From: Methanococcoides orientis
GTDB taxonomy: Archaea > Halobacteriota > Methanosarcinia > Methanosarcinales > Methanosarcinaceae
Assembly: GCF_021184045.1 (NCBI RefSeq)
Contig: NZ_CP073710.1
Coordinates: 2,242,685-2,306,684 of the forward strand
Direction: 5' to 3'
DNA length: 64,000 nucleotides
Each line of letters starts with the position of its first letter. Positions within the stretch are counted from its first letter, which is position 1. This document shows positions 1 to 64,000 of the stretch, one piece after another. The translations under genes and the position numbers were made by a program. The notes under the pieces are model-generated. The model saw only the letters and a program-made list of their open reading frames with translations, did no database searches and was not told where the DNA came from.

Positions 1-1659
1 TCACTCTGTCTGTCTTTTAACTCCGGTTCTCTTCTTAAATCCGGTACGTGCGCCGGATTTTTTGGATCCGCCATATCCTTCTGATCTTCCAGAGCCTTCA
101 CCACTTCTTGACTTAGATCCATCATATCCTCCGGACCTTTTTTGGCCTCCGCGTCCTTCTGATCTTCCAGAGCCTTCGCCACTTTTCGGCTTAGATCCGC
201 CATATCCTCCGGACCTTTTTTGGCCTCCGCGTCCTTCTGATCTTCCAGAGCCTTCGCCACTTTTCGGCTTAGATCCGCCATATCCTCCGGACCTTTTTTG
301 GCCTCCGCGTCCTTCTGATCTTCCAGAGCCTTCGCCACTTTTCGGCTTAGATCCGCCATATCCTCCGGACCTTTTTTGGCCTCCGCGTCCTTCTGATCTT
401 CCGGAGTCTTCATCACTTTTCGGCTTAGATCCGCCATATCCTCCAGACCTTTTTTGGCCTCCGCGTCCTTCTGATCTGCGACGTCCGCCGGATTTTTTGA
501 AGCTGTTCCTGTCATGACGTTTATCTTTTTCGTCCTTTATGACTACCCTTTCAACATCAGGTACAGCTTCCTTTGTGATTGTGAACTTGCGGTGATGTCT
601 CACGAGCTTTTGGAAAGCATCTGCCTCTCTGTCTGTTAAAACGTTGATGACCTTTCCTTCCTTGCCTGCTCTTGCGGTTCTGCCTATCCTGTGTACATAT
701 TCATTAACATCATCAGGGATGTCATAATTGTAGACATGTGATACATGAGGAATGTCCAGACCACGAGCAGCAACATCTGTACAGACAAGTGCATGTGCTT
801 CACTTGAATGGAACTTGTGGAGTGTGCTCTTTCTTTTTGCCTGGGTGTGACCACCATGTATAGCGATCGCATCAATGTCATTTTTCCTGAGGTTCTTCTG
901 GACGAAATCTACATTGCTTCGTGTGTTACAGAAAACCATCACTAATCCTGACCTCTCTTTTTTCAGGAGGTGGACAAGCAGGGAGAATTTAATTGGTTTT
1001 GGAACATCATAATATACCTGTTCAAGCTTTTCAGGGTCTACATGTGCTTTTGCAAAGACTTTCTGAGGCTCGTTCATGTACTTGCGTGAGAGGTACTTTA
1101 TGTCCTTGGAAACAGTTGCTGAGAAAAGCAATGTTTGTCTTTCTTCCGGACACTCTTTAACGATATCTTCAACATCATCGATGAATCCCATGTCAAGCAT
1201 TCTGTCTGCTTCATCAAGGACCAGCATTTCTACGTTGTCAAGGTCTATTGTACCTCTTCCAATATGGTCCAGAAGTCTGCCAGGTGTCGCAACAACAATA
1301 TCTGCTTTTTCAAGTTGCCTCATCTGTGGGCCAATTGCAACTCCACCGTAGATTGATGCAATTTTTAATCTCTTGTGACGGGAGAACTCTTTCAGTGAGT
1401 TATGGACCTGCTCTGCCAGTTCCCTTGTAGGGGTGAGGACCAGGGCCTTTATTCCCCTTCCAGTCTCAATTTTCTGGATAATGCCACATCCGAATGCGAG
1501 TGTTTTGCCGGATCCGGTAGCTGCTCCTCCAATTATATCCTTTCCTTCAAGGATAAGCGGGATTGCCATTGACTGAATTTCCGTAGGGGCTTCAAAATTC
1601 TTTTCTTCGATTGATCTTAGGATCGCTTCTTCGATCCCTAGGTTTTTAAATGATTCCAT
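1..1659 (-). CDS. deaD: DEAD-box ATP-dependent RNA helicase with C-terminal RGG-like repeats
   Basis: Unwinds structured RNA using ATP. The 552-residue protein has the full DEAD-box core: Q-motif region at the N-terminus, Walker A AATGSGKT near residue 50, PTRELA, TPGR, DEAD (VLDEADRMLD), SAT, then HRIGRTARAG near residue 325. After the core comes a basic Gly/Arg/Ser tail with five 26-residue repeats (start SEGRGGQKRSGGYGGS) and a partial sixth, probably an RNA-binding extension. A cold-induced helicase with a repeated C-terminal tail is known from Methanococcoides burtonii, and this looks like its orthologue. The start ATG is preceded by AGGTAATC, and the stop is at the window edge. It probably acts in RNA remodelling in the cold; that role is inferred from the family. 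Confidence 0.96.
   Translation of the reverse strand: MESFKNLGIEEAILRSIEEKNFEAPTEIQSMAIPLILEGKDIIGGAATGSGKTLAFGCGIIQKIETGRGIKALVLTPTRELAEQVHNSLKEFSRHKRLKIASIYGGVAIGPQMRQLEKADIVVATPGRLLDHIGRGTIDLDNVEMLVLDEADRMLDMGFIDDVEDIVKECPEERQTLLFSATVSKDIKYLSRKYMNEPQKVFAKAHVDPEKLEQVYYDVPKPIKFSLLVHLLKKERSGLVMVFCNTRSNVDFVQKNLRKNDIDAIAIHGGHTQAKRKSTLHKFHSSEAHALVCTDVAARGLDIPHVSHVYNYDIPDDVNEYVHRIGRTARAGKEGKVINVLTDREADAFQKLVRHHRKFTITKEAVPDVERVVIKDEKDKRHDRNSFKKSGGRRRSEGRGGQKRSGGYGGSKPKSDEDSGRSEGRGGQKRSGGYGGSKPKSGEGSGRSEGRGGQKRSGGYGGSKPKSGEGSGRSEGRGGQKRSGGYGGSKPKSGEGSGRSEGRGGQKRSGGYDGSKSRSGEGSGRSEGYGGSKKSGARTGFKKRTGVKRQTE
85..474 (-). repeat. Five 78-bp in-frame tandem repeats in helicase gene
   Basis: Five units of exactly 78 bp encode the 26-residue tail repeats. 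The three central copies are almost identical at DNA level and the outer copies carry a few substitutions (DEDSG for GEGSG, YDGSKSRS for YGGSKPKS), a gradient typical of an array that grows by unequal crossover or slippage. A partial sixth unit lies at about 61-84. The opposite strand is also open through the array, giving a proline-rich shadow ORF. Confidence 0.95.
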
Positions 1660-1795
1660 GATGATTACCTGTTAATATATATCTAATTCTTAAAAGAAGA
1701 AGAGCAACGTCTTTGTCTCTCGTTCTTGGCAAATCCCCACCGGAAATCTTGTTAGAAATCATTTTTATATTAATTATGATGGGGGTTTTTAACCT
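1660..1795 (-). promoter_or_regulatory. Helicase promoter and leader
   Basis: Two AT-rich candidate TATA boxes read on the minus strand, TTAATATAAAAAT (1761-1773) and GGTTAAAAACC (1784-1794). They predict transcript starts about 80-105 nt before the ATG, so the mRNA has a long leader. A long leader is reported for the cold-induced M. burtonii homologue. I see no convincing gene between 1660 and 1986. Confidence 0.45.
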
Positions 1796-1900
1796 ATTTC
1801 GTTTCAGATGCCCTTTCATGAATCTTTCTGCTTATAAACATTGTCCTATAAGAAGCAAAAAAAGGAGCTTTGGAAACATCCTTTCAAAAATATAGTAGTA

Positions 1901-1910
1901 TAGTATATAC
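1901..1910 (+). promoter_or_regulatory. TATA box for radical SAM gene
   Basis: TAGTATATAC lies about 80 bp before the ATG at 1987, giving an expected leader of roughly 55 nt. It is read from base composition and spacing only. Confidence 0.4.
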
Positions 1911-1986
1911 CGGACAAATGCTAAGTTTTATCAATACCGATGGAAGATATAGTGCACTTTAATGAGCATTCGATCAAAGAGTAACC

Positions 1987-2961
1987 ATGTCTAAATTTTC
2001 TCCCACCATCGCAGCACGTGCGATCTGGCAGATGAGGGTACGAAAGAGACCTTTTGTTCTCTCACATGCGGTCAATTCGAGATGTAACATGAGCTGTAGC
2101 TTTTGTGAATACTGGAAGAAGCCGGGAGATGAGATGAGCCTCGATGATATTTTCAGGATGCTTGATGATGCTCACTCTTTCGGTATTGGGGCCTATAATG
2201 CCTGGACGGTCGAACCTCTTCTTCGGGAAGACCTGCCCCAGATCCTTGCGTATGCTAAAAGTAAGGGTATGATCACGTCCCTGATAACTAATGGTAAATT
2301 GCTGAAAGAAAGGATAAATGACCTTGATGACCTTGATTATCTTTCTGTTTCTGTGGATGGGACAAAAAGCTACAAAGAGATACGTGGCATTGATTTTGAG
2401 ATAATACTGGATGCCATTATGGCTGTCAGGGACAAGCTGAAAAATCCTCTGTTGATGAACTGTGTTATCAGTGGTAAGAACCTTGATGACATCGAAGAAC
2501 TTATCCAGCTGGCACAAGATATCGATGTGAAGATCTCATTTGAGCCTCTGTATGAGTTCAGGGGGATCAAAGAGGATGTCTGGGGCAACATGGGCATTCG
2601 TGATATGGAAAAATACCGATGTACGGTAGATCGCATAATCGAGATGAAAAATGCTGGTTATCCAATTATAAATTCACTTACCTATCTAAAAATGATAAAA
2701 GAGCTGAAAAAGGGATATAATTGCCATGTCAATAATTTGATCCTGGATGTTACTGCAGATGGTTCTATTGAGAACTGCCGTATTCACAGGGAGCGTTTAG
2801 GTAATGTGAAGGACGGTATCGTCAATGTGTGGAAAAGCTCAAAAGTCCGTCAAAAGGAATTGACAGAAAATTGTGAAGGATGCTTCTTTTTTGGTTATGT
2901 TGAAAATAGCCTGATGTATGATCTGAATCTCGAGGTCTTACAGCATTATGAGTGGATGTGA
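1987..2961 (+). CDS. Radical SAM protein of unknown substrate
   Basis: 324 residues. The CNMSCSFC cluster near residue 36 is the CxxxCxxC motif that binds the radical 4Fe-4S cluster and S-adenosylmethionine, and SVDG near residue 120 fits the barrel. The C-terminal part carries further cysteines (NCRIHRERLGNV and NCEGCFF), suggesting a second, auxiliary cluster or SPASM-like tail. The protein is soluble, with no membrane segment. It stands alone between the divergent helicase and a symporter, so context does not reveal the substrate. Radical SAM membership is certain; the reaction is unknown. Confidence 0.85.
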   Translation: MSKFSPTIAARAIWQMRVRKRPFVLSHAVNSRCNMSCSFCEYWKKPGDEMSLDDIFRMLDDAHSFGIGAYNAWTVEPLLREDLPQILAYAKSKGMITSLITNGKLLKERINDLDDLDYLSVSVDGTKSYKEIRGIDFEIILDAIMAVRDKLKNPLLMNCVISGKNLDDIEELIQLAQDIDVKISFEPLYEFRGIKEDVWGNMGIRDMEKYRCTVDRIIEMKNAGYPIINSLTYLKMIKELKKGYNCHVNNLILDVTADGSIENCRIHRERLGNVKDGIVNVWKSSKVRQKELTENCEGCFFFGYVENSLMYDLNLEVLQHYEWM

Positions 2962-3097
2962 TCTTTTCGAATATTTCTTAGTTCATCTGTATCTATAATG
3001 ATGTGAAATATGGTAGTTTTCATCCAGTTTTTAAATATTGTTCTCCATTAATTTGATGTATTTTTTGAATGTGAAATTGCTTTTTATTTTGAAAGAG

Positions 3098-3108
3098 TTT
3101 ATATATTA
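3098..3108 (+). promoter_or_regulatory. TATA box for symporter gene
   Basis: TTTATATATTA about 110 bp before the ATG at 3217 predicts a leader near 85-90 nt. The rest of the 255-bp gap 2962-3216 is AT-rich without a recognisable gene. Confidence 0.4.
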
Positions 3109-3216
3109 AACCAAATATGTCCTTAGTACTCTTTAATAAGAATATGTTATTTGGTTCATTTCAATAATTTAGAAATACATCTTGATAAATGAAATAAATT
3201 ATTTTGAGGTTTAATT

Positions 3217-5133
3217 ATGGATGGTTATCAATTGTTTATGGCAATGCTTGCAGTCTACCTTTGTGGACTGATCGGCGTTGGTTGGTACTTTACAAAAAGA
3301 CAAAAGACAGTAACTGATTTCTGGCTCGCTGGTCGTAAGATCGGTGCGATAGGAATCGGATTCTCATCGGCAGCTTCGTGGCTGACCGCTGGTGGAATAT
3401 TAGCCGTGATAGGATTCTTCATGCTACTTGGAATGGGCTCTATATGGGGTTTCGTAGCACCGAACATTCTTGCACTGCTTATAATCGCTATATTCGTGAA
3501 AAGGATCAAACACCTTCCTGCTATCACACAGGCAGAGCTTCTTGAACAGAGGTACAGTTCTGCTATCCGTGCTCCGGTGGGGATCATCATTGCTATCGTG
3601 ATGATACTTTTCGCAGTTGCTGATATCAAGGGTTTTGCTCTTGTTCTTCAGATATTCTATGGACTTGATCCGATATATGCGGCTCTGATCGTTGCCCTTG
3701 CAGTATCTGTGTATGTTACCCTTGGTGGTTTGAGTGCTGTTGTCTGGACCGATGTGATCCAGTTCGCGTTCCTTTCCATATTTGCAATTGTAATGGCATT
3801 CCTCGCAGTTGATTCAGCTACCTCAGGTGTTGCTGATATTTCAACAGCAGCTGATCTTTTCTCTGGTGTTCCTACTGACTGGTGGAATCCATTCATCATC
3901 GGTATGCCAATGGTTCTGATCTTCGTATTTGCGATCGTTCCGGGATGGATCACTGAACAGGACCCATGGCAGAAGGTCTGGGCAGCTAAGGATTCAACTT
4001 CCGCAAGGAATGGTCTGGTACTCGGTTCCCTTTTGGTCACCATCGTATTTGCTGCATGTGCAGTTATTGCCATCGGACTGAATGCATTGTATCCGGAGAT
4101 CGCTGCAGCAGGATTCCCAATGGGAATGGCTCAGGCAGAGCCTGCATTACTGACCTATATAGTAAGCACTTTTTCACCTGCAGTGATCGGTATAAGTGCA
4201 ATTGGCCTTGCAGCAGCTTCAATGTCCTGTGCTGATACTTTTGCTACATCAGGTGCATCATGTGTCTCACGTGATATTTACCAGAGATTTGTAAAACCGG
4301 ATGCAACAATGAAGCAGATGCTTGCTATCAACAGACTCAGTGTACTTTTCATAGTTGGCGCAGCAACTGTGGGCTCATTCTTCATTAACAGTATCATCGA
4401 TGCGATCCACATTGCAACTTTCATCGCAAGTGCGTCCTATTTCTTCCCTCTGATGGGTGGACTTTACTGGAAACGTGCTACAAAGGAAGGTGCATTGGCA
4501 GGTCTTCTTGTTGGTGCTATTGCACAGATCTCCTTTACTGTCTATGATCTTTCAATGACCGCACCTATGGCTCCTCCATATCTTGAAACCGTACATCCGG
4601 TCCTTATGGGCCATGGTGTCATTGTCGGAATGGCATTGAGTGGAATTGCATTCTTTGGTGTTTCGTTTATGACAAGGCCATCCCACATCATCAATCTTGC
4701 TCCATTCTTTAAGGAAGCAGCAGAAGAGCTGGCAAGTCACGAGGCACAAACAGTGGATGAGAAGAGTGCAGAGTACCAGAAATTCCTCAATAATGTCGAT
4801 GCGCAGGTCACAGGGGAGCGTGCACACCTTCATTTGAGACTTGAAGGCTCTGCAACAGTTAACTGGACTAAATTCGTTGACCAGCTAAAAGAATCCTATC
4901 CTGCATGGGTCACTCCAACAGGCATTGATTCTGTGTACCGGTTGATCCAGGCTGACATGCTTGCATGTGTTTCCATCACACGTGGTGAAAGCGAGAAAGA
5001 TATCTGGTTTGCATCCGAGCCACCTGTAGATTCTGTTGAGATGCAGAAAAGGGAACTTTTCATTGCATATAAAGAGGTTGCAGCTGCTCTTGAAGAGACA
5101 GGTGTTCTCCTCACAATGGCAAACAACGAGTAA
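3217..5133 (+). CDS. Sodium:solute symporter family protein
   Basis: A 638-residue polytopic membrane protein of the SSS family, importing a small solute with Na+. The first helix is followed by FWLAGRKIGAIGIGFSSAASW, a typical SSS signature, and there are about 12-13 hydrophobic segments to residue ~500. The last ~130 residues are hydrophilic and charged and should form a cytoplasmic domain. The substrate (proline, acetate, compatible solute or other) cannot be read from sequence or neighbours. The gene is monocistronic, with its own TATA box and a strong terminator. Confidence 0.9.
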   Translation: MDGYQLFMAMLAVYLCGLIGVGWYFTKRQKTVTDFWLAGRKIGAIGIGFSSAASWLTAGGILAVIGFFMLLGMGSIWGFVAPNILALLIIAIFVKRIKHLPAITQAELLEQRYSSAIRAPVGIIIAIVMILFAVADIKGFALVLQIFYGLDPIYAALIVALAVSVYVTLGGLSAVVWTDVIQFAFLSIFAIVMAFLAVDSATSGVADISTAADLFSGVPTDWWNPFIIGMPMVLIFVFAIVPGWITEQDPWQKVWAAKDSTSARNGLVLGSLLVTIVFAACAVIAIGLNALYPEIAAAGFPMGMAQAEPALLTYIVSTFSPAVIGISAIGLAAASMSCADTFATSGASCVSRDIYQRFVKPDATMKQMLAINRLSVLFIVGAATVGSFFINSIIDAIHIATFIASASYFFPLMGGLYWKRATKEGALAGLLVGAIAQISFTVYDLSMTAPMAPPYLETVHPVLMGHGVIVGMALSGIAFFGVSFMTRPSHIINLAPFFKEAAEELASHEAQTVDEKSAEYQKFLNNVDAQVTGERAHLHLRLEGSATVNWTKFVDQLKESYPAWVTPTGIDSVYRLIQADMLACVSITRGESEKDIWFASEPPVDSVEMQKRELFIAYKEVAAALEETGVLLTMANNE

Positions 5134-5144
5134 TTTTTAAGTTT

Positions 5145-5180
5145 CACTCCCGTTCTTCGGGAGTGCTATCTCTTTTTTTT
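5145..5180 (+). terminator. Hairpin plus U-run after symporter
   Basis: An 8-bp perfect stem CACTCCCG/CGGGAGTG with loop TTCTT is followed within 8 nt by a T-run. It looks like an intrinsic terminator. Confidence 0.75.
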
Positions 5181-5242
5181 CAATAACCTTTTTTACCAAT
5201 GGGACCCATTATTTTTTTGATAAACTGTTTGTGATGTGTACA

Positions 5243-6154
5243 ATGAATAAACAAATTATAACAGTAGTACTTCTCTTTGCCCTTGCGATAATGGCATCAG
5301 GCTGCATCGATGAGCTTGTGCCTGTGGACGAAGAAGTGGCACCAGCTGACCTTTCCATGTATGAGCTGGAGGTCTTTAACGATCCTGCAGAAGATGGTGG
5401 GTTTGTTAATACGACTACGTTCTATCTTACAGATAACGGGTCTGCAAATGTTGTTCATATGATAGTGAACGCTTCTGTTATTGAAGTCATACCTCTGGAA
5501 GATATGCTGAACCCGAACAAGGAAGCGATCTCAAATATTGTGATCCTTGCAGGTAGCTCAAATGACACGGAACCGTCCTTTGAAACATTTGAGGGACTTT
5601 CAACATCTTCAGTAGAGGATATGCCGGTTTTTAATTACACTATGGATGATGAGGTCCTTCGTGGGCAAAAACACATCTACATAAGGTTCAATGAGAGCAT
5701 CACAGGTATTGTGGCCTATAGTCTGGCAACTCCCGGTGGGCAGGATTTCATGTATGTCCCGGCCCATGATTCTGTTGTGAGGTTTGTTTTGCCGGAAGGA
5801 TATACTACCGGAAATCCCTTTGTGGGAAAAGTGAGCCCTGATCCTGAAGATATATACTTCGATGATCTCAACAGGGAAGTTCTTGTGTGGTATAATCTGC
5901 GTGCAACGCCCGGTTCATTTACAGAAATGGCAAGGGATTTCCTGAAAGTTGAGGTCTCTGATGAAGACTTTCCATATAAACCAATAATCATCAAGTTCTA
6001 TCAGGAATCTGCTCCACGTATGCTTCTGATAGGCACAAGTATTCTTGGTGCAGGCGTGCTTATAGTCCTCGGAAACTACCTTTCAACAAGACGAAAACTT
6101 CGGAAAACGCGTGAATTGATCGAAGAAGACTTTGATCAGAAAAGGAAAAATTGA
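5243..6154 (+). CDS. Predicted lipoprotein with C-terminal membrane anchor (DUF5803-like)
   Basis: About 303 residues. The N-terminus has a signal sequence ending in a lipobox-like IMASGC, so the cysteine is probably lipid-modified. A central extracellular, beta-rich, acidic domain is followed near residue 265 by a hydrophobic helix (MLLIGTSILGAGVLIVLGNYL) and a basic, cytoplasmic-looking tail. The arrangement resembles archaeal DUF5803 proteins; function is unknown. ATG 5243 was chosen because it gives a normal signal peptide; GTG 5231 and ATG 5234 are alternatives. It is convergent with the metallo-hydrolase gene. Confidence 0.7.
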   Translation: MNKQIITVVLLFALAIMASGCIDELVPVDEEVAPADLSMYELEVFNDPAEDGGFVNTTTFYLTDNGSANVVHMIVNASVIEVIPLEDMLNPNKEAISNIVILAGSSNDTEPSFETFEGLSTSSVEDMPVFNYTMDDEVLRGQKHIYIRFNESITGIVAYSLATPGGQDFMYVPAHDSVVRFVLPEGYTTGNPFVGKVSPDPEDIYFDDLNREVLVWYNLRATPGSFTEMARDFLKVEVSDEDFPYKPIIIKFYQESAPRMLLIGTSILGAGVLIVLGNYLSTRRKLRKTRELIEEDFDQKRKN

Positions 6155-6173
6155 AATTAATAATTGAAAAGAA

Positions 6174-6201
6174 CTGAGATCTGATGTAGGTCCGATCTCA
6201 G
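6174..6201. terminator. Convergent-gene hairpin
   Basis: An 8-bp perfect stem CTGAGATC/GATCTCAG lies between the two convergent genes and overlaps the metallo-hydrolase stop. There is no long T-run, so bidirectional termination is only possible. Confidence 0.4.
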
Positions 6202-6944
6202 AATGTAAATTCCATTCCGTCATATCCTAACGGGTATGTTTCGGATGCCTCGTTGTGAGGTTTAAAATAATGGCTCAGGTGTGTCATAACGACCTCCTTT
6301 GCCCTGATATTTTCAGCCATTTCCAATGCTTCTTTTGCATCCATGTGCTTCTTTACATGGAATCCTACATCATCGGGTATAATGGCATCCACTATGAACA
6401 GGTCGGGTTCCATAATAAGTTCAAGGCTATTCTCCGGTATGTTATTATCAGTATCACCACTGATGACAACCTTTTTTTCACCTTCGCATATCATCACACC
6501 TATGGCTCTTTCCACAGGTGGGTGATTCACTTCGAATAGTGTGAATTCAAGTCCTATGAGATCAAAAGTTTCGCCGGGATGGACGTCATGCCTTCTTGGT
6601 CTTAAAAATGAGACATAATCAAGTATGTAGTCCAGTGTTTCGGTCACTCCGTAGACATCCACATGGCTCTGAACACGGTGGAACTCACCAAAACCGGTGT
6701 AATGGTCATAATGGCCATGTGTCCAGATGACTCCGTCAATATGCCGGATCCCCTTGTTGAGCATCTGTTGTCTCATGTCCGGGCTTGTATCAATAAGAAC
6801 TCTGCCTTCATCGGATTCCACAAGGACTGAAAAACGTGTGCGGTTACTTTTACCTCCGTTGCGGGCATCCGTGCATGTACGACAATCGCAACCGATAATG
6901 GGTGTGCCGGGCGCATCACCTGTTCCAAGGAGTGTTATCTTCAT
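6198..6944 (-). CDS. MBL-fold metallo-hydrolase, PhnP-like
   Basis: 248 residues of the metallo-beta-lactamase fold, in the PhnP/RNase Z-like branch of phosphodiesterases. The metal motif THGHYDHYTG lies near residue 76, with VISGDTD near 165 and MTHLSH near 223. The early CDCRTC pair (residues 19-24) is the zinc-binding insert seen in PhnP-type proteins. The ATG lies 6 nt after the stop of the AAA+ ATPase gene, so the two are co-transcribed. It probably cleaves a cyclic or linear phosphodiester; the true substrate is unknown. Confidence 0.85.
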   Translation of the reverse strand: MKITLLGTGDAPGTPIIGCDCRTCTDARNGGKSNRTRFSVLVESDEGRVLIDTSPDMRQQMLNKGIRHIDGVIWTHGHYDHYTGFGEFHRVQSHVDVYGVTETLDYILDYVSFLRPRRHDVHPGETFDLIGLEFTLFEVNHPPVERAIGVMICEGEKKVVISGDTDNNIPENSLELIMEPDLFIVDAIIPDDVGFHVKKHMDAKEALEMAENIRAKEVVMTHLSHYFKPHNEASETYPLGYDGMEFTF

Positions 6945-6950
6945 GGGGTT

Positions 6951-8243
6951 TTAGAAACCCCCGGTATTGACAACATATTCATCGGATTTTATGTGGGCGC
7001 GCTTGTTGAACCTGTTCACCGCTTCTGTGAGGTCCTGCTGATTTATGCTGGTACGCTCTTCAACTAGGGCATTGAGCACACTTTCGCGGATTACCATGCG
7101 CAGATCTGAACCAGAGTATCCTTTGGTGAGCGGTGCAATTTCTTTCGTGTTGAACTCACCTTCTATTTCCATGGTTACAATGTCGAGGATCTCTTTTCTC
7201 ATTTTCTCGTCAGGAAGCGGGAAGTCCATTATCTCGTCGAACCTTCTCCATGCTGCAGAGTCCAGCATCCTGGGATGGTTCGTAGCGGCCATCAGAAGGA
7301 CACCATCATTGGTCAGGCTGATCTCATCAATGGCCTTGAGAAGCGTGTTGACGGCTCTCTTTAAAGCTGCATGTTCATCTGATGCCCTTGTTTTGGCGAC
7401 GAAATCGAATTCATCTATGAAGAGTATGCATGGGCTTAAGCGCTTGGCAAGTGCGAATACCCTGTCGATGTTCTTTGCTGTTTCCCCGAGGTACTGGTCT
7501 GTTATCATGGAAAGCTTGACTTCCACGAATGGTATTGAAAGGCGCTCTGACATCGCTTTTGCCACAGAGGTCTTACCGGTTCCAGGTGGTCCTACAAGGA
7601 GCACCTTTCCGATATCATACAGGCCGATGCGTTTGAGATAATCTCTGTACTCAATGGCCTTTACTATTTTTTCGACCTCTTCTTTCTGCTCTTCTGAAAG
7701 AACAAGGTATCTCATAGGTTGAACAATGTCCTCCGGGGCCATAATGTGCACCAGTTTAAGCATGTCTTCTCCAGTCTCTTCTTCGGAGATCTCACTGATA
7801 AGGGACTCGATCCATTCCCTGTCGACCTCTTTAGGTCTTGTTGCAGCACGTGCTTTCGCATAGCTGGCTCCAGTCACATTCTTCTTTTCTTCAAAATAGT
7901 ATGCAAGTGCCGGATTCTGATCGATCCTTTGAGAAGCAGTCTCCTGCTTCTGGAACCAGTCAGCAGCAACATCAAAGGATGTGAATTTTATCTTTGAGGT
8001 GAGCTCATCGATATCCAAAAAAGGAAGGGTGAATACCTGTCCCTTTATCTCTTCTATCCCAAAGAGTTTTTTTATGTCCTTTCGGGAAACGCTGATGGGC
8101 TTTGGGACGCCTTTTTGCGCACGGCTCCAGTAGTTCTTTCTGATTTCCTTTGGAAGATCATTAACATCCATTTCCGGATACTTGTTGTATATTTCTGCTG
8201 TCAATAGAAGTTCTACAATGTCAAGGGTTGTCGTGTCGGACAT
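6951..8243 (-). CDS. AAA+ ATPase of CDC48/proteasome-activator type
   Basis: About 430 residues. The N-terminal half (~190 residues) is not a domain I recognise. The C-terminal AAA module has Walker A GPPGTGKT, Walker B ILFIDEFDFV, sensor 1 LMAATNHP and the second region of homology with arginine fingers (AAWRRFDEI). It has a single ring domain, unlike Cdc48. ATG 8243 is preferred because AGGTAAG lies 5-10 nt upstream; the upstream ATG at 8279 lacks a ribosome site. It probably remodels a protein partner. Co-transcription with the metallo-hydrolase is visible, but a shared job is inference. Confidence 0.82.
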   Translation of the reverse strand: MSDTTTLDIVELLLTAEIYNKYPEMDVNDLPKEIRKNYWSRAQKGVPKPISVSRKDIKKLFGIEEIKGQVFTLPFLDIDELTSKIKFTSFDVAADWFQKQETASQRIDQNPALAYYFEEKKNVTGASYAKARAATRPKEVDREWIESLISEISEEETGEDMLKLVHIMAPEDIVQPMRYLVLSEEQKEEVEKIVKAIEYRDYLKRIGLYDIGKVLLVGPPGTGKTSVAKAMSERLSIPFVEVKLSMITDQYLGETAKNIDRVFALAKRLSPCILFIDEFDFVAKTRASDEHAALKRAVNTLLKAIDEISLTNDGVLLMAATNHPRMLDSAAWRRFDEIMDFPLPDEKMRKEILDIVTMEIEGEFNTKEIAPLTKGYSGSDLRMVIRESVLNALVEERTSINQQDLTEAVNRFNKRAHIKSDEYVVNTGGF

Positions 8244-8403
8244 GTTCTTACCTGTATAATGGGAATAATTTGATAACAATTTGATAAATGATTTGTATGC
8301 TCATGTTCCTGAGCAGTTCAGTGAACCATACGATTATGTGGTTCTTTTAGATATAATTTATGTGTTTGGCCCCGATCGAATGTTGCGTTCCCTCTCTTAT
8401 CTT

Positions 8404-8997
8404 TCATGGGACAACTCGAACATATCCTTTTTTTGGGAAATAGATGTCTCCCTTCTGAAGCAGTTTTTCCAGCGTTCTTTCAAAGTTCTCCTCATCAAGT
8501 TCCTGCCTGCGCGCATGGTCTTGAAGTTCGGTCCTCTGCATTTCACTCTGTGCTTTTTCAAGGATGGATAATATTGTCCTTGCAGGGTCCTTCTTTTTAG
8601 GTCGTTTTGTGGCAGGTGTATGTGTTGCAGACGTGTGAATGGCAGTACCGTCTGTTTCAGCTGGATGTGTGGAATTTTTCATCCTGTTGAGTTTGGCTTT
8701 GTGGTCCCTTGTCTGGAACTTCAAGCTCGTGTCCTCTTCTGTGGGGTCGGATGTAAAAGTTGAGAACGTGTGCCCGTCCGACATTGTGTCATATCCTTCC
8801 CCAAGTATCTTTGCCTGCAGATTAGTGCGTACTGCAATGGCATCTTCAAGGACATCTGTTGTGTGGAATATCCGCAATTTCCTTGTCTGCAATGTAGCTC
8901 CGCATCGCTGGCATCTTGTTGTCTTTGCTCCTTTCTGCTCTATCAGCTGTGCAGATCTTCTGCACTTTGGACACACTATGACCGAATAAACTGGCAT
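8404..8997 (-). CDS. Zinc-ribbon protein with C-terminal winged-helix-like region (DUF5817-like)
   Basis: 197 residues from ATG 8997 (a GTG one codon earlier is possible). A CPKC...CQRCG zinc ribbon lies at residues ~9-36. The middle is low-complexity and rich in Thr, Ser, His and Lys. The last ~65 residues (ILSILEKAQ to the end) are helical and end in a winged-helix-like hairpin, DIYFPKKGYVRVV. The layout fits archaeal DUF5817 proteins, probably nucleic-acid binding. A minus-strand TATA (about 9019-9030) lies close to the start, so the mRNA may have almost no leader. Confidence 0.65.
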   Translation of the reverse strand: MPVYSVIVCPKCRRSAQLIEQKGAKTTRCQRCGATLQTRKLRIFHTTDVLEDAIAVRTNLQAKILGEGYDTMSDGHTFSTFTSDPTEEDTSLKFQTRDHKAKLNRMKNSTHPAETDGTAIHTSATHTPATKRPKKKDPARTILSILEKAQSEMQRTELQDHARRQELDEENFERTLEKLLQKGDIYFPKKGYVRVVP

Positions 8998-9040
8998 CAC
9001 TGACTGGTTGTACTGTCTCGTATAAGTATAGCACCCTGCA

Positions 9041-9079
9041 ATGTCATAACCTTCAATTTATCACCGATGATGTCATAAC
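9041..9079. promoter_or_regulatory. Direct repeat in divergent promoter
   Basis: ATGTCATAAC occurs at 9041-9050 and 9070-9079, 29 bp apart, between the divergent zinc-ribbon and rimI genes. It could be a pair of operator half-sites or chance; no known regulator is recognised. Confidence 0.3.
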
Positions 9080-9087
9080 TCCCTCAC

Positions 9088-9513
9088 ATGATACGGGTAG
9101 CTACAAGATCGGATATTCCTTCGATCGTAGAGATCGAGAATCTTTCCTTTGACGCTCCATGGTCTTCAAGTGTGTTCCGGTCCTACGCAGATTATCCCGG
9201 TTTTATTGTCCTGGAGTCTGAAGGTGTTATTCTTGGATATGCTGTTCTTGTGGTCATTAAAAGGGCTGCACATCTGGCAAGTATTGCAACCCATCCAAAG
9301 TATCGAAGAATGGGGGTCGCAACGGCTCTTCTCGAAGGGTGTATACTTCTTGCAAAGGAGAATTCGTATTCTCTCATCCGTCTGGAGGTAAGGGAGAAGA
9401 ACAATGATGCTCAGAAATTCTATCTTTCGAACGGGTTTGAGATGAAAGGGGTCATTCCAAATTACTATCCGGATGACAATGCCATTATAATGGAGTTGGA
9501 TCTGGAATGTTGA
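9088..9513 (+). CDS. rimI: Ribosomal protein alanine N-acetyltransferase family (GNAT)
   Basis: A 141-residue GNAT protein of the RimI/archaeal Nat type, which acetylates protein N-termini with acetyl-CoA. The acetyl-CoA loop RRMGVATALL is near residue 75 and the C-terminal FYLSNGFEMKG is the classic RimI signature. The ATG follows a short CCCTCAC stretch without a strong ribosome site, compatible with a near-leaderless transcript. The range of protein targets is not shown by the sequence. Confidence 0.85.
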   Translation: MIRVATRSDIPSIVEIENLSFDAPWSSSVFRSYADYPGFIVLESEGVILGYAVLVVIKRAAHLASIATHPKYRRMGVATALLEGCILLAKENSYSLIRLEVREKNNDAQKFYLSNGFEMKGVIPNYYPDDNAIIMELDLEC

Positions 9514-9524
9514 CCATTCGTTGA

Positions 9525-10193
9525 TCATTTCCCGAAGCGACGCTGCCTCTTCTGGAAATCCCGTATAACTCTTAACAGGTCTATTTTCCTTAGGTCATGC
9601 CAGTTGACATCTGTAAAATAAAGCTCAGAGTATGCGGATTGCCAGAGCAGGAAATCAGATAGGTGCTTGCCACCGGCACGTATGATCAGGTCGGGCTCTT
9701 CCTGAACCAGAAGGTGACTCTCAATGACATTCTCATCGATCTCTTCTGGTTGTATTTTTCCATTCTTCACATCTGAAAGGATCGAATTGATGGCTTTTGT
9801 GATCTCCGCTCTTCCTCCGAATCCCACTGAAATGTGAACCGTGAGCGAAGTTCCTTCACGTTTTTCTTTGAGGTTTCCGTTCTCATCGTATATGAAAAAT
9901 CCCACATCATCTGTAAGTGATCTTAACATTTCCTGCATGCCTGTCGTAAGCATGGATGTCATCTCGACCTGAATCTCTTCTTTTGTATCCAGTACATCAA
10001 TGTAAGCGCTGATGGTAGCGATGCCAAGCTTTTTACACCATGTTATAAAAGACCTGAAGTTATCTTCACCTTTCTGATCAAGCAGGTCGGACCCTGAGAG
10101 TATTATTGTTATATGTTCTGGTATCTGCTCTGGTGAATTGTTCACCTGGTCGAGCAGATATCTTTCATATAGGGTTCTTATCATAAACGCCAT
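9525..10193 (-). CDS. Divergent cis-prenyltransferase-like protein, probably a non-catalytic subunit
   Basis: 222 residues, clearly of the UppS family: VGFGGRAEI, LIIRAGG, FLLWQSAYSELYFTD and the C-terminal RRFG are all present. Two catalytic features are missing. The N-terminal DGN motif that carries the essential Asp reads SGS (IIL-SGS-D), and the RTGGEHRISNF-type loop is one residue short and lacks its second Arg. It therefore resembles the NgBR/Nus1-type partner of heteromeric cis-prenyltransferases, as known from eukaryotes and reported for Methanosarcina mazei. It lies 50 bp downstream of ychF on the same strand. Family membership is certain; the partner role is inferred. Confidence 0.8.
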   Translation of the reverse strand: MAFMIRTLYERYLLDQVNNSPEQIPEHITIILSGSDLLDQKGEDNFRSFITWCKKLGIATISAYIDVLDTKEEIQVEMTSMLTTGMQEMLRSLTDDVGFFIYDENGNLKEKREGTSLTVHISVGFGGRAEITKAINSILSDVKNGKIQPEEIDENVIESHLLVQEEPDLIIRAGGKHLSDFLLWQSAYSELYFTDVNWHDLRKIDLLRVIRDFQKRQRRFGK

Positions 10194-10243
10194 CTTTTAA
10201 TGTTTGTTCTTTCAAATGATGTTTAATGAATGATGATCACTGA

Positions 10244-11431
10244 TCATTTAGCTGTAGAGACGATCTTGACAACATCGCCATCTTCAAGTTCGTGTTTTTC
10301 TCCAAGTCTCATTTTTGTTTTCCCGTCCACTGCATAAAGGAATCTGTCCCCGATATCACTATGTACACGGTAGGCAAGGTCGTGGGCTGTGGACCCTTTC
10401 TTCATGAGGAACGCGTCAGGCAACATCCTGTCGTTCTTGTCAGACCATTTTCCTTCATCTTCTACCGGGTATACTACGATCAGGTCGAGAAGGTCAAAGA
10501 CCGCCCTGTTGATGCACTCCTGTATGCCGCCTCCGCCGGTTCCGATCTTGTCCATGAGGTCCTTGAGGCTGTCCAGGCCTTTTTTCTGTGCATCATTTAT
10601 GTTCTCGGAGACTATCTCGAAGTCATCATCTCCTGGGAGGTAGTTTATGATCTCATTCTTTGCAGCTGATCTTAATGCAAGCTCTGCAGCAGCACTGGTG
10701 GGTACTACTATAAGGTCGAGATCATTGAGGTTCTTGGCGTTTTCCTCAGGTGCGATATCGATCTTGTTGGCAGCTATCATTGTGGGTTTGCTGATGGCAC
10801 GGATGGCATCACAAAGCTTGACCATTTCCTCATCTGTCCATTGAGTGCATTCACCTGGCATGTCGCAGCAAAGAAGTGCTTCGTGTGCCTGTGATTCATT
10901 AACTCCGGCACCCATTAGCTGATCAGATATGACTTCTGACATTTTGAGTCCCTCTGCTTTGATCTTCCGTGACAGCTTTTCCCAGTTACGTTTGAGAATA
11001 CCAGTCATCCACATGGTGATCTCACGGTTGAGGAAATCCACGTCCTCAAGAGGGTCGTGCTCCCCGATGTCCACCGGGTTCCCTTCTATGTCCGTGGCTC
11101 CGGCTGCATCAATTACGTGAATTATTGCCTGTGCCTGCCTGAGCTCATCAAGGAAAGCGTTCCCCAGACCACGGCCCATGTGTGCATCAGGCACAAGGCC
11201 GGCTACATCGATCATTTCAATCGGTACGAACCGGATCCCATCCTGGCAGTTGCCACATCGCTTATCTTTCTGCGTACATGGGCACTCCACCCTTGCGTAT
11301 GTTACACCCCTGTTAGCATTGATCGTGGTGAACGGATAGTTCGCGATCTCCACATCTGCAAGGGTAGCTGCCTTGAAAAAAGTTGATTTTCCTGCATTTG
11401 GTTTTCCTGCAAGGCCTATGGTCATTGACAT
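10244..11431 (-). CDS. ychF: YchF/Obg-family GTP/ATP-binding protein
   Basis: 395 residues. P-loop GKPNAGKS at residues 8-15, the DVAGLVPDAHMGRGLGN switch region, NKID at ~220 and a C-terminal TGS domain (AHDLAYRVHSDIGDRFLYAVDG). The insertion with CPCTQKDKRCGNC is typical of the archaeal homologues and may bind zinc. It is a translation-associated P-loop NTPase that interacts with ribosomes. It is probably the first gene of a short unit with the cis-prenyltransferase-like gene. Confidence 0.92.
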   Translation of the reverse strand: MSMTIGLAGKPNAGKSTFFKAATLADVEIANYPFTTINANRGVTYARVECPCTQKDKRCGNCQDGIRFVPIEMIDVAGLVPDAHMGRGLGNAFLDELRQAQAIIHVIDAAGATDIEGNPVDIGEHDPLEDVDFLNREITMWMTGILKRNWEKLSRKIKAEGLKMSEVISDQLMGAGVNESQAHEALLCCDMPGECTQWTDEEMVKLCDAIRAISKPTMIAANKIDIAPEENAKNLNDLDLIVVPTSAAAELALRSAAKNEIINYLPGDDDFEIVSENINDAQKKGLDSLKDLMDKIGTGGGGIQECINRAVFDLLDLIVVYPVEDEGKWSDKNDRMLPDAFLMKKGSTAHDLAYRVHSDIGDRFLYAVDGKTKMRLGEKHELEDGDVVKIVSTAK

Positions 11432-11526
11432 GCTTTACACATCATCCTTGAAGCATTTAACTTTTATTCATGATGAGTTTCCATTTGGCATAATCTCGAT
11501 CAAATCAAATATTCTCCTGACCAGTA

Positions 11527-11538
11527 ATATTTATATTG
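11527..11538 (+). promoter_or_regulatory. TATA box of tRNA-Arg
   Basis: ATATTTATATTG is centred about 36 bp before the mature tRNA 5' end, which allows a transcript start near 11558-11560 and a short 5' leader. Confidence 0.6.
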
Positions 11539-11568
11539 CAGTAAGTTATTTAGGAGTCTGTCCAACGT

Positions 11569-11640
11569 GTCCTGGTAGGGTAGAGGATATCCTTGGGGCT
11601 TGCGGAGCCTTAGACCCGAGTTCGATTCTCGGTCGGGACG
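11569..11640 (+). tRNA. tRNA-Arg (anticodon GCG)
   Basis: A complete cloverleaf can be drawn: acceptor GTCCTGG/TCGGGAC (one G-T at 5-68 and one at 7-66), D-arm GGGT...ATCC, anticodon arm GGGGC-TTGCGGA-GCCTT with anticodon GCG, and T-arm CCGAG-TTCGATT-CTCGG. The discriminator is G. CCA is not directly encoded at the 3' end (TACCA follows). No intron is seen. It reads CGC and CGU arginine codons. Confidence 0.88.
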
Positions 11641-11672
11641 TACCACTTAGGGTTTGACACCCGGACGCTTTG

Positions 11673-11713
11673 CAAAGGTTAGATCTTAACTAACCTTTGT
11701 GGAGTCCTTTTTA
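11673..11713 (+). terminator. Perfect 10-bp hairpin downstream of tRNA
   Basis: CAAAGGTTAG and CTAACCTTTG form a perfect 10-bp stem around a 7-nt loop, followed 9 nt later by a short T-run. It sits about 33 nt after the tRNA end and probably ends or stabilises that transcript. Confidence 0.5.
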
Positions 11714-12081
11714 TGATCATTTACCACCATAATCTATTATGCGGATGATCGATCATCACATTTAATACCAATTTAAATTCGGTAGAAACGCTACTTTTGT
11801 TCGGTATATTCTCATATAATTCCAATATGGTTTGTTAATGCAGATGCTATTGCAACTACTATAAATGTGATCAAAACTGTTGGGGCAAATATCGACGTTT
11901 GGTCCTCGTAAAGTTCTTTGTATCTTGGATGTTCTACTTATCACATTGGTTACCCTTATATAGAAGTTCATTCATCTAGAACGAACAGATTGAGTACATA
12001 ATGTGTATTATCTATGTATTCCCAATCTGCATTTCAAAATAATTAAAATTAATTTATCAATGCTATTTAGGAGGGCTAAAT
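11714..12081 (+). promoter_or_regulatory. Thermosome upstream region with TATA box
   Basis: No gene is seen here. CTTATATAGAAG at 11955-11966 is a good TATA box, predicting a start near 11985 and a leader of about 95 nt. The leader ends in AGGAGGG (12069-12075), a near-perfect ribosome site. Confidence 0.5.
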
Positions 12082-13698
12082 ATCTTACCAAATGGAAGTC
12101 AAAGTATCCGCGGAAAGGATGCTCAGAGTATCAATATCCTTGCAGGAAAGGCCGTTGCAAATTCAGTTCGTACAACACTTGGTCCAAAGGGAATGGACAA
12201 GATGCTTGTGGACTCTATGGGAGACATCGTCATAACCAACGATGGAGCTACCATTCTGAAAGAAATGGACATTCAGCACCCAGCAGCTAAGATGATCGTC
12301 GAAGTGTCCAAGACACAGGATGATGAAGTCGGGGACGGAACAACTTCCGCAGCTATCCTTTCAGGTGAGCTGCTCGCAAAGGCAGAAGAGCTTATTGACA
12401 AAGGCGTTCACCCAACTATTATATCTGAAGGTTACAGGCATGCTGCAAAGAAATGCCGTGAGATCCTTGAGACCATCACAATTGACGTAACTCCTGAAGA
12501 CACAGATGCTCTCATGAAGATCGCAGCAACTGCTATTACAGGCAAGGGTGCTGAGGCATACAAGGACAAACTCTCCAAGCTTACTGTTGATGCAGTTAAA
12601 TACGTAGTCGAAGAGGAAGATGGTTCCTTAGTGGTCGACACTGACAATATCAAGGTCGAAAAGCGTGCAGGTGGCAGTATCACAGATTCTGACCTTGTGG
12701 AGGGTCTTGTTATCGACAAGGAACGCTCCCATCCAAACATGCCTGAAATGGTCGAGAATGCAAAGATCCTTCTCGTAACCTGCCCTATCGAGTTCAGAAA
12801 GACCGAAATGGATGCAGAGATCAAGATCACCTCACCTGACCAGATGCAGATGTTCCTGGACCAGGAAGAGAAAATGATGAGGGAGATGGCTGAGAAGGTA
12901 ATCAACAGCGGTGCAAATGTTGTATTCTGCCAGAAAGGTATCGATGATATGGCACAGTACTACATCGAGAAAGCTGGAATTTACGCTGTAAGAAGGGTAA
13001 AGAAGAGCGACCTTAAGAGGCTCAGCAAGGTTACCGGCGGCACACTTATCCAAGACCTCGATGAGATCGTACCTGGGGACACAGGAACTGCAGACCTTGT
13101 AGAGGAAAAGGAAGTCAGAGGTGCAAAGATGACCTATGTGACCGGATGCCAGAACAACAAGGCAGTAACAGTACTCCTTCACGGTGGAACCGATCATGTA
13201 GTAGCTGAACTTGAGCACGCAATGCACGATGCTATTCGTGTAGTCGGAGTTGTTATTGAAGATGGTAAGGTCGTAGTGGGTGGAAGTTCACCTGAGATCG
13301 AACTCTCATTAAGGCTCAGTGAGTACGCATCCACTCTTAAGGGAAGGGAGCAGCTTGCAGTCAGCAAATTTGCCGAAGCTCTTGAGGTCATTCCACAGAC
13401 ACTTGCAGAGAATGCAGGTCTTGACCCGATCGACATATTGGTCGAACTACGTTCCCAGCACGAGCAGGGCAACAAGAACGCAGGTCTGAATGTCTACACC
13501 GGCGATGTTGTCGATATGTGGGAAAACGATGTAATTGAACCACTGCGTATCAAGACACAGGCTATCAACGCTGCAACTGAAGCTACTGTCATGATCCTCA
13601 GGATCGATGATCTGGTGGCATCAAGTGGTGGAGCAGGAACTCCAGGTCCAACACCTGGTATACCTGATATTGACCTGGACATGGACGCAGCATACTGA
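12082..13698 (+). CDS. thsA: Thermosome (group II chaperonin) subunit, non-canonical start
   Basis: A subunit of the double-ring archaeal chaperonin that folds proteins with ATP. Conserved motifs are present: [12 protein letters not shown] near residue 35, [20 protein letters not shown] and GGGS-type ATPase residues, and the usual low-complexity Gly/Pro tail. Homology to the family N-terminus extends back through [15 protein letters not shown] to 12082, well before the first in-frame ATG at 12193. No ATG, GTG or TTG lies in frame between the stop at 12040 and 12193. ATC at 12082 stands 6 nt after AGGAGGG and is the best candidate start; a sequence error (ATG to ATC) is the main alternative. 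About 7 usual N-terminal residues would be missing. Confidence 0.9.
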
Positions 13699-13726
13699 GT
13701 TCAATTCCTTAATTACTTACTAACTC

Positions 13727-13758
13727 GTGTCGGGTTTTCCGACACAGTTCTCTTTTTA
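13727..13758 (+). terminator. Terminator of thermosome
   Basis: A 7-bp perfect stem GTGTCGG/CCGACAC around GTTTT, followed by a T-rich tract at 13753-13757, lies about 30 nt after the stop. Confidence 0.7.
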
Positions 13759-13989
13759 TTATTGATCTTCTTTTGTCTATGTAGGGATTCTTAATTTTTG
13801 GACAATATTCTAGAAAATATTATGGGATTTGTTCTGCCCTGTTGGAATATGGTCCTGGTTCCAGTCAATTGATGTTGCTCAAGATTGTTCTTCTTCAAAA
13901 CCGGGATATTTTTTTAGATTTATATCATAATGATAATTAGTATAACATCTTAAAATCATTCAATATGTTCATATGCTATTAATGTACCA

Positions 13990-14142
13990 TTATATTTCAG
14001 TGACCATACTACGATTCGCGATTTCGTGGTACGGTCTGAAAAACGAAAGTGTGGTTGTGGTTCTGCTTGGTGGTGGTTCTACGATATTATAGAGATTTTT
14101 GACAATTTCCAGTTCTCTTTCATCCTCTCTTTCTTTGAGCAT
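13990..14142 (-). CDS. Possible small protein (50 aa), unknown
   Basis: An ATG at 14142 follows AAAGGAAA by a few bases and opens a 50-codon frame ending in TAA. The product starts MLKEREDERELEIVKNLY, with an acidic helical N-terminus, then a Pro/Thr-rich stretch and an aromatic SFFRPYHEIANRS segment. A possible TATA (around 14182-14190 on the minus strand) would serve it. I recognise no family. It lies in the 585-bp gap between thermosome and bioY, the rest of which (13760-13985) shows nothing else. Confidence 0.4.
   Translation of the reverse strand: MLKEREDERELEIVKNLYNIVEPPPSRTTTTLSFFRPYHEIANRSMVTEI
13995..14041. other. Long imperfect hairpin
   Basis: TTTCAG pairs with CTGAAA, then ACC with GGT, then TACTACGA with TCGTGGTA (one T-G), around loop TTCGCGATT. 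One A-C mismatch and a 2-nt bulge interrupt it. It overlaps the 3' end of the possible small ORF on the minus strand, and could serve as its terminator structure or as an independent RNA element. Confidence 0.45.
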
Positions 14143-14282
14143 TTCAATTTCCTTTCATCGGAATAGTGGAGATCCTCAAACAAATTAAAACACGATTTTG
14201 GCATGCCTGTCTAGATTGTTCGTCTGGAAGACTCGTTTTTTAAGGGTAAAGTATTTATCAACCGTAAACCAGTTAGGGAAAC

Positions 14283-14840
14283 ATGGTTAACAATACTACA
14301 AATACTTCTATAGCATCGTCCCTTCCTGCAACCGATATCAGAAAAATGGTCTATGCATCCCTATTTGCGGCATTGACTGCCATTGGGGCCTACATCACTA
14401 TCCCGCTTGGTCCGATCCCGTTCACCCTTCAGGTTGTGTTCGTCCTGCTGGCAGGTGCAATGCTGGGAAGTAAATGGGGTGCAATAAGTATGACCGTTTA
14501 CACTCTGCTCGGGATTGCCGGCCTTCCGGTATTTTCAGGCGGTGCTTCAGGTCTCGGTGTGATCCTTGGTCCTACAGGTGGTTACATCATTGGTTTTATC
14601 GCAGCAGCATTTGTTGTGGGATTCCTTTTCGAAAAGAACAGGACTGAAAAGGTTCTTTTCAATGCGATCTATGTTCTCGTGGGGTCACTTGTGATCTATG
14701 CCTTCGGCCTGACTCATCTGATGCTTGTTGCAGATATGTCCTTCATGCAGGCAATCACTGTAGGCTTTCTTCCTTTCATTGGTGGAGCTCTTGTAAAAAT
14801 AGTAGTTGCTGCATATATTGCTACCAGCTATAAGATATAA
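14283..14840 (+). CDS. bioY: BioY biotin transporter substrate-binding (S) component
   Basis: A 185-residue membrane protein with about six hydrophobic segments. The N-terminal MVYASLFAALTAIGAYITIP and the PFTLQVVFVLLAGAMLGSKWG and GLPVF...GPTGGYIIGF motifs are diagnostic of BioY, which captures biotin in the membrane. It is followed by two ECF ATPases and an ECF T protein, so the full BioMNY-type transporter is encoded here. A TATA-like AGTATTTATC ends about 25 bp before the ATG, implying a nearly leaderless message. Confidence 0.93.
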   Translation: MVNNTTNTSIASSLPATDIRKMVYASLFAALTAIGAYITIPLGPIPFTLQVVFVLLAGAMLGSKWGAISMTVYTLLGIAGLPVFSGGASGLGVILGPTGGYIIGFIAAAFVVGFLFEKNRTEKVLFNAIYVLVGSLVIYAFGLTHLMLVADMSFMQAITVGFLPFIGGALVKIVVAAYIATSYKI

Positions 14841-14889
14841 TAAAAAACTCAATAGCTCAATAACCCCATACTTGATAGATCGATAAACA

Positions 14890-15699
14890 ATGATAAGGTT
14901 TGAAGGAGTAAGTTATAGCTATCCGGATGGTCACCTGGGACTCAATGGGATTGACTTCCGGATAGAAAAGGGAACGTTCACTACGATAATAGGTGACAAT
15001 GGTAGTGGAAAGTCTACCCTTGTACGTCACATGAACGGGCTCCTTAAGCCTTCACAAGGCACTGTCTCAGTATGTGGAATGCAGACTTCCTGCCCCGGGG
15101 ATATTTGGAAGATTCGCCAGATGGTCGGAATGGTATTCCAGGACCCTCATTCCCAGTCTGTGGGCGCTACTGTGGAAGACGATGTTGCTTTTGGTCCGGA
15201 GAACCTGGCACTTGAGCGTGAAGAGATCCGCAGTCGTGTGTCTGATTCTATCCTTGATGTAGGTCTTGAAGGCTTCGAAGAATACCTGTTGATGAACTTA
15301 AGTGGCGGACAGTTGCAAAAGACAGCACTTGCCGGTGTACTGGCCATGAAGCCTGAATATCTTGTGTTCGATGAGGTCACATCAATGCTGGACCAGGAGT
15401 CCCGGTCCCAGGTACTGGAAATCGCACTGGAGCTTAACAGGATGGGGAAAACCATTGTCTATGTAACCCATCATATGGAGGAGGCTCTTGCATCAGACCG
15501 TGTCATTGTGATGGAGGGTGGGTCAATTAGCATTGATGGGTCTCCTGGAGATGTGTTCCGTGAACTTTACAATTCCGGAAGCCGTATCCCTCCTCTCATG
15601 GAGCTCGCGTTCAGGCTTCAGGATTCCAGAATACTGGATAAGGGTGTGCTGCCTCTGGGTCCAAATGCTCTAATGGAGGAGCTATGTCGATCGATGTGA
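14890..15699 (+). CDS. bioM: ECF transporter ATPase (A component)
   Basis: A 269-residue ABC ATPase with Walker A GDNGSGKST, Q-loop VFQDPHSQ, signature LSGGQLQK, Walker B YLVFDEVTSML and H-loop VTHHMEEA. It energises uptake by the ECF module. The Walker B aspartate is followed by E, so it should be active. It is the second gene of the unit and overlaps the next ATPase by 16 bp. Confidence 0.92.
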   Translation: MIRFEGVSYSYPDGHLGLNGIDFRIEKGTFTTIIGDNGSGKSTLVRHMNGLLKPSQGTVSVCGMQTSCPGDIWKIRQMVGMVFQDPHSQSVGATVEDDVAFGPENLALEREEIRSRVSDSILDVGLEGFEEYLLMNLSGGQLQKTALAGVLAMKPEYLVFDEVTSMLDQESRSQVLEIALELNRMGKTIVYVTHHMEEALASDRVIVMEGGSISIDGSPGDVFRELYNSGSRIPPLMELAFRLQDSRILDKGVLPLGPNALMEELCRSM

Positions 15700-16508
15700 A
15701 GGATCTGTGCTTTTCTTACGGGAAAGGAAAAACTGAGGGTCGGGTCCTTAGCGACATCTCATTTTCCATCGATGGCAGCGAGTCTGTGGGAATTGTTGGT
15801 AAGGTAGGATGCGGTAAGACTACTTTGATAAAGCATCTAAATGGTCTCCTTGTGCCGGATTCCGGAAATGTTCTCGTTGATGGTCTGCTTTCTTCTGAAA
15901 AAGAAGTGTGTAAAAAAGTAGGTATTCTTTTCCAGCACCCTTCAAAGCAATTGTTCTGCAATACCGTTTTTGAAGATATTGCGTATGGTCCGAAGAATTT
16001 CGGGGTAAGTGGGGATGAACTTGATGGGTGTGTTAATAAAGCTATAAGGGGGGTAGGTCTTGCTGAGGAGATACTTGAAAGATCACCTTTCAGTTTGAGT
16101 GGTGGTGAGATGCGCCTTGTCGCTCTTGCAGGTGTCTTATCCTCATTTCCGGATTATATTGTTCTGGACGAACCTACTTCCGGCTTAAGCAGCATTGGAA
16201 AAGCTAATCTTTTCAGGATACTGGACTCTCTGAAAAAGAATGGTGTCGGAATTGTACTTGTGTCCCATCAACTGGAAGAAGTACTTGATGTTGTGGACAG
16301 GCTGATCTATCTGGACGATGGAAAAATTACATTTGAAGGAACGCCTTCGGAATATCTTGCGTCTATGCCTTCGCCGGTACCACAGGTCACAGAACTTATG
16401 AGGGGATTGAAGAGATCCGGCATTGATGTGAAGGATGATATCTTTTCCGTGGATCACGCCTTTGAGGAGATCTATGCTGCCTGGGCAAAAAAAAGGAGTG
16501 TCCTCTAA
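15684..16508 (+). CDS. ecfA2: ECF transporter ATPase (A' component)
   Basis: A 274-residue ABC ATPase with Walker A GKVGCGKTT, Q-loop LFQHPSKQLF, signature LSGGEMRLVALAGVL, Walker B YIVLDEPTSGLS and H-loop VSHQLEEV. It pairs with the upstream ATPase as a heterodimer. ATG 15684 follows GGAGGAGCT inside the previous gene, so translation is coupled. Confidence 0.92.
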   Translation: MSIDVKDLCFSYGKGKTEGRVLSDISFSIDGSESVGIVGKVGCGKTTLIKHLNGLLVPDSGNVLVDGLLSSEKEVCKKVGILFQHPSKQLFCNTVFEDIAYGPKNFGVSGDELDGCVNKAIRGVGLAEEILERSPFSLSGGEMRLVALAGVLSSFPDYIVLDEPTSGLSSIGKANLFRILDSLKKNGVGIVLVSHQLEEVLDVVDRLIYLDDGKITFEGTPSEYLASMPSPVPQVTELMRGLKRSGIDVKDDIFSVDHAFEEIYAAWAKKRSVL

Positions 16509-17279
16509 ATGGCAGGACCACTTTTCTCCTATGTGAGGGGAAACTCTTTTCTTCACAACATGGACCCGCGTGCGAAGATCATTTCTGTGATGTGTCTGAG
16601 CATTCTGATATTCAATGTTTCCGTGCTGTCTCATTTGTTCGTTCTGGCAGTTCTTTTTGCGATGCTGACAAACATAGCAGGTGTGAGCATAACCCTGGCT
16701 ATACGATCCCTCCGTCCAATGGTCATCTTCTTTGGTTTTATTTTTCTTATCCATCTGTTCTTTACAGCCGGAAATCCGATATTTTCTCTTGCCTTTTCAC
16801 CAACATACGAAGGCCTTGAAAAAGGGGCAGTTGTCGCCGGTCGTTTCATCCTGTTGATCCTGTTTGGTTCCCTGGTAACTTCCACCACAAGACCGGCTTT
16901 GATAACCAGTGGGATAGAGCACTTGCTTCGTCCTCTTCCTTTAAGGAAATTGGGGACCACTTCTTTTGAAGTAGCGACAATGATGTCACTGGCAATTTAT
17001 TTTGTTCCACATCTGCTGTGGTATGTGGGGCAGATAAAGGATGCACAGATGTCTCGCGGATTGAAGTATGGGCACCATCCTATATCCGGAATGTTATCTC
17101 TGGCAATACCTGCTTTGAGAGGTTCAATGCGTATGGCTGATGATGTTGCACTGTCAATGGAGTCCCGTTGCTATCAGGGAAATTATCGCACATCGCTCTT
17201 TGAAATGAAAATGGCAACATCTGATCTTCTTATCTGTATCTTCGTAGTTTTTGGAACAGCGCTAATGTTATATGCATGA
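16509..17279 (+). CDS. bioN: ECF transporter transmembrane (T) component
   Basis: A 256-residue protein with about five membrane segments. The cytoplasmic coupling motifs are AQMSRGL (A-R-G box near residue 179) and a second SMESRCY (A/S-R-G-like). It starts directly after the stop of the ATPase gene. It links the ATPases to BioY, although ECF T proteins can also serve other S components. Confidence 0.9.
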   Translation: MAGPLFSYVRGNSFLHNMDPRAKIISVMCLSILIFNVSVLSHLFVLAVLFAMLTNIAGVSITLAIRSLRPMVIFFGFIFLIHLFFTAGNPIFSLAFSPTYEGLEKGAVVAGRFILLILFGSLVTSTTRPALITSGIEHLLRPLPLRKLGTTSFEVATMMSLAIYFVPHLLWYVGQIKDAQMSRGLKYGHHPISGMLSLAIPALRGSMRMADDVALSMESRCYQGNYRTSLFEMKMATSDLLICIFVVFGTALMLYA

Positions 17280-17297
17280 GCACATGTTCATATATTC
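17267..17297 (+). promoter_or_regulatory. ArsR promoter with overlapping operator-like dyad
   Basis: TATA-like GTTATATG (17267-17274) lies about 26 bp before the arsR ATG, so the mRNA may be leaderless. Between them TGAGCACATGTTCA (17277-17290) is an imperfect dyad of the TGA-CA-N2-TG-TCA type, where an ArsR dimer could block transcription of its own gene. Confidence 0.45.
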
Positions 17298-17654
17298 ATG
17301 GTAACATCTCATACATGTGAACTGGTAGATAAGGAAGCTATAAACTCCCTTATATCCAACCTTCCTGAAGACGATGCAATAGTGAGGGTGTCCAATATCT
17401 TCCATGCACTTCAATCAGGTCCCCGCCTGAAGATCATGTATCTCTTGCTGGAAAAAGAAATGTGTGTATGTGAACTTGAATTTGCGCTTAAGATGAGCCA
17501 ATCGGCGATATCTCACAATCTTCGAACCCTTCGCCAGCTCGACCTTGTCAGGACCAAAAAGAAAGGTCGTTTCGTTGTCTATTCAGTTGCAGATGAACAC
17601 GTAAAAATGCTCCTTGATCTGTCTCGCAAGCATGCCATGGGGTGTGCATTCTGA
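17298..17654 (+). CDS. ArsR/SmtB family metal-responsive repressor
   Basis: A 118-residue winged-helix protein. MCVCELEFALKMSQSAISHNL contains the CVC metal-binding box in the alpha-3 helix and the recognition helix; the wing RFVVYSV follows. A further Cys lies at residue 7 and another near the C-terminal end (GCAF). It senses a soft metal or arsenite in related proteins. It is immediately followed by a permease gene that overlaps its 3' end by 13 bp, its probable target. Confidence 0.88.
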   Translation: MVTSHTCELVDKEAINSLISNLPEDDAIVRVSNIFHALQSGPRLKIMYLLLEKEMCVCELEFALKMSQSAISHNLRTLRQLDLVRTKKKGRFVVYSVADEHVKMLLDLSRKHAMGCAF

Positions 17655-18775
17655 GCGTTGTTGATTCCGTTGCAGAAGCACTCTCAGGTATACTGATCGA
17701 GTCATGGCATATCTTTGCCGAAGCTGCTCCTTACCTGTTACTGGGTTTTGGTATAGCAGGTTTATTGCATGTTTTTGTTCCGGATGATAAAGTAATGCAG
17801 TATCTGGGCAGCTCTGCAGGAAAGTTCAGGTCTGTTCTCAACGCATCTATTTTAGGGGTGCCTCTGCCACTATGCTCTTGCGGGGTCGTGCCTGCTGCAC
17901 TATCTCTTCGGAACAGGGGTGCTACAAAAGGTGCAACTCTCTCATTCCTGATCTCGACCCCGCAGACAGGGGTGGATTCCATTGCTATAACCTATGCCCT
18001 TCTTGATCCAATAATGACAGTCTTCAGGCCGGTGGCAACATTTGCTACTGCTGTTGTCGCGGGCGTGACCGAGAATATATTGAACTTTTCAAAGGAAGTG
18101 CCTGGTAAGGTTCCACTATCTAAAAGTGCAGTACCATTAGCGGTGCTTCCAATGACCTCTGCCACGCCAGATGCATGTGGATGTGGTTCATGTGGTGGTC
18201 CTGATGAAGAAGCTGGGAATTTTGTGCAGAAAGTGAGGTCTGGCGTAAAGTATGCTTACATTGAATTACTTGGAGATATCGGTTTCTGGCTTATTGTCGG
18301 GGTCGTAATTGCAGGTATTATCTCTTACTTCGTACCAGCAAACATGGTGGGCAGCTATCTTGGTGGCGGAATTGGATCCATGTTGCTTGCTCTTGTTGTG
18401 GGGATACCACTTTACATCTGTGCAACTGCTTCCACTCCACTTGCAGCGGTTCTTATCTTAAAAGGGATGAGTCCCGGTGCTGCATTCGTGTTCCTGCTTG
18501 CAGGGCCGGCTACTAACGCAGCCACGATCACCATGGTACTGAAATTCCTTGGTAAAAGGACCACTGTAGTTTATCTTGCATCGATAGCATTGTGTGCAAT
18601 TATCAGTGGACTCGTTCTCGATCAGATATACTCAAGTCTGGGCATCGATGCACTTTCAATAGCAGGAAGTGCCAGTGAGATCATGCCCGATGAAGTAAAG
18701 AACGTTTTTGCAGTATTGCTACTACCATTGTTGGTGTATGGCATGTACAGTAGAAAAAAGTGCGTTGATAAATAA
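17642..18775 (+). CDS. Permease of the SO_0444/UPF0718 family, probable metal or metalloid exporter
   Basis: 377 residues with about 9-10 membrane segments in two similar halves. The first half has GVPLPLCSCGVVPAALSLRN, the second GIPLYICATASTPLAAVLI, both signatures of this permease family. A central cytoplasmic loop contains CGCGSCGG, a probable metal-binding site. GTG 17642 is the start, inside arsR, so expression is coupled. Export of arsenic, copper or zinc is suggested by the partner regulator; the ion is not known. Confidence 0.85.
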   Translation: MCILSVVDSVAEALSGILIESWHIFAEAAPYLLLGFGIAGLLHVFVPDDKVMQYLGSSAGKFRSVLNASILGVPLPLCSCGVVPAALSLRNRGATKGATLSFLISTPQTGVDSIAITYALLDPIMTVFRPVATFATAVVAGVTENILNFSKEVPGKVPLSKSAVPLAVLPMTSATPDACGCGSCGGPDEEAGNFVQKVRSGVKYAYIELLGDIGFWLIVGVVIAGIISYFVPANMVGSYLGGGIGSMLLALVVGIPLYICATASTPLAAVLILKGMSPGAAFVFLLAGPATNAATITMVLKFLGKRTTVVYLASIALCAIISGLVLDQIYSSLGIDALSIAGSASEIMPDEVKNVFAVLLLPLLVYGMYSRKKCVDK

Positions 18776-19198
18776 TGCTATAATGCTATCTGTTTCAATG
18801 GTTCTTATTGTGCCTGTGATCAGATAACATGTTTCGCATACGCTCTTTGAAACCGTCGATGATAACATCACCAATTTCGTTATCATCGAGCATCATACGG
18901 TTATTGACCATTGTGTGATCATCGACAGCATCCTCTTTTTCTTCAGATATCGGGATGGCAACAATTTTTCCGAAACTTTCAGGGTACTTTATGTGGTTGT
19001 TCTTCCATGAGAAATCGTGTTTTTTCATTCGAGTCACTTCCAACGTATATCTTGACGATATATCTTCAAGTTCGACTATGGTGTTATTGGTATATATAAG
19101 TCACGATTAGCAATTAATATATTTAGATGCCCATTCTTATATATCTTATTGCGAAATTCGCAGCATGGGTTCTATATTTTTAAATTGAAGTATTGACG
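18722..19198. repeat. Tandem duplication, copy 1 (477 bp)
   Basis: This unit runs from the last 54 bp of the permease gene through the first orphan small gene and its promoter. It is repeated directly at 19199. The first ~150 bp are about 93 percent identical by eye, and identity falls towards the far end. Confidence 0.85.
18795..19028 (-). CDS. Orphan small protein, copy 1 (77 aa)
   Basis: A hydrophilic, mixed-charge protein starting MKKHDFSWKNNHIKYPE and ending FKERMRNMLSDHRHNKNH. I recognise no family. ATG 19028 is preferred over an upstream in-frame TTG at 19043 because a GGAAGTGA stretch sits just before it. It is convergent with the permease gene and has its own minus-strand TATA (TTATATATACC). 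A paralogue lies in the next duplication unit. Confidence 0.6.
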   Translation of the reverse strand: MKKHDFSWKNNHIKYPESFGKIVAIPISEEKEDAVDDHTMVNNRMMLDDNEIGDVIIDGFKERMRNMLSDHRHNKNH

Positions 19199-19680
19199 CT
19201 ACCATTGTTGGTGTATGGTATGTACAGTAGAAAAAAGTGCGTTGAAAAATACTGCTATAATGCTATCTGTTTCAATGGTTCTGATTGTGCCTGTGATCGG
19301 ATAACATGTTTCGCATACGCTCTTTGAAAGTGTCGATGATCCCGTCACCAATTTCTTCATCACTGAGCACCTTATGATCATTGGTCATTGTGTGATCCTC
19401 GGCAGCATTCCTTTTTCCTTCATATATTGGGATTGCAATTATTTTTCCGAACCTTTCCGGATACTTTTTTTCTTCAAATACTGGCTTGGGAACTATTCTT
19501 CCGCACCTTTCCGGATACTCGATCTCGTTGTTTTTCCATGAGAAATCATCTTTTTTCATTCGAGTCACTTCCACCACATGACTTGACGATATATCCTCAT
19601 GTTTAACTATATAGTTATTGTTATATATGCATCACGAGTAATAATTAATATATTTAAAGATTCATTCTTTACTTATCTCA
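19199..19680. repeat. Tandem duplication, copy 2
   Basis: It starts with a 54-bp remnant of the permease tail (19199-19252, stop codon lost), then repeats the small gene and promoter. An extra 54 bp inside the gene accounts for its greater length. Similarity fades around 19660-19680. Confidence 0.8.
19272..19559 (-). CDS. Orphan small protein, copy 2 with internal repeat (95 aa)
   Basis: Paralogue of the preceding small gene. It contains an extra 18-residue block: YPERCGRIVPKPVFEEKK is followed directly by YPERFGKIIAIPIYEGKR. The N-terminus (MKKDDFSWKNNEIEYPE) and C-terminus (FKERMRNMLSDHRHNQNH) are conserved with copy 1. Conservation of frame in both copies suggests that a protein is made. 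ATG 19559 chosen as in copy 1. Function unknown. Confidence 0.6.
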   Translation of the reverse strand: MKKDDFSWKNNEIEYPERCGRIVPKPVFEEKKYPERFGKIIAIPIYEGKRNAAEDHTMTNDHKVLSDEEIGDGIIDTFKERMRNMLSDHRHNQNH

Positions 19681-20118
19681 TTTAGAAATTCTCAACGCTT
19701 GCCTCGACATTTCTAATGATATTGAATCAGCTGCAGGGGGTCATCAATTTCCTGGTCATTTTCAATTTTAAGTCCCTTGAAATTATAGAACTGAGAATAG
19801 GTGGAAGGCTGAATGGAAGATTGGATGGATGGACCTAATATGTTAAAATTTGAAGATTATCATTGTTGGATTCTCTTTTTTCCTACTTCCAATCCGATCA
19901 TCTATTCTTATAAATGGAAAGTTTAAATTATTTCTTGCCTTTTTTTCTGATTATTTATATTATGGACGTGTCGATTGATGTCGTTTTTAGAAGTTAACAG
20001 TGATAAATAAATACGATATCTTTATGTATAGGTCACCTTTTTAATCGATTAGTTAAAGGCCAGTTTGAAAGGCCAGCATTCAAATTGTTCATTTCATGAG
20101 ATAAAGGAGTTGTTTTGG
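19681..20118. other. Gene-poor AT-rich interval
   Basis: No supported gene. A minus-strand frame without start codon (about 19713-19850) looks like the end of a decayed gene. TTTAAATTATT (about 19921-19932) and TTATTTATATTATGG (about 19950-19964) could be promoter elements for the next gene. GGCCAGTTTGAAAGGCCAG (20058-20076) is a short direct repeat. Confidence 0.4.
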
Positions 20119-22050
20119 ATGAAATACAGTCTTGGTATAGACGCAGGTGGAACTTACACAGACGCAGTACTCCTGAGGGATTCGGATGAGGTTATCATTG
20201 CTTCTAACAAAGCACTTACAACATATCCTGATCCTCTGGAGGGCATAAGAAATGCGATCGATGGGATCGATGGGGAATATCTCAGGGACATTAAGGTTGT
20301 ATCCGTTTCAACCACACTTTCCACGAATAGTATTCTGGAAGGCACGGGTTTTCCTGTAGGTCTGATTCTTGTTGGAAACTATGAGGTAAATAAGGACCTT
20401 CCAACTGAACATTTTGCTCAGGTAAATGGTGGGCACAACTATAATGGTATAGAGTCATCACCTCTGGATGAGGATGCTGTAAAGGCCTTTGCAGAAGGTA
20501 TCAAAGACCGTGTTGCGGCATTTGCGGTTTCGTCCTATTTTAGTATTCGTAATCATGACCATGAACTAAGAGTAAAAGAGATCGTCAAGGAAACTACAGG
20601 GCTTCCTGTTGTATGTGCTCATGAGCTTTCACAGGACCTTGGAGCTTTCGAAAGGGCAGTTACTGCATTCTTTAATGCCCAGCTTATTCCTATCACTGAG
20701 AATTTCATGTCTACTGTGGAACAGTATATTGTTTCCAAAGGTGTGGATGCAAATGTTTTCATGCTCAAATGTGATGGTTCTGTCATTGGTATCAGAAGTG
20801 CCCTTGAAAAGCCGATCGAGTCTATATTCTCAGGCCCGGCGGGCAGTCTTGTGGGTGCATCTTTCCTGACCGGCAACGAGACCTGTGCGGTGATCGATGT
20901 GGGTGGGACGAGTACTGATATTTCTGTCATAAATGGCGGTGTTCCGGACATGAGTGAGTCAGGTGCTGTCGTGGGCGGCTGGAAGACAAGGGTCAAGGCC
21001 ATCAAGATGGAGACCTCTGCAATGGGGGGTGACAGTGATGTATGGGTCAAGGATAACCAGGTCAACATCGGGCCAAGGAGGGTGATCCCACTTTGTCGTG
21101 CTGCAGATCTTTATCCTGAATTCCTTGAGCAGCTTAAGACTAACCCCATGCCTTCTAAAGGATTGCTTGGCACGAATTTCCAGCCAACCAAGTTCTTCAT
21201 CAGGACCGGATATGACCCGATCGATATAACCGACATGGAAAAAGAGGTACTTGCCGCAATATCAGAAACCCCTACATCATTAAGGGAGATCAAGTATCGT
21301 CTGAAAAAGTATCCTTCAGCTAAACATATCGATCTTCTGCTTCAGAAACGCCTGATCCAGACCATCGGTTTTACACCTACAGATGCATTGCACGTGCTTG
21401 GTGACTATGAAGAGCACACTGTCGAGGCATCGGAAATAGGCGCAAAGTATCTTGGTTCCCTGTGCAAGAGGGATGCTCAGGAATTTGCTGCTTTTGTAAA
21501 ACAGGAATTTGCCAAGAACATGGCATCTGATCTCATGTCCTTCTTCCTGGAGGGTGTGCCCAAGAACGAGATCCGTAAGATATTTGACATCGAGTCCCCG
21601 ACAAAGTTCAAAGTAGAGATGCCTGTGGTCCTGATAGGCGGTCCTGTGGTTGCATATCTTGATAACCTCAAAGAGATACTTGATGCGGATATAGTGGTCC
21701 CTGAATTCTCGAATGTTGGTAATGCAGCGGGTGCGCTGGCAGCAAAAGGTATTCGCAGGGTGGATTTCCTTGTCAGGCCTGTTTCAATGGCAGCTCCTGA
21801 CTGGGAATTCTATGTTTTCTCTGAGAAAGGACGAATGAATTTCTATGAGTATGAAGAAGCTCTTGAATATGCCACGACGACAGGAAGGGAAACGATCATC
21901 CAGTATATGTCCGATGCAGGTCTGGATCCTGAACATGTAAAGGTTGATGTGGAGAAAGAAGAGATCATCCCTGACGGCTGGGACCACCCACTTGAAACAA
22001 GAATACGCGTTATGGGTGTTGGTGCCAGTCTTGTGGAAGAGGAGTGTTAA
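20119..22050 (+). CDS. Hydantoinase/oxoprolinase family protein (HyuA-like)
   Basis: A 643-residue protein of the ATP-dependent hydantoinase/5-oxoprolinase A family. The N-terminal GIDAGGTYTDAVL is the phosphate-binding motif of the actin-like fold, and VIDVGGTSTDISVI near residue 260 is the second. The C-terminal half contains GNAAGALAAKG. It normally hydrolyses a cyclic amide with ATP; the substrate here is unknown and no HyuB partner is adjacent. ATG 20119 is chosen over an upstream in-frame ATG at 20065 because GGAG lies 10 nt before it and homology starts there. Confidence 0.88.
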   Translation: MKYSLGIDAGGTYTDAVLLRDSDEVIIASNKALTTYPDPLEGIRNAIDGIDGEYLRDIKVVSVSTTLSTNSILEGTGFPVGLILVGNYEVNKDLPTEHFAQVNGGHNYNGIESSPLDEDAVKAFAEGIKDRVAAFAVSSYFSIRNHDHELRVKEIVKETTGLPVVCAHELSQDLGAFERAVTAFFNAQLIPITENFMSTVEQYIVSKGVDANVFMLKCDGSVIGIRSALEKPIESIFSGPAGSLVGASFLTGNETCAVIDVGGTSTDISVINGGVPDMSESGAVVGGWKTRVKAIKMETSAMGGDSDVWVKDNQVNIGPRRVIPLCRAADLYPEFLEQLKTNPMPSKGLLGTNFQPTKFFIRTGYDPIDITDMEKEVLAAISETPTSLREIKYRLKKYPSAKHIDLLLQKRLIQTIGFTPTDALHVLGDYEEHTVEASEIGAKYLGSLCKRDAQEFAAFVKQEFAKNMASDLMSFFLEGVPKNEIRKIFDIESPTKFKVEMPVVLIGGPVVAYLDNLKEILDADIVVPEFSNVGNAAGALAAKGIRRVDFLVRPVSMAAPDWEFYVFSEKGRMNFYEYEEALEYATTTGRETIIQYMSDAGLDPEHVKVDVEKEEIIPDGWDHPLETRIRVMGVGASLVEEEC

Positions 22051-22228
22051 TTAATACAATATCTCTCCTTTTTCTTCCCATTTTTGTCTTTGTCTTTTCC
22101 TTTTTCTGTTTCTATTTTTCTGTTTTTGTCAGATGGTTTAATTTCCCACTCTCTTATAAAAATTGAAATAGCTGTAAGTTCAATCTTTATATGATAATTT
22201 CTTCTGTGCAGTGTGGGGTGTATGCTGG

Positions 22229-22375
22229 ATGAAATTGTGTTACAAGAAAAATAAAGGTGACAGGGTAACCTGTCCGACAGTGGGCTTGATCTCGATACTG
22301 GTATTTGTGATACTGAGTATTTTGATCTATGAATTTGTAATAGTCAGGTTGATCCAGACTATCTCTGGTTCCTGA
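22229..22375 (+). CDS. Possible small single-span membrane protein (48 aa)
   Basis: ATG 22229 lies about 8 nt after GGGGTG. The product has a basic N-terminus (MKLCYKKNKGDR), then a long hydrophobic helix (GLISILVFVILSILIYEFVI) and a short tail. TATA-like CTTTATATGA is found about 40 bp upstream. The topology pattern is that of a real small membrane protein, but no family is recognised. Confidence 0.45.
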   Translation: MKLCYKKNKGDRVTCPTVGLISILVFVILSILIYEFVIVRLIQTISGS

Positions 22376-22442
22376 GTATTACAAGTGGCCTTTGAAGAAG
22401 GTATGCTATATCAGCTATATCAAAAAGAGCAGAGCTTAGTTC

Positions 22443-22625
22443 TCACTCTGTGGTCTCTGCACTGTTCATCTTGTTCCTTTCATAATTGACTATTCTGCGA
22501 ACTACCAGCTTTTTCTTTCCCATCCACATGTTCGGTTCTTCCGGATAGTTCTCTTTTGCATAGTTGTAGATTTCGTCAGTTGTCATGTTTGAAAGTTTAT
22601 TTTCCAGTTCCAGGAGATGTTTCAT
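22443..22625 (-). CDS. Small hypothetical protein (60 aa)
   Basis: MKHLLELENKLSNMTTDEIY continues into a soluble, helical, basic protein. GAGGGG stands 8 nt before the ATG, a strong ribosome site, which makes coding likely. It is convergent with the 48-aa membrane ORF. No family recognised. Confidence 0.55.
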   Translation of the reverse strand: MKHLLELENKLSNMTTDEIYNYAKENYPEEPNMWMGKKKLVVRRIVNYERNKMNSAETTE

Positions 22626-22791
22626 TGGCTTAGCCCCCTCATTTTATCTTAATCTCATTAGATGTTATGTATTTATCTTTTTTGGTATTTTTATTTCATA
22701 TTTGAGCGATTTAATTTTGGATAGAAATGATTATGAATTGAAACGTCTATTATGTATCAAAAATAGCTGAAAGAAATTTGAAGGTACCAAT

Positions 22792-23931
22792 ATGACCAAT
22801 AATAATTTTGAGCCAATACCAAGTTCATTAATGTTTAAGAGCCTGCTTGACAAGGACACTATTATAATGACCGCTAACCCGAGGATAGCACTTGTCATGA
22901 AAGGCATTATGCGCGCTGCTAAGGACATGGATGCACCGCTCATCTTCGAGCTTGCAAGGTCCGAGTGTAATCTTGAAGGTGGATATGCCGGATTGAAGCC
23001 ATCAGACCTTTCAAGGATGGCAAGAGAGGCAGCAAAGGAAGTCGGTTTTGATATGTGGGCTTTGCATGCTGATCACATCGGTATCAAGAAAGGGGATGAT
23101 GGGGATATTGAATCTACAAAGGCCCTTGTAAGCGGACAGATCGATGCAGGATTCACATCATTTGCAATTGACGCATCCCATCTGTTCAACTTCCAGGGTG
23201 GCAACCTGCGCGAAGAGCTTGCTGACAATATCGATGCAACCACAAAGATCGGTCTTCACATCAAGGAGAACATGGGGGACAAGGGATATGGTCTTGAAGT
23301 AGAGGTTGGCGAGATCGGCAGGGAAGATGAGCACGGAAGGGTACTTACCAGTCCGGAAGAGGCAGTTACATTCATCAAGGCATTGAACGAGAATGGTGTC
23401 TTCCCTCACTTTTTGGCAATCGCCAATGGAAGTGCACACGGAAATACCTATGATGCCAGCGGAAATCTTATTGAACAGGTGTCCATCGATATCGATCAGA
23501 CAATTGCAGTTGCACAGGCACTGAAGGACAACAACCTGGATGTGAGGATCGCACAGCACGGTATTACAGGTACCCCACGTGATCTGATCCACAACAATTT
23601 CCCTCACGGCGACATCGTCAAAGGAAATGTGGCAACTTTCTATCAGAACATCGTCTGGGACATATTCAAGGTCTACGAACCTGAACTCTATCAGGATATC
23701 CGTAACTGGACCATTGAGACCTATAAGGAAAAAGCACCTGGTAAGAACGACACTGAGATATTCGGCAAGTTCAGCAAGTTTGCAGTCAAGCAGTTCTTTG
23801 ACAGGATATACTCTGTGTCCGATGACACAAAAGCTGCAATTGACGCAATGTGCTACGCTGAGACCCTTCTGTTCATTAAGGCATTCAAAGGGGAAGGTAC
23901 TGCCCAGATGGTCAGGGACTCGATTAACTAA
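22792..23931 (+). CDS. fba: Class II fructose-bisphosphate aldolase family protein
   Basis: A 379-residue TIM barrel with metal-ligand motif ALHADHIG near residue 102, a second histidine motif AIANGSAHGNTYD, and AQHGITGTP near residue 264. The class II enzymes cleave or form fructose 1,6-bisphosphate using a divalent metal. In a methanogen the expected direction is gluconeogenic. The N-terminal SLMFKSLLDKDTIIMTANPR differs from bacterial Fba, so a related ketose-bisphosphate substrate remains possible. Monocistronic, with a strong terminator. Confidence 0.8.
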   Translation: MTNNNFEPIPSSLMFKSLLDKDTIIMTANPRIALVMKGIMRAAKDMDAPLIFELARSECNLEGGYAGLKPSDLSRMAREAAKEVGFDMWALHADHIGIKKGDDGDIESTKALVSGQIDAGFTSFAIDASHLFNFQGGNLREELADNIDATTKIGLHIKENMGDKGYGLEVEVGEIGREDEHGRVLTSPEEAVTFIKALNENGVFPHFLAIANGSAHGNTYDASGNLIEQVSIDIDQTIAVAQALKDNNLDVRIAQHGITGTPRDLIHNNFPHGDIVKGNVATFYQNIVWDIFKVYEPELYQDIRNWTIETYKEKAPGKNDTEIFGKFSKFAVKQFFDRIYSVSDDTKAAIDAMCYAETLLFIKAFKGEGTAQMVRDSIN

Positions 23932-23940
23932 GTTTTAATT

Positions 23941-23972
23941 GCCGGATCTTTGATATCCGGCATCTGTTTTTT
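23941..23972 (+). terminator. Terminator of aldolase gene
   Basis: 7-bp stem GCCGGAT/ATCCGGC, loop CTTTGAT, then six T within 5 nt of the stem. Confidence 0.75.
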
Positions 23973-24009
23973 CTGGTCAAAAATAAATATCTGCTTTTAC
24001 GCTGTTCTC

Positions 24010-25173
24010 TCACTCGTAACGCAATGCATCGAGGGGTCTCATATTCGATGCTTTCCATGCAGGGTACATTCCGCCAATAAGGCTTGTAGCAACACCGAAT
24101 AGGATTCCCTCAAGTATGTAGAGTAATGTTGATAATGAGAACAGGTATGATGTATTCTTTACCACCAGTGAAAGTATTAGATATCCTGCTCCGATGGTAA
24201 ACAAACCTCCGATAAGGCTTGCAGCAATTCCCAGAAGCAGAGCTTCCAGAAGGAACATTGTGAGCACGTCCTTTCGTGAGGCTCCGACTGCTTTCATCAC
24301 ACCGATCTCTTTGGTGCGTTCCATTGTGGACATGAGCATGACGTTCAATATGCTGACACCTGCTACTATTAGTGAGATCGAACCTATCCCCATGAGGAAA
24401 AGGGAAATGGACTTGAATGCTTCATTGATGCTCTCAAGGATAATATTGGTCGCGAAAACGGTTATTACTTCTTCTTTCCTGTTCAGAAGATTTTCAATAT
24501 CTTCTTTTATGTCATCAACCTTGTCAAGTTCCTCTGCCCGGACGACGACAAAATCATATTCATCCCCCTCTTCAGGGTACATCTTTTCATACATCTGAAC
24601 CGATGTGAACACGCCTGTATCTGCATTGATATCGAATCCCATTCCGCGCTCTTTCAGGATGCCTATTACTCTGAGCCTTGAATCTCCTATTTCTATCTTG
24701 CTCCCGGTCTTCAGGTCAAGGGTATCAGCAATGGAGGCTCCGATCACACAATCCGTGGAGCCGGATTTGAAGAACTGTCCGTCTTCCACCTCTACCAGCT
24801 TTTCCAGGTCCTCTCGTTCGATGCTATAGATGGACCCAAAGGTATAGCTGTTCTTGTATTCGACCCGGTCTCCTGTTGAATAGGCAGGGATTATGGCATC
24901 TATGCCGTCCACCTTTTTCATTTGGCTGATCTGCTTTTCGGTAACCCCGTCCTCTCCAGGTGCAGGGTATATGAGAAGTTTGTCTCCAATGTCCCCGAAT
25001 GAATCGGTGACCGACATTTTCAGGCTGTTCCCGAGTATCCCCATGGATGAGATGGCAATGACGCCAATGATTATACCTATGGCTGCAAGTACTGTCCGGA
25101 AGGTCTGACGCTTGAGATTTCTCTTTGCAAGTTGCAGGTACATGTTGCTCTGTATATCTTCAATAGATATCAT
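24010..25173 (-). CDS. ABC transporter permease, FtsX/MacB type
   Basis: 387 residues: an N-terminal helix after LAKRNLKRQTFRTVLAAIGIIIG, a large extracellular MacB-like periplasmic-core domain, and three C-terminal helices including the FtsX signature (ERTKEIGVMKAVGASRKDVLTMF). It should export or extract a substrate at the membrane by mechanotransmission together with the adjacent ATPase, which it overlaps by 14 bp. It is the last gene of a four-gene operon. Confidence 0.9.
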   Translation of the reverse strand: MISIEDIQSNMYLQLAKRNLKRQTFRTVLAAIGIIIGVIAISSMGILGNSLKMSVTDSFGDIGDKLLIYPAPGEDGVTEKQISQMKKVDGIDAIIPAYSTGDRVEYKNSYTFGSIYSIEREDLEKLVEVEDGQFFKSGSTDCVIGASIADTLDLKTGSKIEIGDSRLRVIGILKERGMGFDINADTGVFTSVQMYEKMYPEEGDEYDFVVVRAEELDKVDDIKEDIENLLNRKEEVITVFATNIILESINEAFKSISLFLMGIGSISLIVAGVSILNVMLMSTMERTKEIGVMKAVGASRKDVLTMFLLEALLLGIAASLIGGLFTIGAGYLILSLVVKNTSYLFSLSTLLYILEGILFGVATSLIGGMYPAWKASNMRPLDALRYE

Positions 25174-25846
25174 CGGAAACCTCTCCGTCCATTAGTACGA
25201 TGGTCTTATTGGAGTATTCAGTAAGTTTATGGTCGTGGGTGACAACTATCAAGGTAGTGCCTTCTTCATTTAGCCGGACCAGCAACTCCATGATACTCTT
25301 CCCGGTTTTTGAATCAAGGTTTCCGGTAGGTTCATCAGCAAGAAGTATCGGTGGCTCATTTGCAAGGGCACGGGCAATAGCAACTCTCTGTTGCTGTCCT
25401 CCCGATAGCTCGTTCGGGCGATGGGATGCGTATTCCGGATCAAGCTGTGCCTGTTCCAGTGCATGCATGGCCCGCTTTTTTCGCAGGGTTGGTGTGATCC
25501 TGCTGAATATCATGGGAATCTCAACATTCTCGATCGCAGTCAGGGTTGGGATCAGGTTGAACTGCTGGAAGATGAAGCCTATATTGTCCCTGCGGATGGC
25601 TGTAAGCTTGTCATCATCAAGTTTGGTTATATTCGTTCCATTGATCTTGACTTTACCTGATGTGGGTGTGTCAAGACAGCCTACCATGTTAAGAAGTGTG
25701 GATTTTCCTGAACCGGATGATCCCATTATTGTGACAAAATCTCCTTTTTCAATGGATATGTTGACTCCATTGAGTGCATGTATCTCACTTGTTCCCAGGG
25801 TATAGATCTTCCTGACATTTTGTAACTGGACTATCGGATCGGACAT
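25160..25846 (-). CDS. ABC transporter ATPase, LolD/MacB type
   Basis: 228 residues from ATG 25846, placed after GGGGAACCT; a longer in-frame extension upstream lies inside the preceding gene and is not homologous. Walker A GSSGSGKST, Q-loop FIFQQFNLIPTLT, signature LSGGQQQRVAIARAL, Walker B ILLADEPTGNLD and the H-loop THDH are intact. It drives the permease gene that follows. Confidence 0.93.
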   Translation of the reverse strand: MSDPIVQLQNVRKIYTLGTSEIHALNGVNISIEKGDFVTIMGSSGSGKSTLLNMVGCLDTPTSGKVKINGTNITKLDDDKLTAIRRDNIGFIFQQFNLIPTLTAIENVEIPMIFSRITPTLRKKRAMHALEQAQLDPEYASHRPNELSGGQQQRVAIARALANEPPILLADEPTGNLDSKTGKSIMELLVRLNEEGTTLIVVTHDHKLTEYSNKTIVLMDGEVSDDIY

Positions 25847-25856
25847 AGGTTCCCCA

Positions 25857-27140
25857 TCATTCTTCGATTTCATCAGCTTCGTCTTCATCGAACCCGTCTT
25901 CGTTCTCATCGTCCGGTTCTTCCTGTTCTGCTGTCTCGCGTTTCTTCCAGGTGTAGACGATGACTCCGGCAATTGCAATGGTTATGATCCCGATGACTCC
26001 CCACATCCATATGGGGGTTTCCTGCTCTCCGCCTTCTGGGGCTGAAGCACTTTCAAGATCAATGTAGCCTGTCACAGATGAATATACGTTGTCTGTGTCA
26101 CGGAATTCGATAAGGATGGGTATTTCTTTGACATCAGGGGTCAGGATGCGTGCAGATAGTTCGAAACTGCTAAAATCATCTGCTTCCAGTGTGCCTACGA
26201 AGTAGTTCGCATAAGGCTGCATGGGTGTGATATTTTCTGATTCAGCAATAGACACCAGTACGTTCTTTGCATCGGTCGTACCGAAATTATTGATATCTCC
26301 AATAAGTGAATACCTGTTCCCGCTCTTTGTCACTTCAATACCGGTGAAGATCAATGATGGCTGGCTTACTACGTTTATTTCTGTATCTTCATTTCCGGAA
26401 ATATGGTAGTTATCGCCATTGAAAAATGAGGCTGTGAACGAGATGTTCTTCGTTCCGCTTGAAGATGCCATGGTGTTGAGAGTGATATCCACTGTAGTCT
26501 TATCGCTTGCAGGTATGGTTCCCACGAAGATCTCTGCAGGATTGAAATAAACATTTTCTCCTTCGGCTTTGATTATGACATTGTTAACATCATTTGGCCT
26601 TGTGTTGATGATATCCAGTTCTATTGTTGATATCTCGTTCATCACCGTTGTTGGCATTGTTGTCATTATAAGCCTTAAGTTCCTGCCATCGATCTTGACT
26701 GGGATGTTGTAGTTAAGATCGTTCATGTCACTGCCACCCACAAGTTCCATGGTAAGGAAGTGGACGCCATTCTCTGCTGTTTCCTTTGCACGTATGTTGA
26801 ATGCCAGCTTTATGGTGTCTCGGGGTCCCAGAAGGCCGATATCCGTATGCTCTTTATTGAGGATCTCGATATCGTCGTTACCTCCAAGTGCTATACTGGC
26901 AATGTAAGCGTTCATGTCAAAGGTCTTCTTATCTTCCTGTACATAGATCTCTCCATTTGCCATATTTTCTATGGATATGGTGATGGTTCCGGTATCTCCG
27001 GGCATGAGGACCGCAGGTTCCATGGAATAGTCTACGACCACGGTTGGGCGTATGTCAGTATCGGCTGCTACAGGGGCAGTAAGTGCCAGGAGCATTACCA
27101 TTGCTATGCTTATAATGGCCTTTAGTGTCACTTTATGCAC
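25857..27140 (-). CDS. Secreted S-layer-like accessory protein (COG1361 type), membrane-anchored
   Basis: 427 residues with an N-terminal signal peptide (cleavage near VAADTD), several beta-sandwich domains of the CARDB/NEW3 kind, a C-terminal membrane helix (WMWGVIGIITIAIAGVIVYTW) and a very acidic cytoplasmic tail. In archaea such proteins are found beside MacB-like ABC pairs, as here. It could bind the exported substrate outside the cell. It overlaps the upstream Yip1-like gene by 8 bp. Confidence 0.8.
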   Translation of the reverse strand: MHKVTLKAIISIAMVMLLALTAPVAADTDIRPTVVVDYSMEPAVLMPGDTGTITISIENMANGEIYVQEDKKTFDMNAYIASIALGGNDDIEILNKEHTDIGLLGPRDTIKLAFNIRAKETAENGVHFLTMELVGGSDMNDLNYNIPVKIDGRNLRLIMTTMPTTVMNEISTIELDIINTRPNDVNNVIIKAEGENVYFNPAEIFVGTIPASDKTTVDITLNTMASSSGTKNISFTASFFNGDNYHISGNEDTEINVVSQPSLIFTGIEVTKSGNRYSLIGDINNFGTTDAKNVLVSIAESENITPMQPYANYFVGTLEADDFSSFELSARILTPDVKEIPILIEFRDTDNVYSSVTGYIDLESASAPEGGEQETPIWMWGVIGIITIAIAGVIVYTWKKRETAEQEEPDDENEDGFDEDEADEIEE

Positions 27141-27756
27141 CTATGAATTTACTTGCAGTGTATAATACATAGAGTCCTACAGGCACCAGTACGGATATAG
27201 CTGCGTTCTTCACGGTCATGTGTCTTGCATGAACAAGTCCGAATATCCAGATGTTAGCACTCCATAATGTGAAAAGGATCCCGACTATCATTGACATTTT
27301 CATGGTGGGGTCATTGAGCATTGCCTGTTCCATAAGTTCCGGGTTCTGCATGTCAAAGTTCTCTAATGAGAATGATGTTGCCATTACTATGATACCTATG
27401 ATACCGCTTGCAATGGATGGGATGAATCCGTAGGCAACAACTTCGAGTACTCGCTTGAACGTTCCTTCTCCGCCCAGGATGGATGAGATCGCATAGAATA
27501 CTCCTGAATAAATGACCCACATAATGATCGCACCGATAAATGCACCGATTCCTCCTGCAATTGCCCCTATGCTTGCAAATGCTGCTGCTTCAGGTGGCAA
27601 TATTTCCATGATCTTCTGCGTCACTATTACGGCGTTTATTGCGCCGAGGACTGCAATGAGAAGTACGATCATAAGCGGGGTTTTCATTTCCACTTCGGTC
27701 TTCATCTTTTCTGCAAAAAAGCCGTTTGGATTTGTAAGAACTTGAGTAAGTGTCAT
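27133..27756 (-). CDS. Yip1-domain membrane protein
   Basis: 207 residues with five hydrophobic segments and the YIP1-type pattern: N-terminal LTNPNGFF, the G-rich second and third helices, and a C-terminal SANIWIFGLVHARHM. It is the first gene of the operon with the S-layer-like protein and the ABC pair. The function of archaeal Yip1 proteins is unknown; a role in membrane stress or export is inferred from position only. Confidence 0.75.
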   Translation of the reverse strand: MTLTQVLTNPNGFFAEKMKTEVEMKTPLMIVLLIAVLGAINAVIVTQKIMEILPPEAAAFASIGAIAGGIGAFIGAIIMWVIYSGVFYAISSILGGEGTFKRVLEVVAYGFIPSIASGIIGIIVMATSFSLENFDMQNPELMEQAMLNDPTMKMSMIVGILFTLWSANIWIFGLVHARHMTVKNAAISVLVPVGLYVLYTASKFIGA

Positions 27757-27815
27757 TCTTTTTTATATACGAACCATTGTATATATTATTGGTGGCTTCG
27801 TTATTTCGACAAGCT

Positions 27816-28139
27816 TCAACTTATATTCTCGAAACACTCTCTGAGCAACCCTGCTGCTTTACTATAATCAAGGTCAGTTATCTCAATTGTTTTTTTTGTG
27901 CTTCTTGCACCTGACCTTATACTGATGCTTGAAGTGTTTATCTTAAAGAAGTCTGCGAGGGTCTCTATAAGCTCATTGTTGGCCTTGCCTTTCTGGGCAG
28001 CGGCTGTAAGTTTTATTTCAATGCGCTCCCGCCATTGGTTGTATCCGCCGGGAAAACAGGACTTTTTTGCGCCAGGTGTCACTTCCAGATCGATTGTTAT
28101 GCTATCCCCTTTATCCTTTAGTGAATTTTCAAAAGACAT
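27816..28139 (-). CDS. DUF167/YggU family protein
   Basis: 107 residues. The family pattern is clear: ITIDLEVTPGAKKSCF, then IEIKLTAAAQKGKANNELIETLADFF, then IRSGARSTKKTIEI. Function is unknown in all domains. The ATG follows AAAGGTCAC. A structured leader or separate RNA with its own promoter lies directly upstream. Confidence 0.88.
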   Translation of the reverse strand: MSFENSLKDKGDSITIDLEVTPGAKKSCFPGGYNQWRERIEIKLTAAAQKGKANNELIETLADFFKINTSSISIRSGARSTKKTIEITDLDYSKAAGLLRECFENIS

Positions 28140-28189
28140 GTCTGTGACCTTTATGTGAATTATATGGGATATGATATGATCGAGAAGAT

Positions 28190-28371
28190 GTCGATAATGC
28201 TGTAGCCCGGCCCACTAACTCCGAAAGATCATCCTATTGGGATCCCCGCTGTCCCTTCCGGTTTCCCTCGTGTCAGGCGTATGTTGCATTATCGTATGTG
28301 CCGCATTGAGGTTGTCTGTACATTCACAGAAAGGCTCTGCCATATTCTCGTGCAAGGACCTTACAATGCGC
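28190..28371 (-). ncRNA. Candidate structured RNA (about 180 nt) or long structured leader of DUF167
   Basis: No protein frame explains this stretch, which is more GC-rich than flanking spacers. Read 5' to 3' on the minus strand it folds into two domains. The first is closed by CGCAUUG/CAAUGCG (28364-28370 with 28302-28308), followed by AGGU/ACCU and a UCUGU/ACAGA hairpin. The second is closed by CGAUAAUGC/GCAUUAUCG (28286-28294 with 28192-28200), then GCCUG/CGGGC, CAC/GUG and CCGGAAG/CUUUCGG. A TATA box lies 20-30 bp upstream of the predicted 5' end. I looked for RNase P, SRP and box C/D features and did not find a match. Confidence 0.5.
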
Positions 28372-28389
28372 CATGGAGTACTATATGGT

Positions 28390-28403
28390 AGTGTAATATA
28401 AAG
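28390..28403 (-). promoter_or_regulatory. TATA box of candidate RNA
   Basis: On the minus strand CTTTATATTACACT. The identical 14-mer stands before lysC at 36121-36134, where it is correctly placed for a promoter. It predicts transcription from about 28371. Confidence 0.55.
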
Positions 28404-28432
28404 ATGACGTACTGTGGTGGCAATAATTCAGT

Positions 28433-28597
28433 ATGGATCCTTTTCCGGGGGTCAGTTTTGCATTGATTGATCCTATTGATCTGTCAGTAGGATCTATGCG
28501 CCTGAATTATGGTCTTGAACTAGTTATCAGAAATGTCAAAGAAAAAATGCCGAATTCGAAAGAGTTGGTGGCAATTTTAAGGAATGATCTCTTCTAA
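28433..28597 (+). CDS. Possible small protein (54 aa)
   Basis: Begins MDPFPGVSFALIDPIDLSVG and ends KELVAILRNDLF. There is no strong ribosome site (GGTGG about 14 nt upstream), and an internal ATG after AGGATC is an alternative start. An inverted repeat GATCCTA/TAGGATC lies inside. No family recognised; it is the only coding candidate in the gap before gdhA. Confidence 0.35.
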   Translation: MDPFPGVSFALIDPIDLSVGSMRLNYGLELVIRNVKEKMPNSKELVAILRNDLF

Positions 28598-28837
28598 TAT
28601 CTCTCTCTTCTTCTCGTTTTCATATCTTATTTTAATTAATTGGAAGGTAATTCAGAACCGAAGCAATTATATACTTCATATCGGTAATAGCTAGCCTAGT
28701 CATCACACTGGTGATAACATCTTTATAACTACCAATGAGATGATCACAATAAAGTGTTAACAAAAAAGGCTATATAATTTCCATGGCTTTTTTAAAAAAT
28801 AGAATTAATATCTAAAATTAAATGCGAGGTAAATCAC

Positions 28838-30088
28838 ATGGCAGAACAGAACCCATTTGAAAATGCAAGAAAGCAGTTACAGAAATGCGCAGACATCATG
28901 GAGCTCGATGAAGGTATCCACGAGATCCTCAGAAACCCAATGAGGGAAATGCACGTATCCCTTCCTATCCGCATGGACGATGGTTCCATCAAGGTATTCC
29001 AGGGATTCAGGGTACAGTACAACGATGCAAAGGGTCCAACCAAAGGTGGTATTCGCTTCCACCCAGAAGAGACCGTTGACACAGTCAAGGCACTTGCAGC
29101 ATGGATGACCTGGAAATGTGCAGTAATGGACATCCCTCTCGGTGGAGGTAAGGGTGGAGTTATCTGCAACCCTAAGGAAATGTCCGCTGGTGAACTCGAG
29201 CGCCTTTCAAGAAAGTTCATTTCAAGCATCTCAATGATCGTAGGTCCTGACAAGGATGTACCTGCACCTGATGTCTACACCAACCCACAGATGATGGCAT
29301 GGATGATGGACGAGTTCTCCAAGTTCGCCGGTAAGAACCAGGCTGGTGTCATCACCGGTAAGCCACTCAGCATTGGTGGTTCACTCGGTCGTGGCGACGC
29401 AACAGCTCGTGGTGGTCTCTACGCAGTCCGTGAAGCAGCAAAAGAGATCGGTCTCGACCTCAAGGACGCAACAGTAGCAATCCAGGGATATGGTAACGCA
29501 GGTTACTTCGCTGGTACTCTCTGTGAAGAGCTCTTCGGATGCAAGGTCGTTGCTGTCAGTGACAGCAGGGGCGGTGTCGTGAACATGGATGGTCTCAGCG
29601 CACAGGCAGCACAGGACCACAAGATGGAAACCGGTTCAGTTGTCGGCCTCGCAGGAACAGAACCAATCTCCAACGAAGACCTCCTTGAGCTTGATGTCGA
29701 TGTACTTATTCCAGCAGCTCTTGAGCACGTCATCACACACGAGAACGCAGACAATATCAAGGCAAAGATCATCGCAGAACTTGCAAACGGTCCAACAACA
29801 CCTGAAGCAGATGAGATCCTCTTCAAGAAAGGTATACACATGATCCCTGACTTCCTCTGTAACGGTGGTGGAGTTACTGTGTCCTACTTCGAAATGGTCC
29901 AGAACTTCTACATGTACCGCTGGAGCGAAGAGCGTGTCCACAACCGTCTCGATGCTAAGATGACAAACGCATACCACGCTGTCCTCGAGGCATCCAAGGA
30001 ATACAACATCGAGATGAGAACCGCTGCATACGTTGTCGCTATCAACCGTGTTGTTGAAGCAATGTCAGACCGTGGATGGTTGTACTAA
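28838..30088 (+). CDS. gdhA: Glutamate dehydrogenase (Glu/Leu/Phe/Val family)
   Basis: 416 residues. The substrate Lys region [11 protein letters not shown] is near residue 100, [15 protein letters not shown] follows, and the nucleotide fold starts [16 protein letters not shown] near residue 215. It interconverts 2-oxoglutarate plus ammonium and glutamate with NAD(P)H. Very codon-biased sequence suggests high expression. Ribosome site GCGAGGTAAATCAC before the ATG. Next to the F420H2:NADP oxidoreductase and glutamine synthetase genes. Confidence 0.95.
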
Positions 30089-30127
30089 GCATTGCTTAAG
30101 AATTCAAAAATACCTTTTGGGTCTTGA

Positions 30128-30155
30128 AGAGATGGGTTTTTCCCCTCTCTTTTTG
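30128..30155 (+). terminator. Terminator of gdhA
   Basis: AGAGA/TCTCT plus GGG/CCC stem (one T-C mismatch) around a T-rich loop, followed by a T-run. Confidence 0.6.
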
Positions 30156-30218
30156 CCCGTATTGCTTTTCTACTCGTCAAAACAGATATAACTAACTTGG
30201 AAGATTAATGGGATTGTT

Positions 30219-30947
30219 ATGAAGATCGCAATACTTGGTGGAACTGGTAATATTGGTAAAGGATTTGCTTTACGCTGGGGTCCGAAACATGATGTGGTAA
30301 TAGGCTCCAGAAGTGCAGAAAAAGCCATGGACGTTGCAGCTGAATATACTCAGGTCCTGCGTGATAGGGGTATTGATGCAACTGTCGAGGGAACGGACAA
30401 TAAGTCCGCAGCAGAGGGTGCAGATATTATTCTCTTTGCAATACGCTATGAGCAGGTGCCATCTGTCATTGAGCTGATTACTCCTGTCCTGAAAGATCAG
30501 ATCGTAGTTTCCGTGGTGGTTCCTATGGAGAAGGACCGCTGTTACATCCGGCAGGATGATCATAGCAATAGTCCTGTGACCATTAATGCTAAGGATTCAG
30601 AATACAATGCTGATTATTTCTGTTATACAACTCCTGCTGCAGGTAGTGCCGCCGAGGAAATGGTGCGTCTCTTGCCACAAAACATTGAGCTGGTATCAGC
30701 TTTCCATAATGTTCCTGCAAAGAAGCTTGCAGATCTTGACCTTGAACTGGATTATGATATCGCAGTCTGTGGAAACTGCATGCACTCCAAGAAAATAGTC
30801 TTCGATCTTGTAAGAGAGATCCCAAATATGCGTCCTCTAGATATTGGTCCGATTGAGACCTCAGGTATGGTGGAGTCACTGACACCTCTGGTGATAAACA
30901 TTGCCATACGCAACAAGATGCATGATGTGGGCATTCGCTTTGTTTAA
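30219..30947 (+). CDS. npdG: F420H2:NADP oxidoreductase
   Basis: 242 residues. The N-terminal ILGGTGNIGKGFALRW is the NADP-binding Rossmann motif, with GSRSAEKA after the second strand. The later SAFHNVPAKKLADL and CGNCMHSKK segments are typical of the Fno/NpdG family. The enzyme moves hydride between coenzyme F420 and NADP, making NADPH for biosynthesis from methanogenic reductant. Position between gdhA and glnA suggests NADPH supply to glutamate formation. Confidence 0.93.
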   Translation: MKIAILGGTGNIGKGFALRWGPKHDVVIGSRSAEKAMDVAAEYTQVLRDRGIDATVEGTDNKSAAEGADIILFAIRYEQVPSVIELITPVLKDQIVVSVVVPMEKDRCYIRQDDHSNSPVTINAKDSEYNADYFCYTTPAAGSAAEEMVRLLPQNIELVSAFHNVPAKKLADLDLELDYDIAVCGNCMHSKKIVFDLVREIPNMRPLDIGPIETSGMVESLTPLVINIAIRNKMHDVGIRFV

Positions 30948-31150
30948 ATAGATCATAACAGGGGTTAGGCGTAAAAGTTGATGGTTTTTACCAGTGACTA
31001 TATATCCTACTCCTGTCAATTATAGATTGGCTTCTGATAAGGGAAACTGAAAGATTCCGTCCGTCAAAATAATTGGATTTCAAGAAATATCCCCTCAAAC
31101 AGGGATCTCCAGTTCCCTTCATTTACCTTATCCTTTTACAGACTAATTTT

Positions 31151-31194
31151 CAAAGGATCTATCCATTTTTATATCAAAGGAATATCCATTTTTA
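31151..31194 (+). promoter_or_regulatory. Two direct repeats upstream of glnA
   Basis: CAAAGGATCTATCCATTTTTA (31151-31171) recurs as CAAAGGAATATCCATTTTTA (31175-31194), 24 bp apart. Each contains a small dyad (GGATCTATCC, GGAATATCC). They stand about 45-90 bp before the TATA box, a position for an activator or a repressor. Confidence 0.5.
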
Positions 31195-31237
31195 CCAAAA
31201 ACATGATATATGAAAGGTAGGTTTTAAACAATAATAT

Positions 31238-31249
31238 CCTATATATCTG
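31238..31249 (+). promoter_or_regulatory. TATA box of glnA
   Basis: CCTATATATCTG about 45 bp before ATG 31294; expected leader about 25 nt. The rest of the gap 30948-31150 shows nothing recognisable. Confidence 0.55.
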
Positions 31250-31293
31250 TAAAGCAATTAGGCACAAATCAATCCATTGATGTGGGCGATTCA

Positions 31294-32622
31294 ATGAATA
31301 TTAATACCAAAGAAGATGTACTCAAGGCCATTGAGGCAAACAATGTTAAGTTTATCAGGTTGCAGTTCACGGACATCCAGGGTGTCGTGAAAGACGTTGA
31401 GATCCCGGTGACACAGGTAGAAAAAGCTCTTGGTTCGGGAATCTCCTTTGACGGCTCTTCTGTTGAAGGCTTTGTCCGTATCAATGAATCGGATATGGTC
31501 CTGAAACCCGATGTCTCCTCATTCGCAATACTTCCATGGAACCAGGACAAGGGCGTTGTTGCAAGGATGGTGTGTGATGTCTATCTGCCTGATGGAACTC
31601 CCTTTGCAGGAGATCCCAGATATGTCCTCAAGAAAGTTATGAAAGAAGCTGAGGATATGGGCTTTACACTTAATGTAGGTCCTGAGCTTGAATTCTTCCT
31701 CTTCGAGAAGGAGAATGGCAAAGCAACCACAATACCTCATGATTTCGGCAGGTACTTCGAGTTTGCACCTGCTGACCTTGCAGAGGATGTACGCCGTGAT
31801 ATCGTACTGACGCTCCTGGATCTTGGATTTGATATCGAGGCATCTCACCACGAGGTCGCTTTCGGTCAGCATGAGATCGATTTCAAGTATGGCGGTGCAC
31901 TTTCCACTGCTGATGATGTAATGACCTTCAAGTATGTTACCCGTACTATTGCAAAGCTCAATGGATTACATGCAACGTTCATGCCAAAGCCTATCTTTGG
32001 TGAGAACGGTTCCGGTATGCACGTGAACATTTCCCTCTCAAAGAATGGGGAAAATGCGTTCTACGATCCTGAGGGTGACATGCAGATCAGCGACGAAGCA
32101 CGCTACTTCATTGGCGGACTTCTCAAACACGTCAAGGCTATTACAGCTATCTGCAATCCACTTGTCAACTCATACAAACGTCTCGTACCAGGATATGAGG
32201 CTCCAGTATACATTGCATGGTCCGGTGCCAACAGAAGCTCACTTATCCGTATCCCTGCTGCAAGAGGCAAGGGTACACGTGTGGAGCTTAGAAGCCCTGA
32301 TCCATCCTGTAATCCATACCTTACTTTCGCTGCTATCCTTGCAGCAGGTCTGGACGGTATCAGGAACAAGATCGATCCTGGGGAGAACAGGGAAGAGAAT
32401 ATCTTCGAGCTTTCTGAAAAGGGCTTAAGTGACCTTGGTATTGAGACACTTCCGCCAACCCTGAAGGATTCTGCAAATTATCTTGCTGAGAACGATCTGC
32501 TTCGTGACGCTCTTGGTGAGCACGTCCACGAGAACGTCCTAAGGCTTGCAAGGGCTGACTGGGATGCATATCGTATTCAGGTACACGACTGGGAGGTCGA
32601 AAGATATCTTAACACTATATGA
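31294..32622 (+). CDS. glnA: Glutamine synthetase, type I
   Basis: 442 residues from ATG 31294 (GTG 31282 is possible). Beta-grasp N-terminus with FIRLQFTDIQGVVKDVEIP and FDGSSVEGF, metal and ATP residues in GPELEFFLF, GSGMHVNIS, and NRSSLIRIPAARGKGTRVE-type motifs. No adenylylation-site motif is evident, fitting archaeal GSI-alpha. It makes glutamine from glutamate and ammonium. The two repeats upstream suggest nitrogen control. Confidence 0.95.
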   Translation: MNINTKEDVLKAIEANNVKFIRLQFTDIQGVVKDVEIPVTQVEKALGSGISFDGSSVEGFVRINESDMVLKPDVSSFAILPWNQDKGVVARMVCDVYLPDGTPFAGDPRYVLKKVMKEAEDMGFTLNVGPELEFFLFEKENGKATTIPHDFGRYFEFAPADLAEDVRRDIVLTLLDLGFDIEASHHEVAFGQHEIDFKYGGALSTADDVMTFKYVTRTIAKLNGLHATFMPKPIFGENGSGMHVNISLSKNGENAFYDPEGDMQISDEARYFIGGLLKHVKAITAICNPLVNSYKRLVPGYEAPVYIAWSGANRSSLIRIPAARGKGTRVELRSPDPSCNPYLTFAAILAAGLDGIRNKIDPGENREENIFELSEKGLSDLGIETLPPTLKDSANYLAENDLLRDALGEHVHENVLRLARADWDAYRIQVHDWEVERYLNTI

Positions 32623-32657
32623 GAGTACTTTAACTCTCATTTTCTCTTCTTTTTTTT
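32621..32657 (+). terminator. Terminator of glnA
   Basis: Stem GAGAGT/ACTCTC starts within the stop codon; loop ACTTTA; a T-run of eight at 32650-32657. Confidence 0.65.
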
Positions 32658-32788
32658 GTGTTCATTTCTTTTGCTGTTGCTTTTTCAATTTATGGCCTGG
32701 ATATTTATTGCAGTATCATGGGTAATTGATATTTATTACACTCAAGCGGGCAGGAAAATTTAAGAGTCTTTAATGTTTAGTTCCTCTC

Positions 32789-33355
32789 ATGACAGATGTG
32801 ATGCTGATCTGGGATAATCCATTGCTTTTTGAAAAACTGTTTGAAGAAAATGGCCTGAAATGTCAGCGTGTTCTTTCTACGGCCATAGGTACTCCTTTTC
32901 TTCCTGGATGTAAATGCGTCATCGTCCCGACAGGGTTTGCTAATTCAGCATATACAAAGATACTTTCGGGAATTGAAAGGAACAGCAAGGCATTTGAGAA
33001 GTTCGTAAGTGCCGGTGGTTCACTCGTTGTCTTTGGAGCACTTGTCACAAAATATAATCACAGCTGGTTACCGATGCAGCTTACATACATAGAAAAACAC
33101 GGGGAAACACATCTTCACAGAGTGGATGAGCATGAAGCACAGTGCATAGTCGAGGACCCTGGTCAGATGGTGGAGTGTGATGGTTACTTCTCTGAAACAG
33201 ACGGTGATGTCATCTTAAAGAATGACGATGACCAGGCTGTAATGGTGATAAAAAAAGTAGGGGATGGGATGATAATTGCCACTTCAGTTCACGAGTTCCC
33301 TTCCCCGGGTTTTCTTGGTTGCGTCATGGAAAATGCAAGAAGATCAAAGATCTGA
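32789..33355 (+). CDS. Conserved hypothetical protein, glutamine-amidotransferase-like fold
   Basis: 188 residues. Alternating strands and helices such as VMLIWDNPLLFEKLF, KCVIVPTGFANSAY and FVSAGGSLVVFGALV resemble class I glutamine-amidotransferase-like (ThuA/BPL-N) domains, but no catalytic Cys-His pair in a GxCxG context is seen. The last strand is GMIIATSVHEFPSPGFLG. Soluble. The gene is convergent with the next operon, and function is unknown. Confidence 0.55.
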   Translation: MTDVMLIWDNPLLFEKLFEENGLKCQRVLSTAIGTPFLPGCKCVIVPTGFANSAYTKILSGIERNSKAFEKFVSAGGSLVVFGALVTKYNHSWLPMQLTYIEKHGETHLHRVDEHEAQCIVEDPGQMVECDGYFSETDGDVILKNDDDQAVMVIKKVGDGMIIATSVHEFPSPGFLGCVMENARRSKI

Positions 33356-33634
33356 TCATTTCATTTCATTGCGTATCTTTTCGATCTCGTCCTGTGCATC
33401 CGGAATTCTCAGGATGAAAAGACCGCTGCAGGGTTTTATGAACTGGAATATGAGATCATTTCCTTTGATCCCTATGGGAATGGAATCTCCGCCGCGGAGA
33501 AGCACTCCTCTTATCTTGTAACCACCTTTAACGTGATAGACCTCATCACATTCTTTTTTGACAAAGTCCTCACATTGCTGTGGCGTTGCTCCTTTCAGGA
33601 GTATTTCATAGGGTATGTCGTTGATGCATGCCAT
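33356..33634 (-). CDS. Conserved hypothetical protein (92 aa)
   Basis: Starts MACINDIPYEILLKGATPQQ and has a compact alpha/beta pattern; EDFVKKECDEVYHVKGGYKI and GLFILRIPDAQDEIEKI are its best-ordered parts. It starts 1 nt after the purM stop, so it is the third gene of the lysC-purM unit. I do not recognise the family. Confidence 0.6.
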   Translation of the reverse strand: MACINDIPYEILLKGATPQQCEDFVKKECDEVYHVKGGYKIRGVLLRGGDSIPIGIKGNDLIFQFIKPCSGLFILRIPDAQDEIEKIRNEMK

Positions 33635-33635
33635 G

Positions 33636-34637
33636 TTATACTATCTCGAGGTCACCAACACGAATTCCGCTTTCGACGATCTTTCCGACGATCTTTCCGC
33701 CTGTCATCTCTGCAGCCTTCTTAGCGTCAGCTTCCGGAAGAACTATCAAAAAGCCCATTCCCATGTTGAAAGTGCGATACATCTCGAGATCATCCACATT
33801 ACCTTCTTCCTGGAGGAACTTGAAGATATCATTTGGCTCGATAGGATCTGTAAAATCAAATCCAAGATCGGTAACCCTTTTAAGCTTCAGGAGTCCGCTT
33901 CCGGTAATATGTGCAAGTCCGTGGACGTCACATTCTTTTATTACATCGAGGACTTCCATGTAAATGCGGGTTGGTATCAGTAGTTCGTCACCAATGGTGG
34001 TCTCAGGGTTGTATGGGAACTTGTCGTGATATGAGTGTTCTGACTGGTCGACTATATTCCTTACAAGGGTGTAGCCATTACTGTGAACACCGCTACTTGG
34101 AATTCCTACAAGGACATCACCAAGCTGCACTTTTTCACCGGTTATTATCTCATCCTTCTTTACCATTCCAAGGCAGGTTCCTGCAAGGTCAAAGCCATTT
34201 ATGATCTCCGGGAGGGTTGCTGTTTCCCCGCCGACGATTGTCATCTTTGATATTTCTGCACCCCGGGTGAGTCCTTCACCGATCTGGCGTGCGAATTCAT
34301 CAGTATGCTCTTCAAGTGCAAGGTAATCCACAAAACTGATCGGTTCTGCACCGATGGCCAGAAGGTCGTTCACGTTCATGGCGATACAGTCAATACCAAC
34401 TGTGTTCCAGCGCTTCATTTCATTTGCAATGAGCACCTTTGAACCGACGCCGTCAGTTGCCATTGCCAATGCATATTCTCCGAACTCGATGAGTCCTGCA
34501 TAGTGGCCAATATCAGTGAGCGGAGCACCAAGACCCTCGCGTCTGTATGTCATTCCACTTGTCAGTGCTTTGATGGTGGATTCCTCTTTCTCGATATCCA
34601 CTCCGGAATCTGCGTATGTAAGATGTTTATCACTCAA
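33636..34637 (-). CDS. purM: Phosphoribosylformylglycinamidine cyclo-ligase (AIR synthetase)
   Basis: 333 residues. YADSGVDIEKEESTI, ATDGVGSKVLIA, NVNDLLAIGAEPISFVDY and GIPSSGVHSNGYTLVR are all PurM motifs. It closes the imidazole ring of AIR in purine synthesis with ATP. The start is TTG at 34637, 8 nt after a perfect AAAGGAGG; a longer in-frame extension lies within lysC and is not homologous. Downstream of lysC by 16 bp, an unusual pairing of pathways. Confidence 0.93.
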   Translation of the reverse strand: MSDKHLTYADSGVDIEKEESTIKALTSGMTYRREGLGAPLTDIGHYAGLIEFGEYALAMATDGVGSKVLIANEMKRWNTVGIDCIAMNVNDLLAIGAEPISFVDYLALEEHTDEFARQIGEGLTRGAEISKMTIVGGETATLPEIINGFDLAGTCLGMVKKDEIITGEKVQLGDVLVGIPSSGVHSNGYTLVRNIVDQSEHSYHDKFPYNPETTIGDELLIPTRIYMEVLDVIKECDVHGLAHITGSGLLKLKRVTDLGFDFTDPIEPNDIFKFLQEEGNVDDLEMYRTFNMGMGFLIVLPEADAKKAAEMTGGKIVGKIVESGIRVGDLEIV

Positions 34638-34653
34638 CTTTGAAGGCCTCCTT

Positions 34654-36066
34654 TTATTGTCCGGACGTTTTCTTTGATCCGAGGTCGAATTCCTGATGCA
34701 GTACTCTGACTGCCTCCTCTGCATCCTTTTCACTGATGGCGAAGGAGATGTTGTGCTGGGATGAACCCTGGCTAATCATTATTACGTTGATCTTGCCCTT
34801 TCCAAGGGCTCCGAATACTTTTCCTGCGACGCCTGGTATGCCATCCATTCCGGCACCTACCACAGCGACCACACAGACATCTTTGTCATAGGCCACTTCT
34901 CCGACAACATCTTTGTTGAACTCGGATTTCAATGCTTTTACAGCACTCTTGAGGTGGGCATCATCAACAACAAGGGACATGTTGGCTTCGGATGAGCTCT
35001 GGCTGATCATAATTATGTTGACGCCAGCCTTTGCCAGTGCGGAAAATATCCTTGCTGCTGTACCGATAGCTCCTACCATCCCGGCTCCTGATATGTTTAC
35101 GGCAGCCACATTCCTGATGAGTGTCACTGCTTTTACCACATCTTCCTTTCGGGTCTGATCTGCAACGACAAGTGTGCCTGGATATTCTATGTCAAAGGTA
35201 TTCTTAACACGAACCGGTATGCCATGTTTTATTGCAGGCTCGATAGCACGTGGATGAAGTACCTTGGCGCCGAAATATGACATCTCCATTGCTTCGATGT
35301 AAGATATCTGGGGGATGGATGATGCTTCGGGAACGATCTTCGGGTCAGTTGTCATAATGCCGTGTACTTCTTTCCAGAGCCAGATCTCATCTGCCTGGAT
35401 GGCAGCACCTACAATGGATGCCGTAAAGTCAGAACCACCCCGTCCAAGGGTTGTGATGATGCCTTTCTTATCTTCTGCAATGAAACCGGTTATCACGGGG
35501 ATGGAGGTTTCCACACGGGTCGATATATTGTTCTCCACTTGCTCATAGCTTTTTTCAAGTGGCTGGGCATTTCCGTAATCACTTGTTGTGACAATGCCTG
35601 CTTCTCCACCGGTAAACGGCATTGAGTCCGTTCCAAGTGAGCGTATTGCTCCACTGATGATCGGCACTGCCAGGCGTTCTCCGTATGATGAGATGTAATC
35701 AATGGAACGTGGTGTCAACTCACCGAGATAACATATTCCAATAAGTGCTTTTTCAAGTTCATCTATACGGCTGTCGATAGTTTCGATAACATCATCAGCG
35801 ATCCTCTCATCATCAATTGCATAGCCAATAGCATCATAGTGTTTTTTGGCAAGGTCTGTCATGAACTCTTTTATCTGGGAGACCTTTCCTTTTTGTGATG
35901 CTTCAGCTGCGTTGGTGAGCAGTCCGTCAGTAACGCCTCCGAGAGCAGAAGTTATGGCAACTACCTGATCTCCGGCATCTCTGTAACTGATCAAAAGCTG
36001 TGCAACATGACGTATCTTCTTCCCATCAGCAATGGATGTACCGCCAAATTTCATTACATATCTCAT
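34654..36066 (-). CDS. lysC: Aspartate kinase
   Basis: 470 residues from ATG 36066 (MRYVMKFGGTS). The N-terminal kinase domain has KFGGTSIADG, TLGRGGSDFTA and the HPRAIEPAI region; two ACT domains at the C-terminus (VNISGAGMVGAIGTAARIFS and VVAVVGAGMDGIPGVAGKVF) predict feedback control by an amino acid. It phosphorylates aspartate for threonine, methionine and lysine synthesis. Confidence 0.94.
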   Translation of the reverse strand: MRYVMKFGGTSIADGKKIRHVAQLLISYRDAGDQVVAITSALGGVTDGLLTNAAEASQKGKVSQIKEFMTDLAKKHYDAIGYAIDDERIADDVIETIDSRIDELEKALIGICYLGELTPRSIDYISSYGERLAVPIISGAIRSLGTDSMPFTGGEAGIVTTSDYGNAQPLEKSYEQVENNISTRVETSIPVITGFIAEDKKGIITTLGRGGSDFTASIVGAAIQADEIWLWKEVHGIMTTDPKIVPEASSIPQISYIEAMEMSYFGAKVLHPRAIEPAIKHGIPVRVKNTFDIEYPGTLVVADQTRKEDVVKAVTLIRNVAAVNISGAGMVGAIGTAARIFSALAKAGVNIIMISQSSSEANMSLVVDDAHLKSAVKALKSEFNKDVVGEVAYDKDVCVVAVVGAGMDGIPGVAGKVFGALGKGKINVIMISQGSSQHNISFAISEKDAEEAVRVLHQEFDLGSKKTSGQ

Positions 36067-36120
36067 AGTCTGATCACGTTCTGTATTAGGCTTGATTTGG
36101 AATGTGGCTATAAACACGGC

Positions 36121-36134
36121 AGTGTAATATAAAG
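36121..36134 (-). promoter_or_regulatory. TATA box of lysC operon
   Basis: On the minus strand CTTTATATTACACT, about 60 bp before the ATG, giving a leader near 35 nt. Identical to the element at 28390-28403. Confidence 0.6.
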
Positions 36135-36195
36135 ATTATGAACGATGAACTAATGTATCTATTTTCCCTTTGTGAAAATAAAAAGAAAGAGTTGA

Positions 36196-37401
36196 TCAGC
36201 TAAACTCTCTCTTGAAGAAGAATGCGGTAAGTGCAAGAAGGAATGCGACTACAATATATGTGAATGCAGTGGACTTTGTTACGTCTTCAACTGAGTCGGA
36301 AATTTCACTGCTGGTATTCTCGGCATCCTTGATGATATCATCAACCTGTTCCGGTACAGGGATTTCCTCTTCGGACACAATATCCTCGGTCGAACTCTCT
36401 CCGTCAACTGTAAATGAGGTCTCTTTTGAAGAGATACTGCCATCTGTTGACACGGTTTCAATCATCACTTCATGAGTTCCCCTATCCAGCTCTTCGGTGA
36501 TTGTCTGGTAGGTTCCTGCATCAACATCATTGCGGACGTCTATGCTGTCCTCATCAAGAAATATCGTTACTTTGGATGCATCATTTTCAAGCTCGTAGGA
36601 AATGATGGCCTTTTCACCATCTCTGACAACGTTTCCTGATAATCCCTGGATGCTGATCTCAACATTACTCTCAACTTCCACATCTTCCCTTTGCGAGATC
36701 TCCTTCAGGAATAGTATATGTGATTCACTGCTCTCAAAAAAGTCATAAACATTTGCAATGAAGATCGTACGGATCTCTCCGTCTACGTTCTTGTAGTAGC
36801 TGAAAATATCCCCTGGTTCCATTTCCTTTACTTCTTTTACCACATGATCGTTCTTTTTCAGTGTTATTGTAATGGTCTCTTCATCCACATCAAGGTCTGA
36901 TGCTGAGAGTGTGTAGCCTTCTTCCAGGTCCATCTCCTCGCCTATGTTCACTGAATCCGATCGGTCATATATCAGGAAATCCTTTATGTCCCTTGTAGGG
37001 TCCCGGAATTGCTCTATCCTTATTTTTGTAGCTGTATTCGTTCCACTGGTGACGAGTTCTTTTGGGGTGACCCGGAAGATAAGGTATTCGTCATCCTCCT
37101 CGTCATTATCCTCTGCTTCAATGGTCAGTATGTATTCAAAAGGATCGTTTTCCTTCCCAGATCCTTCTCCATCTTCGACCAGTTTCCCATTGTGGCGTAT
37201 CTCTACCCAGACATCCCCGTTGTCCTCATTGATATCAACAATTTCAAGCGTATATCCCTGAGCCAATGATAGTTTTGTATTTCTCTCTACGACACTATCT
37301 GAGTAATGTATTATCGGGTCACTTGGATCAAGAGATGCTGCAGGGGTTGCTGCAAACAGTATGACAAATATTGCTAGAAGTACAAAATATATATATTTCA
37401 T
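36196..37401 (-). CDS. Secreted, C-terminally anchored surface protein
   Basis: 401 residues. Signal peptide (MKYIYFVLLAIFVILFAATP), then repeated beta-rich modules starting YTLEIVDIN and YTLSASDLD, an Ig-like module, an acidic Ser/Glu linker, and a final helix (FTYIVVAFLLALTAFFFKREF). The module pairs resemble S-layer-associated domains of Methanosarcinaceae. GGTGAGG lies just before the ATG. Role in the cell envelope inferred. Confidence 0.75.
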   Translation of the reverse strand: MKYIYFVLLAIFVILFAATPAASLDPSDPIIHYSDSVVERNTKLSLAQGYTLEIVDINEDNGDVWVEIRHNGKLVEDGEGSGKENDPFEYILTIEAEDNDEEDDEYLIFRVTPKELVTSGTNTATKIRIEQFRDPTRDIKDFLIYDRSDSVNIGEEMDLEEGYTLSASDLDVDEETITITLKKNDHVVKEVKEMEPGDIFSYYKNVDGEIRTIFIANVYDFFESSESHILFLKEISQREDVEVESNVEISIQGLSGNVVRDGEKAIISYELENDASKVTIFLDEDSIDVRNDVDAGTYQTITEELDRGTHEVMIETVSTDGSISSKETSFTVDGESSTEDIVSEEEIPVPEQVDDIIKDAENTSSEISDSVEDVTKSTAFTYIVVAFLLALTAFFFKREFS

Positions 37402-37519
37402 TAAACCTCACCATTCACGAAGCACATTTAAACATTGTTGAAATGAGCATATTGTCTTTATAGTTTTGTCGATACCTTCATTTGAAGGTTCCGTGTTTAT
37501 TACAAAAAGAGGTGTATCA

Positions 37520-38725
37520 TTGAAATATATTATTCTCATCGGCGACGGAATGGCAGATTTTTCCATGGATGAGCTGGGCGGTAAGACGGTTCTTCAGAGT
37601 TCCAATACTCCTAACATGGACTACATGACCAAAAACGGGCTTGCCGGACTTGCTATCAATGTTCCTGAAGGCTTGCCTCCGGGAAGTGATGTTGCGAATA
37701 TGTCAGTTATGGGTTATGATCCGAATGTCTATTATTCAGGTCGTGCTCCGCTTGAGGCTGCCAGTATGGGTATTCCACTGGAGAAGAACGATGTTGCGTT
37801 CAGGTGCAACCTTATCACAATAAATGATGACCATATTGCAGATCACAGTGCAGGTCACATAACAAGCGAAGAGGCCCGGGAGCTTATGGAATCTATTGAT
37901 AGTGAGCTTGGGACTGATGAGCTGAGGTTCTATCCGGGTATAAGTTACAGGCATCTGCTTGTTGCGTCCAATGATCTTGGTGCTAAGGCAGACTGTACTC
38001 CACCTCATGATGTGATAGGCGGGGAAAGGATGGGGCATATGCCAAAAGGAGATGGTAGTGATGTCCTGTGCAGGCTGATCGAAGAGTCGATACCAATACT
38101 TGAGAACCATCCTATCAATGAAAAAAGAAGAAAAGAAGGTAAGCATCCTGCAAATGCCATCTGGTTCTGGGGTCAGGGTTATGCCCCCTCCTTCCGCACA
38201 TTTGATGAGCTCTACGGTCTCACAGGTTCCGTGATCTCGGCTGTGGACCTGATAAAGGGTCTTGGCATATATGCCGGTCTTGACATTATCGATGTTCCGG
38301 GTGCAACCGGGTACCTTGACACCAATTATGTTGGTAAGGCGGAATATGCAATGGAATCTCTGAAGGATGGGGATATTGTTGTGGTGCATGTTGAAGCTCC
38401 CGATGAGGCAGGCCACATGGGTGACCTGGGTGCCAAGATACAGGCTATCGAGGATTTCGATGAGAAGGTCGTAGGCACCGTTCTGCGTGCTGCAAAAGAG
38501 GATGATGAAGATTACATGATAGTCGTACTTCCGGATCATCCGACACCTATCGTCCTCAGGACCCATACATCTGATCCTGTCCCGTTCCTCATTTATTCAA
38601 CTCTGGAGAACGAGGCTGACGATGTGGAAACATTTGATGAGGATTCCATGAAAGAAGGTTCCCTTGGCATTGTTCGGGGATGCGATATTGTTCAGATGCT
38701 TATCGATAAGGCAAAGCAGGCATAA
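37520..38725 (+). CDS. apgM: Cofactor-independent phosphoglycerate mutase, archaeal type
   Basis: 401 residues from TTG 37520, which follows GAGGTG by 5 nt; upstream in-frame codons are not homologous. Motifs of the alkaline-phosphatase superfamily: [12 protein letters not shown] with the metal Asp, [15 protein letters not shown] with the catalytic Ser, TPPHDVIGG, and [13 protein letters not shown]. It interconverts 2- and 3-phosphoglycerate in gluconeogenesis. Confidence 0.93.
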
Positions 38726-38815
38726 GTTTGCTGCTTGCTATTTTTTCATGACCATTACCTTTTTAACCGTATTTGTCATTTATTCTCTTGCTTAAAATTT
38801 CAGGAGTGGAATTAT

Positions 38816-39277
38816 ATGAAATTCGGTTTAACGCGTAGGGGTTCCTCTGGATTATCCCGCTGGGATCCATTTGAAGAGATAAGGCAGACACAGGAACATC
38901 TCAACCAGTTATTCAGGGAAGTTTCCCCTTTCGGAGGCTGGCCTGAGGGAAGATCAATTGCTCCTCTGATGGATATCAAGGAAGAAGGTGACAATGTTAT
39001 CGTTACTGCTGATCTGCCAGGGGTTGACAAGAAAGATATTGATGTAAGTGTGAAAGACAACATTATTGAGATTAGCGCAGAGTGTGGAAAGGAAAGTGAG
39101 TCTGAGGAAGAAGGTTACACTCAGAAGGAACGGACCTATAGTCGTTTCTCAAGATCTGCTGTTCTTCCATCGAACGTTACTGATGAAGGTGCGAAGGCAA
39201 AACTTGAGAATGGTGTGCTGACTATCACACTTCCAAAGACAAAGATTGAAGAAAAGCCGAAGATCATGATCGAGTGA
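38816..39277 (+). CDS. hsp20: Hsp20/alpha-crystallin small heat-shock protein
   Basis: 153 residues from ATG 38816, just after CAGGAGTGG. The alpha-crystallin domain begins DIKEEGDNVIVTADLPGVDK and ends with LENGVLTITLPK, the A-x-x-x-G-V-L motif. N-terminal region amphipathic (WDPFEEIRQTQEHLNQLF). ATP-independent holdase that prevents aggregation. Confidence 0.93.
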   Translation: MKFGLTRRGSSGLSRWDPFEEIRQTQEHLNQLFREVSPFGGWPEGRSIAPLMDIKEEGDNVIVTADLPGVDKKDIDVSVKDNIIEISAECGKESESEEEGYTQKERTYSRFSRSAVLPSNVTDEGAKAKLENGVLTITLPKTKIEEKPKIMIE

Positions 39278-39446
39278 ACGATCATTCTTCTTTTTTTTTA
39301 TTCCGAACATTGGTTTGTTTGCGGCATCAGTCAGAGTTTTTCGTCATATTTTGCTCGGTCGGGGTAACTCTCATCATCGCCGCGAGTCTGTCTATATGGA
39401 TAGTATTATTTATTTTTGATGCCATTTCACCTTCTGAGGTATCATA

Positions 39447-40214
39447 TTGAGGATGGAACTGTTTACCATAGATGGTTTGCCGCTTATCAAAAAGGGAGAT
39501 GACCTTGCGGCTATGATATGTGAACGTGCGGAACTTGAGGACCATGATTCTGTGGTGATCGCTTCTACTATTGTAGCAAAGGCCGAAGGGGCAATGGTGC
39601 AGAAAAGTGATGTGGTGCCATCCCAGCGTGCAATAAATATCGCAAAGAGGCTAGGTAAGGATCCTGTACTTGTGCAGCTGGTCCTCGACAGAAGCTCTGA
39701 TGTGATCATTGAATTCCCTTTGTTACTTGTGGAGAACCTCAATGGGCATGTGAGCATCAATGCCGGTATTGATGATTCCAATGTGGATGCGGATTATCTT
39801 CTGGAACTTCCACATGATCCGGATGCTTCTGCGAAGGCCATGGGCGAGAGAATAGCTGATCTTTGTGGCAGGGATGTTAGCGTGATAATTACAGATACCA
39901 ACGGAAGGGCTTTCAAGATAGGGCAGACCGGTGTCGCAGTTGGTGTCTATCGCATGCACCCTATCAGGAATTGGCAGGGGGAGAAGGACCTCTTCGGAAA
40001 AGAACTTGAGATCACCGAAGAAGCGATTGCAGATGAGCTCGCAGGGGCTGCAAACCTGCTGATGGGAGAAGCTGCAGGGGGGAATCCTGTGGTGATCGTA
40101 CGTGGTTTTGAATATCATACGAGGGACGATGTTAGTGTAAAGGAGATGTATCGTCCTGAGGATGAGGATATAATAAGAAAAGGATTAAGGTGCCTTCGTC
40201 AGTCCTCTGACTGA
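39447..40214 (+). CDS. cofE: Coenzyme F420-0:L-glutamate ligase
   Basis: 255 residues. [36 protein letters not shown] and [15 protein letters not shown] are CofE motifs. It adds glutamate to F420-0 with GTP, completing the coenzyme used by methanogenesis enzymes. TTG 39447 has GAGGT six nt upstream; ATG 39453 is the alternative. Its 3' end overlaps the convergent deaminase gene by 16 bp. Confidence 0.93.
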
Positions 40215-40654
40215 AGGTTCACCATTTCGACACCGGCAGCAGCGAAGAACTCCGGGGTGTCGGTATCAGGGTATTTTGTGCTGAATACTACCCTTTTGAT
40301 GTTGGAATTTATTATCATTTTTGCGCACAGTATGCAGGGCTGGTGTGTGCAGTACACAGTTGCTCCTCCTATCCCTACCCCATGAAGTGCTGCCTGTATG
40401 ATGGCATTTTGCTCTGCGTGCACTGCCCGGCATTTCTCATGCCTAGTGCCGGATGCAATATTGTTCTGCTGCCTGATACACCCGATCTCAAGGCAGTGTT
40501 CCATGTTGCTGGGAGCACCGTTGTAACCGGTTGAAAGTATCCTTTTATCACGGACAATGACAGCTCCTACCTTGTTTCTCAGACAGGTGGAACGCTTTGA
40601 GACCACCTCTGCGATCTCCAGGAAATATTCATCAATTGACGGTCTTTCAGTCAT
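40199..40654 (-). CDS. Deoxycytidylate (dCMP) deaminase family protein
   Basis: 151 residues. Zinc motif HAEQNAI near residue 80 and PCILCAKMI near residue 106 are the HAE...PCxxC signature of zinc deaminases; N-terminal [20 protein letters not shown] is typical of the ComEB/dCMP branch. Converts dCMP to dUMP for thymidylate supply. Confidence 0.9.
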
Positions 40655-40760
40655 ACATGAAAAGAAAACAGCAAGTAGTATATATAAGTTGTAGTGTATG
40701 GATTGGACATAAACCAGATATTGATATTTGAAATCTTTTCTGATAACGGAGCATCAAAAA

Positions 40761-41663
40761 ATGGGATCAATCCTAACAGAATATCTTGATTCATTCATAA
40801 GGGGGCGTGATGACAAACAGCTTATCACCATTCCCCTCGTAGTTCTGGCACTCGCACTTTTGGTGTCAGTTGTAGTATTTTCAAGCACAGGTGCACCTGT
40901 AAAGCTCGGACTTGAGTTCGAGGGTGGTACCATGATAGCCTTCGAGACGCAGGAAACTGCAGATGTTCTTGAGCAGGCATATTCCGGTTATTCATTGGAT
41001 GATGTCCGTAAGGCAGGAGACCGTGCTATTCTGCAGTTTGGTCCCATGGAAAGTGAAGATCAGAAAGAGCTCGAAAAGGATATAACTTCAAAGTATTCGA
41101 ACGTTGAGATCAAGCAGATCGGTGCACTATATGGAAAAGAGCTTCAGTCCCAAGCATTGAAAGCAATTGGTCTTTCATTCATCGGAATGGCTATAGTCGT
41201 GTTCCTTATCTTCAGGACCGCTGTCCCATCTATCGCAGTAGTGCTTTCTGCAGTCTCTGATATTGCTATCGCTGTCGGTTTCATGAATCTGGTCGGAATT
41301 GAACTTTCTCTTGGTACCGTGGCAGCTTTGTTGATGCTTATCGGGTATTCGGTGGACAGTGACATACTGCTGACAACACGTGTGCTGAAGAGAAGAGGTA
41401 CTGTCAATGAGAACATCGGAAGGGCAATGCATACCGGTCTTACCATGACCACCACAACACTTGCAGCTCTTGTGGTGATGTATCTCGTATCCACATTCTC
41501 ATATCTTGTGACATCGTCAGCTTCCCAGGTCAACCTGCTTTCCGATATATCCATTGTACTGATATTCGGCCTGGCTGCTGATATCATGAACACCTGGCTG
41601 CTTAACACAGGTATACTGAGGTGGCATGTGAACCGCAGCAACCCAAGGGGGCGAAGAGCATGA
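40761..41663 (+). CDS. secF: Protein translocase subunit SecF
   Basis: 300 residues from ATG 40761 (GGAG 9 nt upstream). Six membrane segments, the first after GRDDKQLITIPLVV; D-x-GLEFEGGT motif (KLGLEFEGG) and the conserved block LIGYSVDSDILLTTRVLKRRG. Works with SecD to drive late steps of protein export. In archaea secF precedes secD, as here. Confidence 0.94.
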   Translation: MGSILTEYLDSFIRGRDDKQLITIPLVVLALALLVSVVVFSSTGAPVKLGLEFEGGTMIAFETQETADVLEQAYSGYSLDDVRKAGDRAILQFGPMESEDQKELEKDITSKYSNVEIKQIGALYGKELQSQALKAIGLSFIGMAIVVFLIFRTAVPSIAVVLSAVSDIAIAVGFMNLVGIELSLGTVAALLMLIGYSVDSDILLTTRVLKRRGTVNENIGRAMHTGLTMTTTTLAALVVMYLVSTFSYLVTSSASQVNLLSDISIVLIFGLAADIMNTWLLNTGILRWHVNRSNPRGRRA

Positions 41664-43354
41664 GGGAAGAAGAAGTAAAGAAAGGCCTGAAAAGCGATAT
41701 TCGTGTATGGTTACTGGTAGCAGCGGTACTGTTCTCAGTTGTCATGATACATCCATGGTACTCCTCTGATGAGGGCGCAACTACAGATCTCAATTACGGA
41801 CTTGACCTTGAAGGCGGTTCATGGCTCCAGATCAGACTACAGGGTGCTGTGGCTCAGTTAGATGCTGATATTTCACAGACAGTGCCTGCCATTATTGAAC
41901 CTGTTATTGGATCATCCATTGATGTGAAAAGTGTTACAGGACATACGGGAAGTGGGTATTCTTCCGTTGGCACTACTGTTGTATTTACAACTGATGTATA
42001 TGTTTCAGATCTCCAGATGGACCTTGCAGGTATCGGTGAATCCGATGTCAGTTATTCTGGGAACACTTCCGAGATCATTCTTTATACTAACAAGCAGACG
42101 CTTATCACCCAGTATCTTTCCGATTCACTTGATGCTGAGGTAATTCCTCTCTCTCTTGGTGATTCTGTTGAATATGAGGTCCGTAAGGAGATCTCGCAGG
42201 AGGATCTTCATGTCCTGATGGATGCAGTAGGCGGGTCAATTCTGATAGAAGCAGATGGCACTCCGATATACCGTGAAGGTGTCAGGACCGAGACTCGTGA
42301 TCTTACTCGTGATATTCTCAGTGACAAGCTGAACTCACTTGGTCTTAAGGATATACCTGTACGTACCGTGGGTGAGGATTACATCCTTATTGACTTTGCA
42401 GGTACCGATCTTACAACCGCAAAGGAGATCGTTGAAAAACCCGGTAAGTTCGAGATTCGGGTACAGACGCAGGACAATGAGACTGCCCATGTGCTATATG
42501 GTGATGCGATAGAGAAGGTCGGTGTTGTGACCTTCCACGACGGCCAGTGGCATACTCCTTTCACTCTTAATGAAGAAGGTGCCCTTGCCCTGCAGAAGAT
42601 CGCCATCGAGACCGGTGCGACCAACGATCCTAACTCACACTGGCTCTACATGTATCTTGATGATAACGAGATATATGGTGCCCCGTTAAGTTATTCAGCA
42701 GCTACAAGGCTCACAGAGGTCCCGATCTACTCTTGGGAAGCTTCAAGTGGTCCTGATGAAGAGAGCAAGTCACAGGCAGAGGAGCTTCAGATACACCTGC
42801 GTGCAGGTGCGTTACCTGTGAACGTGGTCCTCATGGGCTCCGGGCAGGTGGATGCGGCTTTGGGTGCACAGTTCAAGAAACAGGCTTTATTTGCCGGGCT
42901 TTTTGCACTTCTTGCAGTGGCGATTGTCGTGTTCAGAAGGTATGGTAAGAAAGAGATCCTGCTTCCAATGGTGGGAACCTCCATCTGTGAGCTCATCATG
43001 ATCCTTGGAGTTGCAGCAACGATCAACTGGCAGCTCGACCTGGCGGCTATTGCGGGTATAATTGCTGCGATAGGTACCGGTATCGATCACCTTGTGATCA
43101 TTACTGATGAGGTGTTGTACGAAGGTAAACTGCCTTCCACAAAAGTATATCTTGAAAGGATCACAAAAGCATTCGGTATAATCTTTGCAGCAGCTGCGAC
43201 AACTACCATTGCAATGTCACCATTGGTCGTTATGGGATTCGGTGCACTCAAGGGATTTGCCATTACCACTATCATTGGTGTGCTAATCGGTGTGCTTATC
43301 GCAAGGCCGGTATATGGTAAGGTCATAAAGGTAGTTCTTGATGAAGCAGAGTGA
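41660..43354 (+). CDS. secD: Protein translocase subunit SecD
   Basis: 564 residues; start ATG overlaps the secF stop (ATGA). First helix, YGLDLEGGSWLQIRL, a large P1 extracellular domain, then five further helices with AAIGTGIDHLVIITDEVLYEG. Partner of SecF. Confidence 0.94.
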   Translation: MREEEVKKGLKSDIRVWLLVAAVLFSVVMIHPWYSSDEGATTDLNYGLDLEGGSWLQIRLQGAVAQLDADISQTVPAIIEPVIGSSIDVKSVTGHTGSGYSSVGTTVVFTTDVYVSDLQMDLAGIGESDVSYSGNTSEIILYTNKQTLITQYLSDSLDAEVIPLSLGDSVEYEVRKEISQEDLHVLMDAVGGSILIEADGTPIYREGVRTETRDLTRDILSDKLNSLGLKDIPVRTVGEDYILIDFAGTDLTTAKEIVEKPGKFEIRVQTQDNETAHVLYGDAIEKVGVVTFHDGQWHTPFTLNEEGALALQKIAIETGATNDPNSHWLYMYLDDNEIYGAPLSYSAATRLTEVPIYSWEASSGPDEESKSQAEELQIHLRAGALPVNVVLMGSGQVDAALGAQFKKQALFAGLFALLAVAIVVFRRYGKKEILLPMVGTSICELIMILGVAATINWQLDLAAIAGIIAAIGTGIDHLVIITDEVLYEGKLPSTKVYLERITKAFGIIFAAAATTTIAMSPLVVMGFGALKGFAITTIIGVLIGVLIARPVYGKVIKVVLDEAE

Positions 43355-43378
43355 TCTGTTCCTTAAGAGGTGTTAATG

Positions 43379-44404
43379 ATGAAGGATATGTGGACTGTGA
43401 AATATCGACCAGAGATGCTTAAAGATGTCCTGGGCAATGAGAATTCCCTCAACGCCCTTGACCAGCTTGTCCGTTCAGGCAACCTGCCTCATCTGGTATT
43501 CCACGGTCCGGTGAACTCCGGTAAATCTTCAACTGCCTTTGCCCTGGCACGTGAACTGTACGGAGATAGCTATGAGAATAATTTCACATACTTCAATGCT
43601 TCCGATTTCTTTGATCAGGGAAAGCGCTATCTTGTTCGTGATAAGCGCTTCACTCATATTATCGGGACGGATGACCCGAAGAAGATCTACTCCAGTGTTA
43701 TTTCCATCTTCAAGACAGTGATCAATGAATTTGCAGGAATGGGTTCAATTGATGCGGATTTCAAGATAATCTTCATCGACAGTGTTGAGTCTCTGGATAC
43801 CAGTGCACAGCATGCTCTGCGTCGTATAATGGAAAAGTATACTCGCACATGCAGGTTCATCCTGTCCACTACTCAGCCTTCAAAGCTGATCTCCCCTCTG
43901 CGTTCAAGAGGGCTGGAGCTATTCTTTACTTATGTTCCCGATGAGGTGCTAAGGTCGTATATAGTTTCAGTTACGGAACAAGAAGGTATTTCCATTTCTG
44001 AGGATGGTCTTGATGCCCTTATGTATTATGCCGGTGGCAATGTCTCAAAGGCTTTGCTGACACTTCAGTTTGCTAATATTAGCAAGCCAGATGCAGAGAT
44101 CACAGGTGAGTTACTATACGAGGAATCCCTTTGTGAGGTTTCTGATAACGTGACAGAACTTCATTCTGCAGCTATCGATCATGAGTTCGTGAAAGCGAGG
44201 AAACTGATCGACACTCTTCTCATTGAGGAAGGGTTTACCGGGGACGAGGTCCTGCAGCAGTTACATTCTGTAGTGGTAAAATCGGACCGTGCCGAATACG
44301 AGATCGCAAAAGCGGTCCGCAGGATAGCAGATGCAGATGCAATGATCATCGACAGCGCGAACGCAAGAATCCATCTGGAATCACTTGTTACGGAACTCTA
44401 CTGA
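43379..44404 (+). CDS. Divergent replication factor C small-subunit-like protein
   Basis: 341 residues, homologous along its length to RFC small subunits (WTVKYRPEMLKDVLGNE at the start). Walker A is GPVNSGKSS, with the Lys kept. Walker B reads FIDSVESL where DE(A/V)D is expected, so the catalytic Glu is gone; sensor 1 reads STTQPSK rather than SCNY-SK. The SRC motif is SRG, with the Arg finger kept. It may act as a non-hydrolysing clamp-loader subunit; Methanosarcina acetivorans has an RFC with three different subunits. Start chosen from AGAGGTG. Position after secD is not informative. Confidence 0.85.
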   Translation: MKDMWTVKYRPEMLKDVLGNENSLNALDQLVRSGNLPHLVFHGPVNSGKSSTAFALARELYGDSYENNFTYFNASDFFDQGKRYLVRDKRFTHIIGTDDPKKIYSSVISIFKTVINEFAGMGSIDADFKIIFIDSVESLDTSAQHALRRIMEKYTRTCRFILSTTQPSKLISPLRSRGLELFFTYVPDEVLRSYIVSVTEQEGISISEDGLDALMYYAGGNVSKALLTLQFANISKPDAEITGELLYEESLCEVSDNVTELHSAAIDHEFVKARKLIDTLLIEEGFTGDEVLQQLHSVVVKSDRAEYEIAKAVRRIADADAMIIDSANARIHLESLVTELY

Positions 44405-44418
44405 ACCGGGAATTTACC

Positions 44419-46065
44419 ATGACATCTCAAGAGGATGAGAATTTCAGGGCTGCATGCCGAAAGTTGCTGGATATGGTACTTGAGGGTAAGGTATCTGGTA
44501 ATCTGGAGCTAAATGAGGCAAAAAAAGCTGTTAGCAAGGAGTTCAGGCTCTCCACCCTTCCAAAGAACCCGGACCTTATAATGGTGGGAACTGAAGAGGA
44601 ACAAAAAAAGGTGCGTGATTCCCTTCGCCGGAAACCGGTCCGTACCATCTCAGGTGTTGCGGTGATCGCTGCCATGACATCTCCTTGTGCCTGTCCTCAC
44701 GGTGTTTGTGTGCCATGTCCGGGAGGCCCGAATTCTACATTCAATTCTCCTCAGAGCTATATGGGTAGGGAGCCAGCCACAATGCGGGCCATGCAGCATG
44801 AGTATGATCCCTATCGGATAGTTTCAGGTCGCCTGTCCCAGCTAAAACAGATCGGGCATGAGGTCGACAAAGCAGAGCTTATCGTCATGGGCGGGACATT
44901 TTCAGCCCGGGCCATCGATTATCAGGAATGGTTCACAAAGCGTTGCCTTGAGGCGATGAACGATTTTTCCGGGACTGGGTGGCGTGATGATGTGCAACTT
45001 ATTGGAAAGGCCCAGCCGTATGTGACGGTCGAGGATGTTCAAAAGGCCAATGAGACCGCAGCTATCAGGAACACAGGTATCACTTTTGAAACGCGTCCGG
45101 ACTGGACTGATGTAGGGCACGTGGACCGCATGCTGGCACTGGGTGCCACAAAGGTCGAGATCGGTGTCCAGAGTGTATATGATTTTGTGCTTGAGAGGAT
45201 GAGGAGGGGGCACACGGTGCAGGAGACTGTGGAGTCCAATCGGATCCTCCGGGATAGTGCGCTTAAGGTCGGTTTCCATATGATGCCCCATCTTCCGGGA
45301 ATGGATTCTGCAAGGGACCTTCGGGGCTTTAAGAAACTTTTTACGGACAGCAGGTTCATGCCTGATTACCTGAAGATATACCCCACTCTTGTCACAGAGG
45401 GCACACAGCTCCACGATATGTGGGGAAGGGGTGAGTATGAGGCACTGGATGATGAAGCTGCCACGGAGCTTCTTGCAGACATCAAGGCCATACTACCAAA
45501 ATGGGTGAGGATGCAGCGTATACAGAGGGATATACCTTCTCCTCAGATCATTGCAGGCGTGAGAAAGAGCAACATCCGCCAGCTCGCAAAGGAGAGGCTG
45601 GAATCAAGGGGTGGCAGGTGCCGGTGTATCCGATGCAGAGAGGTCGGTCACAATGTCCTCAAGGGCAATGAACCAGATCCGGAAAGCATTGAGCTCACAG
45701 TAGAGAGCTATGACTCCTGTGGCGGGAAAGAGCATTTCATCTCATTTGAAGATATGACGAACGATATCCTGATAGGTTTCCTGAGGTTGCGTTTCCCGAA
45801 CTCTCCTCACAGGGATGAGCTACAGGATGCTGCCCTTGTGAGGGAGTTGCATGTTTATGGTTCCATGGTACCTGTGGGCAGGGATGCGAGCAGGACTGAC
45901 TGGCAGCATCGCGGCTATGGTGCGGAACTTCTTGAGAGTGCAGAGAAAATGGCTTTGGAGGCGGGATATTCGAAGATCTCTATCATCAGCGGGATCGGTG
46001 TGAGGGAGTACTATCGCAAGTTCGGATATCATCGTGATGGTGTTTATATGTCAAAGGAAATTTGA
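44419..46065 (+). CDS. elp3: tRNA uridine-34 5-carboxymethylaminomethyl modification enzyme Elp3
   Basis: 548 residues. Radical SAM domain with CACPHGVCVPCPGGP near residue 95 and a C-terminal GNAT acetyltransferase domain (HRGYGAELLESAEKMALEAG). A zinc-binding set (CRCIRCREVGH) sits between. Archaeal Elp3 alone makes cm5U at the tRNA wobble position. Short 14-bp gap after the RFC-like gene, so probably co-transcribed. Confidence 0.95.
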   Translation: MTSQEDENFRAACRKLLDMVLEGKVSGNLELNEAKKAVSKEFRLSTLPKNPDLIMVGTEEEQKKVRDSLRRKPVRTISGVAVIAAMTSPCACPHGVCVPCPGGPNSTFNSPQSYMGREPATMRAMQHEYDPYRIVSGRLSQLKQIGHEVDKAELIVMGGTFSARAIDYQEWFTKRCLEAMNDFSGTGWRDDVQLIGKAQPYVTVEDVQKANETAAIRNTGITFETRPDWTDVGHVDRMLALGATKVEIGVQSVYDFVLERMRRGHTVQETVESNRILRDSALKVGFHMMPHLPGMDSARDLRGFKKLFTDSRFMPDYLKIYPTLVTEGTQLHDMWGRGEYEALDDEAATELLADIKAILPKWVRMQRIQRDIPSPQIIAGVRKSNIRQLAKERLESRGGRCRCIRCREVGHNVLKGNEPDPESIELTVESYDSCGGKEHFISFEDMTNDILIGFLRLRFPNSPHRDELQDAALVRELHVYGSMVPVGRDASRTDWQHRGYGAELLESAEKMALEAGYSKISIISGIGVREYYRKFGYHRDGVYMSKEI

Positions 46066-46214
46066 TCTTGTCTGGCAGATCTATAAGAAAGCCAAAAGCT
46101 ATTGTATTTCTGTAACTCTTCAATACATTTATAATATAGTTGGGTATATTTCACTATAAACCTCTCATTATGATGGGGCCAAGAATTTTGTAATAATTAC
46201 TCGGTGATGTCAAA

Positions 46215-46562
46215 ATGGCCATTGATGATTCCAACGAAGAGATCGTGAGACTTTTGAAGGAGATCAGCGGAAAGCTGGATCGTATCCTTATGCAGGGTAC
46301 ATCTGTGAAAGAGTCGGATGACGGTATCTTTGATGTACTGGATGTAATGACACTGCTCACACTTCCTGATCATCTGCGTGCGACAGCAACGGCTCTCTTC
46401 GAACTGGGGTCGGCAACCGCCGAAGACCTTGCAGAGAAAACTCATAAGGAACGTGCTGTAGAGAGCAATTACCTGAATCAGCTTGTGAGGATGGGGCACG
46501 TTGTTAAAAATCGTTCAGGCAGAAAAGTTTACTTTAGTATAGGGGAAGGTCTGGGCAAATAA
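46215..46562 (+). CDS. Winged-helix transcriptional regulator
   Basis: 115 residues. An N-terminal helical coil (NEEIVRLLKEISGKLDRIL) probably dimerises; the rest is a winged helix (LRATATALFELGSATAEDLAEK, then YLNQLVRMGHVVKNRSGRKVYFS). ArsR/MarR-like. Target unknown; the next gene is a MinD-like ATPase with its own promoter. Confidence 0.75.
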   Translation: MAIDDSNEEIVRLLKEISGKLDRILMQGTSVKESDDGIFDVLDVMTLLTLPDHLRATATALFELGSATAEDLAEKTHKERAVESNYLNQLVRMGHVVKNRSGRKVYFSIGEGLGK

Positions 46563-46756
46563 TTATTCTGATGTTGTCCAGAGATCTATGTGCTCATATG
46601 TAATGTATATTAATGCTTAATAATACTCAATAATTGTTTCATATCAATACGAATCAAGCATATTTGATTTAAACGCAAATTTTCTATGAAATACTATTAT
46701 ATAGAAGTTTATCATCATATCTCATAAGGAATAACATATGCTCATAGGGGATATAA

Positions 46757-47518
46757 ATGGGAAAAAGTATCGCGGTACATTCATCAAAAGGTGGTTCAGG
46801 TAAAACCTCTTTTTCTATCAACCTTGCATTTGCATATGCATCCGCCGGGAAGAGCGTATGCCTCCTTGATGCCGATCTTAAGGCTCCAAGTGTTTTTAAT
46901 TATATGTTTCCTGATTCTGACTGCTGGCTGAACGATGTCCTTGATGGTAAATGTGGTATCATGGATGCGATCGTTGAGGTCGTTGATGACTCAGTAGCAC
47001 CTGGTAAGTTATGTGTGGGCTATTGCAATCCTGACATCGATGCAGTTCGTGAGATTTCGGGCAAGGATCGTAAATGGCAGTCAAAGGCCCTAAAGATCAT
47101 CATGGGCATAAAGAATGATCTGTTCTCTTCCGGAATAGATGTGCTTATCATCGATACAGGTCCCGGTGTGGATTTCACCTCGGTTAATGCAATAGCTGCA
47201 GCGGATTATGTGATAATGGTGACCAGGCCTGACAGATCTCACCAGAAATATATGGAGCAGATCATTGATGGTATTTATATTCCGCTTGACAAAGATTATG
47301 GTGTCATTATGAACAAGTGTCATGAAAAGGATCCTATCTCAATATCCGGTATGACCAATTCGGAGGTTCCTTTACTGGCATCAATACCCTGCCTTTGTGA
47401 TATTGCCCTGAGGGGCGATTCAGAAGTATTGGTGGTCACAGATCCGGAAAATCCTTTCTCAAAAGCTGTTTTCACAGTTGTTAAGAATATCGAAGAGTGC
47501 CTTTCCCTAAGTGATTAA
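46757..47518 (+). CDS. ParA/MinD-family P-loop ATPase
   Basis: 253 residues. Deviant Walker A SSKGGSGKTSFS at residues 9-20 with the signature Lys, switch I CLLDADLKAPSVF, switch II IIDTGPGVDF. No ParB or Mrp-type C-terminus is seen, and no membrane-targeting helix is obvious. Monocistronic, with TATA box ATTATATAGAAG about 60 bp upstream. Cargo unknown. Confidence 0.85.
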   Translation: MGKSIAVHSSKGGSGKTSFSINLAFAYASAGKSVCLLDADLKAPSVFNYMFPDSDCWLNDVLDGKCGIMDAIVEVVDDSVAPGKLCVGYCNPDIDAVREISGKDRKWQSKALKIIMGIKNDLFSSGIDVLIIDTGPGVDFTSVNAIAAADYVIMVTRPDRSHQKYMEQIIDGIYIPLDKDYGVIMNKCHEKDPISISGMTNSEVPLLASIPCLCDIALRGDSEVLVVTDPENPFSKAVFTVVKNIEECLSLSD

Positions 47519-47519
47519 C

Positions 47520-48320
47520 TCATTTTTTATCTTTTTCAAGCATATCCTTCACTTCATTTACATAGTTCAGGATGTCATCCTTTTTTGCATCCTGAATATT
47601 TTCATGGAATGTGTCCGATTCCATGAGTGTGTTCTGAAGTGATATTATCAGCAGATACATTATCGAAGCTGCTGCCAATGCAAGTGTGATCCTTTCGATA
47701 GGATAGATAGTGATGACCGATACAAACATCTGAGGTGGCAGGTCAAAGAGTATTGCTGCACTTATGCTGCCTGCAAGATGGTCTGCCAGGATTGCCATAA
47801 GTGCTGCAAGAAGCAGGAATATAAATTTGAACAGGTTCTCTTTCCTGTCCTTTAATTTGTAGTTGAATACGAGGAAGGCTCCAAGGGTGATAACGTGGAA
47901 CCACGGGTAGTAGTATACGGTCCTTCCGAGGGGTGTGATGTACCAAAGCAGTATAAGAGCCCCAAAAATTGCCATTGCAGCTTTTTCTTTCTTTGTGATA
48001 CAAAGACCGGCCACTGCCGAGGCCATTGCCACAAAGAAAGGGGTAAGCAGATGGAATGTGTCCGGGCTACCTCCTCCTCTCACTAAGGTATGGCCCATAA
48101 TAGCGGTAAATGATGCGATCACTCCCCAAAAGGGACCAAGTAGCATTCCATTCAATGCACCAAAAGATACTACCGAACTTATCCTTGCTCCCTCTATGCC
48201 GATGAGGTTCTCAAAATCGGGAAACCAGCTTGCAAAGTATGTTATTACTATGGCGGAAAGAACATACAATGGTGTGAGGTTCCTTTTTTTGATAAGCTGG
48301 TTGTATATATCAATGATCAC
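47520..48320 (-). CDS. Polytopic membrane protein, ECF S-component-like
   Basis: 266 residues with about eight hydrophobic segments. The pattern VSFGALNGMLLGPFWGVIAS resembles the S components of ECF vitamin transporters, but it is longer and ends in a charged cytoplasmic tail (DDILNYVNEVKDMLEKDKK). Convergent with the MinD-like gene, 1 bp apart. No ECF ATPase nearby, so substrate capture would need the shared module. Function uncertain. Confidence 0.5.
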   Translation of the reverse strand: MIIDIYNQLIKKRNLTPLYVLSAIVITYFASWFPDFENLIGIEGARISSVVSFGALNGMLLGPFWGVIASFTAIMGHTLVRGGGSPDTFHLLTPFFVAMASAVAGLCITKKEKAAMAIFGALILLWYITPLGRTVYYYPWFHVITLGAFLVFNYKLKDRKENLFKFIFLLLAALMAILADHLAGSISAAILFDLPPQMFVSVITIYPIERITLALAAASIMYLLIISLQNTLMESDTFHENIQDAKKDDILNYVNEVKDMLEKDKK

Positions 48321-48407
48321 AATATTCTATTATCCTTATTATTATATAATGCTTTAAGGAAACATCTGCCTTTTTTTAGAATTCACAGCAGATTTCTCAT
48401 CAGAACT

Positions 48408-48418
48408 GATATATATAG
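48408..48418 (+). promoter_or_regulatory. TATA box of fae-hps
   Basis: TGATATATATA centred about 35 bp before ATG 48446, so the leader is only about 10 nt. Confidence 0.5.
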
Positions 48419-48445
48419 TCATGGCAATTTAGCGGATTGATAACT

Positions 48446-49636
48446 ATGATGTTTATTGGAGAAGCACTAATTGGCGAGGCACCAGAACTCGCACACGTCG
48501 ATCTTATGATCGGGGACAAGGAGGGACCTGTCGGACAGGCGTTCGCAACAGGTATGACCCAGCTTTCAGCAGGTCACACTCCTCTTCTTTCCGTCATTCG
48601 CCCGAACTTACCAACAAAGCCATCTACACTGATCGTTCCAAAAGTGACAGTGAAGAATATGGATCAGGCCTCACAGATATTTGGTCCTGCTCAGGCAGCT
48701 GTTGCTAAGGCTATCGCTGATGCAGTGGAAGAAGGAATTGTCCCGAAAGACCAGGCTGAAGACCTTGTGATCATCGCAAGCGTATTCATCCATCCACAGG
48801 CTGTTGACTACAACCGTATCTTCAGGTACAACTACGGTGCTACAAAACTTGCTCTTAAGCGCGCACTGGACAATTTCCCATCCATCGACACTGTGCTCGA
48901 AGAGAAGGACAAGTCCTCACACGCAATTATGGGATTCAAGGTATCAAGGCTCTGGGATGCCCCATACCTGCAGGTTGCACTTGACAATCCAAACATCGAT
49001 GCTATTCGCAATGTCGTCAAGCAGCTTCCAAAGAGCGACCACCTTATCCTGGAAGCAGGTACACCTCTTATCAAACGCTATGGTGTGGACGTAATCACCA
49101 AGCTTCGTGAGATCAAGCCTGACGCATTCATCGTTGCTGACCTTAAGACACTTGATACAGGTAACCTTGAGGCACGTATGGTAGCAGATGCAACCGCAGA
49201 CGCTATTGTCGTTTCCGCACTTGCACCTATTGCAACACTTAACAAGGCTATCGCAGAAGCACACAAGACCGGTATCTCTGCTGTCATGGACACACTGAAC
49301 CAGCCAGACCCTGTAGCTGTACTTGAACAGCTTGACGAGCTTCCTGATGTCGTCGAACTTCACCGTGCGATCGATATCGAAGAGACTGCTCACGCATGGG
49401 GCAGTATCGAGGGTATCAAGGCGATCGGTGAGAAGCGCAACAAGAAGATCCTTGTAGCAGTTGCAGGCGGTGTACGTGTTGACACTATCTCCGCTGCACT
49501 TGGCGCAGGAGCTGACATCCTCGTTGTTGGAAGGGCTATCACCAACTCCAAGGACATCAAGCAGGCAGCTGACCAGTTCATTGAAGGTCTGAACAAGCCT
49601 GAGATCGACCAGTTCAGAGTAATGACCGATTTCTAA
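48446..49636 (+). CDS. fae-hps: Bifunctional formaldehyde-activating enzyme / 3-hexulose-6-phosphate synthase
   Basis: 396 residues. N-terminal Fae domain (residues ~1-165: FIGEALIGEAPELAHVDLMI, LLSVIRPNLPTKPSTLIVPK) condenses formaldehyde with tetrahydromethanopterin. C-terminal HPS domain (FIVADLKTLDTGNLEARM, VAGGVRVDTI) joins formaldehyde to ribulose 5-phosphate, or runs in reverse to make pentose. In methanogens the fusion serves ribose formation by the reverse RuMP pathway. Start at ATG 48446 or 48449; both give MFIGEA. Confidence 0.95.
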   Translation: MMFIGEALIGEAPELAHVDLMIGDKEGPVGQAFATGMTQLSAGHTPLLSVIRPNLPTKPSTLIVPKVTVKNMDQASQIFGPAQAAVAKAIADAVEEGIVPKDQAEDLVIIASVFIHPQAVDYNRIFRYNYGATKLALKRALDNFPSIDTVLEEKDKSSHAIMGFKVSRLWDAPYLQVALDNPNIDAIRNVVKQLPKSDHLILEAGTPLIKRYGVDVITKLREIKPDAFIVADLKTLDTGNLEARMVADATADAIVVSALAPIATLNKAIAEAHKTGISAVMDTLNQPDPVAVLEQLDELPDVVELHRAIDIEETAHAWGSIEGIKAIGEKRNKKILVAVAGGVRVDTISAALGAGADILVVGRAITNSKDIKQAADQFIEGLNKPEIDQFRVMTDF

Positions 49637-49666
49637 GCGTGCGTTTCTTCGCACGTTCCCTTTTTT
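49636..49666 (+). terminator. Hairpin between fae-hps and tpiA
   Basis: 6-8-bp stem around CGTGCG/CGCACG, loop TTTCTT, T-run at 49661-49666. It stands just before tpiA and may terminate part of the transcripts. Confidence 0.6.
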
Positions 49667-49680
49667 ATGGTGGGGTATGA

Positions 49681-50346
<666 letters not shown>

Positions 50347-50380
50347 TACCTTAATAGAATTATTATAAAAAGAAGTAAGT

Positions 50381-50404
50381 GATGCCCTATGGCATCCTTT
50401 TTTT
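50381..50404 (+). terminator. Terminator of tpiA
   Basis: Perfect stem GATGCC/GGCATC, loop CTAT, followed by a T-run of seven. Confidence 0.75.
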
Positions 50405-50419
50405 AAATTTATTTTTCCC

Positions 50420-50782
50420 TTATAGGAAATACCATCCGATCAATAGCAACAGTGATGAGAATCCTACTTTAATTCCCATGGTAAGTTCCAGGTGAAGGTT
50501 GCGTGCAACCATGTTGGATATTCCGATAGGCGGTGGTGATAGTAGTAGTGCTGCCAGGAACAATGAGATGCCTGATATGTAATTGTTTTCCACAATAATA
50601 AGGTAGAGTCCTGAAATACCCAGGTATATACCGAAAATGGAGATTATCAGAAGTCCCATTTTGTAGAATCGAAGGTATTTTTCGATACCTCCGGGAAGCA
50701 TATTGGCAGTTTGCAAATTTTCAGTCTTTTTCAAAAGATCACCGCGGTCAGTGTTTAAACGGAATACTAAATTTGTTTTCAT
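50420..50782 (-). CDS. Small membrane protein (120 aa), unknown
   Basis: Hydrophilic N-terminus (~40 residues), then helices MGLLIISIFGIYLGISGLYL, ISLFLAALLLSPPPIG and FSSLLLLIGWYFL. Starts about 10 bp after the tyrA stop on the same strand, so it may be the last gene of the aro operon. Family not recognised; no link to aromatic synthesis seen. Confidence 0.55.
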   Translation of the reverse strand: MKTNLVFRLNTDRGDLLKKTENLQTANMLPGGIEKYLRFYKMGLLIISIFGIYLGISGLYLIIVENNYISGISLFLAALLLSPPPIGISNMVARNLHLELTMGIKVGFSSLLLLIGWYFL

Positions 50783-50792
50783 TGCATAAATA

Positions 50793-52118
50793 TCAGATGG
50801 AATCCTGACCCCTTATTCCGCAACCAAGGCCGACAAACAGTTTTTCGATATCTCCCTGTACCTCTGCAACAGGCAGGTCTCCAAGTATGTTGATGCGGTA
50901 TGTAACACTGAGCCTGTCATCGGATATGCCTGAGTAAGTGTCAATGATGCTGACAGAAACTATCCTCTCATCACAATCGATGACCTTCTCAATGATCTGT
51001 GGATTTGCTCCGACAGGTATCAGGACCGAGATATCCCGGGCATGATGTGTAAGGTTATCGATCTTCCACTTTTTCAGTTCTGCATCGTTAAGCAACCTGA
51101 TATTCTCTGTTCTAAGAGATACGGTCCTGTCTCCCTTTGATAGCGTTACTGTCCGGGGTGTGACCTTTTCGATGATGCCAACATGAGTAACTCCAGAGTA
51201 GTTATGCAGAAGTCCTCTTTCTTTTCCGACGGATGCTATCATTTCCTCGAACTCGGCTATCTTTGCATTGATCAGCTTATCAGATCTGTGCAATGCAGAT
51301 GCAGTGTCCTTGAAATGGGCAGCTGCTTCGGTCATCTTTTTGCAGAAGGCTTCTGTGTCCTCTTGCCGGACTATGTCCGAGAGCACATTGCATTCGTTTA
51401 TGAATGCCTCATGGACCTTGAGCACCTGGTCGTTCTTCATCTGGATGTGGGCGTACAGGTATGGGTTCTGTCCTAATATCCTGCCCACGAAGTCTACCAT
51501 TATCTCATACACCGGGCTCATGAAACGGCGTGACTTGCTCACATCGAAATCAAGGCTTTTGAACGTCGTCCCGATTGTTATGTATGCAAAATGTGTCAGA
51601 CCTTGGACGACGGAGACGAACTGATCGTGTTCCTGTGGGTCGATTATCTCAATATGTGCACCGCTTTGTTCGAAGAGGTCGTGCATGATCGGGAACCATT
51701 TATCACAACGTCCTTTTGTGGGGCTCATTATGACTATCTGGCCCTGTAATGTGGGGATGGAAGGGCCGAACATTGGGTGTGTTCCCAGAATTTCGACACC
51801 TTCCGGAGCGTATTCCCTCATTGTGTTGACGGGCTCTGCCTTGATGGACGTAAGGTCCATTATCAGGCTTCCCGGCTTCATTTTCGGAGCGGTTTCCTTG
51901 ATCACCCTTGCAGTGATGTCTATGGGTACGGTAATTACCACGACATCGGCTCTCCTGATCTCTCTGTCAAGGTCAGTGGCAAATTCCACTCCCATCTGGT
52001 CTGCGATCTCGGTCTTGCCACTGCTTCCCCATACGATCACTTCATAACCGTGCCTGAGGAAGAACTTAGTGAACCACTGCCCCATTCCTCCGGTACCGCC
52101 GATTATGAGCATCCTCAT
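50793..52118 (-). CDS. tyrA: Prephenate dehydrogenase with C-terminal regulatory region
   Basis: 441 residues. NADP-binding MLIIGGTGGMGQWFTKFF at the start, the domain continuing through VVVITVPI and LGTHPMFGPSIP, with helical prephenate domain to ~290. The last ~90 residues (RDISVLIPVGANPQIIEKV) have an ACT-like pattern, suggesting feedback by an aromatic amino acid. ATG 52118 overlaps the aroE stop as ATGA. Oxidatively decarboxylates prephenate towards tyrosine. Confidence 0.9.
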   Translation of the reverse strand: MRMLIIGGTGGMGQWFTKFFLRHGYEVIVWGSSGKTEIADQMGVEFATDLDREIRRADVVVITVPIDITARVIKETAPKMKPGSLIMDLTSIKAEPVNTMREYAPEGVEILGTHPMFGPSIPTLQGQIVIMSPTKGRCDKWFPIMHDLFEQSGAHIEIIDPQEHDQFVSVVQGLTHFAYITIGTTFKSLDFDVSKSRRFMSPVYEIMVDFVGRILGQNPYLYAHIQMKNDQVLKVHEAFINECNVLSDIVRQEDTEAFCKKMTEAAAHFKDTASALHRSDKLINAKIAEFEEMIASVGKERGLLHNYSGVTHVGIIEKVTPRTVTLSKGDRTVSLRTENIRLLNDAELKKWKIDNLTHHARDISVLIPVGANPQIIEKVIDCDERIVSVSIIDTYSGISDDRLSVTYRINILGDLPVAEVQGDIEKLFVGLGCGIRGQDSI

Positions 52119-52927
52119 AATTTCAGGGCCTCCATTACGGCCTTTTTCATAATGTCCACAGGTGGTTCCACGCCGGTCCATATGCGGAATGCTTCTGCGC
52201 CCTGGTAGACCAACATCATGATGCCTGTGACTGGATTTGCTCCGGCAGCTTCGGTTTCCCTGAGCAATTTTGTCTTCAATGGATTGTAAACGACGTCAAA
52301 AACGGTGAGGTTGGAATGCATCTGGTCAGCGGTGACGATGGTGTCGCCTATGCAGGGGTCCATTCCAACAGTTGTTGTATTGATGAGTATATCTGTGTCT
52401 TCCAGGCACCTGTCCAGTACGTCCAGCCCGAAGCCGTTGACATTTCCGATCTCTGCTGCAAGGGTCATTGCCCTTTCAGGGGTCCTGTTGGCAATGTTGA
52501 CCTTTGCACCGGCTTCTGTGAACGTGAAGGCTATTGCCCTGGCAGCGCCTCCGGCACCGAGGATCAGTACGTTCTTATCCTGTATGTCTACACCAGCATC
52601 TTCCAGTGTCTTCTGCGCACCGAGGCCATCTGTGTTGTAACCTTTGATACCGTCCTTAAAATCGATGGTATTGACAGCTCCTATCCTTGCAGCCAGTTCG
52701 TCGGTCTCAATAAGTCCGATGGCAGTCTCTTTTAGCGGGACTGTGAGGTTCAATCCTCCAAATCCCATGGCCTGTGCGCCTTTTAAGGCATCGCCAAGAT
52801 CCTGCTGCTTTACTTTGAATGCATGGAATGTGCAGTCCATTCCAAGAGCTTCGAAGGCTGCATTGTGCATGATGGGTGAGAGTGAATGGGCGATCGGATC
52901 TCCCATAACTCCGAATACCTGTTTCAT
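52115..52927 (-). CDS. aroE: Shikimate dehydrogenase
   Basis: 270 residues. Substrate motif PIAHSLSPIMHNAAF near residue 12, LNLTVPLKE, catalytic region YNTDGLGA, NADP loop LILGAGGAARAI and NRTPERA. Reduces 3-dehydroshikimate. Overlaps aroD at its start and tyrA at its end by 4 bp each. Confidence 0.95.
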   Translation of the reverse strand: MKQVFGVMGDPIAHSLSPIMHNAAFEALGMDCTFHAFKVKQQDLGDALKGAQAMGFGGLNLTVPLKETAIGLIETDELAARIGAVNTIDFKDGIKGYNTDGLGAQKTLEDAGVDIQDKNVLILGAGGAARAIAFTFTEAGAKVNIANRTPERAMTLAAEIGNVNGFGLDVLDRCLEDTDILINTTTVGMDPCIGDTIVTADQMHSNLTVFDVVYNPLKTKLLRETEAAGANPVTGIMMLVYQGAEAFRIWTGVEPPVDIMKKAVMEALKL

Positions 52928-53625
52928 TGAAGCATCTCCAGTGCTATTTTAAGTTCCTGTACTTTCAACTGTCCGGGTGCTACAGCGCTTGATACGCTGG
53001 CATAGGTAAGTTTGGAACCATAAAATGGTCCTACGATCCGGGTGTGCTTTCCAAGCTGGCCCATTGCGATGGTGCAAACGTTATCCTCACTTAATGTGAC
53101 CTCGAGCAGGTTTAGGACGTCCTGCATGCTGTTTGGCATCACTGCGAGCTTTGCGATATCGGCTCCTGCCTGTTTTGATCGTTCAAGGATATTCCTGATA
53201 GTTATTTTGTCAGGTGTGCTCTCAAAATCGTGGGAGGATATGATGACAGTTTTCCCTTTTTCTTTTGCCTTTTTTACAAGCCTGTCCCGAATATGTTGAT
53301 CTGCACTGAGCTCTACATCAATTGCATCTGTGAAAACAAGTATCTCTTCAAGCAAGTTTAGCCTGTCTTCTTCAGAGCCTTCCCAGTTTCCTCCCTCAGC
53401 TTGTAACCGATTGGTTGCAATACACGGAAGTCCTGTGTCAGATCGAAGCTTTTTGAGAATATCTGCTGCATTTTCGGGTGTGTTTATCCCGAGCAGGTCA
53501 AACCTGATCTCAAGGACGTCAGCACCCAGCTTTGCAGCGGCTTTTGCCTGTATCAGAGGTTCCTCGTTGATAGCTGCAACAAGGGCTGCCCTCTTATCCA
53601 GATCGAAATTACCTATGCTGACCAT
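52924..53625 (-). CDS. aroD: 3-Dehydroquinate dehydratase, type I
   Basis: 233 residues of the type I TIM barrel. LEIRFDLLG, the Schiff-base Lys near ADIAKLAVMPNS and catalytic His in VIISSHDFE are present. C-terminal SAVAPGQLKVQEL fits the family. Third gene of the aro operon, 3 bp after aroB'. Confidence 0.94.
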   Translation of the reverse strand: MVSIGNFDLDKRAALVAAINEEPLIQAKAAAKLGADVLEIRFDLLGINTPENAADILKKLRSDTGLPCIATNRLQAEGGNWEGSEEDRLNLLEEILVFTDAIDVELSADQHIRDRLVKKAKEKGKTVIISSHDFESTPDKITIRNILERSKQAGADIAKLAVMPNSMQDVLNLLEVTLSEDNVCTIAMGQLGKHTRIVGPFYGSKLTYASVSSAVAPGQLKVQELKIALEMLQ

Positions 53626-53628
53626 GTC

Positions 53629-54771
53629 TCATTTCTCTATGATGGTCTCTTCAACCTTCATGCCGAAGTGGCGTGCGCCTCCCTCGTAGTTTACCATTAC
53701 TTCATCTCCGGGCTTAAGCTCGGCAATGGAGATAGGTTCACCGTTGGCGTCTACAAGTTTGATGGTTTCGGCATTCTGGAGTATGTTCTTGATAATGTTT
53801 CCATTTACCTCTGCTTCAACAAGCATTAGCGGGCGTCTTTCGATCTTGACCCTGCCGACAATGCCTGCACGCTGGTTGCCCTGTGCATCAACGATGGTGA
53901 CATCATCACCGGATTTGAGTTCAGAGAGGTATCTGGTCTTGTCGCCGACCTTCACGTATGCATGCACTGCTCCTGCATTTACCCTGAACGGCCTGGATGC
54001 CACGTACGGGCTTTCCTCGGATTCGGAGTGGACAAGGAACATACCGCTTGCCTGGGAACCGACGAGCATTCCCTCACCACGTGTCATCATGTTACATGTA
54101 TCGACACAGACGCGGTCTCCCATTCCCACAGGTTCGACCTTTGTGACCTTTGCAGCGACGAGTTCCAGTGCATCCACGCCTGAGCTCTCGGCTACTGTAA
54201 CAGTGGCCTTGATGGCATTGGGATCTTCACTGTCAAGCAGGACACCTTCTGAACCATGCTCCATGGTCTCAAGGGCAAGCTTTGCTTCGTCAGCATCCCG
54301 GACACCGGCAATGATCTGCACATTGCTGTCCTGAAGACCTGCGATGAGGTTCTCAAGAGGAATGACCTTCCAGTCGGTACCAACGATGATCAGGAAATCA
54401 CATTCCTTTCCGATCTGTGCTGCAAATTCCTCGTATGCCTTGTTCTGTATGACCACATATGCACCTACGGTGAGGCCTTTTTCCTTTAAACGGATAGCTG
54501 TGCTCATGTCAAGGGATCCGATGGGGTCAGGAGACAGAGGTCTTGTACCGTCGCCTTCTCCTCCTTTTCCGACGACCACAACGTCAGCGCCTGACTTATC
54601 GTCATTGGCAAAAGCAGCGACCTTGATGTCGCCAAGTTCTCTCACTTTTTCCACTTCGCCAGCGTTTACAAGAACGTAGTTTGCACCGGATTCCAGTCCG
54701 GTGGTTATCCTGTCCTTGTGATCTTCCCAGTCGCCTTTATCGGCTTTGATCCAAATTGTCTTGTCTTTCAT
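53629..54771 (-). CDS. aroB': 3-Dehydroquinate synthase II (AroB')
   Basis: 380 residues from ATG 54771 (KDKTIWIKADKGDWEDHK). An archaeal family unrelated to bacterial AroB; conserved segments are IGSLDMSTAIRLKEKGLTVGA, VDTCNMMTRGEGMLVGSQASG and NAGAVHAYVKVGDKTRYL. Uses the product of AroA' to make 3-dehydroquinate with NAD. Twenty-two bp after aroA'. Confidence 0.93.
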   Translation of the reverse strand: MKDKTIWIKADKGDWEDHKDRITTGLESGANYVLVNAGEVEKVRELGDIKVAAFANDDKSGADVVVVGKGGEGDGTRPLSPDPIGSLDMSTAIRLKEKGLTVGAYVVIQNKAYEEFAAQIGKECDFLIIVGTDWKVIPLENLIAGLQDSNVQIIAGVRDADEAKLALETMEHGSEGVLLDSEDPNAIKATVTVAESSGVDALELVAAKVTKVEPVGMGDRVCVDTCNMMTRGEGMLVGSQASGMFLVHSESEESPYVASRPFRVNAGAVHAYVKVGDKTRYLSELKSGDDVTIVDAQGNQRAGIVGRVKIERRPLMLVEAEVNGNIIKNILQNAETIKLVDANGEPISIAELKPGDEVMVNYEGGARHFGMKVEETIIEK

Positions 54772-54793
54772 ATGTATACGCCATTTGCCGTCA

Positions 54794-55591
54794 TCATTTA
54801 AGTGTTTGTAGTGCTTCCTCAACACTGCGGCCTTTGTGGACGATCTGTGTGATGGCCTGTGTCATCTTTGTGGGGTCAGGATGCTGGAACACATTCCTTC
54901 CGATGGCAACTCCTCTTGCTCCGGATTCCATTGCACCGTTGATCATTTCCAGGAACTGCTCATCGGTCTCGGTCTTTGGTCCGCCTGCAATAACAACAGG
55001 TACCGGGCATCCCTTTACAACGTCCTTGAAGCTGTCAACATCTCCGGTGTAGACGGTCTTGATGATGTCTGCGCCAAGCTCTGCTCCGACCCTGGCTGCG
55101 TGTGCTACCATTTCCGGATCGTGTGGGTTTGTGACCTTCTTGCCTCTTGGGTACATCATAGACAGGAGTGGGATTCCCCATTCGTCACATTGTTCTGCGA
55201 CATATCCGAGCTTCTTGAGCTGGTCGGATTCGGTCTCAGAACCGACGTTCACGTGAATGGATACGGCGTCAGCACCCATTTTCATGGCTTCTTCGACCTT
55301 GCAGACAAGTACCTTGTCGTTAGGGTCAGGTCCAAGGGATGTGGATGCGCTCATGTGAACGATAAGCCCGACGTCATGGCCGTATCCGCGGTGGCCGTGG
55401 TAAACCATTCCTTTCTGCATGAGGATTGCATCTGCACCTCCTTCTGCGACCTTGTTGATGGAATCTGCAATGTCTATTACTCCCCGGATGGGTCCGTCAG
55501 ACATTCCGTGGTCCATCGGAATGATGACCATGTTCCTGCTTTCCCTTTGCATGATCCTTTCTATTCGAATCTTTTTACCTATCTCAGCCAT
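54794..55591 (-). CDS. aroA': 2-Amino-3,7-dideoxy-D-threo-hept-6-ulosonate synthase (AroA')
   Basis: 265 residues, class I aldolase-like TIM barrel. [14 protein letters not shown] at ~27, [30 protein letters not shown] and the Schiff-base Lys in [11 protein letters not shown]. First gene of the operon. It condenses an aldehyde from the aspartate branch with a ketose phosphate, as in methanogens that lack DAHP synthase. Confidence 0.94.
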
Positions 55592-55704
55592 TTTATCACT
55601 CTCTTATCATCGGTATTTGTTAAATCGTGTTAGTATGTGACATAGTAGCACAAACAACTATTTAAATCTTGTTATTTTCTCCCTTTCTTAAAATCTGGAA
55701 TAGT

Positions 55705-55715
55705 CTTATATATAG
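55705..55715 (+). promoter_or_regulatory. TATA box of guaAA
   Basis: CTTATATATAG about 50-58 bp before ATG 55763; leader about 25-30 nt. The divergent aroA' gene must have its own box between 55620 and 55670 (TATTTAAAT at 55659-55667 is a candidate). Confidence 0.5.
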
Positions 55716-55762
55716 ATTCATCATTACTGGCAATATCGACTCAACCCGGTGTGATTTTCATC

Positions 55763-56332
55763 ATGAGAGAGTTAAAGATCCTTGTTATCAATAATTATGG
55801 CCAGTTCTGTCACCTTATTCACAGAACCGTACGCGATCTCGACATGGAAACGAAGATCGTAGCGAACACGACCTCTGTGGAAGATATCCTTGAGGAAGAG
55901 CCGGATGGCATCATTTTAAGCGGTGGTCCGTCAATGGATCGTATAGGCATTTGCCAGGAATATGTTGAGAGTATCGACAGGCCTATCCTGGGAATCTGCC
56001 TAGGACACCAGCTTATAGCCAAGACCTTCGGTGGACAGACCGGTTCAGGTGAGTATGGCGGCTATGCAGAGATCGATGTGGAGGTCCTGGAAGAGGACGA
56101 TATCCTTAAAGGGCTTGGCCCGAGAACATCCGTATGGGCTTCCCATGCTGATGAGGTCACTGTGCTTCCTGAAGGGTTCCTGCACCTTGCACGCTCGGAC
56201 GTGTGTGAGATCGAGGCAATGCGCCATCCTGAAAGGCCGATCTACGGAGTGCAGTGGCATCCTGAAGTTGCTCACACCGATAAAGGTGAAGAGCTTTTCA
56301 TGAACTTCTTTGAGGTTTGTGAGAACTATTGA
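55763..56332 (+). CDS. guaAA: GMP synthase glutaminase subunit
   Basis: 189 residues. Catalytic Cys in ILGICLGHQ near residue 76, and His-Glu in [11 protein letters not shown] near 166. The two-subunit form is archaeal: this glutaminase gives ammonia to a separate synthetase subunit (not in the window). ATG 55763 chosen; an upstream in-frame ATT/ATG lies at 55751. Confidence 0.93.
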
Positions 56333-56340
56333 AGTCAGAA

Positions 56341-56365
56341 CTCCTGCCTTATCGCAAAGCAGGAG
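56341..56365. terminator. Hairpin between convergent genes
   Basis: 7-bp perfect stem CTCCTGC/GCAGGAG with an 11-nt loop, between guaAA and the next convergent gene. Confidence 0.55.
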
Positions 56366-56394
56366 CTAAATCTGTCTTTCCTTTCAATTCTTTT

Positions 56395-57231
56395 TTACAT
56401 TTCAGTATTCCTGAATGTATTCTGGAGTAGCAAAGCATCCTCCTCCAGATTCGGACTCTCGCATATCACAAGCCCCTTCACATTAAACTCCCGGAATGCT
56501 GCCATCAGGTCAGCATAATTGTAATCTGATTCCCGGAGTATCAGGTGGTTCTTTTCTCCTTTCTCCCCGTACGCGATGCCGGAAACGTGGCAGTGCATGT
56601 CCTCAAGCCCTTCTCTGCCAAGGTATTCCTCCACCTTCCCGAGCACGTCCCGGTACTCCTCAAGCGTATTGAACTCTCCGCTGCTTCGTGCGTGCAGATG
56701 TGAGAAATCGATACAGGGCATGACTCCCTCGATGGCTGAAGCCATCATCAGTGTCTCCTCCAGATCGCCGAACTGTGTCGGTTTGCCGGTGGTCTCCGGG
56801 CGAAGCACAGCGTCGATGCCTTCATCCGCAAGCCGTGATGCTAACTTTCCAAGCAGCCCGTTGACCCTTTCCATTACCATTTCACTGTCCTGCTTGTGGT
56901 AGTAGGCAGGATGGAATACAATGGATGATGCGCCGCAGAGTGCACCGATGCGGGCTGACTGGTAGATGCGCTCGATACTGGCATCGATCTTCTCCTCCTC
57001 CGCAGAGTTGAGATTGATATAATAGGGTGCGTGGACGCTGAGTTCCACTTCCTCTGCTTCAGCCGTTGTCCTTACCCTTTCTGCCATACCTTCCTTCATA
57101 CGCACCCCGCGCACGAATTCCAGTTCCATGCACCCCAGGCCAAGCTCACGGATGCGCTGAATTCCTTCGATGCTGCCCCTCTTCTTTGCACTGATAGGGG
57201 TCCCTGCCGTTCCGAAGAGCAGCTCTTTCAT
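56395..57231 (-). CDS. TIM-barrel protein, endonuclease IV / sugar isomerase type
   Basis: 278 residues. LLFGTAGTPIS at the start, LSVHAPYYINL, SSIVFHPAYYHK, VLRPETTGK, PCIDFSHLHAR, DMHCHVSG and LVICESPN supply the His/Asp/Glu metal ligands of the AP-endonuclease (endo IV) fold. Probably an AP endonuclease-like or unknown metal enzyme. Overlaps the upstream gene by 4 bp. Confidence 0.8.
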   Translation of the reverse strand: MKELLFGTAGTPISAKKRGSIEGIQRIRELGLGCMELEFVRGVRMKEGMAERVRTTAEAEEVELSVHAPYYINLNSAEEEKIDASIERIYQSARIGALCGASSIVFHPAYYHKQDSEMVMERVNGLLGKLASRLADEGIDAVLRPETTGKPTQFGDLEETLMMASAIEGVMPCIDFSHLHARSSGEFNTLEEYRDVLGKVEEYLGREGLEDMHCHVSGIAYGEKGEKNHLILRESDYNYADLMAAFREFNVKGLVICESPNLEEDALLLQNTFRNTEM

Positions 57232-57560
57232 AAGATCCCCAGTTTGATCCGAAGTTCCTTTTCCCGCTCCTCAGATACCTTCTCTCTCACCATGTCAAAG
57301 AATGAATCCACATCATCTTCATCAAGGGATCGGATGTCCTCCTTGCCCTCCATTGCAAGCCCTGCAAGGTATTCCGCTTCCTCGGGGTCCAGCTTCTCCA
57401 GTCTCTCCCTGAAGTCATCCGAATCCTCAGCGATCTTGTGAGATATTGGTCTTAGTATGAACGGATATGGGTGTCCCATTTCTGACATATGCGTTCCGCC
57501 GTTCTCCGGTGCAAGCTTGTTGAAGATCTTCTTATCCATTTCTGAAAATTCTCGTCCCAT
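57228..57560 (-). CDS. Conserved hypothetical acidic helical protein (110 aa)
   Basis: Rich in Glu, Asp and Lys, mostly helical; contains GHPYPFILRPISHKIAEDSDDF and ends EKELRIKLGIL. Coupled by ATGA to the endonuclease IV-like gene downstream, so they are expressed together. No family function recognised. Confidence 0.6.
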   Translation of the reverse strand: MGREFSEMDKKIFNKLAPENGGTHMSEMGHPYPFILRPISHKIAEDSDDFRERLEKLDPEEAEYLAGLAMEGKEDIRSLDEDDVDSFFDMVREKVSEEREKELRIKLGIL

Positions 57561-57837
57561 GAGGTTTGATTATGTGGGGGGTGGTATAAAATTATGTCTT
57601 CTTATGGCGTGTACTTGCGGACGCATGAATATAATATCTAAAATTTCACAAAAAAGATCTTAAGTTAATTGTTGTGTATACGAACTTTATTATTTGGAGA
57701 TTTCCTTCCGCTGTTTTTGTATTTCTGCTTATGTGCATATCCATACTTCTAATTAGGATCTGTTTATTTCATAATTGATCGTTTGATGCTGTCTATTTTT
57801 GAATTTTTACTAATAGTTCAGTTCTGTTAACTTACTC

Positions 57838-57850
57838 GTTTATATAATAT
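57838..57850 (+). promoter_or_regulatory. TATA box of surface-polysaccharide unit
   Basis: GTTTATATAATAT predicts transcription from about 57868-57872, directly before the ribosome site of the leader ORF. The gap 57561-57837 holds nothing else recognisable. Confidence 0.55.
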
Positions 57851-57885
57851 CATTTATTAATATTTACTTTGGGAGGTTGTGGGTT

Positions 57886-57936
57886 ATGTGCATCTTTGCA
57901 CTTAATACTAAAATTGAATGTGGGGTGTGCCAATGA
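57886..57936 (+). CDS. Short leader ORF (16 aa) coupled to glycosyltransferase
   Basis: ATG 57886 follows GGGAGG (57871-57876). It encodes MCIFALNTKIECGVCQ and its stop TGA overlaps the glycosyltransferase start (ATGA). Three of 16 residues are Cys. A small hairpin GTGCA-TCTT-TGCAC lies over its first codons. It looks like a translationally coupling upstream ORF; no known leader-peptide family. Confidence 0.5.
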   Translation: MCIFALNTKIECGVCQ

Positions 57937-59474
57937 ATGTTGTGGCAGCCATTCCTGCATACAATGAAGAGGTTAACATCAAGCACCTCATTAAAAGAAC
58001 GAAGCTCTATGTGGATAAGATCATTCTTGTTGATGATGGGAGTAGCGATGCGACAGCCTATATTGCTAAGAACATGGGTGCACAGGTAATCAGGCATGGT
58101 GATAATCTTGGGAAGTCTGCGGCATTGGCAACAGCTTTTGAAGAAGCGAAAAAACTAAACCCCTCTGTGCTTGTGACTATCTATGCGAACGGCTTTCACA
58201 ATCCTGATGATATCCCTGCAATACTGAATCCTGTACTTTCCGAGGATGCGGATGTTGTGAATGGTGCTTATGTCACTTCATCGGGCATTGGCTTTGGCAC
58301 TGCTTCCGAGTATGCGAAGGCTACAGACAAGAACAAGTTTTTCATGAGCAGTGGCTTCCGTGCGTATTCTTCAAAAACACTCGATGTTTTCAAATTCACA
58401 AAGGGTGATGATGCTATTGAGGTGGAGTTAATAGATGATGCTGTCAAGTCCGGTTTTAAGGTGCGTGAGGTGCCTATCAAGATAATCGATCCGGTCAAGA
58501 GAGAGTTGTTGGCAAGCAAACGCATAGGTGTGGTAGTGCCTGCGTATAATGAAGAGAAGCTTATAAAAGCTACTGTTGATGGTATTCCCCAGTACGTTGA
58601 CCGGATCTATGTGATTGATGATGCGAGTATTGATAATACTGCAAAGGTCATTGAGACACTGAACGACCCAAGGTTGTTTGTGATAACGCACGAGATCAAT
58701 AAAGGTGTGGGTGCTGCAATTGTCAATGGCTACAAGCAGTCACTGAAAGAAGAGATGGATGTCGTTGCGGTAATGGCAGGGGATAACCAGATGAACCCTG
58801 CCCAGCTTCCAAAGCTGCTTATGCCCATAATCGAGGGTAGAGCTGATTATACTAAAGGCAACCGCCTGTTCAGTGAGGAGTACCGCGGGGGCATGAGCGG
58901 ATTGCGCCTGTTTGGCAACTCGATTTTAACTTTCATCACAAAGATCGGAAGTGGATACTGGAATATAATGGATCCTCAGAATGGCTATACTGCCATCTCA
59001 AGGGAAGCACTGGCGGAGATAGGTTTGGATGAGATCTATACGTATTACGGCTACTGCAACCATATTCTTGTGAGGTTGAATGCCTTTGGTTTCAGGACCC
59101 TTGATGTGGTCATGCCTGCCAGATACGGGAAAGAGAAGTCAACGATCAAGTACGGTCCGTACATCGGCAAGGTATCGTTCATGTTGTTCAAGAAGTTCCT
59201 CTGGAGATTGAAGATGAAGTACATGATACTCAACTTCCATCCGCTCGTCTTGTTCTACATCCTTTCAATGCTCCTCCTTCCTGTAGGTGTGCTTCTCGGT
59301 ATGGCAATACTCATAGCCTGGCTAATGCAGTGGTCAGTATCTTCGAATCTTCCAATACTTGATGCTTTTATACTTGTTTCAGGTACTCAGTTCCTGCTGT
59401 TCGCAATGCTTTTCGATATGCAGGAGTCGGATAAAGATATGAGAGGCGAGAACCGGTTATATGGCGATTATTGA
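57933..59474 (+). CDS. Tandem family-2 glycosyltransferase with membrane C-terminus
   Basis: 513 residues, start ATG 57933. Two GT2 domains: residues ~1-190 (VVAAIPAYNEE, VDDGSSDATA) and ~197-420 (GVVVPAYNEE, VIDDASIDNTAKV, MAGDNQMNP). The first lacks the central acidic DxD-like pair (TIYANGFHNPDDI), so it is probably not catalytic; the second keeps AGDNQ. The C-terminal ~90 residues have two membrane helices (HPLVLFYILSMLLLPVGVLLG and a second). Probably adds a sugar to a lipid carrier. First major gene of a surface-polysaccharide cluster. Confidence 0.88.
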   Translation: MNVVAAIPAYNEEVNIKHLIKRTKLYVDKIILVDDGSSDATAYIAKNMGAQVIRHGDNLGKSAALATAFEEAKKLNPSVLVTIYANGFHNPDDIPAILNPVLSEDADVVNGAYVTSSGIGFGTASEYAKATDKNKFFMSSGFRAYSSKTLDVFKFTKGDDAIEVELIDDAVKSGFKVREVPIKIIDPVKRELLASKRIGVVVPAYNEEKLIKATVDGIPQYVDRIYVIDDASIDNTAKVIETLNDPRLFVITHEINKGVGAAIVNGYKQSLKEEMDVVAVMAGDNQMNPAQLPKLLMPIIEGRADYTKGNRLFSEEYRGGMSGLRLFGNSILTFITKIGSGYWNIMDPQNGYTAISREALAEIGLDEIYTYYGYCNHILVRLNAFGFRTLDVVMPARYGKEKSTIKYGPYIGKVSFMLFKKFLWRLKMKYMILNFHPLVLFYILSMLLLPVGVLLGMAILIAWLMQWSVSSNLPILDAFILVSGTQFLLFAMLFDMQESDKDMRGENRLYGDY

Positions 59475-59508
59475 TAATGAATTCAGTTGTAGGGCTAAAT
59501 TGATTCGT

Positions 59509-60015
59509 TCAGTTCCTGTGCTTGTACACAAGGAACAGAACAATTAGCAGGCCACTTATTTCAGAAATTAGGGCAAAAGAAAAGTCAGGGCTGTAAACAT
59601 GTCTCGCGATATTCATGAAATATTCCAGAAAGCTCCCATAAGAGTGTCCCTGAGCAAACTCCCATCCAAAGACCGGCCAGAAGAATGTCTGTGGAGCCAT
59701 CCACATCCGGTCTTCCAGCAGATGCAGGAAACTGGCTCCGGCTACAAGCATGATTCGGGAATCTCCTCGGTGCCTGAAATAAACATATCCGGCAACCAGA
59801 ATTACAATAACAAAAACAAGAGTGTGTGCAAAAAGCCTTCCACTTGCAAAAACATCTTCAAACAAGATCCTGCCTATGGGTTTATCTATCAGGTCCGGCA
59901 GCAGGGCTCCCAGTGCGATGAACCGGTAATCAAGATGACGTTTAAGAGAAGGAATGGCAAGGCTTGCAATGTAGAAGACTACGAGCGTGATTCCTATGTG
60001 GCCAAGGATGAACAT
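59509..60015 (-). CDS. Membrane-bound metal-dependent hydrolase-like protein
   Basis: 168 residues with four or five helices. GHIGITLVVF at the start, GALLPDLIDKPIG, FAHTLVFVIV, HLLEDRMW contain the His/Asp pattern of the YdjM/DUF457 membrane hydrolase family. TTTTTTAAAT about 25-30 bp before ATG 60015 suggests a leaderless message. Divergent from the deacetylase gene. Confidence 0.65.
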   Translation of the reverse strand: MFILGHIGITLVVFYIASLAIPSLKRHLDYRFIALGALLPDLIDKPIGRILFEDVFASGRLFAHTLVFVIVILVAGYVYFRHRGDSRIMLVAGASFLHLLEDRMWMAPQTFFWPVFGWEFAQGHSYGSFLEYFMNIARHVYSPDFSFALISEISGLLIVLFLVYKHRN

Positions 60016-60086
60016 TGTACATCTATTATGGGGTGTACATTTAAAAAACTTCATACTCGTAAGAAATTGCTGTGTGGTGATCTCTG

Positions 60087-61772
60087 ATGCTGAGTATTGA
60101 TGACCGTGATTTTACGATCTATAAGTTTCGGCGCCTCTGTGAAGCAATAGCTACAACGTATCCAACGATCACAATGGCAGAATACCTGAATAATGAGCAT
60201 CCTTCCAGATTCGTACTGATGCGCCATGATGTTGACCGGATGCCAGGAAAAGCACTGGAAACCGCACAGATCGAGCATGAACTGGGCATCAAGGCAACAT
60301 ACTATTTCAGGTCGACCAAAAGCGTGTTCAAGCCTGAGATCATGAAGCAGATCCAGAATATGGGGCATGAGGTCGGTTACCACTATGAGACATTAAGTGA
60401 GGCAAATGGTGACCCGGAGAAGGGAATCGAACTATTCCAATCTCATCTAAATGATTTCAAGAAAATTGCCAATGTTAGAACTATTTGTATGCACGGTAGT
60501 CCTTTGTCAAAGTATGATAATCGTGATCTTTGGGATGTATATGACTTCGAAGATTTTGGAATTCTCGGAGAGGCATATTTATCCGCCGGAGAAGACCTTA
60601 ATTATTTTACTGACTCTGGAAGGACTTGGTGTTTCGGGAGTAGTATGAGAGACTATATTCCCGGAAAAACAGAACATCTTAGTGCTGATACAACTGATGA
60701 TCTTATTGAATTGATCGAGAAAAACGAATATAATAATTTCTATATTCTTGCACATCCAGAAAGATGGTCTTCGACTGTTGCCGGATGGGGTCTATATTAT
60801 TCAATGGACATTCTATTCAATCTTGGCAAGAAATTTTTGATGGGGGTAAGTGGTGTGAATAATTGTAAGGATGGGTTGGAAAATAGTAGTATCTCAATAA
60901 CAGTCGATATTGAAGACTGGTATCATATTCCATCCGTTTGTGGATCCGATTTCTCGGTTTACAAAGATGTAGACGAATTTTTTGAAAGATGGGGTAAAAG
61001 GTATGATTATTTAAGTGAGCCGACAAAAAAAATACTGGATATTCTTGATGAATTTAATGTAACAGCCACATTCTTTGTTGTTGCAGATGTTGAAGAACAT
61101 TATCCTGGTCTGATTGAATCTATTTCTAAAAGAGGTCATGAAATTGGGTGTCATGGAGCTCATCATTCATGCGGGATCAACTCTAAGACCAAAGAGCCGT
61201 TGATGACCATTAAGGAATTTGAGGCAGAGACCTTGGAGGCAAAGAAAAAACTTGAAAAAGCATCGGGAAAGGAGGTAATTGGTTATCGTGCACCAAATGC
61301 ACTAGTTACAGGAGAGATGCTTGATTCACTTGAAAAAATTGGATTTAAGTATGATTCGTCAGTCTCTGTAAATTCACTTTACAATAAAACAGATTCATCT
61401 TTGAAAGGAGTTTCATCAGTCCCTTATCATCCAGCCCATGGAAGTCTGGAGCCCGGGGGGGTCAGAAGCTTTATTGAGTTCCCATGGTCCTATTATGATA
61501 TCGGTGCAAAGATTCCTACCTCTGGTGGACCCATGCTAAGGTTTTTGGGTAGCCAGATTATCTTGAAAGGACTAAGACAGAGCTTGAATAGGGGACATAC
61601 AATATTCTATTTTCATCCCATCGACATTTCAAATGAAAAGTTTCCAGATGTGGGGAAAGGTAGGCCATTTTACTGGGCAGTAAAAGGAGGGATTGTTGAA
61701 AAAAGGATTCGGCATGTATTGAAGAATTTAGAACATGTTAACAAAGTTCCCCTTAAGGACATGGTGGGATAA
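60087..61772 (+). CDS. Two-domain polysaccharide deacetylase
   Basis: 561 residues. N-terminal ~265 residues form a deacetylase-like domain (VLMRHDVDRMP, GHEVGYHYET, CMHGSPLSKYDNRDLWDVY, ILAHPERW). From ~270 there is a NodB-homology domain (ITVDIEDWYHI, ATFFVVADVEEHYP, GHEIGCHGAHHS, GYRAPNALV), of the type found with exopolysaccharide and sortase-linked clusters. Both domains keep the HD-D type acidic/His motif. It trims acetyl groups from a surface glycan in related systems. Confidence 0.85.
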   Translation: MLSIDDRDFTIYKFRRLCEAIATTYPTITMAEYLNNEHPSRFVLMRHDVDRMPGKALETAQIEHELGIKATYYFRSTKSVFKPEIMKQIQNMGHEVGYHYETLSEANGDPEKGIELFQSHLNDFKKIANVRTICMHGSPLSKYDNRDLWDVYDFEDFGILGEAYLSAGEDLNYFTDSGRTWCFGSSMRDYIPGKTEHLSADTTDDLIELIEKNEYNNFYILAHPERWSSTVAGWGLYYSMDILFNLGKKFLMGVSGVNNCKDGLENSSISITVDIEDWYHIPSVCGSDFSVYKDVDEFFERWGKRYDYLSEPTKKILDILDEFNVTATFFVVADVEEHYPGLIESISKRGHEIGCHGAHHSCGINSKTKEPLMTIKEFEAETLEAKKKLEKASGKEVIGYRAPNALVTGEMLDSLEKIGFKYDSSVSVNSLYNKTDSSLKGVSSVPYHPAHGSLEPGGVRSFIEFPWSYYDIGAKIPTSGGPMLRFLGSQIILKGLRQSLNRGHTIFYFHPIDISNEKFPDVGKGRPFYWAVKGGIVEKRIRHVLKNLEHVNKVPLKDMVG

Positions 61773-61934
61773 ATAATATGGGATTTGAGACAAAAAATTT
61801 GAAACAATTGATGAAATGAGTATTCACTAGCTGGAAGATTAGCTAATAACACTGAAACTACAACTACTCATTTGAACATGGGCAAAAATCTTTTAGATAT
61901 GATCATAGATATATTGAATATGGGGTAATGTGTA

Positions 61935-62711
61935 ATGTTAAATTTTCATGATCTTGATTTTACACTTGACAAGTTCCATGAACTCTGTTCTGCAATAGCA
62001 GGTAACTATACCACCATTACTATGGAAAAATACCTATCCTCAGACTCTGTGCTACCTGAGCGTTTTGTCTTGATGCGTCATGATATAGATGAATGGCCCA
62101 AAACCGCACTGAAAACCGCACGTATAGAATAGGAACTTGGGATTCACGCAAGTTACTATTTCAGAACCCGTAACAACGTGTTTGATCCTGAGATCATACA
62201 AGAGCTTGAAAAGATGGGGCATGAGATTGGATACCATTATGAAGTTTTGAGCACTGCAAAAGGTAACTATGAAAAAGCCATCAAATTGTTCGAGGGTGAT
62301 GTGAATAGATTCAGAGAGATCTGTAACCTTAAAACAATTTGTATGCATGGAAAGCCTCTGTCAAAATATGATAATCGAGACCTATGGGATGTCTATGATT
62401 TCAAGGATTTTGGAATTCTTGGAGAGGCGTATTTGTCTGCCGGAGATGATCTCAATTATTTTAATGATACGGGACGGGGCTGGAACTCAAAGAACAACTT
62501 AAGAGATTTTATTCCTGGCAAAACAGAACAGTTTTTTGCTGATACAACCGATGATCTTATTGAATTGATCGAGAAGGGTAAGGTCAATACTTTTTATATT
62601 TCAACGCATCCGGACCGCTGGACTTCAAATATTTTTAGCTGGGCTTTGTTCTGGTTACAGGATCTTGCATCAAATTCGGGGAAGATGATTTTGAGGGTGG
62701 TGAGGAAATAA
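61935..62711 (+). CDS. Polysaccharide deacetylase-like protein with in-frame TAG (pyrrolysine candidate)
   Basis: 258 codons, paralogous to the first domain of the preceding gene (VLMRHDIDEWP, GHEIGYHYEV, CMHGKPLSKYDNRDLWDVYD). Only one codon interrupts it: TAG at 62130-62132, codon 66. Frame and homology continue without a shift on both sides (KTARIE - TAG - ELGIHASYYF), where the paralogue has His. In Methanosarcinaceae TAG can be read as pyrrolysine, and I see no gene in this window that uses TAG as stop. A one-codon nonsense mutation making a 65-residue fragment is the alternative. Confidence 0.75.
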
Positions 62712-62719
62712 TCGAAATT

Positions 62720-63733
62720 GTGACTAAGGTTGAAGAGAACGAGTGGAAATCGTTTTTGGATAAATATGGTGATTCGACAATCTATCATACTCCTGAATGG
62801 AGGCTGCTTTTACAAAGGACATTTAATTATAAGTCTAATTATATTTTTGCGAAAGACGATTGTGGGGAAATTGTTGGATTCTTACCTTTGTTTTACATTA
62901 ACAGCAAATTAACTGGAAATAGATTATGTTCTGTTCCCTTTTCTCATATATGTAGTCCCATAGGCAATAAGGAAGTATTCAATTGTTTAATAGATGAAAC
63001 TGTTAGTATCTTTGACAGTTCTGATGCTAAATTTATTGAAATTCGGGACCATGTTGACTCGAATAATTTTGTAAGCCAAAATTCATTCTCAACGTATATC
63101 TTAGATGTATCTAAAAATCGTGATGAGTTATGGGCGAACATGTCGAGATCTACTAGACATAATATTAATAAATCAAAAAAAAAGGGTACAAGTGTACGTG
63201 TCACAAGAAACTATGAAGATTTAAAACAATTCTATGAACTAAATTGCATAACAAAAAGAAAAATTGGAGTTCCCTGCCATCCATGGAAATTTTTTAAAAA
63301 TTTATTTGACATTTTCAAAGAAAATGTTTCTTTGTATGTTGTAGAATATGATGGGGAAATAATTGCGGGGGGTATTCGAGACTTTTATCACGATACTGTT
63401 TCCGCAAAATACGCTGCTTCAAATCCTAAATTTACTAAATTATATCCATATAATGCTTTAAATTGGAAGTGTATTGAAGATGCATCTAATAATGGATACA
63501 AGTATTACGATCTTGGAAGAGTTTCCTACGACAATAAAGGATTAATATTTTTTAAACAAAGATGGGGCGCCGTTGAAAAAAGAATATTCTATTCTTTTTA
63601 TCCAAAAAACCCTATGTCTTTGACTGAAAACAGAGACAATTTGAAATATAAAATCGGGACAAACGTGATTAAAAAGATTCCTATGCCAATTTATCAAAAA
63701 CTTAGCAATGAAGTATTTGGAAATTTTGGGTGA
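62720..63733 (+). CDS. FemAB/GNAT-like peptidyl- or glycan-transferase
   Basis: 337 residues. GTG start 62720, GAGG 15 nt upstream. Two GNAT-like halves; YHTPEWRLLL, GFLPLFY, FIEIRD and SRSTRHNINKSKKKG match the FemAB family associated with exopolysaccharide/XrtA clusters, and the end has YYDLGRVSYDNKGLIFFKQRWGA. Could aminoacylate a sugar or peptide. Markedly AT-rich, unlike genes before 60 kb. Confidence 0.78.
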   Translation: MTKVEENEWKSFLDKYGDSTIYHTPEWRLLLQRTFNYKSNYIFAKDDCGEIVGFLPLFYINSKLTGNRLCSVPFSHICSPIGNKEVFNCLIDETVSIFDSSDAKFIEIRDHVDSNNFVSQNSFSTYILDVSKNRDELWANMSRSTRHNINKSKKKGTSVRVTRNYEDLKQFYELNCITKRKIGVPCHPWKFFKNLFDIFKENVSLYVVEYDGEIIAGGIRDFYHDTVSAKYAASNPKFTKLYPYNALNWKCIEDASNNGYKYYDLGRVSYDNKGLIFFKQRWGAVEKRIFYSFYPKNPMSLTENRDNLKYKIGTNVIKKIPMPIYQKLSNEVFGNFG

Positions 63734-63737
63734 TATC

Positions 63738-64000
63738 ATGAGAATTATTGTTGAAATGGGACATCCTGCACATGTTCATCATTTTAAGAACATGATATGG
63801 GAATTAGAAAAAAAGGGTCATCATATCAAGATATGTGCTACTGATAAGGAAGTTACACTTGATCTATTAGATGCATATGGGTTTAATTACAGTGTTTTGG
63901 GGGTAAATAGTGGATCGGGACTTATAGGTAAAATCCCTCTTTTGATTGAATCAGAACTTAAGATGTTCAAAATAGCTAAAAAATTTAAACCCGACCTGTT
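63738..64000 (+). CDS. DUF354 family protein (start; runs off window)
   Basis: Only 87 complete codons are visible. MRIIVEMGHPAHVHHFKNMI and LEKKGHHIKICATDK are the N-terminal pattern of the DUF354 family (UDP-N-acetylglucosamine 2-epimerase/glycosyltransferase-B-like fold). Four bp after the FemAB stop, so same operon. Partial at 3' end. Confidence 0.75.
   Translation, partial: MRIIVEMGHPAHVHHFKNMIWELEKKGHHIKICATDKEVTLDLLDAYGFNYSVLGVNSGSGLIGKIPLLIESELKMFKIAKKFKPDL

Follow-up and report, generated by a model that had tools for sequence, protein, structure and literature searches.

What is the structured RNA that lies between a DUF167 gene (27816-28139, minus strand) and the gdhA gene (28838-30088, plus strand) of Methanococcoides orientis, and what has it to do with the protein gene that follows it? 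The window discussed here is the whole 64,000-nt stretch of this genome that was analysed, and a sequence-only reading of it had proposed a minus-strand RNA with a promoter of its own, fitting none of the RNase P, SRP or box C/D features that could be tested and serving either as an independent RNA or as a long cis-regulatory leader of the DUF167 gene. We can say with high confidence that the RNA is conserved, that it has gone unannotated in this lineage and that it is of an ordinary kind. The new part is its neighbourhood: the long-standing partnership between this RNA and DUF167 is the unusual aspect of the locus.

Boundaries, fold and distribution

An alignment of relatives shows a conserved block that runs on the minus strand from the first closing stem to just past the second (28372 to 28191), and homology search, conservation and covariation delimit there a core of two hairpins and 182 nt (28191-28372; this and all RNA features below are on the minus strand). 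The TATA box CTTTATATTA (28394-28403) starts about 30 nt 5' of the predicted RNA 5' end, and because a TTTATAT stands 28-32 nt 5' of the RNA start in most of the Methanosarcinaceae loci examined, the RNA is predicted to begin at about 28371, which agrees with the start proposed earlier. The likeness of this element to a lysC promoter was also correctly seen, since the 10-mer has one other exact copy in the window (36125-36134, minus strand), just 5' of an aspartate-kinase-like (lysC-like) ORF at 34654-36117. Between the RNA and gdhA there is, in addition, a 54-codon ORF (28433-28597, plus strand) with no Pfam match, and its relatives, at 72% and 51% identity, occur only in two other Methanococcoides genomes.

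Both of the perfect closing stems noticed in the sequence, one of 7 bp (CGCAUUG/CAAUGCG, 28370-28364 with 28308-28302) and one of 9 bp (CGAUAAUGC/GCAUUAUCG, approximately 28294-28286 with 28200-28192), are found in the minimum-free-energy and the centroid folds. The lone window sequence folds with a z of -0.32, and its stability is equalled or exceeded by 75 of 200 shuffles, so that stability by itself would not have revealed the RNA. Among 32 aligned sequences, compensatory changes occur in 20 of the 40 pairs (0 of 500 shuffles), and 93% of pairs are standard in the structure, as against 30-39% when the partner is slid by 1-3 columns; in a set of 49 diverse sequences, whose alignment was fitted to the covariance model and is therefore biased towards it, compensatory (double) changes are seen in 36 of the 40 pairs (again 0 of 500 shuffles). 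The structured minus-strand RNA of the sequence-only reading, together with the compensatory changes in its stems that it asked for among relatives, is thereby borne out. The outer stem round hairpin 2, whose 5' arm (28286-28294) pairs with 28192-28200, is kept at its length of 9 bp only in near relatives.

Using blastn, homologs were found in 47 of 60 relatives, nearly always as a single copy, with an identity of 100% within the genus that falls to about 67% in the order's other families. A covariance search had been suggested within Methanosarcinales, and the model recovers the RNA well beyond that order, across Halobacteriota (198 of 392 genomes, nearly always one per genome). In one genome of family f7 (G060) both the RNA and DUF167 are matched twice, perhaps because the assembly is mixed or duplicated.

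The anatomy of a box H/ACA guide RNA

Because its anatomy, its homology and its targets converge, we consider it nearly certain that this RNA, with its two hairpins, belongs to the box H/ACA guide RNAs of archaea and is the Halobacteriota ortholog of stems II and III of Pab40/HgcG/Pf7 and of the Haloferax H/ACA RNA (also known as sR-h45), and that it would guide modification of 23S U2626, U1966 and probably U1968. RNase P RNA (RF00373) and SRP RNA (RF01857) were rejected, as neither matches here and both are found elsewhere in the genome; this much of the earlier exclusion stands, while box H/ACA, which had not been considered, is the identity that we assign. Each hairpin consists of an internal-loop pocket between two paired stems, and the genome encodes Cbf5, Nop10 and Gar1.

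Hairpin 1 (28302-28370), the homolog of Pf7/Pab40 stem II (PMC2584109), has covarying pairs and uses the 7-bp closing stem as its lower stem. Its pocket is made of a 5' guide GGUC (28357-28360; GGUC in 42 of 49 sequences), which would pair with GACC of the 23S rRNA, and a 3' guide AACCU (28309-28313; AACCC in 38 and AACCU in 9 of the 49), which would pair with the GGGUU before U2626. Above it lies a k-turn and predicted L7Ae site (28324-28349), with GA (28349-28348) on the 5' strand and UGA (28326-28324, present in 49 of 49) on the 3' strand, and the order read from the alignment, a C stem, a three-base bulge, GA and then the other stem, is that of a canonical k-turn. The sequence of the upper stem is conserved beyond the needs of a plain stem, a point that counts against the guide RNA reading. 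The ANA box of this hairpin is ACA (28297-28299) in the window, and across the 49 sequences it reads ACA in 41, AUA in 6 and AAA in 2.

Hairpin 2 (28205-28278), the homolog of Pf7/Pab40 stem III, has a lower stem GCCUGACAC/GUGGGCCGGGC and an upper stem CCGGAAG/CUUUCGG, likewise with covariation. The 5' guide of its pocket, GAGGGAAA (28262-28269), would pair with ACCCUC of 23S helix 69, with mismatches at the apex, and the 3' guide GUUA (28216-28219), present in 49 of 49 sequences, with the UAAC before U1966. Its k-turn (28229-28253) comprises GAC (28253-28251) and GGAUGA (28234-28229), the UGA being found in 48 and the GA in all 49 of the sequences, and a k-turn geometry with GA opposite UGA in most sequences may thus be attributed to both hairpins. 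Here too the ANA box is ACA in the window (28201-28203) and ACA, AUA or AAA in 41, 7 and 1 of the 49 sequences; an ANA triplet stands at both hairpins in 49 of 49, and its middle base alone varies. The usual distance from 3' guide to ANA box in archaeal H/ACA RNAs is 14-16 nt. Counted on alignment A2 from the first base of the 3' guide, the ANA box follows at 14 nt in hairpin 1 and at 16 nt in hairpin 2, a spacing that has been quoted as 14-15 nt (PMC4652768).

Predicted targets in the 23S rRNA

Target sites were scored first by strict contiguous pairing and second by a mismatch-tolerant score, and with the latter the best of the 945 uridines in the organism's own 16S and 23S rRNAs is U2626 for hairpin 1 (8.5 vs 7.0 for the next), in the context GGGUU-U-A-GACC and equivalent to E. 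coli U2586, and U1966 for hairpin 2 (9.0 vs 8.0), in the context GUAAC-U-A-UGACCCUC and equivalent to E. coli U1915. Pocket complementarity round an unpaired UN is therefore clear for hairpin 1 and narrower for hairpin 2. The match of hairpin 1 to the U2626 site amounts to 9 bp, and since an equally good site occurs in 12 of 200 shuffled rRNA sets, the weight of this target comes from its agreement with a published site. The strict scan did not return U1966 with the organism's own hairpin 2 guide, because the Methanococcoides 5' guide has two apex mismatches to helix 69; the GAGGGU form of this guide in Methanosarcina gives a wider margin (10 vs 7). All 18 genomes in which helix 69 was matched have the same sequence there, which leaves no guide-target covariation to be used and explains why GUUA and GGG are invariant in the pocket. 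By analogy with Haloferax, U1968 (E. coli U1917) would be pseudouridylated besides U1966. Alignment A2 contains a further pairing, 15-17/66-68 (GUC/GAC), whose GUC is also the one that would bind the target; the two uses compete, and the pairing is kept here as a state of the free RNA.

Relation to known H/ACA RNAs

Haloarchaea possess a two-hairpin H/ACA RNA, with HP1 homologous to stem II of Pf7 and HP2 to stem III (PMC2584109), and the targets assigned to it are 2621 for HP1 and 1956/1958 for HP2 in Haloarcula marismortui numbering, that is, E. coli 2586, 1915 and 1917 (PMC2584109, PMC4652768). The window RNA resembles this haloarchaeal RNA (HP1/HP2, Hvo1/Hvo2) in having two hairpins in the same order and with the same targets; however, the haloarchaeal hairpins are separated by a long spacer, whereas those of the window RNA are adjacent, with an extra outer stem round hairpin 2 and DUF167 downstream. 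For Pab40, the site reported is Psi2016, which corresponds to E. coli 1915 (PMC2584109), and in vitro it guides P. abyssi U2588, a different site in the same region (PMC6138745). The main text of a Methanolobus transcriptome study names SRP, RNase P and C/D RNAs and no H/ACA RNA (PMC5378194).

Compared with Pab40/HgcG (RF00064)/Pf7/Afu-4, the hairpins of the window RNA correspond to stems II and III, but stem I is missing and the TATA box stands in its place, leaving two hairpins as opposed to the three of HgcG. In many distant families the three-hairpin Rfam model also spans the stretch 5' of hairpin 1, which has an ANA-like triplet at its end (as in GGGGCAACA, GGGGGCAACA and GGGGCACA); this stretch is missing in Methanosarcinaceae, and in these distant loci (L136-L148) its sequence suggests that it is probably stem I of Pf7/HgcG, a third H/ACA hairpin. 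One of them, L148, matches Rfam HgcG over the same stretch at 98.4 bits against a gathering threshold of 77 bits, and weaker coextensive matches, all below the threshold, occur at L136, L144 (2e-6), L084, L034 and L152, among others. The window RNA itself has no match to the HgcG model at E<=5 and only chance matches to Rfam at relaxed thresholds, its copy being too divergent to score. Throughout a phylum, then, this branch of the HgcG family escapes Rfam, and in Methanosarcinales it would provide a guide for pseudouridines of helix 69 and of the peptidyl-transferase centre.

A long-standing neighbour, DUF167

The DUF167 gene (PF02594, YggU/UPF0235; Pfam 2.5e-23) lies on the same strand as the RNA, 61 nt after its last ANA box. 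Nearly all Methanosarcinaceae likewise have DUF167 3' of the RNA in the same orientation, and so do families f3, f7, f14, f21, f25, f26, f27 and f30. When some 1 kb of sequence surrounding and preceding DUF167 was searched in 20 genomes, almost none of which had yielded an RNA in the first pass, the RNA turned up 5' of DUF167 in 14, adding f8, f16 and f19, with no RNA found upstream of DUF167 in the genomes of f9 and f20. The same-strand order of RNA and then DUF167 is seen in at least 12 families of Halobacteriota (linked loci L136, L139, L142, L143, L148, L152, L153 and L162-L181). The linkage is not universal: in f2, f5 and f6 the RNA and DUF167 are both present and stand apart, and in the haloarchaeal families f18, f23 and f24 the RNA is present and no DUF167 was found among the matches listed. 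In Methanomicrobiales-like families the DUF167 start codon comes only 12-25 nt past the ANA box, too short a distance to hold an ordinary promoter, and in L148 this gap holds an SD-like AAAGGTGATC before a GTG, a good ribosome site. This arrangement suggests that DUF167 is probably carried on the transcript of the guide RNA, while the 61-nt gap in the window could possibly accommodate a separate DUF167 promoter.

The RNA's family, fold, boxes, pockets, available targets, machinery genes and linkage can all be read from sequence, and from these we infer how it might be expressed, assembled and used. Transcription would start at the site predicted above, from the conserved TATA box, and L7Ae would be recruited by the k-turn of each hairpin and Cbf5-Nop10-Gar1 by its lower stem and ANA box; the complex on hairpin 1 would then position U2626, in the peptidyl-transferase centre, and that on hairpin 2 would position U1966 and probably U1968, in helix 69, for conversion to pseudouridine. 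The transcript would probably run on into DUF167, and the guide RNA would have to be released by processing from this joint RNA-mRNA transcript.

What DUF167 does there can be approached through its family, which spans archaea and bacteria, E. coli included, and is also found in eukaryotes. The downstream gene belongs to the same family as MTH637 (1JRM), PF1765 (9UNT) and E. coli YggU (1N91), and the predicted model of its product aligns to PF1765 with a Z of 17.8 and an rmsd of 1.2 over 97 residues. High Z scores were obtained with this family only, those of ribosomal proteins (Z about 4-6) not being evidence; the titles of the three entries, the P. furiosus PF1765 crystal structures of 2025 included, give no function, and among the papers searched there was none that links DUF167 with H/ACA RNA. 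The adjacency hints at what DUF167 may be linked to, and as a tentative proposal, one that we would not call probable, the archaeal DUF167/UPF0235 protein may work with the H/ACA pseudouridylation system or in the maturation of large-subunit rRNA, its expression being tied to the guide RNA through one dicistronic, processed transcript. The deep pairing gives a concrete and testable context to an uncharacterised family that is also present in E. coli.

The same adjacency might be read as control, with the H/ACA RNA regulating DUF167 through the binding of Cbf5/L7Ae or the release of the guide RNA, which would be an addition to the guide function and no alternative to it. The depth of the linkage, the very short distances from ANA box to start codon and the ribosome site of L148 speak for such control, but the linkage has been lost in several families and a shared promoter by itself would account for the arrangement, so that we regard it as rather unlikely. 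Far less credible is that the RNA is solely a cis-regulatory leader of DUF167, whether riboswitch or protein-binding, with no role in trans. The idea of a long leader was partly right, in that much of the phylum has DUF167 next in line on that strand, often at a distance too short to hold a separate promoter; however, there is no sign of riboswitch-type regulation, the RNA persists in the families where DUF167 is elsewhere or was not found, and ANA boxes, k-turns and rRNA-complementary pockets would be needless in a leader. A regulatory sRNA of nitrogen genes was suggested by the divergent gdhA 467 nt upstream and a glutamine-synthetase-like ORF (glnA, 31282-32622) nearby, but gdhA is a neighbour in no group other than Methanococcoides and a single close relative (L012/L082), the RNA and DUF167 stay together where it is absent and the pockets match rRNA, and we rejected this idea, gdhA being local to the genus, as having almost no chance of being right. 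Lastly, a short protein-coding gene can be dismissed as practically impossible, for although a 46-codon ORF from a TTG overlaps the region (28355-28215, minus strand), the core length takes all three residues modulo 3, the frame has different stops in relatives, no Pfam match exists and the region covaries as RNA.

The guide RNA also has other neighbours elsewhere. In two genomes of the haloarchaeal family f23 (L154 and L151) it lies about 1-3.5 kb from an rRNA operon, in the opposite orientation, the rRNA neighbour being the 5S/23S end in L154 and a helix 69 match near L151.

Follow-up and report, generated by a model that had tools for sequence, protein, structure and literature searches.

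Kivenson et al. are said to have described, in Science in 2025, "Pyl code" archaea in which TAG always means pyrrolysine (Pyl), the 22nd amino acid, with Pyl in many proteins and proteomic support. In Methanosarcina acetivorans, Pyl was seen at a private TAG of the tRNA-His guanylyltransferase Thg1 and ascribed to neutral evolution (Heinemann et al., 2009; PMC2933860), and an amber codon put into uidA was read as Pyl at 20–30% without a special signal (PMC2933860). For 'Ca. Methanomethylophilus alvus', 16 non-methyltransferase Pyl proteins have been predicted and terminal TAG is given as 1.6%, with about 4–5% in Methanosarcina (PMC4153887). Neutral gain of TAG has also been discussed, as well as in-frame UAG in a histidine-kinase cluster of three other archaea (PMC3639795).

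Within the window (the whole 64,000-nucleotide stretch of Methanococcoides orientis DNA that we analyzed), we found that a CE4-like gene (divergent polysaccharide-deacetylase fold, called from the ORF, alignment and AlphaFold/Foldseek fold) is present at 61935..62711 (+) as 258 codons that begin with ATG and end with TAA. The only internal stop is a TAG at codon 66 (62130..62132, +), placed by the sequence and by orthologue alignment, and when this TAG is read through, the product aligns collinearly with its orthologues over the full length with no frameshift. The product is 61% identical (E 4.9e-107) to the N-terminal domain of the neighboring gene at 60087-61772, and the neighbor has His (CAT) at the column of codon 66. 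The alignments bear out the original prediction, which had described TAG 62130 as the sole break in a 258-codon ORF, free of frameshifts and other stops, that resembles the first domain of its neighbor and has a paralogous His opposite the TAG. We rejected the possibility that two separate genes lie here: the downstream piece, which would start at GTG 62178, does not contain the RHDxD motif and therefore cannot be a complete domain.

The neighbor (60087..61772, +) is a 561-aa paralogue in which, by Pfam/NCBIfam and alignment, a target-like N-terminal domain is fused to a Polysacc_deac_1/XrtA-type deacetylase domain; this C-terminal domain matches Pfam Polysacc_deac_1 (PF01522). By Pfam/NCBIfam, a FemAB-family gene of the XrtA/PEP-CTERM type (62720..63733, +) starts 9 bases past the stop codon of the target, and a two-domain GT2 glycosyltransferase gene (AglJ-like; 57918..59474, +) is found upstream of it. 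The glycosyltransferase, the fused deacetylase and FemAB as neighbors indicate a surface-glycan locus. The read-through protein itself matched no Pfam or NCBIfam family, Polysacc_deac_1 included. In an AlphaFold model made with 48 sequences (pLDDT 91, pTM 0.90), the best Foldseek matches in the PDB are CE4 enzymes (PdaC 6h8l/6h8n and chitin deacetylases; probability 1.00) whose Asp/His motifs occur in a similar order; however, TM-scores are only 0.4–0.5 and identity is 12–13%. Canonical CE4 enzymes carry the motifs TFDD and H-S/T-x-x-H, and these look altered in the target, with RHDxD for the first and HYExL for the second, so that "deacetylase" is a guess from the fold. The model places residue 66 near the end of helix 55–67, between the RHDxD motif (48–52) and strand 73–76, in agreement with the predicted position in a helix between an HD-D motif and the next strand. 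The helix is outside the conserved motifs, and residue 66 is variable although it adjoins the invariant Glu65; from this variability and the secondary structure, we infer that the residue may be exposed to solvent.

To see what relatives carry at codon 66, we searched for homologues in 112 genomes of the family, 66 of which gave a match. We found no internal stop in any other full-length homologue of the target in this search, and the other stops were confined to short, weak fragments. The original prediction had proposed asking whether the TAG is conserved; it is present at this column in no orthologue from the family search or from the closest loci of a scan of GTDB genomes, where sense codons are found throughout, and conservation is thereby ruled out. 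The nearest orthologue (L063, JAIOSM010000014.1; 79% amino acid and 84% nucleotide identity) has GAG (Glu), the next-nearest (L007 and L008) have AAG (Lys), and orthologues thus hold codons one base off TAG (GAG, AAG and CAG). Across relatives the column contains K, H, S, A, Q, R, N, E or Y. As judged from these alignments, the TAG is real in the assembly, derived, private to this genome and at a variable position. The contig with the nearest orthologue belongs to a MAG labelled Desulfobacteraceae and contains a methanogen-like glycan cluster; it is probably mis-binned archaeal DNA. Between this contig and the window, dS is 1.18 for the relative of the fused deacetylase and 0.52 for the target orthologue, and the higher value for the former suggests different histories within the cluster.

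The variability of the column also bears on whether Pyl has a special role in the target, which the data do not support. The chemistry of Pyl in methyltransferases is unusual (PMC2933860), and residue 66 could be imagined as an adaptive reactive electrophile or modification site; however, the position, on a helix that none of the conserved motifs covers, tolerates nine other residues and the TAG is conserved in no relative, so that of all the explanations for codon 66 we give this one the least credence.

The genome of M. orientis is a single contig of 2,494,162 bases with 99.99% completeness, and it contains the complete pylTSBCD set that the original prediction had asked for. In the pyl locus, ARAGORN found a tRNA-Pyl with a CTA anticodon (the CUA-decoding set), while an Rfam search of the same locus returned nothing useful; PylS, PylB, PylC and PylD all scored above curated cut-offs. 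Two mtmB genes, one mttB and mtbB each contain one in-frame TAG. With pylT (CUA), pylS, pylBCD and TAG-bearing methylamine methyltransferase genes, the genome is that of a pyrrolysine decoder. There is also one aRF1 above cut-off, and since its NIKS and YxCxxxF motifs are intact, termination at UAG probably still competes with Pyl-tRNA, a competition that has been proposed for these archaea (PMC9499178).

To quantify how TAG is used, we sampled approximately 790 kb (32% of the genome), calling coding ORFs by codon usage. Only one of about 600 coding ORFs ends in TAG; because some short genes probably escape the ORF caller, the resulting figure of about 0.2% is approximate. Other TAG-ended calls in the sample are genes in which the TAG is plainly internal. 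When we applied the same procedure to 300 kb from each of two other genomes, about 3 of ~230 and 4 of ~168 ORFs ended in TAG (Fisher p 0.07 and 0.009 as compared to M. orientis). Since TAG rarely ends genes in M. orientis, read-through may exceed the level seen in M. acetivorans. The sole ORF with terminal TAG is pylB (L036:4129-5421, -), and its TAG is one base ahead of the pylC start codon (TAGGATG). This spacing invites a feedback model: at high levels, Pyl-tRNA would carry translation beyond pylB and interfere with initiation of pylC; terminal TAG in pylB is known from other species (PMC2933860).

Outside the methyltransferases, we found internal TAG in the sample in the target and in four other genes: an aspartase/fumarase-like lyase, a PAS/GAF histidine kinase, a secreted subtilase and a SagB-family dehydrogenase. 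In the lyase (G000:C1:321136-322488, -; L203:11133-12488; L221), genus comparison places the TAG at codon 210, and it is at the identical codon in seven of the nine genus genomes with the full gene, the other two having CAG and TGG. Downstream of the TAG, pairwise dN/dS is 0.05–0.09, with dS from 0.27 to ~1.6 between TAG-bearing genomes. In the histidine kinase (G000:C1:923931-925571, -; L208:13928-15571; L236), the TAG at codon 189 is common to three genomes in the genus comparison, two of them besides M. orientis at 78–79% identity, and dN/dS is ~0.10 at dS of ~1.0–1.4 between the genomes that share it; a paralogue in a further genome of the genus has Trp at this column. Selection is thus kept beyond the TAG in both genes, which argues that they are not translated merely up to the TAG. 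On these sequence comparisons, the lyase is a strong candidate for a conserved Pyl enzyme outside methylamine metabolism, making it a better test case and a more interesting lead than the target; in the literature searched, we found no paper that links pyrrolysine with aspartate ammonia-lyase.

The remaining two TAGs are private, as in the target, with CAG in the nearest relatives. The subtilase, which has fn3-like repeats (G000:C1:1010003-1013404, -; L149 and L247), has its TAG at codon 565 by comparison with relatives. We rejected the idea that this TAG is common to the close relative G006 (91% identical), which has CAG at codon 565 and a TAG at another codon. The SagB-family dehydrogenase (G000:C1:925806-926468, -; L208:15803-16468; L258) was found on TAG read-through; its TAG is at codon 42, where relatives have CAG or CAA (Gln). 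An AglJ-like glycosyltransferase frame (L214:18439-19569, -) runs on past a TAG at codon 35, although its true start may follow the TAG.

In-frame TAGs that recur in the genus are to be expected in M. orientis as well, and this bears on whether the TAG of the target is a sequencing or assembly error in place of a true GAG or AAG. The nearest orthologues do have these codons, one base away, but recurrence of other in-frame TAGs at the same codon in several genus genomes and the single-contig, nearly complete assembly make such an error very improbable. Because TAGs occur at the same codon in the lyase and the histidine kinase across genus genomes with purifying selection downstream, TAG is very probably a working sense codon in the M. 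orientis lineage, and very probably means pyrrolysine. The pattern of shared and private TAGs is as expected of a rare sense codon that drifts in and out. We lean towards a Methanococcoides-type lineage in which TAG has in effect passed from a stop codon to a pyrrolysine codon, leaving two stop and 62 sense codons, with Pyl in perhaps 10–20 ordinary proteins per genome, as extrapolated from the sample, including a conserved lyase codon that persists through divergence of the genus and, as one private member, the deacetylase-like gene.

To identify how selection acts on the target, we used codon-model branch tests. The dN/dS of the target branch is 0.40 as compared to 0.13 in the background (2dlnL 11.1) and is weakly below 1 (2dlnL 4.6), and it is about equal on both sides of codon 66 (0.43 before, 0.39 after). 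Short sister branches are also high (0.24–0.30), so the excess in the target over these is modest and part of it is a short-branch effect. The other 19 sequences have 76 invariant residues, of which the target retains 73, and losses of invariant residues in the other sequences range from 0 to 9 when each is left out in turn. We found no further lesion in the gene besides the TAG. In simulations with indels left out, the chance of no further stop is 0.67, 0.20 and 0.07 after 10, 40 and 70 neutral substitutions, respectively. With no other lesion and most invariant residues retained, an old pseudogene is made unlikely, and a long-dead gene appears unlikely from its sequence. A more recent loss is a different matter: the TAG could be a nonsense mutation, in which case the glycan gene would be dispensable, possibly laterally acquired and drifting, and any Pyl read-through incidental. 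The raised dN/dS before and after the TAG, the private TAG, a fused paralogue next door that could cover the function and the high chance that 10 neutral substitutions leave no other stop are all in keeping with such a null allele, but there is no second lesion, where 70 neutral substitutions would probably have left another stop, most invariant residues are retained and a TAG read as sense would not inactivate the gene. We therefore regard a recent null allele as unlikely. The original prediction had named two grounds for doubt. One, sense codons in all orthologues plus relaxed selection after codon 66, is half borne out: orthologues do have sense codons and dN/dS is raised to 0.40, but to a similar degree on either side of codon 66, and it stays weakly below 1. 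The other, a genome without pyl genes, is not what we found.

Taken together, these data suggest that the target is probably a live CE4-like surface-glycan gene that tolerates a one-step mutation to TAG, since this codon is decoded as pyrrolysine, and from which full-length protein is made. A single-base change from GAG or AAG at a variable helix position would have created codon 66, which Pyl-tRNA(CUA), charged by PylS, would read in competition with aRF1. The mRNA would be expressed and read through to a full-length, working product with Pyl at residue 66, and Pyl there is probably near-neutral for selection. The target thus stands as the candidate pyrrolysine protein first proposed, given the pyl genes, the sense-like behavior of TAG and a gene that is intact on either side.

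The mid-gene TAG most likely means a working, slightly altered enzyme and not a broken gene, and standard annotation splits or discards genes of this kind. More broadly, the locus and its genome show stop codon capture, with terminal TAG nearly gone, existing codons of unrelated genes drifting to TAG and a few of these TAGs reaching fixation within a genus. The lyase TAG in seven genomes offers a direct and simple way to ask if the whole genus uses pyrrolysine outside methylamine metabolism, and if Pyl becomes obligatory when cells grow on non-methylamine substrates.

In comparison with known systems, M. orientis resembles the reported "Pyl code" archaea in the loss of TAG as a terminator and in the probable presence of Pyl in many proteins. 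The target is most like Thg1: both are non-methyltransferase genes of Pyl-decoding methanogens with a single private TAG, homology on either side and a sense codon in relatives, and in Thg1 Pyl is dispensable for activity. However, the two belong to different protein families, and Pyl was physically observed in Thg1, whereas the target is known here from sequence. Like M. orientis, 'Ca. M. alvus' has few TAG stops and in-frame TAG genes whose homologues often do not have the TAG, but it belongs to a different archaeal order, terminal TAG appears rarer in the M. orientis sample (about 0.2% versus 1.6%) and M. orientis has two TAG sites common to several species. The original prediction held that a surface-glycan Pyl enzyme would be new, but Pyl proteins other than methyltransferases are not new in themselves: Thg1 is well established (PMC2933860), 'Ca. 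M. alvus' has 16 predicted ones (PMC4153887), and the target joins them as a further example of a kind of case that is already known.
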